DNA from: Corallococcus llansteffanensis | Lineage (GTDB): Bacteria > Myxococcota > Myxococcia > Myxococcales > Myxococcaceae | Reading direction: 5' to 3' | DNA length: 39,818 bases | NCBI RefSeq assembly: GCF_003612055.1 | Contig: NZ_RAWB01000017.1 | Location: forward strand, 1 to 39,818 | Shown here: positions 1-39,818 of the stretch, piece by piece | Layout: every line of letters starts with the position of its first letter | How positions within the stretch are numbered: the stretch's first letter is position 1 | Notes under the pieces: generated by a model | Told to the model about the DNA's origin: nothing | Database searches by the model: none | The model's input: the letters and a program-made list of their open reading frames with translations, nothing else | Position numbers and translations under genes: made by a program

Positions 1-9
1 CCCAGGCCC

Positions 10-33
10 CCCCTGGCGCGGGGCCAGGGGTTT
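10..33. terminator. Hairpin terminator at left edge
   Basis: An 8-bp GC-rich stem (10-17 with 23-30) and a 5-nt loop are followed on the plus strand by TTT. It lies just beyond the stop codon of the minus-strand SDR gene, so it can serve that gene and any plus-strand gene ending left of the window. Confidence 0.5.
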
Positions 34-62
34 CCCCGCCCCAGGCCCGCCTCCCTGCTCGC

Positions 63-845
63 TCAGGCCTGCTGGTTCAGCTTCGCCGTGACGGAACGCG
101 CCGCGGCACGGGGGCTGAACCGGAGGGAGAAGGCAGACAGCCAGTTGAGGGCGCCGTGAATGGAGAGCACCTGCCCCTTCATCATCGCCGCATAGGCATG
201 CGCCGCCACGTCCGGGGCCTTCGCCACGCCCGAGCGTTTGAAGAGCCGCGTCTCCGAGTTGCCCGCGCGCGCGGTGAACTCCGTGTGCGTGGCCCCCGGG
301 CAGTGACACGTCACGGTCACGCCCGAGTCCTTCAGCTCGAACGAAAGCGCCTCCGAGAGCGACAGCACGAACGCCTTCGTCGCGTAGTACGTCGCCATGT
401 AGGGCCCCGGCAGGAAGCCCGCCGTGGACGCGATGTTGAGGATGCGCCCCTGCTTCCGCTCGCGCATGGGCTGCACGAACAGGTGCGTCAGCTTCAGGAG
501 CGCGGTGCAGTTGACCTCCACCATCTCCACCTCGCGCGCCAGGGCCTGCTCGACGAACGGCCCCGAGGAACCAAACCCCGCGTTGTTCACGAGGAAGTCC
601 ACCGCGAGCCCCTGCGCCTGGACCTGCGCGAAGAGGCGCTCGGGAGCGGACGGGTCACCCAGGTCCGCCGGCATCACGTGCGCCTTCACGCCATGCGCCT
701 GCTCCAGCCGCGAGGCCAGGACCTCCAGCTTCGCCACGTTGCGCGCCACGAGGATGACGTCGTGCCCGTCCCGCGTGAACAGCTCCGCGAACTGCTCTCC
801 GAGTCCCGCCGACGCGCCGGTGATGAGCGCCACTTTTCGCGACAT
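63..845 (-). CDS. SDR-family NAD(P)-dependent oxidoreductase
   Basis: Classical short-chain dehydrogenase/reductase of 260 residues, the usual size for the family. The Rossmann glycine motif TGASAGLGEQ lies near the N-terminus, NNAG follows near residue 90, and the catalytic Ser (IASTAG) and YYATK are present, so the fold and active site look complete. The reading frame is open far upstream, but the ATG at 845 is chosen because GGAGG sits 6-8 bases before it and the SDR fold begins immediately after. The substrate cannot be told from sequence; this DltE/YqjQ-like type acts on small alcohols, ketones or acyl intermediates. It is divergent from the acyl-CoA synthetase gene at 970, and the two may share the 124-bp control region. 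Confidence 0.9.
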   Translation of the reverse strand: MSRKVALITGASAGLGEQFAELFTRDGHDVILVARNVAKLEVLASRLEQAHGVKAHVMPADLGDPSAPERLFAQVQAQGLAVDFLVNNAGFGSSGPFVEQALAREVEMVEVNCTALLKLTHLFVQPMRERKQGRILNIASTAGFLPGPYMATYYATKAFVLSLSEALSFELKDSGVTVTCHCPGATHTEFTARAGNSETRLFKRSGVAKAPDVAAHAYAAMMKGQVLSIHGALNWLSAFSLRFSPRAAARSVTAKLNQQA

Positions 846-969
846 GGTGAATCCTCCAGGCAGCGATATAGCAAACCCACGCCCCCCAGCCCCGCCGTGA
901 ACGAAGCGGTTGCACGGGAGGAGCCGGAGCCGTATCGGGAAGAACACCCACCTGACCCGGAGTCGCGAC

Positions 970-2499
970 ATGGCGCAGCCCGCCACCCTCGAGGCGCTGT
1001 TGATGCACGGACGCGCGGACGACGTGGCGCTCGGCGCCCCCGGACGGCCGGGCCTCACGTACGGTGCGCTGAGAGCGCTCATCGCGCAGACCCGCGCCAG
1101 CCTGCATGCCTGGGGACTGGGCGCGGGGGACCGCATCGCGCTGGTGCTGCCCAATGGACCGGAGATGGCCGCCGCGTTCCTCACCGTCGCCAGCACCGCC
1201 ACCACCGCGCCGCTCAATCCCGCGTACCGCGCGGACGAGTTCGCCTTCTACCTGGACGACCTCCAGGCCCGCGCCCTCGTCGTGCTCGAAGGTCAGGAAG
1301 GCCCGGCCCGCGAGGTCGCACGCGAACGGAACCTCCCCCTCATCGAGTTGAGCTCTTCCGCTGACGGGCCGGCCGGACACTTCACCCTCAAGTCCGACCT
1401 GCCTCGGACGAACCCGCCGCGTCGTGAGGAGGAGACCACCGGAAGTGACGTGGCGCTGGTGCTGCACACGTCGGGCACGACGGCGCGGCCGAAGCTCGTC
1501 CCTCTGACGCACGCGAACCTCACCGCCTCCGCGCGGCACATCGGCGCGCACCTGGCGCTGGGGCCTTCGGACACGTGCCTCAACATCATGCCGCTGTTCC
1601 ACATCCACGGGCTCGTGGCCGCGGTGCTGTCCAGCCTGGGCGCGGGCAGCCGCGTGGTGTGCACGCCGGGCTTCAACGCGCTGCGCTTCTTCTCCTGGTT
1701 CGAGGAGGCCCGCCCCTCCTGGTACACGGCCGTCCCCACCATGCACCAGGCGCTGGTGGAGCGCGCCCGCCGCAACGCGGAGCGCCTGACGACCCACCGC
1801 CTGCGCTTCATCCGTTCATCGTCCGCGTCCCTGCCGCCACAGGTGATGGAGGAGTTGGAGCGCGTCTTCGGCGTGCCCGTCATCGAGAGCTACGGCATGA
1901 CCGAGGCCGCGCACCAGATGGCCTCCAGCCCGCTTCCCCCGCGTCCCCGGTACGCGGGCGCGGTGGGGATCGCCGCCGGGCCCGAGGTCGCCATCATGGA
2001 CGAGGCCGGCGCGCTGCTGCCTCCCGGAGCGCTCGGAGAGGTCGTCATCCGGGGGCCCAACGTCATGTCCGGCTACGTGAACAACCCCGAGGCCAACGCG
2101 CGCGCCTTCACCCACGGATGGTTTCGCACGGGCGACCAGGGCACGCTCGACACGGATGGCTACCTGCGACTCACCGGCAGGCTCAAGGAGCTGATCAATC
2201 GCGGCGGGGAGAAGGTGAGCCCGCTGGAGGTGGACACCGTGCTGTTGGATCATCCCGCCGTGCAGCAGGCCGTCACGTTCGCCCTGCCCCACCCGAAGCT
2301 CGGCGAGGACGTGGCCGCCGCCGTCGTGCTGCGCGAGGGCGTGGGTGCCACCGAGCGCGAGCTGCGCGACTTCATGGCGTCGCGCGTGGCCGACTTCAAG
2401 GTGCCCCGCCGCATCGTCATCCTCACCGAGCTGCCCAAGGGCCCCACTGGCAAGGTGCAGCGCATCGGGCTCGCGGAGCGGCTGGGGCTCACGTCATGA
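970..2499 (+). CDS. AMP-forming acyl-CoA synthetase, oxalate-CoA ligase-like
   Basis: Member of the ANL superfamily (509 residues), which activates a carboxylic acid with ATP and transfers it to CoA. The phosphate-binding loop HTSGTTARPKLVPLTH lies near residues 165-181. It is followed by ESYGMTEAAHQM, the WFRTGDQG and GYLRLTGRLKELINRGGEK hinge region, and the C-terminal catalytic lysine in PKGPTGKVQR. The stretches around GMTEAAHQM and INRGGEKVSP resemble the Pcs60/AAE3 group, several members of which are oxalyl-CoA synthetases, so a short or dicarboxylic acid substrate is plausible but unproven. The ATG at 970 is preferred over an in-frame upstream start at 910, which would add non-homologous sequence. 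Its stop overlaps the start of the next gene (ATGA), indicating co-translation. Confidence 0.9.
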   Translation: MAQPATLEALLMHGRADDVALGAPGRPGLTYGALRALIAQTRASLHAWGLGAGDRIALVLPNGPEMAAAFLTVASTATTAPLNPAYRADEFAFYLDDLQARALVVLEGQEGPAREVARERNLPLIELSSSADGPAGHFTLKSDLPRTNPPRREEETTGSDVALVLHTSGTTARPKLVPLTHANLTASARHIGAHLALGPSDTCLNIMPLFHIHGLVAAVLSSLGAGSRVVCTPGFNALRFFSWFEEARPSWYTAVPTMHQALVERARRNAERLTTHRLRFIRSSSASLPPQVMEELERVFGVPVIESYGMTEAAHQMASSPLPPRPRYAGAVGIAAGPEVAIMDEAGALLPPGALGEVVIRGPNVMSGYVNNPEANARAFTHGWFRTGDQGTLDTDGYLRLTGRLKELINRGGEKVSPLEVDTVLLDHPAVQQAVTFALPHPKLGEDVAAAVVLREGVGATERELRDFMASRVADFKVPRRIVILTELPKGPTGKVQRIGLAERLGLTS

Positions 2500-3497
2500 G
2501 GATCGCCATCTTCGGCGCGGGCGCCATCGGCGGCTTCCTCGGCGTCAAGCTGCTCCAGGCCGGCGCGGACGTGACCTTCATCGCGCGCGGAGCCCACCTG
2601 GACGCGATGCGCGCCAACGGCGTCACCCTCACGAGCGGTGGCGAGACGGTCACCGTGCGCCCGCACTGCACCGACTCGCCCGACGACGCGGGGCCGCAGG
2701 ACTACGTGTTCCTCACGCTCAAGGCGCACGCCCTGCCCGCCGCCGCGCCACAGATTGCCCAGCTGCTGGGCCCGGAGACGGCGCTCGTCACCGGCATCAA
2801 CGGCGTGCCCTACTGGTACTTCCACGGGCTCGAAGGCCCCTACGCGGGCCGCCACATCGAGAGCGTGGATCCCGGCGGCCTGCTCCTGCGCACCCTGCCC
2901 CCGGAGCGCGTCATCGCCACCGTGGTGTACCCGGCCGCGGAGGTCGTCTCGCCCGGCGTCATCATCCACACGTACAACGACCGCGTGACGCTGGGCGAAC
3001 CGGACGGCAGCAAGAGCCCGCGCGTCCTCGCCCTCTCACAGCTCATGATGAAGGCGGGCCTGAAGTCGCCCGTGCGCCCGCGCATCCGCGATGAGATCTG
3101 GGTGAAGCTCTGGGGCAACCTCGCCTTCAACCCGCTGTCCGTGCTCACCGGCGCGACGCTCGACGTCCTCTCCCGCCAGCCGGACCTGCGCGCCGTGGCC
3201 CGCGCGATGATGGTGGAGGCCCAGGCCGTGGCGGAGGCCCTTGGCACCCGCTTCCTCATCGACGTGGACCAGCGCATCCGGGGCGCCTCCGAAGTGGGCG
3301 CGCACAAGACGTCCATGCTCCAGGACCTGGAGCGCGGCCGCCCGATGGAGATCGACGCGCTGCTGGGCGCCGTCGTGGAGCTGGGCCACCTCGTCGGCAG
3401 GCCCATGCCCACCGCAGAGAGCATCCTCGCCCTGGTGCGCGAGCGCGCCCGCCACGCCGGAGGCTACCCACCCCGGGCGACACCAGAAGCGCCTTAA
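2496..3497 (+). CDS. Ketopantoate reductase family protein (PanE/ApbA-like)
   Basis: NADP-dependent reductase of the 2-dehydropantoate 2-reductase family, 333 residues. The nucleotide-binding motif FGAGAIGGFLG lies at residues 5-15, and the conserved catalytic lysine with its downstream asparagine is in EIWVKLWGNLAFNP near residue 202. PanE makes pantoate for CoA biosynthesis. However, the ATGA overlap with an acyl-CoA ligase suggests it may instead belong to a catabolic or specialised acyl-CoA pathway, as many paralogues do. For that reason I give no gene symbol. Its TAA stop overlaps the TAA of the convergent LysM/M23 gene within TTAA, so no terminator separates them. Confidence 0.85.
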   Translation: MRIAIFGAGAIGGFLGVKLLQAGADVTFIARGAHLDAMRANGVTLTSGGETVTVRPHCTDSPDDAGPQDYVFLTLKAHALPAAAPQIAQLLGPETALVTGINGVPYWYFHGLEGPYAGRHIESVDPGGLLLRTLPPERVIATVVYPAAEVVSPGVIIHTYNDRVTLGEPDGSKSPRVLALSQLMMKAGLKSPVRPRIRDEIWVKLWGNLAFNPLSVLTGATLDVLSRQPDLRAVARAMMVEAQAVAEALGTRFLIDVDQRIRGASEVGAHKTSMLQDLERGRPMEIDALLGAVVELGHLVGRPMPTAESILALVRERARHAGGYPPRATPEAP

Positions 3498-4414
3498 GCC
3501 GGCGGCATCACGCCCAGGTACTCGAGCGGATCCACCGGCTTGCCGTCCACGCGCACCTCGAAGTGCACGTGCGGGCCGGACGTGCGGCCGGACTCGCCCA
3601 CCGTGGCGATGACCTGCTCGCGGCGCACCTTCTGCCCCGTGCGCACGCGCAGGTCGCGGTTGTGCGCGTACAGGGTGATGAGCGTGGACGAGTGCTCCAC
3701 GATGACGATGAGTCCGTAGCCCTTCTGCTCGCCCGCGTAGAGGACCGTGCCCTCCTGCGCCGTCTTGATGGGCGTGCCCGCGGGCGCCGCCAGGTCGATG
3801 CCGTCGTGCGGCTCGCGGCCCTTCTTGCCGAAGCGGCCATACAGCACGCCGCGCAGCGGCCAGTCGAGCAACCCCTGCGTCGCGAGCTTCGGACGCGACG
3901 GCGTGCCCGGACGCCCCGACACCACCCGCGCCCGGGGCGGCTCCTCGCGGCGCCCCACCACCGGCACCGAGCGGCGCGGCGTGGACACGGGCGCCTGCCC
4001 CGGCTTCGTCAACACCAGCTCCGGCTCCTCGTCGGACAGCGGCCCCGGGTCCCCGTAGCGCGGCCGCTCGCCGCCGGGAATGAGCAGCTCCAGGCCCACG
4101 GAGAGTTCACGCGGATCCTTGATGCCATTGGCCGCGCCCAGCTCCTCCACCGTGATGCCGTACGTCTTGGCGATGCGGTACATCGTCTCGCCCGCGGCCA
4201 CGCGGTGGCGCACCGCCACCAGCTCCGGCTCCTCGTGCGTGGGCCGCAGCGCGAACGAGAGCGGCTTGCCCTCACCCTTCGGCTCGGGCAGGGCGCCCGC
4301 GGTCTCCAGCCCGGAGGAGGAGGTCGACCGGGTGCTCGCGCAGCCGCCCATCAGCACGGCCGCGAGCAACACCCAGAGCGCCCTTCCCGCTCGGCTGGAG
4401 CCTCGCGTCTCCAA
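3494..4414 (-). CDS. LysM and M23 peptidase lipoprotein (NlpD/EnvC-like)
   Basis: Predicted cell-wall endopeptidase or amidase activator. A TTG start at 4414 gives a 306-residue protein with an 11-residue basic n-region, the hydrophobic stretch ALWVLLAAVL and a lipobox ending in Cys25, so it is probably an outer-membrane lipoprotein. The frame also opens at a TTG at 4462 inside surE, which would give an unusually long n-region. A LysM domain (HRVAAGETMYRIAKTYGITV onward) binds peptidoglycan, a Pro/Arg-rich linker follows, and the C-terminal M23 domain keeps the zinc ligands HDGID and HVH. Unlike E. coli NlpD it therefore looks catalytically competent. It is third in the eno-surE operon; the surE-nlpD pairing is also known in gammaproteobacteria. 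Confidence 0.85.
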   Translation of the reverse strand: METRGSSRAGRALWVLLAAVLMGGCASTRSTSSSGLETAGALPEPKGEGKPLSFALRPTHEEPELVAVRHRVAAGETMYRIAKTYGITVEELGAANGIKDPRELSVGLELLIPGGERPRYGDPGPLSDEEPELVLTKPGQAPVSTPRRSVPVVGRREEPPRARVVSGRPGTPSRPKLATQGLLDWPLRGVLYGRFGKKGREPHDGIDLAAPAGTPIKTAQEGTVLYAGEQKGYGLIVIVEHSSTLITLYAHNRDLRVRTGQKVRREQVIATVGESGRTSGPHVHFEVRVDGKPVDPLEYLGVMPPA

Positions 4415-4416
4415 CC

Positions 4417-6541
<2,125 letters not shown>

Positions 6542-6567
6542 GCCTGCTCGCATCCGGGTTTGCTACA

Positions 6568-7671
6568 GTGTCCAACCGTCGAATGCCTCCTCCTCCCCGA
6601 CGCCGCGCCACGGGCCCGGACCCGCTCCCCGGCCAGCGCGCCCGGGGCGCCCTGCTGGGCCTCGCCGCCGGCAACGCCCTGGCCGTGCCCACGGCCGGCC
6701 GCCCCTTCTATGCCCCGGCCTTCCCGCAGCTCGCGGAAGGGCCCTACCAGGGCATCGTCGGCGGAGGCCCGCACGGCCTGCGCAAGGGACAGGTGACGGA
6801 GCCCACCCAGCTCGCCGTGGCGCTGACGCTCAGCCTGCGCGACCTGAAGCGCTATGACGCGGCGGACGCGCTGCGCCGCTACCGGGCCTGGCAGTCCCAC
6901 GCCTTCGCCGTCAGCGACCCCATGAAGGAGGTCCTGGAGGAGTGCGACACAGGCTTCGCGACCGCCGTGAAGGAGGCCGGCAAGCGCGTCTGGCAGAAGG
7001 GCTTCCGTCGCGTGGCGAACGCCGGCGCCCTGCCGCGCGCGGTGCCCCTGGCCATCCTGCTGGCGAAGGACCCCTTCGCGCTGGCCCAGGCGACGATGGA
7101 GGACACCGCCCTCACCCACTTCGATCCCCGCTGCCAGTTGGCCAGCGCGGGCCTGTGCGCCGCCATCGCCAAGGCCATCACCGGGGGTCCCAACCTCAAG
7201 GCCGCCGACCTGCTGCCCGCCGCGGAGGTCGGCATCTCCCTGGCCGGCGCCGCCCTCGCGCGGCTGGAGAAGGACTTCGTCCAGGAGATCACCCGCGCCT
7301 CCACCGTCCTGCGCGAGGACCTGGCCCTGGCCGCGCAGGACGACCCTCAGCTCTACGGCCCGGAGCTGCACATGCACCGCCCGGGCAACAACGCGGTGCG
7401 CGCGGCCTTCCGGCTCGCCTTCTGGGAGCTGCTCCACGTGGGCACGCTGGAGGGCGGGCTCCTCGACGTCGTCCACCGGGGCGGCGACACGGAGGTCCAC
7501 GGCGCCGTCACCGGGGCGCTCCTGGGTGCCTTCCACGGCGAGGGCGCCCTGCCCGAGGAGTGGCGCGAGAAGGTGCTGCTCGCCCTCCAGCCGGCCAATC
7601 CCCTGCAAAAAGGAACGGTGATGTGGGAAGTCTACCACCCCCGTCACCTGTTGTTGTTGGCGCCCGGGTAG
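6568..7671 (+). CDS. ADP-ribosylglycohydrolase-family protein, altered metal motifs
   Basis: All-alpha protein of about 367 residues resembling DraG/ARH hydrolases. RGALLGLAAGNALAVP near the N-terminus corresponds to the usual GxxxGDxxG motif, VTEPTQLAVAL to the usual TDDT, and HRGGDTEVHGAVTGALLGAF to the usual GGDTDTNAA. In each motif one or more of the acidic magnesium ligands is changed (GD to GN, TDDT to TEPT, DTDT to DTEV). Hydrolytic activity is therefore doubtful and a binding or structural role is possible. Translation may begin at the GTG at 6568 or the ATG at 6583. It is divergent from eno, and two strong hairpins follow it. Confidence 0.75.
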   Translation: MSNRRMPPPPRRRATGPDPLPGQRARGALLGLAAGNALAVPTAGRPFYAPAFPQLAEGPYQGIVGGGPHGLRKGQVTEPTQLAVALTLSLRDLKRYDAADALRRYRAWQSHAFAVSDPMKEVLEECDTGFATAVKEAGKRVWQKGFRRVANAGALPRAVPLAILLAKDPFALAQATMEDTALTHFDPRCQLASAGLCAAIAKAITGGPNLKAADLLPAAEVGISLAGAALARLEKDFVQEITRASTVLREDLALAAQDDPQLYGPELHMHRPGNNAVRAAFRLAFWELLHVGTLEGGLLDVVHRGGDTEVHGAVTGALLGAFHGEGALPEEWREKVLLALQPANPLQKGTVMWEVYHPRHLLLLAPG

Positions 7672-7705
7672 GAGGGCGCGCGGTGGGAGGCCCGCAAGTG
7701 CGAAG

Positions 7706-7746
7706 CCCGCGGAAGGCCATCCGGTGAGGGATGGCCCGACCGCGGG
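7706..7746. terminator. Long two-segment hairpin after the ADP-ribosylglycohydrolase gene
   Basis: The outer stem CCCGCGG/CCGCGGG (7706-7712 with 7740-7746) and inner stem GGCCATCC/GGATGGCC (7715-7722 with 7729-7736) enclose a 6-nt loop. It lies between two convergent genes and can fold on either strand, so it is probably a bidirectional terminator, although no long T run follows. Confidence 0.5.
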
Positions 7747-7758
7747 CTCCTGGAGTCA

Positions 7759-7778
7759 CCGTGGCCGTGGGGCCACGG
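7759..7778. terminator. Perfect 8-bp hairpin before the 59-residue ORF stop
   Basis: CCGTGGCC (7759-7766) and GGCCACGG (7771-7778) form a perfect stem around a 4-nt loop. It is 13 bases beyond the stop of the minus-strand small ORF, in the right place to end that transcript, and pairs with the neighbouring hairpin at 7706-7746. Confidence 0.5.
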
Positions 7779-7790
7779 AAGTGTGGGTCG

Positions 7791-7970
7791 TCAGACGCAG
7801 AGGTCGATGACGACGACGCCCCGCGACGGCTTCTCTTCCTCCATGTCCGTCCTCCGGTGGGGACGGTCATCGGGAACGGGCAGTGGAAGTTCCACCACCG
7901 GCCGCTCGTAATCCTCGCGGCGAAGCCGCTCGCGGCGCTTGATTTCTTCGATGATGAACGCGTCGAGCAT
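7791..7970 (-). CDS. Small charged protein of unknown function, 59 aa
   Basis: An ATG at 7970 opens 59 codons ending at a TGA at 7791-7793. GGGAG lies about 10 bases upstream of the ATG, and two hairpins suited to termination follow the stop. The product begins MLDAFIIEEIKRRERLRRED, an amphipathic charged helix. It then has a Pro/Val-rich middle (PVVELPLPVPDD) and ends with RGVVVIDLCV, a hydrophobic strand-like tail. There is no signal peptide or membrane segment. I recognise no family and assign no function; the regular codon usage (strong G/C third positions), ribosome site and terminator support a real gene. Confidence 0.65.
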   Translation of the reverse strand: MLDAFIIEEIKRRERLRREDYERPVVELPLPVPDDRPHRRTDMEEEKPSRGVVVIDLCV

Positions 7971-8372
7971 GGGTTCGGTTTCTCCCTCAGCCTACGTACC
8001 CCGATGTACGCCCGCCGTCCCGCCCCCTTACCACTTCCACTTCCCTTTGATGCAAATTAAGAACCCCCGGTTCTTTCTGGGGGCGTCGCAGCCGTTCCGA
8101 CTGGCTGCTCGTCCACCTCCCGACATCCCGGCCAGGGCAACCGTGGCACGGATGTCATGGGGGACAGTCCGGACGTTCAAAAACCGTCTGATCCTAATGC
8201 GCTCGCGCCGCGCCGCAACTCAACCCGTCTCAAGTGCTTCCCGGTCCCGCGCGCGGCACGGCTCCAGCCGAAAAGCGCCCGCCTGCCCACCTGCTCCTTG
8301 CACGACGAAGGTCGTGCACCGGAACAGACAAGCAGGCGGACTTTGACGCAAGCCGTCAGGGCTGACGGGACT
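7971..8372. other. Intergenic region with hairpins, no convincing gene
   Basis: About 400 bases between the 59-residue ORF and the SRPBCC gene, both on the minus strand. Bases 8026-8075 are locally AT-richer and may hold the promoter of the small ORF, but no clear -10/-35 pair stands out. A 7-bp stem (8300-8306 with 8311-8317) and a 6-bp stem (8353-8358 with 8363-8368) are the only ordered structures. Open frames here show no protein-like composition. Confidence 0.5.
8353..8368 (-). terminator. Short hairpin just after the SRPBCC gene
   Basis: CCGTCA and TGACGG pair around a 4-nt loop, starting 4 bases beyond the SRPBCC stop codon. It probably ends the ybgC-glpX-SRPBCC transcript. There is only a poor T tract, so the call is weak. 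Confidence 0.35.
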
Positions 8373-8798
8373 TCAGCGGGATTCAGCGCGGCGCTTGAAC
8401 GCCTCCAGCATCTTGGGGAGCTGGTTGTCCACGAGGCCGTTGACGATGGCCTTGGGGACCAGCATTCCCAGGGCCATCTCCACGTTGTAGGTCGCGCGCG
8501 TCTTGCCCTCGCCGTCGGGCTCCAGGGTCCAGCTGCCCTTGTTGTCCTTCATGACCTCGCCGTTCACGAAGGTCCAGGACATGCGCTTGGGGCGCTCCTC
8601 GGTGACCTTGATGGTGTAGCGGATGGTCTTCACCACATCGACCTCGTAGTGGACCTGGACGGTGTTCCCCTGCCGCTGGGAGGTGGAGACCTTCTTCACC
8701 TCCGACAGGAACTCCGCGTAGCGGTCGTAGTCGGTGATGACGTCGAAGACCTTCTCGATCGGGGCATTGATGGTGATGGTGCGCGTGGCGCCGGCCAT
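8373..8798 (-). CDS. SRPBCC/START-like lipid-binding family protein (COQ10-like cyclase)
   Basis: A 141-residue protein of the polyketide cyclase/START-like helix-grip fold. The N-terminus TITINAPIEKVFDVITDYDRYAEFLSEVKKV is typical of the COQ10/RatA-type subgroup, and the C-terminal long helix (KAIVNGLVDNQLPKMLEAFKRR) closes the hydrophobic cavity. Members bind ubiquinone, lipids or other hydrophobic ligands and have no catalytic signature, so the ligand is not predictable. The ATG at 8798 has GGAGA upstream. It is 27 bases downstream of glpX and probably co-transcribed with it. Confidence 0.85.
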   Translation of the reverse strand: MAGATRTITINAPIEKVFDVITDYDRYAEFLSEVKKVSTSQRQGNTVQVHYEVDVVKTIRYTIKVTEERPKRMSWTFVNGEVMKDNKGSWTLEPDGEGKTRATYNVEMALGMLVPKAIVNGLVDNQLPKMLEAFKRRAESR

Positions 8799-8825
8799 GA
8801 CGGTGTCTCCGGGTGAGGGTGCAGG

Positions 8826-9791
<966 letters not shown>

Positions 9792-9836
9792 TGTGGGGTG
9801 CTCCTCGTTCGGGAATTCGGGATGGAGAAGAAAGGG

Positions 9837-10238
9837 TCAGACGTCCAGGGCCTTCAGGCGGGCGAGGGCTTCGGGCATGCGCTGGGGCTTGCCGTCGCGC
9901 CCCACGCAGGCGTGCATCGTGCGGCCGGTGCACAGGAGCGTGGGGGAAGGGCCGTCGCGGAGCAACTCGTAGGTGAACACGAGTGACGCACGGCGCAACT
10001 CGCTGAGCGTGGTGCGGATGACGAGCAGGTCGTCATAGCGCGCGGAGGCCTTGTAGCGCGCGCTCGCCTCCACCACGGGCAGGAGCAGGCCGGTGCTCTC
10101 CAGTTCGCGGTAGCTGCCGCCGTGGCCCCGGAAGAACTCGCTGCGGGCGAACTCGAAGTAGCGGAAGTAGTTCGCGTAGTAGACGACCCCCATCTGATCC
10201 GTGTCGCCGTAGATGACGCGCAGCCGTGCCTCGACCAT
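9837..10238 (-). CDS. Acyl-CoA thioesterase, YbgC/4-hydroxybenzoyl-CoA thioesterase family
   Basis: Single hotdog-fold thioesterase of 133 residues, the usual family length. The catalytic signature YGDTDQMGVVYYANYFRYFE at residues 8-27 contains the active Asp and the Tyr/Asn motif of YbgC proteins, which hydrolyse short-chain or aromatic acyl-CoA. YbgC often works with the Tol-Pal envelope system, but no tol genes are nearby. The ATG at 10238 is used; a second in-frame ATG at 10250 would add only four residues, and neither has a strong ribosome site. It leads the cluster with glpX, 45 bases downstream. Confidence 0.88.
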   Translation of the reverse strand: MVEARLRVIYGDTDQMGVVYYANYFRYFEFARSEFFRGHGGSYRELESTGLLLPVVEASARYKASARYDDLLVIRTTLSELRRASLVFTYELLRDGPSPTLLCTGRTMHACVGRDGKPQRMPEALARLKALDV

Positions 10239-10330
10239 TGGGCCGCCCATATCAGGGCGGGGTGGCGCGTCCAAGCGGCGGGGACGCATGTTGGTTGCTT
10301 CTGACCATCCGGCCAGGGAGGCTGCCCGCC

Positions 10331-11953
10331 ATGTCGCGTGTCCTCGCCGCCCTGCTCGTCCTGCTTGCCCTGCCCGCTTCGGCCAGGGCCCCGAAGCTCA
10401 CGTTGTTCATCAGCGTGGACGCGCTGGGCAGCGACCTGCTCCTGCGCAACCGCCCGCGTCTCACTGGCGGTCTGGGGCAATTGCTCAACACAGGGGCCTA
10501 CTACCCCTACGCCCGGTATGCCTACGCGGAGGCCCGTACCGCACCGGGTCATGCCACGCTGGCCACCGGCGCGAACCCCTGGCGCCACGGCATCGTGGAC
10601 AACGACGTCCTGGACCGCGCCACAGGCCAGAGCACGCAGGTCTACGTGGACCCGACGCATCCGGTGCTGGACGGGGCCACGGCCCCCACGTCGGACACCA
10701 GCCCGGCGAACCTGATGGCGGAGACGCTGGCGGACCGGCTTCGCGGGTCCACGCAAGGAAGGGGCAAGGTGGTGGCGCTGTCGTTCAAGGCGCGCGCGGC
10801 CATTCCGCTGGCCGGACGGACCGGGCAGGCGTGGTGGTTCGACGAGGCGACGGGGAAGATGGTGACGAGCACCTGGTACGCGAAGGCGGTGCCTGCGTGG
10901 ATGCAGGCGTTCAACGCGCGCAAGGTCGCGGACGCGGGGTTCGGCAAGGCGTGGGAGTTGCTGCGTCCGCGCGCCGAGTACGTGGGCCAGGACGACCCCG
11001 CCACGGAGCCTCCGGATCCCTACGGCATGGGCCGGGTGTTTCCCCACGCGCTGAGCGGCGGGGTCAAGGAGCCGGGGCCCGCGTCCTATCGGGTCTTCGC
11101 GGTGTCGCCCCGGTCGCATGACCTGCTGGTGCAGGCGGCGAAGGCGGCGCTGGAGGGTGAGGCGCTGGGCCGGGACGACGTCCCGGACGTCCTCGCGGTG
11201 AGCTTCAGCGGCACGGACGCGGTGTTCCACGCGTTCGGGCCGTCCTCGTGGGAGATGCAGGACACACTGCTGCGGTTGGACCAGGCGATGGGGGAGCTCA
11301 TCACCGCCGCCGAGCGGGCGGCGGGCGGAAAGGCGAACCTGGTCATCGCGCTGTCGGCGGACCACGGGGGCGCGGAGATTCCGGAGTCCTGGGTGGAGGC
11401 GGGCCTGCCCGGGGCGCGCCTCAACCCGGTCGAGGCGGCGAAGGGGCTGGCCCAGGAGCTGCGCGCGAAGTTCGGCATCGACGTGACGGTGAAGCTGCTG
11501 GAGCTGGACGTGTACCTGGGCGGCAAGGCGCTGGAGTCAGGCCAGGTGGACGGCGCGGCGGTGCGCAGAGCTGCGGCGGCGTGGCTCGCGAAGCAGCCCT
11601 TCGCGGTGATGGCGGTGGCGAAGGACGACCTGGACACGGCCCCGGACATCGGGGGGCTGGTGGCGCCCATGCGGCGTGGCTACTACCCGGGGCGCAGCGG
11701 GGACGTGCTCTTCATGGCGAAGCCGTTCCACGTCGTGAGCGACTACCCGCGCGGAACGAACCACGGCACGCCGTACTCCTACGACGTGCAGGTGCCGGTG
11801 GTGTTCGCAGGGAGGGGCGTGAAGCCGGGCCTGTACCTCCAGGAGATTGATCCGGTGGACGTGGCGCCCACGCTGTCCGCGCTGCTGGAGATGGGAATGC
11901 CGGCGTCGGCGGAAGGTAAGCCGCGTGCGGAGGCACTCACCGGTGCGCGGTGA
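10331..11953 (+). CDS. Secreted alkaline phosphatase-superfamily hydrolase (PafA/NPP-like)
   Basis: A 540-residue secreted enzyme with a clear signal peptide (hydrophobic ALLVLLALP followed by ASARA at residue 20). The first metal ligand is in FISVDALGSD (Asp30). The nucleophilic Thr is in APGHATLATGANPWRHG near residue 75, and later ligands are in LSADHGGAEIP and the GTNHGTPYSYDVQVP segment. It belongs to the alkaline phosphatase/nucleotide pyrophosphatase superfamily of metal-dependent phosphomono- or diesterases, and it most resembles the PafA type. GGGAGG precedes the ATG at 10331. It is divergent from the thioesterase gene. The exact phosphate ester is unknown. Confidence 0.88.
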   Translation: MSRVLAALLVLLALPASARAPKLTLFISVDALGSDLLLRNRPRLTGGLGQLLNTGAYYPYARYAYAEARTAPGHATLATGANPWRHGIVDNDVLDRATGQSTQVYVDPTHPVLDGATAPTSDTSPANLMAETLADRLRGSTQGRGKVVALSFKARAAIPLAGRTGQAWWFDEATGKMVTSTWYAKAVPAWMQAFNARKVADAGFGKAWELLRPRAEYVGQDDPATEPPDPYGMGRVFPHALSGGVKEPGPASYRVFAVSPRSHDLLVQAAKAALEGEALGRDDVPDVLAVSFSGTDAVFHAFGPSSWEMQDTLLRLDQAMGELITAAERAAGGKANLVIALSADHGGAEIPESWVEAGLPGARLNPVEAAKGLAQELRAKFGIDVTVKLLELDVYLGGKALESGQVDGAAVRRAAAAWLAKQPFAVMAVAKDDLDTAPDIGGLVAPMRRGYYPGRSGDVLFMAKPFHVVSDYPRGTNHGTPYSYDVQVPVVFAGRGVKPGLYLQEIDPVDVAPTLSALLEMGMPASAEGKPRAEALTGAR

Positions 11954-11976
11954 GTGCCCAGAGAAGTGGAATTGTC

Positions 11977-12252
11977 TCACCCCTCTTCAGCACTGCCACA
12001 CCAGTGTTCCGAAAGGACTTCGACCGGCCCCACTTCGCCAGTGACGGCACTGACCGTGACACGCGTGAGGACAATCGCATCCTGCGGCCTGTCTCCCGCG
12101 CAATAGAGTTCAAACACACGGTCGGTTCCCTCGAAGTAGGTCCCCAGTACCAACTCCTTTCGAAGCCGCTCTGGAATCGAGGGGTAACGCGCTAAAGCAG
12201 CGCGCGTCACGATGCGCGCCTTTTCCGTGAGAACGTCCAAATGAATTGCCAT
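11977..12252 (-). CDS. Hypothetical protein, 91 aa
   Basis: Small soluble protein with no signal or membrane segment. The ATG at 12252 is chosen (GGAGG is 12 bases upstream); the open frame extends 18 codons further to 12306 with less protein-like sequence. The composition alternates an N-terminal helical half (LTEKARIVTRAALARYPSIP) with a C-terminal part that reads as beta strands (IVLTRVTVSAVTGEVGPVEVL). I do not recognise the family. It faces the phosphatase gene convergently with only 23 bases between stops, and it lies 142 bases downstream of nadC. Confidence 0.6.
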   Translation of the reverse strand: MAIHLDVLTEKARIVTRAALARYPSIPERLRKELVLGTYFEGTDRVFELYCAGDRPQDAIVLTRVTVSAVTGEVGPVEVLSEHWCGSAEEG

Positions 12253-12393
12253 GGCAGCTGACGTCCTCCGAGCGAGTGAGTGCGTCTTGAAGCAGCTCAT
12301 TCCCAAGGCATGCCTGGCAACGTCAATGGGCAGGTCGAGTCAGCCTTCACCGACCCGGCCTGCCCATCTTCTCAACAAGAACTGAGGACCGCG

Positions 12394-13278
12394 TCAGCCC
12401 TGCGGCGCCGCCGGGCGTGACTTGCGCGTGGACTTCTTCGTCGTCTGGATCTCCAGCGACAGGTCCATGGCCCGCGCCGAGTGCGTCAGCGCGCCCATGG
12501 ACACGAAGTCCACGCCCAGCTTCGCCAAGCGGGGCAGCCGGTCCAGCGTGACGCCACCGGAGACTTCGATGGGCACACGGCCGGCCGTCAGCTTCACGGC
12601 TTCACGGATCTGCGCGTCGTCCATGTTGTCCAACATGACGACGTCCGCGCCGGCCGCGATGGCCTCCGCGAGCTGCTTGAAGTTGGTGACCTCCACCTCG
12701 ATCTTCACGAGCCGGGGGCCGTTCAACTTCGCGCGGCGCACCGCTTCGGTGATGTCCCCACCCACGGCCGCGATGTGGTTGTCCTTGATGAGGATGCCGT
12801 CGAAGAGGCCGAAGCGGTGGTTGGACGCTCCGCCCATGCGCACCGCGTGCTTGGCAAGGCCCCGCATGCCCGGGGGCGTCTTGCGCGTGTCGAGCACCCG
12901 CAGCTTCGAGCCCCGCACCGACGTCATCGCCTGCTGCGCCAGCGTCGCGATGCCGGCCGCTCGCTGCACCAGGTTGAGCGCGGTGCGCTCCGCGGCGAGC
13001 AGCGCGCGCAGCTTGCCGTGGACGCGCGCGGCGACCACCTTCGGTTTGATTTCGTCACCGTCGCGCTTGAGGACCTCCACCTCCACCTCCGCGTCCACCA
13101 TGTGGAAGACACGGACGAAGGCGTCCAGGCCCGCGATCATCATCTGCTCCTTCGCGACCAGCTCGCCGCTTCCCTCCGCGTCGGCTGGGACCACCGCCAG
13201 CGAGGTGACGTCCCCCGCCGCGCCCAGGTCTTCGTCGAGGGACAACGCGATGAGCCGATCGAGATAATCCTGCTGCAC
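12394..13278 (-). CDS. nadC: Nicotinate-nucleotide pyrophosphorylase (carboxylating)
   Basis: Quinolinate phosphoribosyltransferase, converting quinolinate and PRPP to nicotinate mononucleotide in de novo NAD synthesis. The 294-residue protein shows EDLGAAGDVTS near the N-terminus, LDTRKTPPGMR, HRFGLFDGILIKDNHI, KIEVEVTN and IEVSGGV, covering the substrate-binding residues of type II PRTases. It starts with GTG at 13278. The valS stop codon TAG overlaps its GGAGG ribosome site, so translation is probably coupled to valS. The last 15 residues are basic (TTKKSTRKSRP) and not part of the usual fold. Confidence 0.95.
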   Translation of the reverse strand: MQQDYLDRLIALSLDEDLGAAGDVTSLAVVPADAEGSGELVAKEQMMIAGLDAFVRVFHMVDAEVEVEVLKRDGDEIKPKVVAARVHGKLRALLAAERTALNLVQRAAGIATLAQQAMTSVRGSKLRVLDTRKTPPGMRGLAKHAVRMGGASNHRFGLFDGILIKDNHIAAVGGDITEAVRRAKLNGPRLVKIEVEVTNFKQLAEAIAAGADVVMLDNMDDAQIREAVKLTAGRVPIEVSGGVTLDRLPRLAKLGVDFVSMGALTHSARAMDLSLEIQTTKKSTRKSRPAAPQG

Positions 13279-13287
13279 TTCCGCCTC

Positions 13288-16200
13288 CTACCGACGGGCC
13301 TTGCGGGCCGCCGGTTTGCCCCGGGTGGTCTTCTTCGCCGCGGGCTTCTTCGCCGCGGACTTCTTCCCCGCCGCCTTCTTCGCGGAGGTCTTCCGGGCCG
13401 GCGCCTTGCGGGCGCTCCCCTTCTTCGCGGCGCTCTTCTTGCCCGCCGCCTTCTTCGCGGCCGGCTTGCCCCGGGTGCTCTTCTTCGCTGCGGCCTTCTT
13501 GCCCGCCGCCTTCTTCACGGGGGCCTTCTTCGCCGCTGGCTTCTTGCCCGCCGCCTTCTTCGCGGGGGCCTTCTTGCCCGCGGCCTTCGTCGCCGGAGCC
13601 TTCGCCACCGGAGCCTTCGCCGCCGGAGCCTTCCGTGCCGAGGCGGCCTTCTTCACGGACGCCGCCGGCGCCTCGCGGGTGTCGCCACCCTCCTTGGCCC
13701 GGTCGAACTCGCGCATCGCGTCGTCCACGAGGCCCATGCTCATGTACGCGACGCCCAGGTCGTGGTGATCCGCGGCGGACAGCCCTTCCTTGGTGCCCTC
13801 GCGCAGCTTGTTGAGCGCGTCCTCCACCACGGGGTCGGCGGCCTTGGGGGCTTCCCCGGCGGCCTCCGCCTCCATCTCGCCCTTCAGCTCCTGGCCCAGG
13901 TTGACGTCGTCCTTCGACGCCTTGGGCTCGGTGGCCACCTTCACATGGGCGCTCTCGGAGGCTTCGAGCGAGGAGGATTCGGACTCGGTGCTTCCCGGTA
14001 ACGGCGACGGCGTCTCGGACTCGGACATGGGGGGCTCCGGGGCGATGCGCTGGAGGTGATCCTGCAGCTTGACCGTGCGCTCCTGGAGCTCCGCCACCCG
14101 GGCCTGGTCCTTCGCCACCACGTCCGGCGGAGCACGGGCCACGAAGCTCGGATTGTCCAGCTTGCGCTGCACACTGGTGAGTTCCTGCTCGGCGCGGGCG
14201 ATCTCCTTCTTCAGGCGGTCGCGCTCCGCGTCCAGATCCACGAGGCCCGCCAGCGGGACGTAGATCTCCAGGTTTCCGCTGACGAACGCCGCCGCCTGCG
14301 GGGGCTTCGCGCCCGGCGGGCCCACGTGCACCTCCGACAGGCCAGCCAGCGGCATCAGGTACGCACGCCAGCGCTCCAACAGCTCGCGCGTCGTGGCGTC
14401 CGGGCTCTGCACCACCGCCTTCACCTTGGCGGACGGCGGCAGGTTGCTCTCACCGCGCAGCGTGCGCAGGCCCTCGATGGCCGCGATGACCGGCGCCATC
14501 TCCGCCTCCGCGGACGCATCCACGCGCGCCGCGTCCGGCTCCGGGTACGCCGCGATGCAGATGCTCTCCGTGGGCCGGGACATCGGCAGCTTCTGCCAGA
14601 TCTCCTCGGTGATGAACGGCATGAACGGGTGCATCAGCCGCAGGATGCGATCCAGGCAGTACACCAGCACCGCGCGCGTGGTGTCCTTCGCCTGCGCGTC
14701 CTCGCCGTACAGCGAGCCCTTCGCCAGCTCGATGTACCAGTCGCAGAACTCCGCCCACAGGAACTGGTACAGCGTGGAGGCGGCTTCCGCGAAGCCGAAC
14801 ACCTCCAGCGACGCGCGCGTCTCCTCGGTCGCCTTCTGCAGGCGGGAGAGGATCCACCGGTCCGCCAGCGTCAGCGTGCGGCCCTCCAACGGGGTCGCGT
14901 CCAGGCTGAAGTCGCCCATGTTCATCAGGGCGAAGCGGCTGGCGTTCCACAGCTTGTTGCAGAACGCCTTGTAGCCACCCAGGCGGTCCATCGACAGCTT
15001 GATGTCGCGGCCCTGCTGCGTGAGCGACGCGAGCGTGAAGCGCAGCGCGTCCGCGCCGAACGCGGGCATGCCCTGCGGGAAGCGGTTGCGCAGCGACGGC
15101 TGGAGCGCGTCCACCTTGGCGCCGAGGATGACGTCCAGGGGATCGATGACGTTCCCCTTCGTCTTGGACATCTTCTCGCCCTTCTCGTCGCGCACCATCG
15201 CGTGCAGGTACACGGTGCGGAAGGGCACATCGCCCATGAAGTGCAGGCCCATCATCATCATCCGGGCGACCCAGAAGAAGATGATGTCGTGGCCCGTCTC
15301 CATCACGGACGTCGGATAGAAGGTCTTCAGCTCCGGCGTCTGGTTCGGCCAGCCCAGCGTGGAGAACGGCCACAGCGCGGACGAGAACCACGTGTCCAGC
15401 ACGTCCGGGTCCTGCGTCAGGTCCTTGCCACCGCACTTCGGGCAGGACTCCGGCGTCGTGCGCGACACGATGACCGCCGAGGAGTCCAGCGACCGCTCCT
15501 CACCCGCGGGGCTGCACGCCTCGCAGTACCAGGCGGGAATCTGGTGGCCCCACCAGAGCTGGCGGCTCACGCACCAGTCGTGGATGTTGCGCATCCAGTG
15601 GAAGTACGTGTTGGTCCAGGACTCGGGGACGAACTTCGTGCGGCCCTGCTCCACCGCCTCGATGGCCGGCTTCGCCAGCGGTTCGATCTTGATAAACCAC
15701 TGCGGCGACAGGCGCGGCTCCACCACCGTGGCGCAGCGCTGGCAGGTGCCCACGCTCAGCTTGTGCGGCTCCTCCTTCTCCAGCAGCCCCTGCTCCGTCA
15801 GGTCCGCCAGCACCTGCTTGCGGGCCTCGAAGCGATCCAGGCCGGCGTACTTGCCGGTGTCCTTCGTCATCCGCGCCGCTTCGTCCAGGATGGACAGCAT
15901 CGGCAGCTTGTGGCGCAGGCCCGTCTGGTAGTCGTTGAAGTCGTGCGCGGGCGTGACCTTCACCACGCCGGTGCCGAACTCCATGTTCACGAGCTCGGCG
16001 TCCGCGATGATGGGGATGTCCCGGTCCGTCAGCGGCAGCCGCACCGACCGGCCCACCAGCCCCAGGTAGCGCGGGTCCTCCGGGTGGACGGCCACGGCGG
16101 TGTCGCCCAGCAGCGTCTCCGGACGCGTCGTCGCCACGGTGAGCGTGCGGTCGCTGTCCTTCACCGGGTAGCGGATGTGCCAGAGCGAGCCGTTCTTCTC

Positions 16201-16791
16201 CTCGTGCTCGACCTCCAGGTCACTGAGCGCCGTGCGGCACGAGGGGCACCAGTTGATGAGCTTCTGGGCCCGGTACATCAGGCCCTCTTCATACAGGCGG
16301 ACGAACACTTCGCGCACCGCGGCCGAGGACTGCTCGTCCATGGTGAAGCGCTCGCGGCTCCAGTCCAGCGACGCGCCCAGGTAGCGGTGCTGCTCACCGA
16401 TGCGCGCGCCGTACTTGCCCTTCCACGTCCAGACGCGCTCGAGGAACGCCTCGCGGCCCAGGTCGTGGCGGCTCTTGCCCTCGGACTTCTTGAGCTCCTT
16501 CTCCACCACCATCTGCGTGGCGATGCCCGCGTGGTCCGTGCCCGGCAGCCAGAGCGCGTTGAAGCCGCTCATCCGCTTCCAGCGCGTGAGGATGTCCTGG
16601 ATGGTCGCGGTGAGCGCGTGGCCGATGTGCAGGCTGCCCGTGACGTTGGGCGGCGGCAGCACGATGCTGAACGGCGGCTTGGCGGAAGTGGGCTCGGCGC
16701 GGAAGTAGTCGCGCTCCAGCCAGTGGTTGTACCACCGCGCCTCCACTTCGGAGGGCTCGTAGGCCTTGGACAGTTCAGTCGTGTCAGTCAT
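13288..16791 (-). CDS. valS: Valyl-tRNA synthetase with histone H1-like Lys/Ala tail
   Basis: Class Ia aminoacyl-tRNA synthetase of 1167 residues, against about 880-950 usual. The HIGH signature lies at residues 55-58 and KMSKTKGN at about 539. The editing domain lies between them, then the anticodon-binding domain, and then the ValRS C-terminal coiled coil ends near residue 915. Beyond it come a Ser/Glu-rich acidic linker (from PMSESETPS, residue about 922), one TPR-like helix pair ([19 protein letters not shown], about 1010-1030) and roughly 120 residues of AAKK/PAKK/GKK repeats. The tail probably binds nucleic acid electrostatically. An internal ATG at 14028 at the domain junction could also start a separate product. 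There is no Shine-Dalgarno at the main ATG; a 9-bp hairpin lies just upstream. Confidence 0.95.
13291..13660 (-). repeat. Lys/Ala-rich H1-like repeat region in valS
   Basis: The last roughly 123 codons of valS repeat short units such as AAKK, PAKK, AGKK and TRGKPAA, with two near copies of the [16 protein letters not shown] block. At DNA level this appears as degenerate repeats of the type TTCTTCGCCGC. The composition resembles bacterial and chlamydial histone H1-like proteins. Confidence 0.8.
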
Positions 16792-16799
16792 TGAAGACG

Positions 16800-16821
16800 G
16801 CCGGCCCCCGACGGGGCCGGC
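16800..16821 (-). terminator. 9-bp hairpin between romR and valS
   Basis: GCCGGCCCC (16800-16808) pairs perfectly with GGGGCCGGC (16813-16821) around a 4-nt loop. On the minus strand it is 23 bases after the romR stop and only 8 bases before the valS ATG, followed by GTCTTC. It may terminate romR, or it may be a structure in the valS leader that limits ribosome access. It is probably a partial terminator. Confidence 0.45.
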
Positions 16822-16844
16822 GGGGAATCAGGGGGGACTGCGAA

Positions 16845-18116
16845 TCAGTGCTGGGTCTCGCGGTCCTTGATGAGCCGCTCCAGCTCCTGCCGGATGATGG
16901 TCTCCGCCAGCTGCGGGACGACCTCCCAGGCAATCTTCTCGATGACCTCGCGGGAGGCCTTCGACAGGGCCTCGCGCAGCAGCGCCTCGCCGCCATCCGC
17001 GGGACGCGAGCGCGCGGGAGCGGCGGTCGGCGTGGGACCGCCGATGTCGATGGAGATCTCCTCCGTGTGCTCGGGCAGCGAGTCCTCGATGCGCAGGTTC
17101 TCCGTGCGGGCCTGCACGGCGGCCGGCGGAGGCGCGGACGGAGCGCCCAGGCCGAACGGATCCCGTGCGCGGGCCGCGGGCGGAACCGCCGCGGGCGGGT
17201 GCGAAGGCGGCAGCGGCGTGCCCCCGGCGGGAGGACGCGGGAAGCCGCCCGGGATGTTCGGAGCACCAGGACCCGGAGGACGCGCGGCCATGCCCGGAGG
17301 CGGCGGCACGCCTGGCCCCGGAGGACGCGCACCCGGAGGAACGGCGCCCGGAGGCGGACGCGCCATGCCCGGAGGCGGCGGCACGCCCGGACCCGGAGGA
17401 CGCGCGCCCGGCGGCGGCACGCCAGGACCGGGAGGACGCGCACCCGGCGGGACGGCGCCAGGAGGCGGCACGCCAGGACCGGGAGGACGCGCACCCGGCG
17501 GAACGGCGCCCGGAGGCGGACGCGCCATGCCCGGAGGCGGCGGCACGCCCGGACCCGGAGGACGCGCGCCCGGAGGCGGCACGCCTGGACCCGGAGGACG
17601 CGCACCCGGAGGCGGCGCGCCAGGACCCGGCGGACGGGCGCCCGGAGGCGCGGCGGCGGCAGGCGGCTGCGCGGCGGCCGGGGGCTGCGTGGGCGTGGCG
17701 GCCTGGGGGAACACGCGCGTCGCGGCGGACGCGGGCATGGTGTTCGACTTCTGGCCCACCAGCGCCTTCACCTTGTCGAGGAGGATCTGGCTCTCGAAGG
17801 GCTTGGTGATGTGGTCGTCCGCCCGGGCGGCCTTCGCGCGGTTCTCGTCGAACGCCTCGAAGGTGCCGGCCAGCAGCAGCACCGGGATGGCCTGGGTGGA
17901 GGGGTCGTTCTTGAGCGCCTCGCAGACCTCGTAGCCGCTCTTGCCCGGCATCATCACGTCGGCGAGCACCACGTCCGGACGCAGCTCGCGCGTGCGGGTG
18001 ATGGCGTCCAGCCCGTTGTCCACCGCGGTCACCTGGAAGTCTTCCGTCGCGAAGATCATCCCGATCACCTTGCGGATGGTGAGCGAGTCGTCGGCGATCA
18101 GTAGATTCTTGGGCAT
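16845..18116 (-). CDS. romR: Polarity response regulator RomR
   Basis: RomR sets front-rear polarity for gliding and type IV pilus motility in myxobacteria, working with MglA, MglB and RomX. The 423-residue protein has an N-terminal receiver with phospho-acceptor Asp53 (VLADVMMPGKSG) and the conserved KPFE lysine. A long Pro/Gly-rich linker runs from about residue 130 to 330, and a conserved helical C-terminus (EALSKASREVIEKIAWEVVP) contains the polar-targeting region. The size, Asp53 and architecture match M. xanthus RomR (420 residues, from memory). It lies downstream of a CheW-like gene and upstream of valS. Confidence 0.9.
   Translation of the reverse strand: MPKNLLIADDSLTIRKVIGMIFATEDFQVTAVDNGLDAITRTRELRPDVVLADVMMPGKSGYEVCEALKNDPSTQAIPVLLLAGTFEAFDENRAKAARADDHITKPFESQILLDKVKALVGQKSNTMPASAATRVFPQAATPTQPPAAAQPPAAAAPPGARPPGPGAPPPGARPPGPGVPPPGARPPGPGVPPPPGMARPPPGAVPPGARPPGPGVPPPGAVPPGARPPGPGVPPPGARPPGPGVPPPPGMARPPPGAVPPGARPPGPGVPPPPGMAARPPGPGAPNIPGGFPRPPAGGTPLPPSHPPAAVPPAARARDPFGLGAPSAPPPAAVQARTENLRIEDSLPEHTEEISIDIGGPTPTAAPARSRPADGGEALLREALSKASREVIEKIAWEVVPQLAETIIRQELERLIKDRETQH
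17240..17660 (-). repeat. Internal repeats coding the RomR Pro-rich linker
   Basis: Degenerate tandem units coding GARPPGPGVPPP and GMARPPPGAVPPG alternate about ten times. One longer block containing PPPPGMARPPPGAVPPG occurs twice (near 17340-17390 and 17500-17550), suggesting expansion by slippage or unequal recombination. Confidence 0.8.
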
Positions 18117-18234
18117 CGGCTCCGGCCTTCGGGGGGCGCATACCCCCCTGAATTCGTTTGAGATTTCGGGCGAGCAAGCCTGCCTGCCGGCCCTGTGTCA
18201 ATCGGAGAAGCTTAGGGGGCGCGCTCTCGGCCGA

Positions 18235-19050
18235 TCAAGAAAACATGCGCTGCAGGTCCAGGAACATCACGGGATCCGGCAGCCCCGGCGCCTTGAACGT
18301 GCCCATCAGCTCGGCGGGCTTGAATTTCTGCAGCACACCGAGCACCCGGGTGGCCGCCAGCCCCACGGTCCGGCCCGCCAGCTCCGTGAGGACGAACAGG
18401 TCCTCCACCCGCGCCGGCGCCCCCAGCAGCGCCGGAACCGAACAGATGGGCCACAGCGCCTGCGCGTGCGGGTAGACGCCCGCCACCGGCCCGCTCTGCA
18501 CCGGCAGCACGCTGAAGGACACCCCCTTCGGCACCACCTGGGAGACACAACCCAGCGGCACGCCGAAGAGCACGCCCTGCGACTCCAGCACCAGCGCCCG
18601 CTCCGGAGGCGCGTCCGCCCAGTGCACGGGCCGCGGCTCCGGCGGCACCGCCCGCGGACCCACCCGGTGCGGCAGCGCCTCCACGATGAGCTCCAGGTAC
18701 AGCCGGTCCTTGTGCAGCACCGCGCCCCGGCTCAACGGCGCCAGGGAATCCGCGAGTCCCGGAGGCAGCAGGAAGAACGGATCACGCGCGACGTCCGCCA
18801 CCTCCACGACCGAGCGGACCCGCACCGCGAGCGTGGGGCTGACGTCCAGGACGACGACCATGCCCGGGACTTCCTCGGGGGCTCCGCCGAGCAGCGCGGA
18901 GAGGTCCTTCACTTCCAGTACGCCACGCAGGCTGGTGCCGCGGGCGCCCGGCATGGCGACCTCCATCACGGAGGTGGCCTCCACGGCGTAACGCGTCTCA
19001 CCGGCTTCGACCAGCAGGCAGAGCCGGCGTCCGCTTTCAAAAGGCGACAC
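18235..19050 (-). CDS. Tandem CheW-like domain protein
   Basis: A 271-residue cytoplasmic protein with two divergent CheW-like SH3-barrel modules. The first begins with RRLCLLVEAGETRYAVEATSVMEVAMP and continues with LRGVLEVKDLSALLGG. The second begins near ERALVLESQGVLFGVPLGCVSQVV. The C-terminus contains VLGVLQKFKPAELMGTFKAPG. CheW domains scaffold receptors and CheA-type kinases. No chemoreceptor or kinase gene is adjacent; romR lies 118 bases downstream, which suggests a role connected to motility or polarity, though this is inference. It starts with GTG at 19050 and is divergent from the diguanylate cyclase gene with 51 bases between. Confidence 0.8.
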   Translation of the reverse strand: MSPFESGRRLCLLVEAGETRYAVEATSVMEVAMPGARGTSLRGVLEVKDLSALLGGAPEEVPGMVVVLDVSPTLAVRVRSVVEVADVARDPFFLLPPGLADSLAPLSRGAVLHKDRLYLELIVEALPHRVGPRAVPPEPRPVHWADAPPERALVLESQGVLFGVPLGCVSQVVPKGVSFSVLPVQSGPVAGVYPHAQALWPICSVPALLGAPARVEDLFVLTELAGRTVGLAATRVLGVLQKFKPAELMGTFKAPGLPDPVMFLDLQRMFS

Positions 19051-19101
19051 GGGGGTGACCCTAGCAGCGTTCAGGGGCTTGGTGCTAAGCCGTGAACAGT
19101 C

Positions 19102-20481
19102 ATGGCGCGACTGCTCCTCGTCGACGACGAAAAGATCGCCCGCAGCCTCTACGGCGACTTCCTCACGGCCTCAGGACACATCGTCATCGCCGTTCCCACC
19201 GTGGCGGAGGCGAAGGCGGCCCTCGCCGCGCATCGGTTCGACGCCGTGGTGACAGACCTCATCCTGCCCGGCGGCGACGGCATGGAAGTGCTCCGCCACG
19301 TGCGCGAGCGCTACCCCGGCGTGGAGGTGCTGGTCATCACCGCGCTGGACAAGGTGGCCCCCGCGGTGCGCGCCATCAAGAGCGGCGCGGCGGAGTACCT
19401 GGTCAAGCCCGTGGCGCCGGAGGCCCTGCAGCACGCCCTGCGCCGCGCGCTCACCACCCGCGACCTCATGCGGGAGAACGCGTCGCTGCGCCATCACGTC
19501 GCGCTGCTGGAGGCGGGCCAGCGCATCGCCACCACGCTCGACCGCGAGCGGCTGGCCACGGCCACCGCCGACGCGCTGGAGTCCATGGCCAGCGCCTCCG
19601 CGGTGATGCTGCTGGAGCGGGACCCCAGCAGCGCGGGCTTCCGCTCGCACGGCATGCGGGGCCTGCCGCCGGACCTGCACGACACGCTGGTGCCGGTGCT
19701 CGTGGAGCGGCTGGCCACCCTGCGCGAGCCGCTCCAGCTCGACGGCCTGCAGGTGCCCTGGCCGCGCACCCTCACCTTCCCCGCCGTGGACGGCGACACG
19801 GTGCTGGGCCACGCGGTGCTCTTCCACGACAGCGCGCCCCCGGAGCACCACCCGGAGACGGTGGGCTTCCTCGTGCGCAACTGGGCGCTGGCGCTGCGCA
19901 ACCTGGGCCGCTTCGCCGCCGTGGAGGACCTGGCGTACGTGGACGACCTCACCCGCCTGTTCAACACGCGCTACCTGCAGCTCGTGCTGGACCGCGAGGT
20001 GAACGAGGCCGTGCAGACGCAGCGGCCCTTCTCCCTGCTGTTCCTGGACCTGGACCGCTTCAAGACCATCAACGACACGCACGGGCACTTGGTGGGCTCG
20101 CGCGTGCTGGTGGAGGCCGCGCGCGTGCTCAAGGGCTGCGTGCGCGACCCGGACGTGGTGGCGCGCTTCGGCGGCGACGAGTACGTGGTGCTCCTGCGCG
20201 GCACCGACTCCGGCGGCGCCCTCAAGGTGGCCGAGCGCATCCGCCGCACCATGGAGGCCCACCAGTTCCTGGGCCGCGAGGGGCTGTCGCTCAAGCTCAC
20301 CACCTGCATCGGCGTGGCCAGCTTCCCCGAGCACGCCCAGGACAAGGACCACCTGCTGGACCTGTCCGACCGGGCGATGTACCGGGGCAAGCGCGGCACC
20401 CGGAATGTCGTCTACATGGCGGCGCAGGACCTGGAAGCCACCCCGGCCGAGCGCCGCCAGGGCCCACCGCCCCAGGGTTGA
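19102..20481 (+). CDS. Response regulator diguanylate cyclase (REC-GAF-like-GGDEF)
   Basis: A 459-residue PleD-like regulator predicted to make cyclic di-GMP. The receiver (residues 1-120) has the acidic pair VDDE and the phospho-acceptor Asp52 in VVTDLILPG. The middle region (about 130-290) is GAF-like. The C-terminal domain carries the active-site GGDEY, an accepted variant of GGDEF. RDPD sits exactly five residues before it, so the product-inhibition I-site (RxxD) is intact. It starts with ATG at 19102 and is divergent from the CheW-like gene. Its location beside romR and encC is conserved in M. xanthus as I recall. An active, feedback-controlled enzyme is expected. Confidence 0.92.
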   Translation: MARLLLVDDEKIARSLYGDFLTASGHIVIAVPTVAEAKAALAAHRFDAVVTDLILPGGDGMEVLRHVRERYPGVEVLVITALDKVAPAVRAIKSGAAEYLVKPVAPEALQHALRRALTTRDLMRENASLRHHVALLEAGQRIATTLDRERLATATADALESMASASAVMLLERDPSSAGFRSHGMRGLPPDLHDTLVPVLVERLATLREPLQLDGLQVPWPRTLTFPAVDGDTVLGHAVLFHDSAPPEHHPETVGFLVRNWALALRNLGRFAAVEDLAYVDDLTRLFNTRYLQLVLDREVNEAVQTQRPFSLLFLDLDRFKTINDTHGHLVGSRVLVEAARVLKGCVRDPDVVARFGGDEYVVLLRGTDSGGALKVAERIRRTMEAHQFLGREGLSLKLTTCIGVASFPEHAQDKDHLLDLSDRAMYRGKRGTRNVVYMAAQDLEATPAERRQGPPPQG

Positions 20482-20485
20482 AACG

Positions 20486-20511
20486 GCCCCCGGGGCACGA
20501 GGCTCCGGGGC
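20486..20511. terminator. Hairpin between convergent GGDEF and encC genes
   Basis: GCCCC(C)GG near 20486-20493 pairs with CCGGGGC at 20505-20511, with one bulge and an 11-nt loop. It lies in the 56-base gap between the two stop codons and could act on both strands. Confidence 0.4.
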
Positions 20512-20537
20512 GCCCAGGCTCCCCCAGGCTTCGGGGA

Positions 20538-20927
20538 CTACTTGCGCAGGCTGCCCACGGTGAGGCGCTTGGGCAGCTCCGGATCCACGGCGGCGGTGCC
20601 CCCGCCCTCGCCCACCGCCTCCACATCCTCGTGGGACGCGCCGGACGTGATGAGGCGGTACTTCTGCGACGCCTCCCGGTCGTGCTGGGCCTGCTCGGGA
20701 TCCAACCGGGCGATGAGCTGCCAGAAGAGGGCCGCGTGCTCGCGCTCTTCGTCCATGACGTGGCGCAGGATGGCCTTGGCGTCCTCGTTGTCCGTCGCGT
20801 CCAGGTGCGCGGCGTAGAGGTTGATGGCGTCCAGTTCCGCCTCGATGTTGAGCCGGATGGAGCGGGCGAGCTCGGAGTCCGTCAGCTTCCGGGGCACCAG
20901 CGAGTGGAACGGGTTCGTCTGCGGCAT
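20538..20927 (-). CDS. encC: Encapsulin cargo ferritin-like protein EncC
   Basis: A 129-residue ferritin-like protein of the encapsulated-ferritin family. The helix pair carries the ferroxidase ligands: Glu29 and Glu31 in NIEAELDAINLY, and DEEREH with Glu61 and His64. The low-complexity linker ends in LTVGSLRK, the C-terminal targeting peptide that docks cargo inside myxobacterial encapsulin shells. Such cargo oxidises ferrous iron for storage inside the shell. The shell gene encA is not in this window, as in M. xanthus where encC is unlinked to encAB (from memory). The ATG at 20927 has AGAGG six bases upstream; an in-frame start at 20957 is less likely. Confidence 0.93.
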   Translation of the reverse strand: MPQTNPFHSLVPRKLTDSELARSIRLNIEAELDAINLYAAHLDATDNEDAKAILRHVMDEEREHAALFWQLIARLDPEQAQHDREASQKYRLITSGASHEDVEAVGEGGGTAAVDPELPKRLTVGSLRK

Positions 20928-21085
20928 GCGGACCTCTGCGACAGGGGGACCAGCCACCGGGCGTGCGGATGTTCCCGACCCGGATTGAAGGCGCCGCGAG
21001 CATCCGTTCGCCGGGCGGCCGGGTCAACCGATTCCCGCCGGGGGTGCGTTGCACGTGGACACCCGCCTCCGTCATGCTCCCCGGC

Positions 21086-22603
21086 ATGGAGACCCCCTCG
21101 CCGCTTGCTCAACTGCTCCAGGCCCTGGAAGCAGGAGACCTGCCTGCGGCCAGACTCGCGGCGGTGGCCCTGCAGCGCGCCAACGCCCATACCCACCAGG
21201 TCGCCGCCGAGGTCCTCCATGAACTGCGCCAGCCCCTGTTGGGCGCCAAGGCCTACGCCCAGCTGCTGGCCGAGGAGGGAGGCTCCAGAGGCCCCCTGAA
21301 GCTGCTGCTCGCGCAGGTGGAGCGGATGGAGCAGATCGTCTCCGACTTCATCCGCCTGGCCAGCGAGCGGCCGGCCCCGCAGCAGCGCCAGTCCCTGGCG
21401 GCCCCCATCTGGGCGGCGGCGAAGGTGTTCAGCGTCAACCCGGACTCCGCGCGCATCTCCCTGGAGGTGGACGCGCCCGAGGACCTCACCATCCAGGGCA
21501 ACGCGCGGCTCATCGAGCAGCTCACGCTCAACCTGCTCAACAACGCGCGCGACGCCATGGCCGGCCGGGGCCGCGTGAAGGTGACGCTCGCGCGCGAGGG
21601 CGCCTCGGTGGCCCTGTACGTGTCGGACTGGGGCCCGGGCATCCCGGCGGAGTTGCGCGAGCGCATCTTCGAGCCCTACGTCACCGCCAACAAGCGCGGC
21701 ACCGGCCTGGGCCTCGCCGTCTGTCGGCGCATCGCGCAGGAGCACCATGCGCAGATTTCGCTCGTGTCCCCGACGGTGCTGCGCGAGGTGCCGCTCCCGG
21801 CCACGGTGTTCCGCGTGCTCTTTCCTCCCACGGACGCGCCCCTGCCGCAGCGCAAGCGCCTGCTGGTGGTGGACGACGAGGCCATCATCCGGACGGTCTT
21901 CAAGGACCTGATGGACAAGGAGTGCGAGGTCATTGAAGCGGCCACCGGCGAGGCCGCGCTGGAGCTGCTGCGCTCCACCCCGGTGGACCTCATCGTCACC
22001 GACAAGAACCTGCCGGGCCTGTCCGGCCTGGAGCTGGCCCAGCACGCGCGGCGGCTCGACCCCGCCTCGCGCGTCATCCTGATGACGGGCTACCCGTCGC
22101 TGGTGACGACGCAGCAGGCGCTGCAGCTGGGCGTGGTGGACTACCTGCTCAAGCCCTTCGACGACATCCGCCAGGTGCGCACGCTGCTGCGCCAGGGGCT
22201 GAACGCGCCCCCGGCCGCGCCCGCGACCACCGCGAGCCCCACGGCCCGCCGGGTGGACGTGCTGGAGGACAACCCGGCCACCGCGCGGCAGATTTCAGAG
22301 GCGCTCACCCTCCTGGGGCTGGAGGCGCGCATCCTCTCCGGCGCGGAGGTGGCGGCGCTGGAGCCACCCGTGGGCGTGGTGGTGTCGTGGGACTTCGCGC
22401 CGGCCTACGGGAAGAAGGCGCTGGAGCTGGCGCGGGCCCTCGGCCAGGGGGCGCCCTTCGTCGTCCTCGCCGAGCACCTCACCATGGAGACGGCGCTCGC
22501 GAGCCTGCGCGCCGGGGCCGCCGCGTGCCTGCCCAAGCTCATCTCCGACGCCACGGCGCTCAGCCGCGAGTTGGGGCTCGCCTTCAAGAAGCCCCTGCCC
22601 TGA
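21086..22603 (+). CDS. Hybrid histidine kinase with one intact and one degenerate receiver
   Basis: A cytoplasmic 505-residue protein. The dimerisation/phosphoacceptor helix has EVLHELRQPLLG (His45). The ATPase domain shows NLLNNARDAM (N box), DWGPGIP (G1) and GTGLGLAVC (G2). A receiver follows from about residue 257, with VVDDE, Asp in IVTDKNLPG near 303, and KPFDD. A second receiver-like domain (about 390-505) lacks the acidic pair and phospho-acceptor (VLEDN, SWDFAPAYG) and is probably pseudo-receiver. There is no transmembrane or sensory domain, so input must come from a partner. The open frame extends upstream to 20963, but the ATG at 21086 follows a non-coding-like stretch. Confidence 0.9.
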   Translation: METPSPLAQLLQALEAGDLPAARLAAVALQRANAHTHQVAAEVLHELRQPLLGAKAYAQLLAEEGGSRGPLKLLLAQVERMEQIVSDFIRLASERPAPQQRQSLAAPIWAAAKVFSVNPDSARISLEVDAPEDLTIQGNARLIEQLTLNLLNNARDAMAGRGRVKVTLAREGASVALYVSDWGPGIPAELRERIFEPYVTANKRGTGLGLAVCRRIAQEHHAQISLVSPTVLREVPLPATVFRVLFPPTDAPLPQRKRLLVVDDEAIIRTVFKDLMDKECEVIEAATGEAALELLRSTPVDLIVTDKNLPGLSGLELAQHARRLDPASRVILMTGYPSLVTTQQALQLGVVDYLLKPFDDIRQVRTLLRQGLNAPPAAPATTASPTARRVDVLEDNPATARQISEALTLLGLEARILSGAEVAALEPPVGVVVSWDFAPAYGKKALELARALGQGAPFVVLAEHLTMETALASLRAGAAACLPKLISDATALSRELGLAFKKPLP

Positions 22604-22672
22604 AAAAGGGTCCGGCCCCGGGCACCCCGCGACAGGCGCGAGGTCCACCGGAGCCGGAAGTTCCACGGGTGA

Positions 22673-22689
22673 CAGGCCTTGGGGGCCTG
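22673..22689. terminator. Hairpin between convergent kinase and groEL genes
   Basis: CAGGCC (22673-22678) pairs with GGCCTG (22684-22689) around TTGGG. It sits in the 117-base gap between the two stop codons and is suited to ending both transcripts. Confidence 0.45.
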
Positions 22690-22720
22690 CCTCCCGTCAG
22701 GAGCTACGGAGCCGTGGGGC

Positions 22721-24415
<1,695 letters not shown>

Positions 24416-24442
24416 TTAGCACTCGGCCATGTCGAGCGCCAA
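24416..24442 (-). promoter_or_regulatory. CIRCE-like HrcA operator upstream of groEL
   Basis: TTAGCACTC, nine bases, GAGCGCCAA. The left arm is the perfect CIRCE half-site; the right arm matches GAGTGCTAA at seven of nine positions. It starts 49 bases before the groEL ATG and overlaps the -10 element, so HrcA binding would repress transcription and release it on heat shock. Confidence 0.8.
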
Positions 24443-24468
24443 CATAAGGGTCGCATCGACGATGTCAA
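24441..24468 (-). promoter_or_regulatory. Sigma-70-type promoter of groEL
   Basis: On the minus strand a perfect TTGACA (24463-24468) is followed after 16 bases by TATGTT (24441-24446), which shares two bases with the CIRCE-like element. Its position relative to groEL and the operator makes it the likely heat-shock-inducible promoter. Confidence 0.7.
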
Positions 24469-24545
24469 CGGAAAGGGGCAAACGTGTGGCCCCGCGGACG
24501 CCTTCCAGCCCGCCCGGACGGGGGGCCCAAGCGACCTTGCGGGCG

Positions 24546-24902
24546 CTACTCGGCGAAGCGCACGAGGTTGAGCAACTGCCCCATGTCCAGGGGCTTCTGG
24601 AGGGTGATGGCCACACCCTTGCGCAGGCCCCGGTCGGAGATGGTGTCGTCGTTGCTGGCCGTCATCATCAGGACGGAGATGGACTGGAAGCGCGGGTCCG
24701 CCTTCAGCATCTCCGTGAAGTGGATGCCGTCCAGGTGGGGCATCAGGTAGTCGGTGATGACCAGCCCCACGGGGTGCCGCTCCATGATGTCCAGCGCCTG
24801 CAGGGCGTCCGACGCCGAGAACACGGTGTAGCCATGCATCTCCAGGTAGCGAGAGAGCATGGTGCACAGCTCGTAATCGTCGTCTACGACCAGGATGTTC
24901 AC
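24546..24902 (-). CDS. Single-domain response regulator
   Basis: A stand-alone receiver of 118 residues. It has the acidic pocket VVDDDY at residues 5-10, Asp51 in VITDYLMPHLDG, and the conserved Lys near the C-terminus (LQKPLDM). There is no output domain, so it is a CheY-like phosphorelay or protein-interaction module. The GTG at 24902 starts exactly at the first beta strand; the frame is open to 24968 but adds nothing domain-like. There is no clear ribosome site. It lies upstream of the groEL promoter region on the same strand, separated by 178 bases. Confidence 0.88.
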   Translation of the reverse strand: MNILVVDDDYELCTMLSRYLEMHGYTVFSASDALQALDIMERHPVGLVITDYLMPHLDGIHFTEMLKADPRFQSISVLMMTASNDDTISDRGLRKGVAITLQKPLDMGQLLNLVRFAE

Positions 24903-24989
24903 GGGGACTTGGGCGAAACGGGGCGCTGGAAGGTAACAGCCACGCCGGTCGTTGACAACGCGAAGCACGGCTTCTTAGCTGCCCGCCGC

Positions 24990-26063
24990 ATGATGAAGCG
25001 CACGGCGAAGCAAGGGGAGGCGCAGGGCGTGGACGCGCGACTGGACCGGGTGGCGGATGCCTTCGAGGCCACCGACTTCGAGGCGGCGCTCGCCGGGGCC
25101 GAGGCGCTCCTCAAGGACGTTCCGGACTCAGCCGAAGCCCTGCACTACCGGGCCGCGGCGCTGGTGGAGGTGGGTCGGCTGGAGGACGCGGGCCGGGCCT
25201 ACGGGGCCGCCCTCAAGGTCGCGCCCGAGGACCTGGAGATCCTCTTCGGCGCGTCCGAATTCCTGGTGTGCCGCACCGGCGAGGATCGCGAGGCGGTGGA
25301 GGAAGGGCTCGAGTGGTGCGCGCGGGGCCGGAAGCTGGCGCAGAAGGCCGACGACGTGGAGCTCGTCTACGAGTTCCTCCTCCTGGAGGGCCTGGGCCTG
25401 AACCAGCTGGGTGAGTGCGAGGACGCGCTCAAGAGCCTGGACGCGGCGCTGGAGCACATGCCGCGCTCGCCGGACGCGCAGCTGGAGCGCGGCATCGCGC
25501 TGTTCGAGTTGTGCCGCTTCCCGCTCGCGCAGGAGTCCTTCGAGCGGGTGTTGAAGGACACGCCGGACGAGGCGTGGGCGCACCACTACCTGGGGCTCAT
25601 CGCGGAGCGGCGGGGCGATGCGCGCGAGGCGAAGAAGCGCTTCGGGCGGGCGCAGGCGATTGCGCCCGAGGAGCTGCCGCCGCCGGTGGCGCTGGAGGAG
25701 GAGGCCTTCGACCGCGCGGTGGAGGACGCGATGCGCGCCCTGCCCGCCCAGGTGAAGCAGTACATGGACAACGTCACGCTGGCGGTGGAGGACCTGCCGT
25801 CGGACGAGGACCTGCTGGGTCAGCAGCCGCCCCTGTCGCCGTGCATCCTGGGCGTGTTCCGGGGCACGCCGGTGGGCGAGCGCAGCGTGACGGACGCGGC
25901 GGATCATTTCCCGGCGTCCATCGTCCTGTACCAGAAGAACCTGGAGCGTTTCGCGCGCACCCGTGAAGAGCTCATCGAACAGATTGGCATCACGGTGATG
26001 CACGAGGTCGGGCACCTGATGGGGCTGGATGAAGACGACCTGTGGGAGCGGGGACTGGATTAG
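24990..26063 (+). CDS. TPR protein with C-terminal zincin-type metallopeptidase domain
   Basis: A cytoplasmic 357-residue protein. The N-terminal two thirds form about five tetratricopeptide-like repeats (for example DSAEALHYRAAALVEVGRLEDAGRAY and DEAWAHHYLGLIAERRGDAREAKKRF). The C-terminal part from about residue 245 is the minimal MMP-like zincin domain (DUF1025 type), ending in TVMHEVGHLMGLDEDDL with the HExxH zinc motif. The substrate is unknown; the TPRs may recruit it. Two adjacent ATGs (24990, 24993) can start translation. Its stop overlaps the stop of the convergent map gene in TTAG. Confidence 0.85.
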   Translation: MMKRTAKQGEAQGVDARLDRVADAFEATDFEAALAGAEALLKDVPDSAEALHYRAAALVEVGRLEDAGRAYGAALKVAPEDLEILFGASEFLVCRTGEDREAVEEGLEWCARGRKLAQKADDVELVYEFLLLEGLGLNQLGECEDALKSLDAALEHMPRSPDAQLERGIALFELCRFPLAQESFERVLKDTPDEAWAHHYLGLIAERRGDAREAKKRFGRAQAIAPEELPPPVALEEEAFDRAVEDAMRALPAQVKQYMDNVTLAVEDLPSDEDLLGQQPPLSPCILGVFRGTPVGERSVTDAADHFPASIVLYQKNLERFARTREELIEQIGITVMHEVGHLMGLDEDDLWERGLD

Positions 26064-26836
26064 CGCCGGGTCAGGACCACCGGGCCGTCGCCGGTGATGG
26101 CCACGGAGTGCTCGACGTGCGCGGAGAGCTTGCGGTCCCGCGTGACGGCCGTCCAACCGTCGTCGAGCACCTCGACGTCCTCGGTGCCGGCGTTGACCAT
26201 GGGTTCGATGGCCAGGACCATGCCGCGCTTGAGCTTCATGCCCTGGCCGGGCGAGCCGTAGTTGGGGACCGACGGCGCCTCGTGCATGGCGTGCCCGATG
26301 CCGTGTCCACTGAAGCTGGTCACCACCGAGAAGCCGTGCTTCTCGACGTGGCTCTGGACGGCATGGCCAATGTCCTCCAGGCGGTTGCCGTGCACGCACT
26401 GCGCGATGGCGCGATCCAGGGAGGCGCGCGTCACTTCAATCAGCTTGCGCGCTTCGTCGCTGATGGCGCCAATGCCAAGGGTGCGCGCCGAGTCCGCGCA
26501 GAAGTTGTCCTTGTAGCAGGCGAAGTCGATCCCGATGATGTCTCCCTCCTTGAGGATGACGTCCTTGCTCGGGATGCCGTGGACCACCACCTCGTTCACG
26601 GAGCTGCAGATGACGCCGGGGTACGGCGGTAGGCCGTGCGGCGCATACCCCAGGAAGGCCGACCTGGCCCCGGCCTTCGTCATCACACCGTTGGCGATCT
26701 CGTTGAGCTCCCAGGTGGACACGCCAGCGCGGCAGGCCTCTTCGACGGCATCCAGGACGTCAGCCACGATCAAGCCGACGCGCCGCATCTTGGCCACTTC
26801 TTCCGCACTCTTCAGGGAGATGGACAGGGTGCTCAT
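26060..26836 (-). CDS. map: Type I methionine aminopeptidase
   Basis: Removes the initiator methionine from nascent proteins. The 258-residue protein has the five metal ligands in context: Asp in IGIDFACY, Asp in FCADSART, His in GHGIGHAMHEAP, Glu in LAIEPMVNAG, and Glu in AHVEHSVAIT. It lacks the N-terminal zinc-finger extension found in some MetAPs. The ATG at 26836 is preferred over a TTG three codons earlier. A short ORF ends 10 bases before this ATG and overlaps the region where a ribosome site (GGAG) lies. Confidence 0.95.
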   Translation of the reverse strand: MSTLSISLKSAEEVAKMRRVGLIVADVLDAVEEACRAGVSTWELNEIANGVMTKAGARSAFLGYAPHGLPPYPGVICSSVNEVVVHGIPSKDVILKEGDIIGIDFACYKDNFCADSARTLGIGAISDEARKLIEVTRASLDRAIAQCVHGNRLEDIGHAVQSHVEKHGFSVVTSFSGHGIGHAMHEAPSVPNYGSPGQGMKLKRGMVLAIEPMVNAGTEDVEVLDDGWTAVTRDRKLSAHVEHSVAITGDGPVVLTRR

Positions 26837-26846
26837 GAGGGCCAAC

Positions 26847-26921
26847 CTACTCCACCAGCGTCGTCACGAGGTCGCCCGCGTCCGTCTCCACGACGATGTC
26901 CAGGTTCACGTGCGACATCAT
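26847..26921 (-). CDS. Possible 24-residue upstream ORF of map
   Basis: ATGATG at 26921-26916 opens a 24-codon frame ending in TAG at 26847, with AAGGGG eight bases upstream. The product would read MMSHVNLDIVVETDAGDL then VTTLVE, acidic and strand-like. It ends 10 bases before map and could be a translated leader that couples or tunes map translation. The length is too short to judge by composition. Confidence 0.3.
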   Translation of the reverse strand: MMSHVNLDIVVETDAGDLVTTLVE

Positions 26922-27012
26922 GTGTCTGTCCCCTTGAGTACCCAACACACCATCCGAGGAAGCAGCAGTCGGCGGATCATGGGCTGGACGGGCACAGCGC
27001 TCCCCTGGCCTG

Positions 27013-27327
27013 ATGTCCGCCATGCAAGCATGGATGAAGCTGGGGCTGAGCGTGGTGGCGGTGCTGGGGTTCGGGGCGTGCACGGGGGGCGGCGACGACA
27101 TCGAGCCCCCGGTGTCGTGTCCGCAGGTGGCGGTGTTCGCGCGCTCGTCGACGGGGACGTGCCAGAGCTACCCGACGGCGTGTGACGTACCAGAGGGGTA
27201 CATCGCGTGTTGTGGTGGACTCTTCGGGGGCTGCGCGTCGGACGTGTCGGGGACGAAATGCGTGGATGATCCGTCCGACACGTGCAACCCGGGCGCGGGC
27301 GCGGACTGCCCGGGCATCTGCCAGTAG
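27013..27327 (+). CDS. Small Cys-rich lipoprotein
   Basis: An exported 104-residue protein. A short hydrophobic signal (LGLSVVAVLGFGAC) ends in a lipobox whose cysteine is residue 23 from the ATG at 27013 (or 17 from the ATG at 27031). The mature part has ten further cysteines in a compact pattern (SCP, GTC, TAC, ACC, GGC, TKC, DTC, DC, IC), consistent with five disulfides in an extracellular mini-protein. There is no recognised domain. Family-specific function is unknown; such small lipoproteins are abundant in myxobacteria. It is convergent with the DUF3857 gene (20-base gap). Confidence 0.75.
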   Translation: MSAMQAWMKLGLSVVAVLGFGACTGGGDDIEPPVSCPQVAVFARSSTGTCQSYPTACDVPEGYIACCGGLFGGCASDVSGTKCVDDPSDTCNPGAGADCPGICQ

Positions 27328-27346
27328 GCCCGCGGGACTGAGCGGA

Positions 27347-29737
27347 TCAGGCGGCGCGCGAGCCCGTGTCCTCGAAGTAGGCGCGGCGGGCGCGGGCGCA
27401 GGTGGGGCACGGCCACTGGACGAGCGTGAGCTGACGCTCGCCCAGGACGATGGGCTCCTGGCGCAGGGACTCCTGTGGGGCCTCACCGCTGGCACCGCAG
27501 GCGCAGCGCAGCCGGCCCAGCGTGGACAGGAGCTCCCGCGGGCCGGTGATGGGGATGGCGGCCGCGGCGCTGTCACCCTGGTGGACGGGTTCGAACTTGC
27601 GCGAGAAGGCGCGGCGCCGTGTCCTCGCGCGAGCCTTGCGCCAGAGCTCCACGGGGCCGCCCTGCACGATGACGAACCAGAGGAACCCGCAGAACACCAT
27701 GAGGGCGAGGAGGAAGAGGACGTTCCTGTTGTAGTTCTTCGGCAGGACGAAGGGACGTTCCTCGCGGCCGCCGAGCTGGACGTAGTAGCCGCGCGCCCCT
27801 TCGGACTGGTGCAGGGACTTCACGTGCTCGGAGATGCGCTCCGGGGGCACGGCGTCCGCGACGCTGCGGTAGCGGTAGTCCAGCACGAGCGTCCGGCCGT
27901 CGGAGCGGGTGTCGGCCTCCAGCTGGAACGCGGGCCCCTCCACGAGGTCGCGGTGCGAGGTGACATGGAGGGGCGTACCGGACTGGAGCGTGATGCGGTG
28001 GCGGACGAAGACGGGATGATCCACCGCCAACGGGAAGGTGCGGTGGGAGATGCCCGGCTCGCTGAGGTATTCGCGGAGCATGTGCGCGTCGAAGTCGCGG
28101 CGGCCGTCGTCGGACCAGAACTTCTCGATGCGGTAGTGCTCGCGCACGACGAGCACGTTCTTCGCGGGGTCGTCCTCCACCGTCAGGGGCCGCGCGACGG
28201 AGATCTTCGCGTCCACCTTCGCGTAGTAGTTGAGGAAGTAGCGGGACAGCTCCGACAGCGACGTCCGCGCCAGCGTGCGGCGCATCCCGTTCGCGGCAAC
28301 TCCCGTGCGGGTGGTGACGACGTCGAGCGTCGCCGCCCCATCGCGGTCCGGCGCCACGTAGGTCTCATCCACGAAGGTGGAGGGCCCCTGCAAGGTGGGC
28401 GGAGGGATGGTCGCGAGCCCCTGCGTGTCGGGGGACACGATGAGCGCCCGCGCATAGGGAGGGGGCTGGTAGCTGTCGAGCCCGCCGCGCTCCAGGGTCA
28501 AGGTGGGATCGACCCACAGCTCCCTGCCCGCCACGGTGGCGTGCACGATGGCGTGATCGAAGGCCGTGGCGCTGGGCCGCCACCCATCCAGGAGTCGGGC
28601 GTGCTGCGTATTCACGAGCGCCGGCTGCGCGTCGATGCCCAGGCCGCGCAGCAGGGCCACCAGCAGCAGGGACTTGTCCTTGCAGTCACCGAAGCGGCGC
28701 TGGAGCACCTCGTCGGGAGGATGGGGCTGGTGGGAGTTGGGGCCCAGCTCGATGCCCAGGTAGCGCACCTCGTCCTGGACGAAGCGCAGCGCGGAGAGGA
28801 AGCGCGCCTCCTGCGTGGGCTCCTGGGACAGCCGGCGGAGCTCCTGCTCCAGCGCCTTCGAGCGCGGGGGGACCTGGAAGAGCGCGGAGGCCCAGCGCGC
28901 GACGTCATTCCAGTCCTTGTATTCGGTGAGCTGGAGCCAGGAGAAGACAGGCTCCCAGCCCGGCACGTTGTCCTCGGCGTGGGTGGCGGGCACGTGCCGC
29001 TTCTCCCAGCGGAGCTCGTGCACGCCGTCATGCCTCCGCTCCGAGTGCGTCAGGCCCGGCCTGCCGAAGTCCCGGGCGAAGAGCGGGCGGCCGTCCGGCC
29101 ACAGCAGGCGGTAGGCCCAGTGGGCCACGGGCACGGAATAGCCGATGGAGGCGACATCCGAGAAGCGGCCACCGAAGACGGGGTTGGCGCCTTCGACGGT
29201 GTAGGCGATCTCCAGCGTGTCGCCGACGCGCACGTCGTGGAGGAAGGGCACCACGGAGAGCGTGCCGTTGTAGAGCCGTTGCTGGAGCTCGCGCTCCTGC
29301 TGGATGACGCGGGCTTCGGCGGGCTTGAAGAGGTCTTCGCGGCGGCCCTCGCGCAGGCGCCAGATGCCGTGGACGGTGAGCTGCTCATGGGTCGGGTCGA
29401 AGTGGAACGTGATGTCGGAGGCCCGCTCGACGCCTTCTGGAGAGAGGACCTTCCGGGCCGAGTGCCGGTAGTGCACACGGGAATTCCCAGACACGCGCAC
29501 CTGCTCCTCCAGCAGGAGCACGGAGAGGCTGGTCTCCTCATCCCCCGTCGGGGAGGGCCCGGAATCCGTGGGAACCGGAAGCGGTTCCACCCAGGCAGCC
29601 GGAGGGCCGACACGGAAGGGCTGGGTGGGAGTCGCCGCCCGCGCGGGCAGCGCGCCCAGGCACAGACACAGCAGGAGGAGCACGGGCGCCGGGAGTTGGT
29701 CCGGGGCGTGGTGAGCGGGACGGAAGATTCGGCGCAT
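27347..29737 (-). CDS. DUF3857 and transglutaminase-like membrane protein
   Basis: A 796-residue exported protein with a hydrophobic N-terminal signal (VLLLLCLCLGALP). A DUF3857 domain (about residues 60-270) is followed by a transglutaminase-like domain with an apparently complete triad: Cys in FGDCKDKS (about 351), His in FDHAIVHA (about 394) and Asp in LWVDPTL (about 409). A C-terminal beta domain precedes one membrane helix (NVLFLLALMVFCGFLWFVIV). Last comes a cytosolic tail with two Cys pairs (RCACG and CPTC), which looks like a zinc ribbon. The domain pairing occurs in many Bacteroidetes and Proteobacteria without known function. Confidence 0.85.
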   Translation of the reverse strand: MRRIFRPAHHAPDQLPAPVLLLLCLCLGALPARAATPTQPFRVGPPAAWVEPLPVPTDSGPSPTGDEETSLSVLLLEEQVRVSGNSRVHYRHSARKVLSPEGVERASDITFHFDPTHEQLTVHGIWRLREGRREDLFKPAEARVIQQERELQQRLYNGTLSVVPFLHDVRVGDTLEIAYTVEGANPVFGGRFSDVASIGYSVPVAHWAYRLLWPDGRPLFARDFGRPGLTHSERRHDGVHELRWEKRHVPATHAEDNVPGWEPVFSWLQLTEYKDWNDVARWASALFQVPPRSKALEQELRRLSQEPTQEARFLSALRFVQDEVRYLGIELGPNSHQPHPPDEVLQRRFGDCKDKSLLLVALLRGLGIDAQPALVNTQHARLLDGWRPSATAFDHAIVHATVAGRELWVDPTLTLERGGLDSYQPPPYARALIVSPDTQGLATIPPPTLQGPSTFVDETYVAPDRDGAATLDVVTTRTGVAANGMRRTLARTSLSELSRYFLNYYAKVDAKISVARPLTVEDDPAKNVLVVREHYRIEKFWSDDGRRDFDAHMLREYLSEPGISHRTFPLAVDHPVFVRHRITLQSGTPLHVTSHRDLVEGPAFQLEADTRSDGRTLVLDYRYRSVADAVPPERISEHVKSLHQSEGARGYYVQLGGREERPFVLPKNYNRNVLFLLALMVFCGFLWFVIVQGGPVELWRKARARTRRRAFSRKFEPVHQGDSAAAAIPITGPRELLSTLGRLRCACGASGEAPQESLRQEPIVLGERQLTLVQWPCPTCARARRAYFEDTGSRAA

Positions 29738-29876
29738 GGCGGAAGGCGCGCATCATGGAGCCCGAGCGACGGGCCGGGCAAGGCACCCTCGGGCCCGGGG
29801 GCGTGGTGTCTGTCCTTCGATGCCGTCGGATGATGGGGGCCGGCGGTGGGTCCTGAGGGAACCGAGGAGGCCCGTG

Positions 29877-30845
29877 ATGTTGAACGTGAGGAAGGTCGCC
29901 ACGCGGCTGAAGAGCGCGCTGCTGGCGGATCCGGAGCGCTTCTACACGAACGAGACGGGGGCCTGGGTGGCCGGGATGCCGGCGCCCCAGGACATCCGCG
30001 TCACCACGGGCCGGGAGCCGTACTGGATCAACCTGGGCTACTGGCGCGACGTGGAGCGGGTGGACGACACCAACGTCGAGCGGGTCGGTGAGCTTTTCCG
30101 GGAGGCCCAGGCGCAGATGGCGCACCTGCTGGCGAGGACGGCGCGCCTGGGGCCGGGGGACTCGGTGTTGGACTGCGGCTTCGGGTACGCGGACCAGGAC
30201 CTGCTGTGGGCGGAGACGTACAAGCCCGCGCGCATCGTCGGGGTGAACATCACGCCGAACCAGGTGCGGGTGGGCCGGGAGCGGGTGCGGCTGACGGGAC
30301 TGGAAGGGGTGGTCCGGTTGGAGCAGGGCTCCGCGACGGCGCTGCCGAGTGAAGCAGGAGCGTTCGACATCGTGTTCGCGCTGGAGTCCGCGATGCACTT
30401 CCGGACGCGGCGGGACTTCCTGCGCGAGGCGTTCCGGGTGCTGAAACCAGGGGGGCGCCTGGTAATGGCGGACATGTGCCAGAAGACGGACCGCGAGACG
30501 GGCGCGGGGCTGAGGGACCGGCTGCGGTACCGGTACTGGCGGGGGCTGATTGCCTTTCCGGAGGCGAATGTCTGGACGGCGGAGCGCTACCTGTCGGAGC
30601 TGCGGGAGGCGGGGTTCCAGAACGCACGGCTGGAGTCCATCGCGGAGGATGTGTACCCGGCGGTGAACACGGCGCTGGTCGCGCTGCGGGGGATGACGGC
30701 GCTGGAGCGGCAGCCGGGGTCCACGTCCGTGCACCAGGTGCGCGCGGACGTGCACCGGGCGATGCGGATGCGCGCGGACCAGACCCAATGGAGCACGCTG
30801 TTCAACTGCGACGAGTACGCCGTGGTGTCCGCGGAGAGGCCGTGA
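29877..30845 (+). CDS. Class I SAM-dependent methyltransferase
   Basis: A 322-residue methyltransferase. Motif I is VLDCGFGYADQDLL (about residue 98), the acidic strand-2 end is IVGVNITPNQV, and FDIVFALESAMHF with VLKPGGRLVMADM are motifs of the UbiE/sterol and polyketide methyltransferase type. The INLGYWRD segment before the fold is common in sugar O-methyltransferases and natural-product methyltransferases, but the acceptor is unknown. GAGGAGG lies six to seven bases before the ATG at 29877 (an adjacent GTG at 29874 is possible). It lies directly upstream of the tRNA-Sec gene, at the last conserved position before the island. Confidence 0.9.
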   Translation: MLNVRKVATRLKSALLADPERFYTNETGAWVAGMPAPQDIRVTTGREPYWINLGYWRDVERVDDTNVERVGELFREAQAQMAHLLARTARLGPGDSVLDCGFGYADQDLLWAETYKPARIVGVNITPNQVRVGRERVRLTGLEGVVRLEQGSATALPSEAGAFDIVFALESAMHFRTRRDFLREAFRVLKPGGRLVMADMCQKTDRETGAGLRDRLRYRYWRGLIAFPEANVWTAERYLSELREAGFQNARLESIAEDVYPAVNTALVALRGMTALERQPGSTSVHQVRADVHRAMRMRADQTQWSTLFNCDEYAVVSAERP

Positions 30846-30909
30846 CCGTGGACCGCGGACTGTAGGCCCTGGTTGACGGGGCCCGGGTTGGGCGGCAGTA
30901 ATCGACTGC

Positions 30910-31008
30910 GGTAGGGCCTCCGGACCTGGTGGCCGGCCCGGTCTTCAAAACCGGTGAGGGGCGCTGAGAGGCGTCCCTGGCGAGTTCGATTCCCGTGCCC
31001 TACCGCCA
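30910..31008 (+). tRNA. selC: Selenocysteine tRNA, anticodon TCA
   Basis: A 99-base gene including encoded CCA. The 8-bp acceptor stem (GGTAGGGC with GCCCTACC) and discriminator G are followed by CCGGT-CTTCAAA-ACCGG, which places TCA (reads UGA) in the anticodon loop. The long variable arm (GGGGCGC with GCGTCCC) is typical of tRNA-Sec. In the T stem, A30983 faces C30993, an unusual mismatch, while the flanking pairs are normal. A tyrosine recombinase gene begins 112 bases downstream, so the 3' half is probably the island attachment site. Confidence 0.93.
30980..31008 (+). other. Presumed attachment site in the tRNA-Sec 3' end
   Basis: The T arm and acceptor 3' strand adjoin the integrase gene, as in selC-borne islands of enterobacteria. 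No second copy was seen by eye to the right end of the window, so the matching att site is either outside it or eroded. The exact core cannot be set. Confidence 0.5.
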
Positions 31009-31072
31009 TGTTTTCCTTGGGGTTTTCTGACGCGGCCCTGATCGGGTTGCGGGACGCCCCACCCTCCTGTAC

Positions 31073-31113
31073 CTCTCGTACCCAAGTTTTACCCAAGTGA
31101 GGGGGTACGGGAG
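31073..31113. repeat. Inverted repeat enclosing two direct repeats before the integrase
   Basis: CTCTCGTACCC (31073-31083) and GGGTACGGGAG (31103-31113) match as an inverted repeat at 10 of 11 positions. Between and overlapping them lie two copies of ACCCAAGT (31080-31087 and 31091-31098) spaced 11 bases apart, about one helical turn. The block ends at the integrase ribosome site GGGAG. Arm-type integrase sites or an autoregulatory operator are likely. Confidence 0.5.
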
Positions 31114-31119
31114 CTGCGC

Positions 31120-32265
31120 ATGCCGAAGTGGAGCGGGAAGTGGATCGGGGGCCGCACGTACACGGCCACCGACGGAAGCACGCGCTGGATCATCCGCAAG
31201 ACCGTCGCCGGGGTCGCGTACAACGTCACGCTGGACGTACGGAGCGAGGTCGAGGCCCTGGCCGAGCTGGCGGCCTTCCGCCGCAACCCGGCCGCGTACC
31301 GGACCGCGAGCCAGGAACGCCAGGACGAGGCCCAGCAGGCCCAGGAGGACGCCGCGCAGGCGGTGTTCCTGGACGAGGATCGCGCCCGGCGGTTCCTCCA
31401 GCACCTGAAGGCCAGCGGCAGGTCTGACGAGTACCTGAAGAGCACGCGCAGCTACCTGGCCTCGTGGGCAACGGCGCTCGCAGACAAGGACCTGCGCGCG
31501 GTGACCGGACCGGCGTTGAAGAAGATCCTGGCCACCTGGGACACCGGCAAGAAGTGGCGCATCATCGTCTTCAAGTCCTTCACCTCGTTCCTTCAGGACG
31601 CGGGCGAGCTGGACCCGATGGTGAACCCCGGGCGCTTCCTGAAGGTCCCCCCTGCCCGCCGGAACCACGAACTCAAGGGCTACAGCATCGAGCACGTCCA
31701 GAAGCTCTACGCGGCCCTCGGCTCGCAGGCGATCCGCGACGTGCTGTGCCTCCAGGCCAAGACCGGGATGCACGGCACCGAGGTGGACCGGCTCGCGCGC
31801 GGTGACGGCAAGATCGCGGTTCTGAAGGACCAGGGCGAGATCGCCGCCACCGTCACGTTCAAGCACAAGACCGGGAAGCGGTTCACCGTGTCGCTCGATG
31901 CGCAGGGGCTCGCCGCCGCCCAGCGTCTCCAGACCCGGGGTTCAGCTCCAGATCGGCAGACCATCCGTGAGGCCGTGGAGCGCGTGTGCACACGCACGGG
32001 CTTGGAGTTCATCCACTTCGGCGCGATCCGGCACAGCTTCGCAACGTGGCTGGTCGAGCGAGGCAGCATCTACAATCCGCAGGGCGGCGGCCTCTCCCTG
32101 GAGGCCGTCGCCCAGGCGCTCAACCACAGCAGCACGCGGACCACGGCCCTCCACTACGTCAGCGCCACCGTACCGCCGATGTACGTCATCCCCATCCGCT
32201 TGGTGCACTCTGAGGACCCAGTACTGTTACGTACGACCCAAATCCAAGCGGGCCAGCCAAATTGA
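31120..32265 (+). CDS. Tyrosine recombinase / integrase
   Basis: A 381-residue phage-type integrase. The N-terminal part (to about residue 75) is Arg/Trp-rich and arm-binding-like, the core-binding domain follows to about 180, and the catalytic domain is C-terminal. Seen in the catalytic domain are the beta-hairpin lysine (FKHKTGKRF), the second Arg and His in GAIRHSFATWL, the third His in LNHSSTRTT, and the Tyr in ALHYV. The usual first Arg (TGxR) is TGMH here, and the His of HxxR is Gly, so two catalytic positions differ from the textbook set. GGGAG lies seven bases before the ATG. It is adjacent to tRNA-Sec. Confidence 0.9.
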   Translation: MPKWSGKWIGGRTYTATDGSTRWIIRKTVAGVAYNVTLDVRSEVEALAELAAFRRNPAAYRTASQERQDEAQQAQEDAAQAVFLDEDRARRFLQHLKASGRSDEYLKSTRSYLASWATALADKDLRAVTGPALKKILATWDTGKKWRIIVFKSFTSFLQDAGELDPMVNPGRFLKVPPARRNHELKGYSIEHVQKLYAALGSQAIRDVLCLQAKTGMHGTEVDRLARGDGKIAVLKDQGEIAATVTFKHKTGKRFTVSLDAQGLAAAQRLQTRGSAPDRQTIREAVERVCTRTGLEFIHFGAIRHSFATWLVERGSIYNPQGGGLSLEAVAQALNHSSTRTTALHYVSATVPPMYVIPIRLVHSEDPVLLRTTQIQAGQPN

Positions 32266-32311
32266 GAAATACTTACGTCCAATTTCGCCACTTCGCGCTG
32301 CACCCACTCTC

Positions 32312-32632
32312 ATGAACTTTCTATCGCTCATTGTCGCCATCTGGCTGATATACGTATGGTGGGAAGGGAATGCCAACTGGCATAAGTCGCATGGTTGGCC
32401 CGCCCTTATCCCGCTGAACCTAGGAATTGCTTGGTTCTTTGGCTTCCCAATCTACGTCGTCAGGAAATACAACATCCGCCCAGAATGGGTTGGAGGCGGC
32501 AACCATCTTTCGCTAGGACAGTCCGCCCTCTTTGCGCTGGCCTGGATCGCAGGGATGATGATGCTGCATTACTGGCTTGACCAAGCAACGAGTCGGAGGA
32601 GCAATAGAACAGAAAAGAAACAAGCTCCCTGA
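32312..32632 (+). CDS. Small membrane protein, unknown function
   Basis: A 106-residue hydrophobic protein with three predicted membrane helices: FLSLIVAIWLIYVWW, ALIPLNLGIAWFFGFPIYVV and a segment near ALFALAWIAGMMMLHYWL. The C-terminal tail is short and basic (TSRRSNRTEKK). The ATG at 32312 has no ribosome site, and the base composition is noticeably AT-richer than the core genome from here to about 33490. It overlaps no other credible gene and lies 55 bases before the GIY-YIG gene, so the two may be one unit. No family recognised. Confidence 0.6.
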   Translation: MNFLSLIVAIWLIYVWWEGNANWHKSHGWPALIPLNLGIAWFFGFPIYVVRKYNIRPEWVGGGNHLSLGQSALFALAWIAGMMMLHYWLDQATSRRSNRTEKKQAP

Positions 32633-32687
32633 TCTCCGCCACGTCCCAAACATCATCAAGACCCTTCCATCCGCTTCAAATATCATC

Positions 32688-33362
32688 ATGTCCGCAGGAT
32701 ACGTCTACATACTAATCAATTCATCAATGAATGGCCTGATCAAGATCGGGCGCACACTCCGCGACAGCCGGTCACGCGCCAGAGAGCTATACACGACGGG
32801 CGTTCCCACTTCGTTCGAGGTTGCATTTGAGGTGTTTTCGGAGCGGCATGAAGAACTTGAGCTAGCCATTCACGCGCGGCTGGCTGATTTTCGTATCAAC
32901 AGCAGTCGCGAGTTTTTCCGCTACCCATTAAATGACGCGATCAAAATCCTCCAGCAACTTCACTCACCAGGCTCACAGCCGGATTTGACCTATTCCGCCG
33001 AGAGCATTTTTCACAGACTCAAGGAGAAGTACCCGGGGTGTCTGAGGTCCGAGATATCGGACGTCAGAATTGTTCAAACAAACGAGCGCGTATGGCTGGA
33101 GATCACCGAGGAAGAGGAGCGTGCCGGATACCTGAAGGACCAAACCATCAAACGCGCCGACCTTGCCTTCATTTCAGACGACATTTACGACAAGCCCATG
33201 TTTAAAAAGGATGACAATGTGTCGGAGAATGCCCGCAAGTTCGTGGAGGAGTTTGATTCCTACTCAATTGCCTGCACGACAAGCCTATTTAATGACGAGA
33301 CATTCTATCGCGTGCGCGAAGAGCATCATTCCAAGCAAGGCGATAAGAGTCGTGAAAATTAG
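32688..33362 (+). CDS. GIY-YIG nuclease-like protein, T5orf172/MUG113 type
   Basis: A 224-residue protein. The N-terminal 95 residues form a T5orf172-type GIY-YIG domain: GYVYILINSSMNGLIKIGRT gives the YVYIL/IKIGRT signature, then an Arg-containing helix (RSRARELYTTG), FEVAFEV, and the E(L)xxH helix HEELELAIHARLADF with REFF after it. These residues match the family, which occurs in phages and mobile elements. The C-terminal 120 residues are charged and unrecognised. The ATG at 32688 begins at the domain; an upstream TTG frame is not needed. Codon use is AT-rich compared with the flanks, indicating recent acquisition. The target is unknown. Confidence 0.8.
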   Translation: MSAGYVYILINSSMNGLIKIGRTLRDSRSRARELYTTGVPTSFEVAFEVFSERHEELELAIHARLADFRINSSREFFRYPLNDAIKILQQLHSPGSQPDLTYSAESIFHRLKEKYPGCLRSEISDVRIVQTNERVWLEITEEEERAGYLKDQTIKRADLAFISDDIYDKPMFKKDDNVSENARKFVEEFDSYSIACTTSLFNDETFYRVREEHHSKQGDKSREN

Positions 33363-33492
33363 AGGCTCCAACTCAGAATTAACAATGCCCCAAAGACGGG
33401 CAAAGAACTTCAGTTGCCACTGCATGCATGACCAACTGTTGAACACGGCCACTTCCTTCTGCAACCATCTGTTGCGAAATGGAATTGCCTGA

Positions 33493-34011
33493 CTAGATGT
33501 CAATCCTGCGAATTTGCGTGCCGGGATCTGGCGGTGGCTCATTCGCACTTATGCTTGCCTTCGCAGACTCGGCTTTTCGCTGAAAATGTGCATGCTGTCG
33601 TACTGAACGACTCCGCCGTGCGCTGCCATGTCGCGACAAATCGCATGCTAGCAGCGCCTTGATGCTTGCCACCGTGATCATCACGGTCCTCCCGACCTTG
33701 GGAGCCCGCTCCAACCGGCTCTGCCTCAGGAGGTTGAAGACCTGTGCCCGCTTGCAGCCGAGCATCGCCGCTGCTTGCTCCAGCGGCACGGCCGTGGCGT
33801 TCTGTGTGGCCGATTGAGCGCGAAGCGCTCGAACCTCGCGCTTGATCTCGGCCAGTTCCTGGAGGATGGCGCATTCCAAGGGCGCGGGCTCATGGTCTTC
33901 AACGGGCACGGCAGGTCGAAAGACTGGAATGGGAATCGGAATGAAGTCCGACGGTGGTTCCGGCCGAGCAAGCAAGGAACCTGTACGGATGTAGCTGAAG
34001 TTCTCGATCAT
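33493..34011 (-). CDS. Helix-turn-helix protein, excisionase/AlpA-like
   Basis: A 172-residue protein. A central MerR/excisionase-type DNA-binding domain (PLEQAAAMLGCKRAQVFNLL then RLERAPKVGRTVMITVASIKALL, about residues 75-120) follows an acidic coiled region (ILQELAEIKREVRALRAQ). A Pro-rich N-terminus and a basic, disordered C-terminus flank it. In phage satellites such proteins act as transcription activators or recombination directionality factors. It lies between the integrase side and the primase/helicase gene, on the same strand as the latter, which fits a regulatory or excision role. There is no ribosome site at the ATG. Confidence 0.75.
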   Translation of the reverse strand: MIENFSYIRTGSLLARPEPPSDFIPIPIPVFRPAVPVEDHEPAPLECAILQELAEIKREVRALRAQSATQNATAVPLEQAAAMLGCKRAQVFNLLRQSRLERAPKVGRTVMITVASIKALLACDLSRHGSARRSRSVRQHAHFQRKAESAKASISANEPPPDPGTQIRRIDI

Positions 34012-34292
34012 AGACTTGTGCTCAACCGGTCTCCATCAGAGGCCGTGGATGGTGTCGAAGGTGTGGATCGGGCCGAGGGTCCCAACAACAACGGCTGCGG
34101 AGCACGGCGTACGTGACGGCCGGTGACGACCCGGTTCGGTCGGGCCAGAAGAAGGCGACAGATCCTTTCCTCTTCTGCTTCTTCTGCCTCCACCAAAAAG
34201 GGCGTCACGGTTGTCACCCGCGTGCTACCCGAGCGAGATCGGAGTGACAGCCTGAACGACTCCGGGTGTCACTCCCGTTGTCACGGTCGTCA
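34012..34292. other. Gap between HTH and primase genes
   Basis: No credible gene over 281 bases. On the minus strand a short frame from the GTG at 34217 to 34008 would give 69 residues beginning with VTTVTPFLVEAEEAEEER. A second VTTVT string lies in another frame near 34290. Such VTTVT stretches occur near the C-termini of phage primases, so this may be decayed tail sequence of the helicase gene. Confidence 0.4.
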
Positions 34293-36620
34293 TCAGCGGA
34301 CTGGTACCGGCAGCACCTGTGGAAGTGCCTCCAGAGGAAGTCGTAGCTCCTTCGGCGCCTCGGCCAGGTTTTCGTAATACCGCTCGGAGTTGGAGCGCCG
34401 GTAATTGATGCCATGGGTGCGCTCCATCCATTGCTTGAAGTCGCTGATTTCGTTGTCGCTCAGGTGCTCGGCGCGCGCTCGCTTCGAGACGATGCTGGCC
34501 GTGAGCTTCGCGCCCTGGGCGAAGACGAAGTTCTCGTCGAAGAAGTCCTGGAACTTCTGCTCGAATGAGGCAGCGCGCTCATCCTGGAGCGCGCGCGTGG
34601 TGTCCGTCAGTGGCAGGTCACCATGATGCGGACACAGGCGCTGGTAGATGAGCCTGCACATCCACAGGAAGCCCGGCAGTTCGACCATGAGCCGGGACCG
34701 CCACGTCGGGTCGTCCTTGCGCTTGCTCTCGGCGATCTCGATGTAGAGCATCCTGGAGCGGTCCGAGTTCTGGCTGCTGATCTCCGGCTTCGGGTTGCTG
34801 GCCACGAACAGCTTGGTCTTGAGCGGGTACGAGAACGGCGTCTGGCCCTTGTACTCGACCAGGACGTGATCGCCGCTCGTGAGGTTCCGGACGATCTCCA
34901 TCATGCCGAATCGGGGGTTCTTGCAGTCGGCGTAGACCGCGAGGCGCTTGCCGTAGAAGGCGCTGTAGACGAACTGGTTGCCCTTCAAGTGGCTGTTCGT
35001 GATGCCCGTGGCGGCCGGGCCGAACACCTCCATCAACACACCGAGCACCACGGACTTCCCATCCTGCCCCTCGCCCCGGAGCCACAGATACTGGCGTCCC
35101 ATGTTCTTCGGCTCGAAGCAGGACCAGACGTAGGCCATGAACGTCTCGCGGTCACTCAGCCGCTCCAGGAACTCACTCCATGCCGGGCAAGGGGCCTGGG
35201 TGGGCTGCCAGTCGAAGCGTTTGAAGCAGAGCCGCTGGTCCCCCTCGAAGCAGAATGGCTCCGGCTCAGCCACGAGGCGCGGGCATTCCTTCTTCCAGAG
35301 CAGGATCGCATCGCCGAGGAGTTTGTCCGGCGGGATCTGACCGAAGCGCGCCTTCAGGTGGTCATGAAGAACCTGTCGCAGGTGTGCGTCACCGTGGAGC
35401 AGGTTCACCTCCCGGCGGGCGTTCATCGAAAAGATGCGCTCGATGCCATCCTCGGCCCGCAGGAGCGCGAACCGCTTGTTCAGCACCGGGACGCAGTGCT
35501 CCACGAGCTTCGCGGTCCCGAAGTTCGTGTACGCGGCCTCGGCGGTGAGCACTTCGGCAGGAGATGCGTGGTTCGCGATCCCGTCCTCGTCGATACCGCT
35601 GAGCCTCTTCTTTGCCTCCCTCTGCCACCGGTTGAAGTCGTGCCTCTTGAGCAAGAGCCGCGCGAGCTTCGCAACCCGATCGAAGTCGAGCATCTGCTGC
35701 TTCCGGTTCATGTCGTCCCAATGCTGCTCCAGCCAGTCCAGGGCCTCGGCCACGTTGAATGGTCGAACCGAGTCCTGAAGAAGCTCCAGACGGCACTCCA
35801 GCTCCGGAGAGGACACGGCGAGGTAATCGTCGATCCCCAGCTTCTCCTCCCCCTTCTGGTGCGGCAGGTACGCGACTTCGACGGTGGCACTCTCTCCGGC
35901 AAGGAGCACACCGAGTTGGTGGAGGCCCGAGAGGACGTTCCCGTTGGTGTCCACGTCGGAGTCGAAGCAGATGATGAAGGTCTTGTCCGCGACGGCGAGC
36001 CGCTTCAGCCCCTCGGCGAGCACGCGCTCGTCCCTGCCCTCACACTTCGCGATCCAGCGCGCATTGCCATCGCCGCCGTTCTGCGCCCCTTGGATGGCAA
36101 CGGCCGCGAGCCCTGCCTGACGCAGCGCCAGTGCCTTGAACTCGCCCTCGCAGATCCAGATGCGCGTGGCCGAGCGCAGGAGAGGGTCATCCAGTCCGAG
36201 CGGGTAGTACACGAGCGCGCCCTTGCCGCACGGGCAAAGATACTTCGGGCCTTCGATGAACTGCGGCGGCGGGTCGCGCATGTACTCGACCGCGATGCTG
36301 TGCGGCACCTGGTCCTCGGGGACCGGTACCCGAGGATCATCAGGCCGCAGTTTCACGTACCCATCGCAGCCCGAGTACGGAATCACGAGGCCGGGGGCTG
36401 GGATGTACCGGTGGCCATCACGTCGGGCGAGAAGTTTAGCTCCCTCTTCCTGTGTCCAGTACGCGCGAATCCCGGCCTTGATCGCGGTTTCGACGGTGAT
36501 GCCACGCTCAGTCAGAGCCGCCTGCGATGCGGCAGAGAACTTCGACGTGTTCGTGTTGCTCCCCGTGTCGGTGTTGGTGTCACTGCTGCTGCATCCATTG
36601 AGGTTCGCCGAGTTGTCCAT
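34293..36620 (-). CDS. TOPRIM-like (DUF3854) and SF3/D5 primase-helicase
   Basis: A 775-residue replication protein of mobile elements. After a low-complexity N-terminus (Ser/Asp/Thr/Asn-rich), a DUF3854/TOPRIM-like module appears. It has a Cys pair (YLCPCG), Glu in WICEGEFKAL (about 158) and DSDVD in FIICFDSDVD (about 220). The C-terminal SF3 helicase has Walker A GEGQDGKSVVL (about 520), Walker B-like AVYADCKNPRFG, and sensor TKLFVASNPKPEIS. D5/P4-type enzymes prime and unwind plasmid or satellite DNA. The ATG at 36620 is chosen; a GTG at 36674 would extend it by 18 residues. There is no ribosome site. It is the main clue that the region is a P4-like satellite or integrated plasmid. Confidence 0.88.
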   Translation of the reverse strand: MDNSANLNGCSSSDTNTDTGSNTNTSKFSAASQAALTERGITVETAIKAGIRAYWTQEEGAKLLARRDGHRYIPAPGLVIPYSGCDGYVKLRPDDPRVPVPEDQVPHSIAVEYMRDPPPQFIEGPKYLCPCGKGALVYYPLGLDDPLLRSATRIWICEGEFKALALRQAGLAAVAIQGAQNGGDGNARWIAKCEGRDERVLAEGLKRLAVADKTFIICFDSDVDTNGNVLSGLHQLGVLLAGESATVEVAYLPHQKGEEKLGIDDYLAVSSPELECRLELLQDSVRPFNVAEALDWLEQHWDDMNRKQQMLDFDRVAKLARLLLKRHDFNRWQREAKKRLSGIDEDGIANHASPAEVLTAEAAYTNFGTAKLVEHCVPVLNKRFALLRAEDGIERIFSMNARREVNLLHGDAHLRQVLHDHLKARFGQIPPDKLLGDAILLWKKECPRLVAEPEPFCFEGDQRLCFKRFDWQPTQAPCPAWSEFLERLSDRETFMAYVWSCFEPKNMGRQYLWLRGEGQDGKSVVLGVLMEVFGPAATGITNSHLKGNQFVYSAFYGKRLAVYADCKNPRFGMMEIVRNLTSGDHVLVEYKGQTPFSYPLKTKLFVASNPKPEISSQNSDRSRMLYIEIAESKRKDDPTWRSRLMVELPGFLWMCRLIYQRLCPHHGDLPLTDTTRALQDERAASFEQKFQDFFDENFVFAQGAKLTASIVSKRARAEHLSDNEISDFKQWMERTHGINYRRSNSERYYENLAEAPKELRLPLEALPQVLPVPVR

Positions 36621-36626
36621 ACCGAA

Positions 36627-36720
36627 GAGATATCGAATTGAGTTGCTGGCCTTCTGCGCCCCGAGGGGCGGCACCGAGCACCACGCGCGGGAAGGTGTTG
36701 ATATGGATGTATCGAATTCA
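36627..36720 (-). repeat. Two operator-like direct repeats upstream of the primase gene
   Basis: GAGATATCGAATTGA (36627-36641) and GATGTATCGAATTCA (36706-36720) agree at 12 of 15 positions, sharing TATCGAATT, and lie 79 bases apart. They flank the primase start region and may be sites for an element regulator. The copy near the ATG could also block initiation. Confidence 0.35.
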
Positions 36721-36884
36721 GGCTTCAGACCTCCCCCGTGGTGGGCAAGGGCGCATGTAGGCCCCTGAGCGCATCCACGCGGTGAGTGCGCATGAGGTAC
36801 ACGGCTCAGTTGTCCAACCGCGCGTTCCTGAACCGTGGACGGCCATGGGATTCGCGGCGTACACCGGACGGCAACCTTCCGTGT

Positions 36885-37367
36885 ATGAGCCGAGGCACCC
36901 GCTGGAGCACGGAGTACCTGGACGCGATGATCGCGGCCTGGGAGAAGTCCGGGCTGACCTCGGAGCAGTTCACGGCCACGGCCGCGCCAGGGCTGCCTGC
37001 GCGTACCCTACGGCTGCACCGCCAGCGAAAAGAGAAGGAGATCCACGCAGAGCTTCAGCGGCTTCGGGATGAAAACGCGACGCTCCGGTCGATGCTCGAA
37101 AGGAGCGCGTTGGTCCCTGGTGGTTGCCGGGCGGCAACCTTCAGCGACCCCAACGGCCACGGCATTGGAGATCGCCATGTGGCAAACGGAACCGAAGCCC
37201 CTTCGCCGACCGCGACCGGGCCGCCAGCATTGGAGCCGGTACAGCCGCGCGTGGTGCCGCAGGACCAGGTTGCCGGACCCTCCCCCGGTGATCACGATGG
37301 TCGTGTGCTCGTAGGGGAAAACACCGAGCCGGTGCCCCCGAAGCGACCGACGTTCTCCTGGGATTGA
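36885..37367 (+). CDS. Hypothetical protein with transposase-like HTH and coiled coil
   Basis: A 160-residue frame from the ATG at 36885. The first half (RWSTEYLDAMIAAWEKSGLT onward, with PARTLRLHRQRKEKEIHAEL and a heptad-like ELQRLRDENATLRSMLERS) resembles the helix-turn-helix and leucine-zipper start of IS66/IS3-type transposase small subunits. The second half is Pro/Gly-rich and unlike a folded domain, so a frame slip near 37110 is possible. The region extends upstream in frame to 36786. It lies between the primase gene and a broken repressor gene. A remnant is as likely as a working gene. Confidence 0.45.
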   Translation: MSRGTRWSTEYLDAMIAAWEKSGLTSEQFTATAAPGLPARTLRLHRQRKEKEIHAELQRLRDENATLRSMLERSALVPGGCRAATFSDPNGHGIGDRHVANGTEAPSPTATGPPALEPVQPRVVPQDQVAGPSPGDHDGRVLVGENTEPVPPKRPTFSWD

Positions 37368-37402
37368 TGGCCCCGCGCCTGCTGGCCAATGTCGGGCGCC
37401 AT

Positions 37403-37695
37403 CTACCGCTGGTCTTGGTCCGCGAGCGCTTTCAAGAGCTTCTTGATCTCGGCCGAGGACATCGTGCGGATGCGGTCCACGAGGCGTTGCCGCTCGTCAT
37501 CCTCGGGGAACGTCAGGAGGTCCAGCGGCAACACTCCCAGGTGGTCCGCCAGCACCTTCAACGTGCGCAGGGTCGGACGGGCCAGCCCCTTCTCGATGTC
37601 AGAGAGGTACCCCTTCGAGCCGAGATCGCTCTCGTAGGCGAGCTTTCCATCGTGAGCCGGGACTCCTTACGGAGCTGGCGGATGCGCGCGCCCAC
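37403..37695 (-). pseudogene. XRE-family repressor broken by a one-base deletion
   Basis: Translated on the minus strand, one frame gives GARIRQLRKESRLTM from a possible GTG at 37695. The next frame continues GKLAYESDLGSKGYLSDIEK and on to LARPTLRTLKVLADHLGVLPLDLL, ending ADQDQR at the TAG at 37403-37405. Together they make a normal HTH_3 domain with a helical C-terminus. The frames meet at 37644-37651, where ATGGAAAGCTC would read through if it were ATGGAGAAGCTC, so one G is missing. Neither frame alone encodes a full domain: the second has no start codon after an upstream TAA. A sequencing error is the alternative. It is divergent from the repeat-protein gene. Confidence 0.8.
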
Positions 37696-37852
37696 GGTCT
37701 TCGCGAGCGGCTCCGGGGTGCGGCGGGGTATCCGGCTCGACTACGACCTAGGCTCCGTTACAGGGGACGACGCTGGTAGACGCGGGCGTGGAACTTCATG
37801 TGGTGGTATCCGAGACTGCTGCTTAAATTTTGACTCGAAAGTGAGGAACTTG

Positions 37853-38131
37853 ATGCGGAAACTCTACCCCACAGTGCACAACAGCCATGAAACCTACGGA
37901 CTGCCCGCCTACGAGATGCAGGGCAGTAGCTTGTACCCCACGGTGCACAACACCCGGGACTCCTATGGGCTCCCCGTCTACGAGATCCAGGGCGATAACA
38001 TCTACCCCACGGTGCACAACACCCGGGACTCCTATGGGCTCCCCGTCTACGAGATCCAGGGCGATAACATCTACCCCACGGTGCACAATCGCCGGAACTC
38101 CTATGGGCTCCCCGTCTACGAGATTCGCTAG
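37853..38131 (+). CDS. Protein of four 23-residue YPTVHN/YGLPVYEI repeats
   Basis: A 92-residue protein after the short start MRK. The repeat is [LI]YPTVHN, three variable residues, [ST]YGLP[VA]YE[IM]QG, and two or three small polar residues. It occurs three full times plus a shortened fourth copy ending in IR. Alternating hydrophobic residues predict two short strands per unit, so a four-unit closed beta fold (beta-flower or propeller-like) is plausible. There is no signal, membrane segment or cysteine. GAGG six bases before the ATG is an excellent ribosome site, supporting expression. An in-frame extension to 37364 runs antisense through the broken repressor and is rejected. No function known. 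Confidence 0.75.
   Translation: MRKLYPTVHNSHETYGLPAYEMQGSSLYPTVHNTRDSYGLPVYEIQGDNIYPTVHNTRDSYGLPVYEIQGDNIYPTVHNRRNSYGLPVYEIR
37862..38131 (+). repeat. 69-bp tandem repeat, four copies
   Basis: Copies run 37862-37930, 37931-37999, 38000-38068 and 38069-38131 (shortened). Copies 2 and 3 differ only in their first codon (TTG or ATC). Copy 4 differs from them at about ten positions and lacks the end, and copy 1 is the most diverged. This points to recent internal duplication of a unit in an older array. Confidence 0.9.
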
Positions 38132-38474
38132 GAGCTAGATCTTCAATCTCCTTCAGGATTGTTGCCGAAGGTCACCAAGGTTGGCGTCCTGGGAGGCATC
38201 TCGGCGATGCAGGGCAATTCCTTCGAGGACTTACCTGAAGGCGATTGGGGGTAGGACTCCAGGCAAAGGGCAAAGGCAGAACGCGAGCGCCGAGCGGGCG
38301 AGCCACCATACCCACTCGGCCGAGTCCTGTGGTCTCTTGTAATACTCCATAGGTTTATGAATAGTAGACCTTGGACCGCGAGAGCCACCGGCTCCCACAG
38401 CCGAAGCCCCACCAGGGAGCCGGAAGGCCCGAGCCAGCGCCCGCCGCGCGTCCCTTCCCACCTGGAGGCCGCAC
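38132..38474. other. Intergenic region upstream of the kinase gene
   Basis: About 340 bases without a credible gene. A short frame after the repeat gene reads VTKVGVLGGISAMQGNSFED and ends in a TAG near 38255; it lacks a good start and is probably a remnant. A perfect 12-bp palindrome ACTCGGCCGAGT (38314-38325) lies just upstream of an AT-rich stretch with a possible promoter (38337-38365). Confidence 0.5.
38337..38365 (+). promoter_or_regulatory. Possible promoter of the kinase gene
   Basis: TTGTAA (38337-38342), 17 bases, AATAGT (38360-38365); each hexamer matches 4 of 6 consensus positions. It stands in the only AT-rich stretch before the kinase gene, with a 12-bp palindrome just upstream that could be an operator. 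It would give a leader of about 100 bases. Confidence 0.3.
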
Positions 38475-39641
38475 ATGACCGATGACAGCACGCCGACCGA
38501 CGAAACGCGGATCGAGGACGCGACGCCGGAGAACAGTTCCGACCTGGAGAGCGCCCGCCCCCGGCTCCGGTTCACCATCGAAACCACCACGTACGAGGCC
38601 ATCCGCACGCTAGAGCGGCGGGGTAACGGCGAGGTGGTGCTCTTGGCCGAGCGTCACCTTCCCCATGGACTCGCCGGGCACGTCACCATCAAGCGCCTGC
38701 GCAATCCCGTCACTTTCGAGCGCTGCCAGCGGCTGATCGAGGAGGTCCAGCTCGCCTTCCGCCTCCACCACCCGGCCATCGCCCAGGTTCATCACCTGAA
38801 AATCTACGCCGACCGGCCGCACGTCATCGCGGAGTACGTGGACGGCCCCACGCTGGACACCATCATCAGCCTCGCCACCATGCGCGAGAAGCCGCTCTCC
38901 GCGCCTTTCGCCCTCTACATCGCCGCCGAGGTGGCCGACGCCCTCCACCACGCGCACACGCTAAGAGATTCGGAGAACCGGCCGCTGGGCATCATCCACC
39001 GCGACGTGGCGCCCCGGAACATCCGCGTGGCCCGGAGCGGCGAGGTGAAGGTGACAGACTTCGGCGCCACCTACTCGCTCATGGTGGGCCGGGAGGAGAC
39101 GCCGGGCCTGCTGCTCAAAGGCGACGTGGCGTACGCCTCGCCCGAGTACCTGCACCGCAAGCCCATGGATGGCCGATCCGATATCTTCTCGCTGGGCCTC
39201 GTCCTCATGGAGATGCTGACGTGCAAGCACCTCTTCGACGTGGAGGACGAAAAGGCCCCTAACGCCACCATGGACGTGAAGACGGAGGAGACGCCCTCGG
39301 TGCCCCTCACGCAGATGATCGCGCTCGTCAACCGCTACCGCCCCGAAGACGTGGAGAACGCGATGGCGGGCCTGCCGGACATGCTCAAGGCCATCGTCCA
39401 CAATGCCCTCCAGCGCAAGCTCTCCGAGCGCTACGCCACTGCCGCCGAGATGCGCGATGCGCTGCGGGCGGCGCTCGCGGCGGAGTCACAGCCCTTCGGC
39501 CGGAAGGAGGCGAGCGAGGAGCTGGCGCGGCTGCTGTCGGAGGCGTCCGTCCTGCGCGACCGGGTGGAGCTGGACGAAGAAGGCATCTTCCCCGAGGGCC
39601 TGGACGCCGACGAGGCGACGCCCGCACCGAACGAAGAGTGA
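38475..39641 (+). CDS. Serine/threonine protein kinase family protein
   Basis: A 388-residue cytoplasmic eukaryotic-like kinase. After a disordered acidic N-terminus, the domain spans about residues 40-340. It has the beta-3 lysine in VTIKRLR (Lys73), the catalytic loop HRDVAPRN (175-182), DFG (195-197), and YASPEYLHRKPMDGRSDIFSLG as the activation-segment end. The glycine loop is degenerate (RRGNGEVV). HRDVAPRN has Ala where Ser/Thr kinases usually have Lys, a form also seen in tyrosine kinases (HRDLAARN) and some myxobacterial Pkn proteins. There is no membrane segment or sensor. GGAGG precedes the ATG. The C-terminus is acidic and helical. Confidence 0.9.
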   Translation: MTDDSTPTDETRIEDATPENSSDLESARPRLRFTIETTTYEAIRTLERRGNGEVVLLAERHLPHGLAGHVTIKRLRNPVTFERCQRLIEEVQLAFRLHHPAIAQVHHLKIYADRPHVIAEYVDGPTLDTIISLATMREKPLSAPFALYIAAEVADALHHAHTLRDSENRPLGIIHRDVAPRNIRVARSGEVKVTDFGATYSLMVGREETPGLLLKGDVAYASPEYLHRKPMDGRSDIFSLGLVLMEMLTCKHLFDVEDEKAPNATMDVKTEETPSVPLTQMIALVNRYRPEDVENAMAGLPDMLKAIVHNALQRKLSERYATAAEMRDALRAALAAESQPFGRKEASEELARLLSEASVLRDRVELDEEGIFPEGLDADEATPAPNEE

Positions 39642-39671
39642 GAACGGGCGGCCGAGCACTCCTGGAAGCAA

Positions 39672-39694
39672 GCGGGCCCCAGGTGTGGGCCCGC
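39672..39694. terminator. Strong hairpin after the kinase gene
   Basis: GCGGGCCC (39672-39679) pairs with GGGCCCGC (39687-39694) around a 7-nt loop, followed on the plus strand by GTCGTTT. It lies between two convergent stop codons (39641 and 39703), so it probably ends both transcripts. Confidence 0.75.
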
Positions 39695-39700
39695 GTCGTT

Positions 39701-39818
39701 TCAGCGCAACAACACCTGGGCCACCTTCACGAGGGCATCGAGTTGGTCCTCGTCCATCTTGCGCGCGAGGCCGGTGAGCTGGCGCAGCTTGGGCGCCCCG
39801 CCCTGCCCTCGCTCCCCC
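39701..39818 (-). CDS. C-terminus of an unidentified gene, possibly HTH regulator
   Basis: Only the last 38 codons are in the window, running off the right edge. The end reads KLRQLTGLARKMDEDQLDAL followed by VKVAQVLLR and a TGA at 39701-39703. The Leu-rich amphipathic helix resembles the C-terminal dimerisation helix of XRE-type regulators in myxobacteria. That is a guess from composition alone. It shares the strong terminator hairpin with the kinase gene. Confidence 0.55.
   Translation of the reverse strand, partial: GERGQGGAPKLRQLTGLARKMDEDQLDALVKVAQVLLR

What the first reader, a model, noticed from the sequence alone, without database searches (positions are those of the whole stretch)
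37853..38131. Small protein of four near-identical 23-residue repeats
Regular YPTVHN/YGLPVYEI units, an excellent ribosome site, and two copies differing in one codon. The predicted strand-pair unit repeated four times suggests a closed small beta fold. I know no described family with this repeat, and it sits in an accessory region beside a broken repressor, so it is the best candidate for an undescribed system here.
Basis: partly seen in the sequence, partly recalled or inferred. Interest (0 to 1): 0.65.

Follow-up and report, generated by a model that had tools for sequence, protein, structure and literature searches.

The report
Mobile four-repeat small protein, function unknown
A 92-residue protein made of exactly four copies of a 23-residue unit is a real, selectively conserved and apparently undescribed gene family that travels on plasmids, transposons, phages and integrated islands in unrelated bacteria, often beside anti-phage or toxin-antitoxin genes, although its fold and function are not yet shown.

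Summary
Window 37853-38131 encodes 92 residues, exactly 4 x 23, and units 2 and 3 are identical over all 69 nt. The gene is real. Homologues occur on small E. coli and Enterobacter plasmids, in Aeromonas, Burkholderia, Polaromonas, a Cupriavidus transposon, a Chromatiales MAG, actinobacterial MAGs and a phage. All have four units, and dN/dS is about 0.05 in the best pair. No Pfam, NCBIfam, PHROGs, PADLOC or PDB entry describes it. In the window it lies in an exchangeable cargo slot of an element integrated in the tRNA-Sec gene. A same-genus genome has nearly identical flanks there but a different gene. At other loci the neighbours include a CBASS SAVED nuclease, an FRG gene, YhcG plus PDC-S53, HigBA and HicAB. 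The closed beta fold is plausible but unproven: two AlphaFold2 runs gave pLDDT 45 and 37, though both placed the same hairpins. The closest published idea, the 4-fold beta-flower (PF21784), fails every sequence test made here. Best explanation: a solo, cytosolic, fourfold beta-ring protein carried as conflict (defence or toxin-antitoxin) cargo. The mobile-cargo part is shown; the conflict role and the ring are inferred.

The parts
37853..38131 (+). four-unit repeat protein gene, 92 aa (units start at Y codons, 69-nt period)
   Evidence: homologues; purifying selection
37843..37849 (+). probable ribosome-binding site (GAGGAAC) upstream of ATG 37853
   Evidence: sequence
37426..38254 (.). exchangeable cargo segment: in same-genus genome G020 this stretch is replaced by 1326 bp with a different 324-aa ORF between flanks 94-95% identical
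   Evidence: window 36282-37425 = L050 128-1284; window 38255-39815 = L050 2611-4177
37403..37695 (-). probable frameshifted XRE-type regulator (two ORFs in different frames); its 3' tip straddles the cargo boundary
   Evidence: by eye; the 52-aa piece 37403-37561 has no Pfam hit
30910..31008 (+). tRNA-Sec (selC), attachment site (attL side); its 3' 69 nt recur at the right end on own contig C509:7636-7704
31120..32265 (+). tyrosine recombinase (integrase) of the element
   Evidence: Pfam PF00589
32577..33362 (+). T5orf172 (GIY-YIG-like) protein, match to PADLOC candidate PDC-S57
33493..34011 (-). small helix-turn-helix protein, excisionase-like (below Pfam cut-off)
   Evidence: HTH_17 E 1e-4
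34293..36674 (-). P4-family plasmid/phage primase
   Evidence: TIGR01613 (below its cut-off) and DUF3854/DUF5906
38475..39641 (+). Ser/Thr protein kinase, conserved right flank of the cargo slot
   Evidence: PF00069; same place in G020

Best explanation
The gene encodes a small soluble protein of four equivalent 23-residue beta-hairpin units (strand LPxYEI, tight turn RGxx, strand IYxTV, then a 7-9 residue loop) that most likely close into one fourfold beta ring with four equivalent sites. These sites would be lined by the conserved Tyr, Thr, His/Asn, Pro, Tyr/Phe and Glu/Asp of each unit. It is a stand-alone cargo gene of mobile elements. It most likely acts in conflicts involving those elements, as a small anti-phage or anti-competitor protein or as an antidote or modulator of a neighbouring toxin or defence nuclease, by binding one ligand through the fourfold face. 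Shown: coding, conserved, four units, mobile, cargo position. Inferred: ring closure, ligand binding, conflict role.
For: Coding and selection: homologues from different classes and phyla keep the protein while synonymous sites saturate. E. coli versus Enterobacter plasmids: pS 0.65, pN 0.07, dN/dS 0.05; Chromatiales versus actinobacterial MAG 0.15. Copy number: the homologues aligned all have four units although the units are homogenised (within-protein unit identity 0.42-0.95), so extra copies should arise easily. Secondary structure: two AF2 runs on different query proteins put the strands at the same unit positions. Mobility: all 58 E. coli places are on plasmids, none on chromosomes; one identical copy recurs in Cupriavidus species and a Rhodocyclaceae MAG beside genes that read by eye as TniQ and a TnsC-like ATPase; it lies between tail genes and integrase in a phage contig; in the window it lies in a cargo slot of a selC element. 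Conflict neighbours: SAVED-PDDEXK E 3e-204 (L013), FRG/PDC-S15 E 2e-65 (L011), YhcG/PDC-S02 E 7e-129 and PDC-S53 1308 bits (L019), HigBA (L006, L007, L009), HicAB (L017). The window's own element also carries T5orf172/PDC-S57 and, further right, an Mrr-type nuclease and Imm11.
Against: No fold was obtained with confidence (pLDDT 45 and 37). No single partner gene is constant across loci, so guilt by association is loose. No background rate of such neighbours on mobile elements was measured. In L012, L034/L036 and G1328 the neighbours are transposases or ordinary genes. The Cupriavidus transposon copy has a stop in unit 2. The window/G034 pair is under weaker constraint (dN/dS 0.65).
Confidence: 0.45

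Rival explanations
1. It is a divergent member of the beta-flower/Tubby-like clan (CL0395): a fourfold beta-flower that binds lipid or another hydrophobic ligand in its channel.
For: Same size class, four petals each made of a hairpin, hairpins with one short and one long turn, a [DNEQ]xxG-like DxYG, and mostly bacterial, as described in PMC10584680. Known fourfold beta-flowers also sit on small plasmids, one after MqsA and a SecB-like gene and before a CAP12/Pycsar TIR gene. hhalign picks the expected register.
Against: PF21784 does not reach E 10 on the proteins scanned with Pfam. hhalign probability is 0.1-0.6%, P 0.10-0.44. HMM scores are no better than unit-shuffled controls. Units are 23 not about 16-20 aa, and the proline-rich tail of many PF21784 members is absent.
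Confidence: 0.25
2. It is an antitoxin, immunity protein or accessory of the adjacent toxin-antitoxin module (HigBA, HicAB).
For: HigA lies on all E. coli and Enterobacter plasmids viewed, and HicA-HicB lie just upstream of it, one gene away, in Polaromonas.
Against: HigBA is on the opposite strand with two other genes between, and most other loci have no TA pair. The third gene of the Polaromonas locus could not be confirmed as a SecB-like chaperone.
Confidence: 0.15
3. It is a stability, replication or transfer helper of mobile elements with no defence role.
For: Found on mobilisable ColE1-like plasmids, transposons, a phage and a selC element.
Against: Absent from nearly all genomes searched (14 of 5426 E. 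coli genomes have it). It sits in the exchangeable cargo slot, not the core, of the window's element.
Confidence: 0.2
4. It is a chance open frame in low-complexity tandem DNA, or a gene on the other strand.
For: In GC-rich tandem repeats several frames stay open, including antisense; RefSeq annotates the antisense ORF on one E. coli plasmid.
Against: dN/dS 0.05-0.22 in the sense frame in the informative pairs; alternative frames are interrupted in Enterobacter, Aeromonas and Polaromonas.
Confidence: 0.03

Closest known systems
4-fold beta-flower protein (Pfam PF21784, clan CL0395)
   Same: about 80-100 residues in the repeat part, four hairpin petals, one short and one long turn, Gly-rich turns, found as an orphan gene on small plasmids beside TA and TIR genes
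   Different: no detectable sequence relation; 23-residue units nearly identical to each other; no proline-rich tail; fold not established here
Solo defence-island or mobile-element cargo genes (for example PADLOC PDC-S candidates)
   Same: single small gene in exchangeable cargo slots beside SAVED, FRG and YhcG/PDC-S53 genes
   Different: matches no PADLOC model; no enzymatic domain; no phenotype known
Short TIGR02808 / DUF2374 (PF09574)
   Same: the Polaromonas protein alone scores above the Pfam cut-off by summing four 14-residue matches
   Different: below the NCBIfam cut-off (33 versus 40); profile length 42 with only about 14 positions matched; no other homologue scanned matches it; judged spurious

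Membership tests
4-fold beta-flower PF21784 | match to the Pfam profile at its cut-off | tested here: not met
   no PF21784 hit at E 10 for the homologues scanned; own genome has no PF21784 match
4-fold beta-flower PF21784 | profile-profile similarity | tested here: not met
   hhalign probability 0.1%; unit level P 0.10
4-fold beta-flower PF21784 | fourfold beta-hairpin barrel with hydrophobic channel | tested here: inconclusive
   AF2 pLDDT 44.8 and 36.7, hairpins only
4-fold beta-flower PF21784 | [DNEQ]xxG at the hairpin tip | tested here: inconclusive
   DSYG/ETYG/NSYG in window units; not in all homologues (alignments)
Anti-phage defence gene | match to a known or candidate defence model | tested here: not met
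   PADLOC none
Anti-phage defence gene | recurrent defence neighbourhood | tested here: inconclusive
   3 independent loci directly adjacent to strong PADLOC hits (L011, L013, L019) plus TA pairs (L006, L017), no background rate
Anti-phage defence gene | protects cells from phage | not testable with these tools
   needs a plaque assay
Toxin-antitoxin-chaperone (TAC) component | adjacent toxin, antitoxin and SecB-like chaperone | tested here: not met
   Polaromonas: HicA and HicB met, third gene has no SecB match
Solved repeat folds in PDB | sequence match to a chain | tested here: not met
   none; best profile hit E 0.92 to 1jmx

The most novel reading that the evidence does not exclude
A new protein family with a previously unseen closed fourfold beta-ring of nearly perfect 23-residue units that acts by itself as a broad-range, horizontally spread conflict gene (anti-phage or anti-toxin) in Gram-negative and Gram-positive bacteria.
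Probability: 0.22. Interest if true: 0.75.

Novelty: new variant of a known kind. Interest (0 to 1): 0.5.

Why it matters
It is a compact, near-perfectly symmetric natural repeat protein that no family library used here covers, and it is annotated under the match in few of the plasmid records that carry it. Its spread across phyla on plasmids, transposons, islands and a phage, in cargo slots and often next to nucleases and toxins, marks it as a candidate for a very small single-gene conflict system. Because it occurs on 4-5 kb E. coli plasmids, the question can be tested in standard K-12 strains.

Tried and rejected
Direct membership in any Pfam, NCBIfam, PHROGs or PADLOC family: only sub-threshold or spurious repeat-sum hits. 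PDB sequence match: none. AlphaFold2 with the window protein first and with the Polaromonas protein first: unusable confidence, so no fold search was run. Beta-flower homology by hhalign, HMM and petal-level profiles with shuffled controls: not significant. SecB-like identity of the Polaromonas third gene: not confirmed. Direct single-protein scan of genome contigs and several viral scans: nothing. The low-scoring hits in G053-G055 and G062 were not pursued; the G062 stretch reads as a different repeat.

Full report
Observation. Window 37853-38131 (+) encodes a 92-residue protein, exactly four units of 23 residues: MRKLYPTVHNSHETYGLPAYEMQ / GSSLYPTVHNTRDSYGLPVYEIQ / GDNIYPTVHNTRDSYGLPVYEIQ / GDNIYPTVHNRRNSYGLPVYEIR. 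TRF finds a 69-nt period with score 384. Counted from YPTV, units 2 and 3 are identical over 69 nt and unit 1 is the most divergent. A plausible ribosome site (GTGAGGAAC) precedes the ATG.

Is it a gene? Yes. The own genome has one copy. In its family only one other of 96 genomes has a clear copy (G034, 50% identity); three further hits at E 0.02-0.08 were not pursued. Outside it, tblastn finds the gene on small E. coli and Enterobacter plasmids and on a Cupriavidus campinensis megaplasmid. Profile scans find it in Aeromonas veronii, Burkholderia sp., Cupriavidus spp., a Rhodocyclaceae MAG, Polaromonas, a Chromatiales MAG, a MAG labelled Mycobacterium, an IMG/VR phage contig, one more genome from the family-level search around Polaromonas and, more distantly, a genome from the phylum of the MAG labelled Mycobacterium. 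Frequency is low: 14 of 5426 E. coli genomes, all on plasmids; 2 of 400, 1 of 394 and 2 of 396 genomes in three broad searches. Synonymous sites are saturated while the protein is kept: E. coli/Enterobacter pS 0.65, pN 0.07, dN/dS 0.05; other informative pairs 0.15-0.22. Alternative frames are open in some GC-rich copies but broken in others. The window/G034 pair (0.65) is the exception.

Anatomy. Across 39 units the constant positions are Y1, [PR]2, T3, V4, [HN]6, G12, [LM]13, P14, [YF]16, [ED]17, [IL]18, followed by a mostly Arg/Gln-Gly turn. Two sub-types exist: YPTVHN..DSYGLPxYEIRG (window, G034, Chromatiales, actinobacterial MAG, phage) and YRTVSHVDGW.GLPQYEIRG (plasmids, Aeromonas, Burkholderiales). 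The aligned homologues all have four units. Units within one protein are often more alike than units of different proteins, a sign of repeated homogenisation, so a fixed number of four suggests that four are needed, as in a closed ring. That is inference. AlphaFold2 runs on alignments of 7 and 8 sequences gave pLDDT 44.8 and 36.7. Both draw hairpins with strands at about unit positions 13-18 and 22-4 of the next unit. No usable tertiary fold was obtained.

Where it sits. The window carries tRNA-Sec at 30910-31008, an integrase at 31120-32265, a T5orf172 protein, an excisionase-like HTH protein and a P4-family primase. The same-genus genome G020 has the same DNA on both sides (94-95% identity). 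But window 37426-38254, with the repeat gene and the damaged regulator, is replaced there by 1326 bp encoding an unrelated 324-aa protein. The 3' 69 nt of tRNA-Sec recur at the right end of this element in G020 and on contig C509 of the window's own genome, and no complete tRNA is found at the G020 site. C509 continues the element where the window stops. The repeat gene is therefore exchangeable cargo of a selC-integrated element of roughly 16.5 kb (inferred from two contigs). C509 adds a second kinase, an Mrr-type nuclease and an Imm11 protein.

Neighbours of homologues. Cupriavidus/Rhodocyclaceae transposon: SAVED-PDDEXK CBASS effector directly upstream (E 3e-204), with genes read by eye as TniQ and a TnsC-like ATPase downstream; this copy has a TGA in unit 2. 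Aeromonas: FRG-domain gene, PDC-S15. MAG L019: YhcG/DUF1016 (PDC-S02) on one side and a 913-aa helicase (PDC-S53, 1308 bits) on the other. E. coli plasmids: HigBA; the Enterobacter plasmid annotation shows HigA only. Polaromonas: HicA, HicB and an unidentified third gene. Phage L020: between tail genes and integrase. Burkholderia OK233 and G261 lie among transposases (transposases read by eye). No partner is constant. The pattern is that of stand-alone mobile cargo in conflict-gene surroundings, but no background rate was measured.

Comparison. The only published fold idea that fits is the beta-flower (PMC10584680, read), which includes fourfold forms (PF21784). PF21784 does not hit any homologue scanned with Pfam, hhalign gives 0.1%, and HMM scores do not exceed unit-shuffled controls. 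So it is not filed as a beta-flower. It may still work like one. In passing, a true PF21784-type gene on an Acinetobacter plasmid follows MqsA and a SecB-like gene and precedes a CAP12/Pycsar TIR gene, which resembles the surroundings of the present family.

Verdict. A real, rare, mobile, apparently undescribed four-repeat family; conflict-related cargo is the best guess. The ring fold and the function remain to be shown.

Noticed in passing
L058 1024-2819 (NZ_CP031975.1, Acinetobacter haemolyticus plasmid): A 4-fold beta-flower gene (PF21784 type) lies 10 nt after a SecB-like gene and MqsA antitoxin and before a CAP12/Pycsar TIR effector (PDC-S35): possible TAC-plus-beta-flower module.
   Followed up: partly
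L056 1229-1863 and L059 329-963 (Acinetobacter plasmids): Beta-flower genes follow, 2 nt apart, a conserved 89-aa protein (WP_033845668 / 'protein L'): candidate two-gene operon.
   Followed up: no
L013-L016 around 6001-6270 (L016 2391-2660): Identical transposon copies in Cupriavidus species and a Rhodocyclaceae MAG carry the repeat gene with a TGA in unit 2 beside a SAVED-PDDEXK gene; the CBASS cyclase was not seen and a probable transposase lies upstream.
   Followed up: partly
L037 4763-5485 (G034): A second, unrelated repeat protein (units like WAESPVMKMAQRMGESPGMKLARQWDEYSLSKVAR) lies about 0.6 kb upstream of the G034 copy.
   Followed up: no
L050 1466-2440 (G020): A 324-aa protein with no Pfam, NCBIfam or PADLOC match occupies the same cargo slot as the repeat gene in a same-genus genome: another candidate cargo gene.
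   Followed up: partly
L080 3801-5645 (own genome contig C509): A 614-aa protein without Pfam or PADLOC match sits beside an Mrr-type nuclease in the right part of the same selC element.
   Followed up: partly
window 13330-13633 and 17272-17689: Long GC-rich tandem arrays (15/45-nt and 51/162-nt periods) elsewhere in the window.
   Followed up: no
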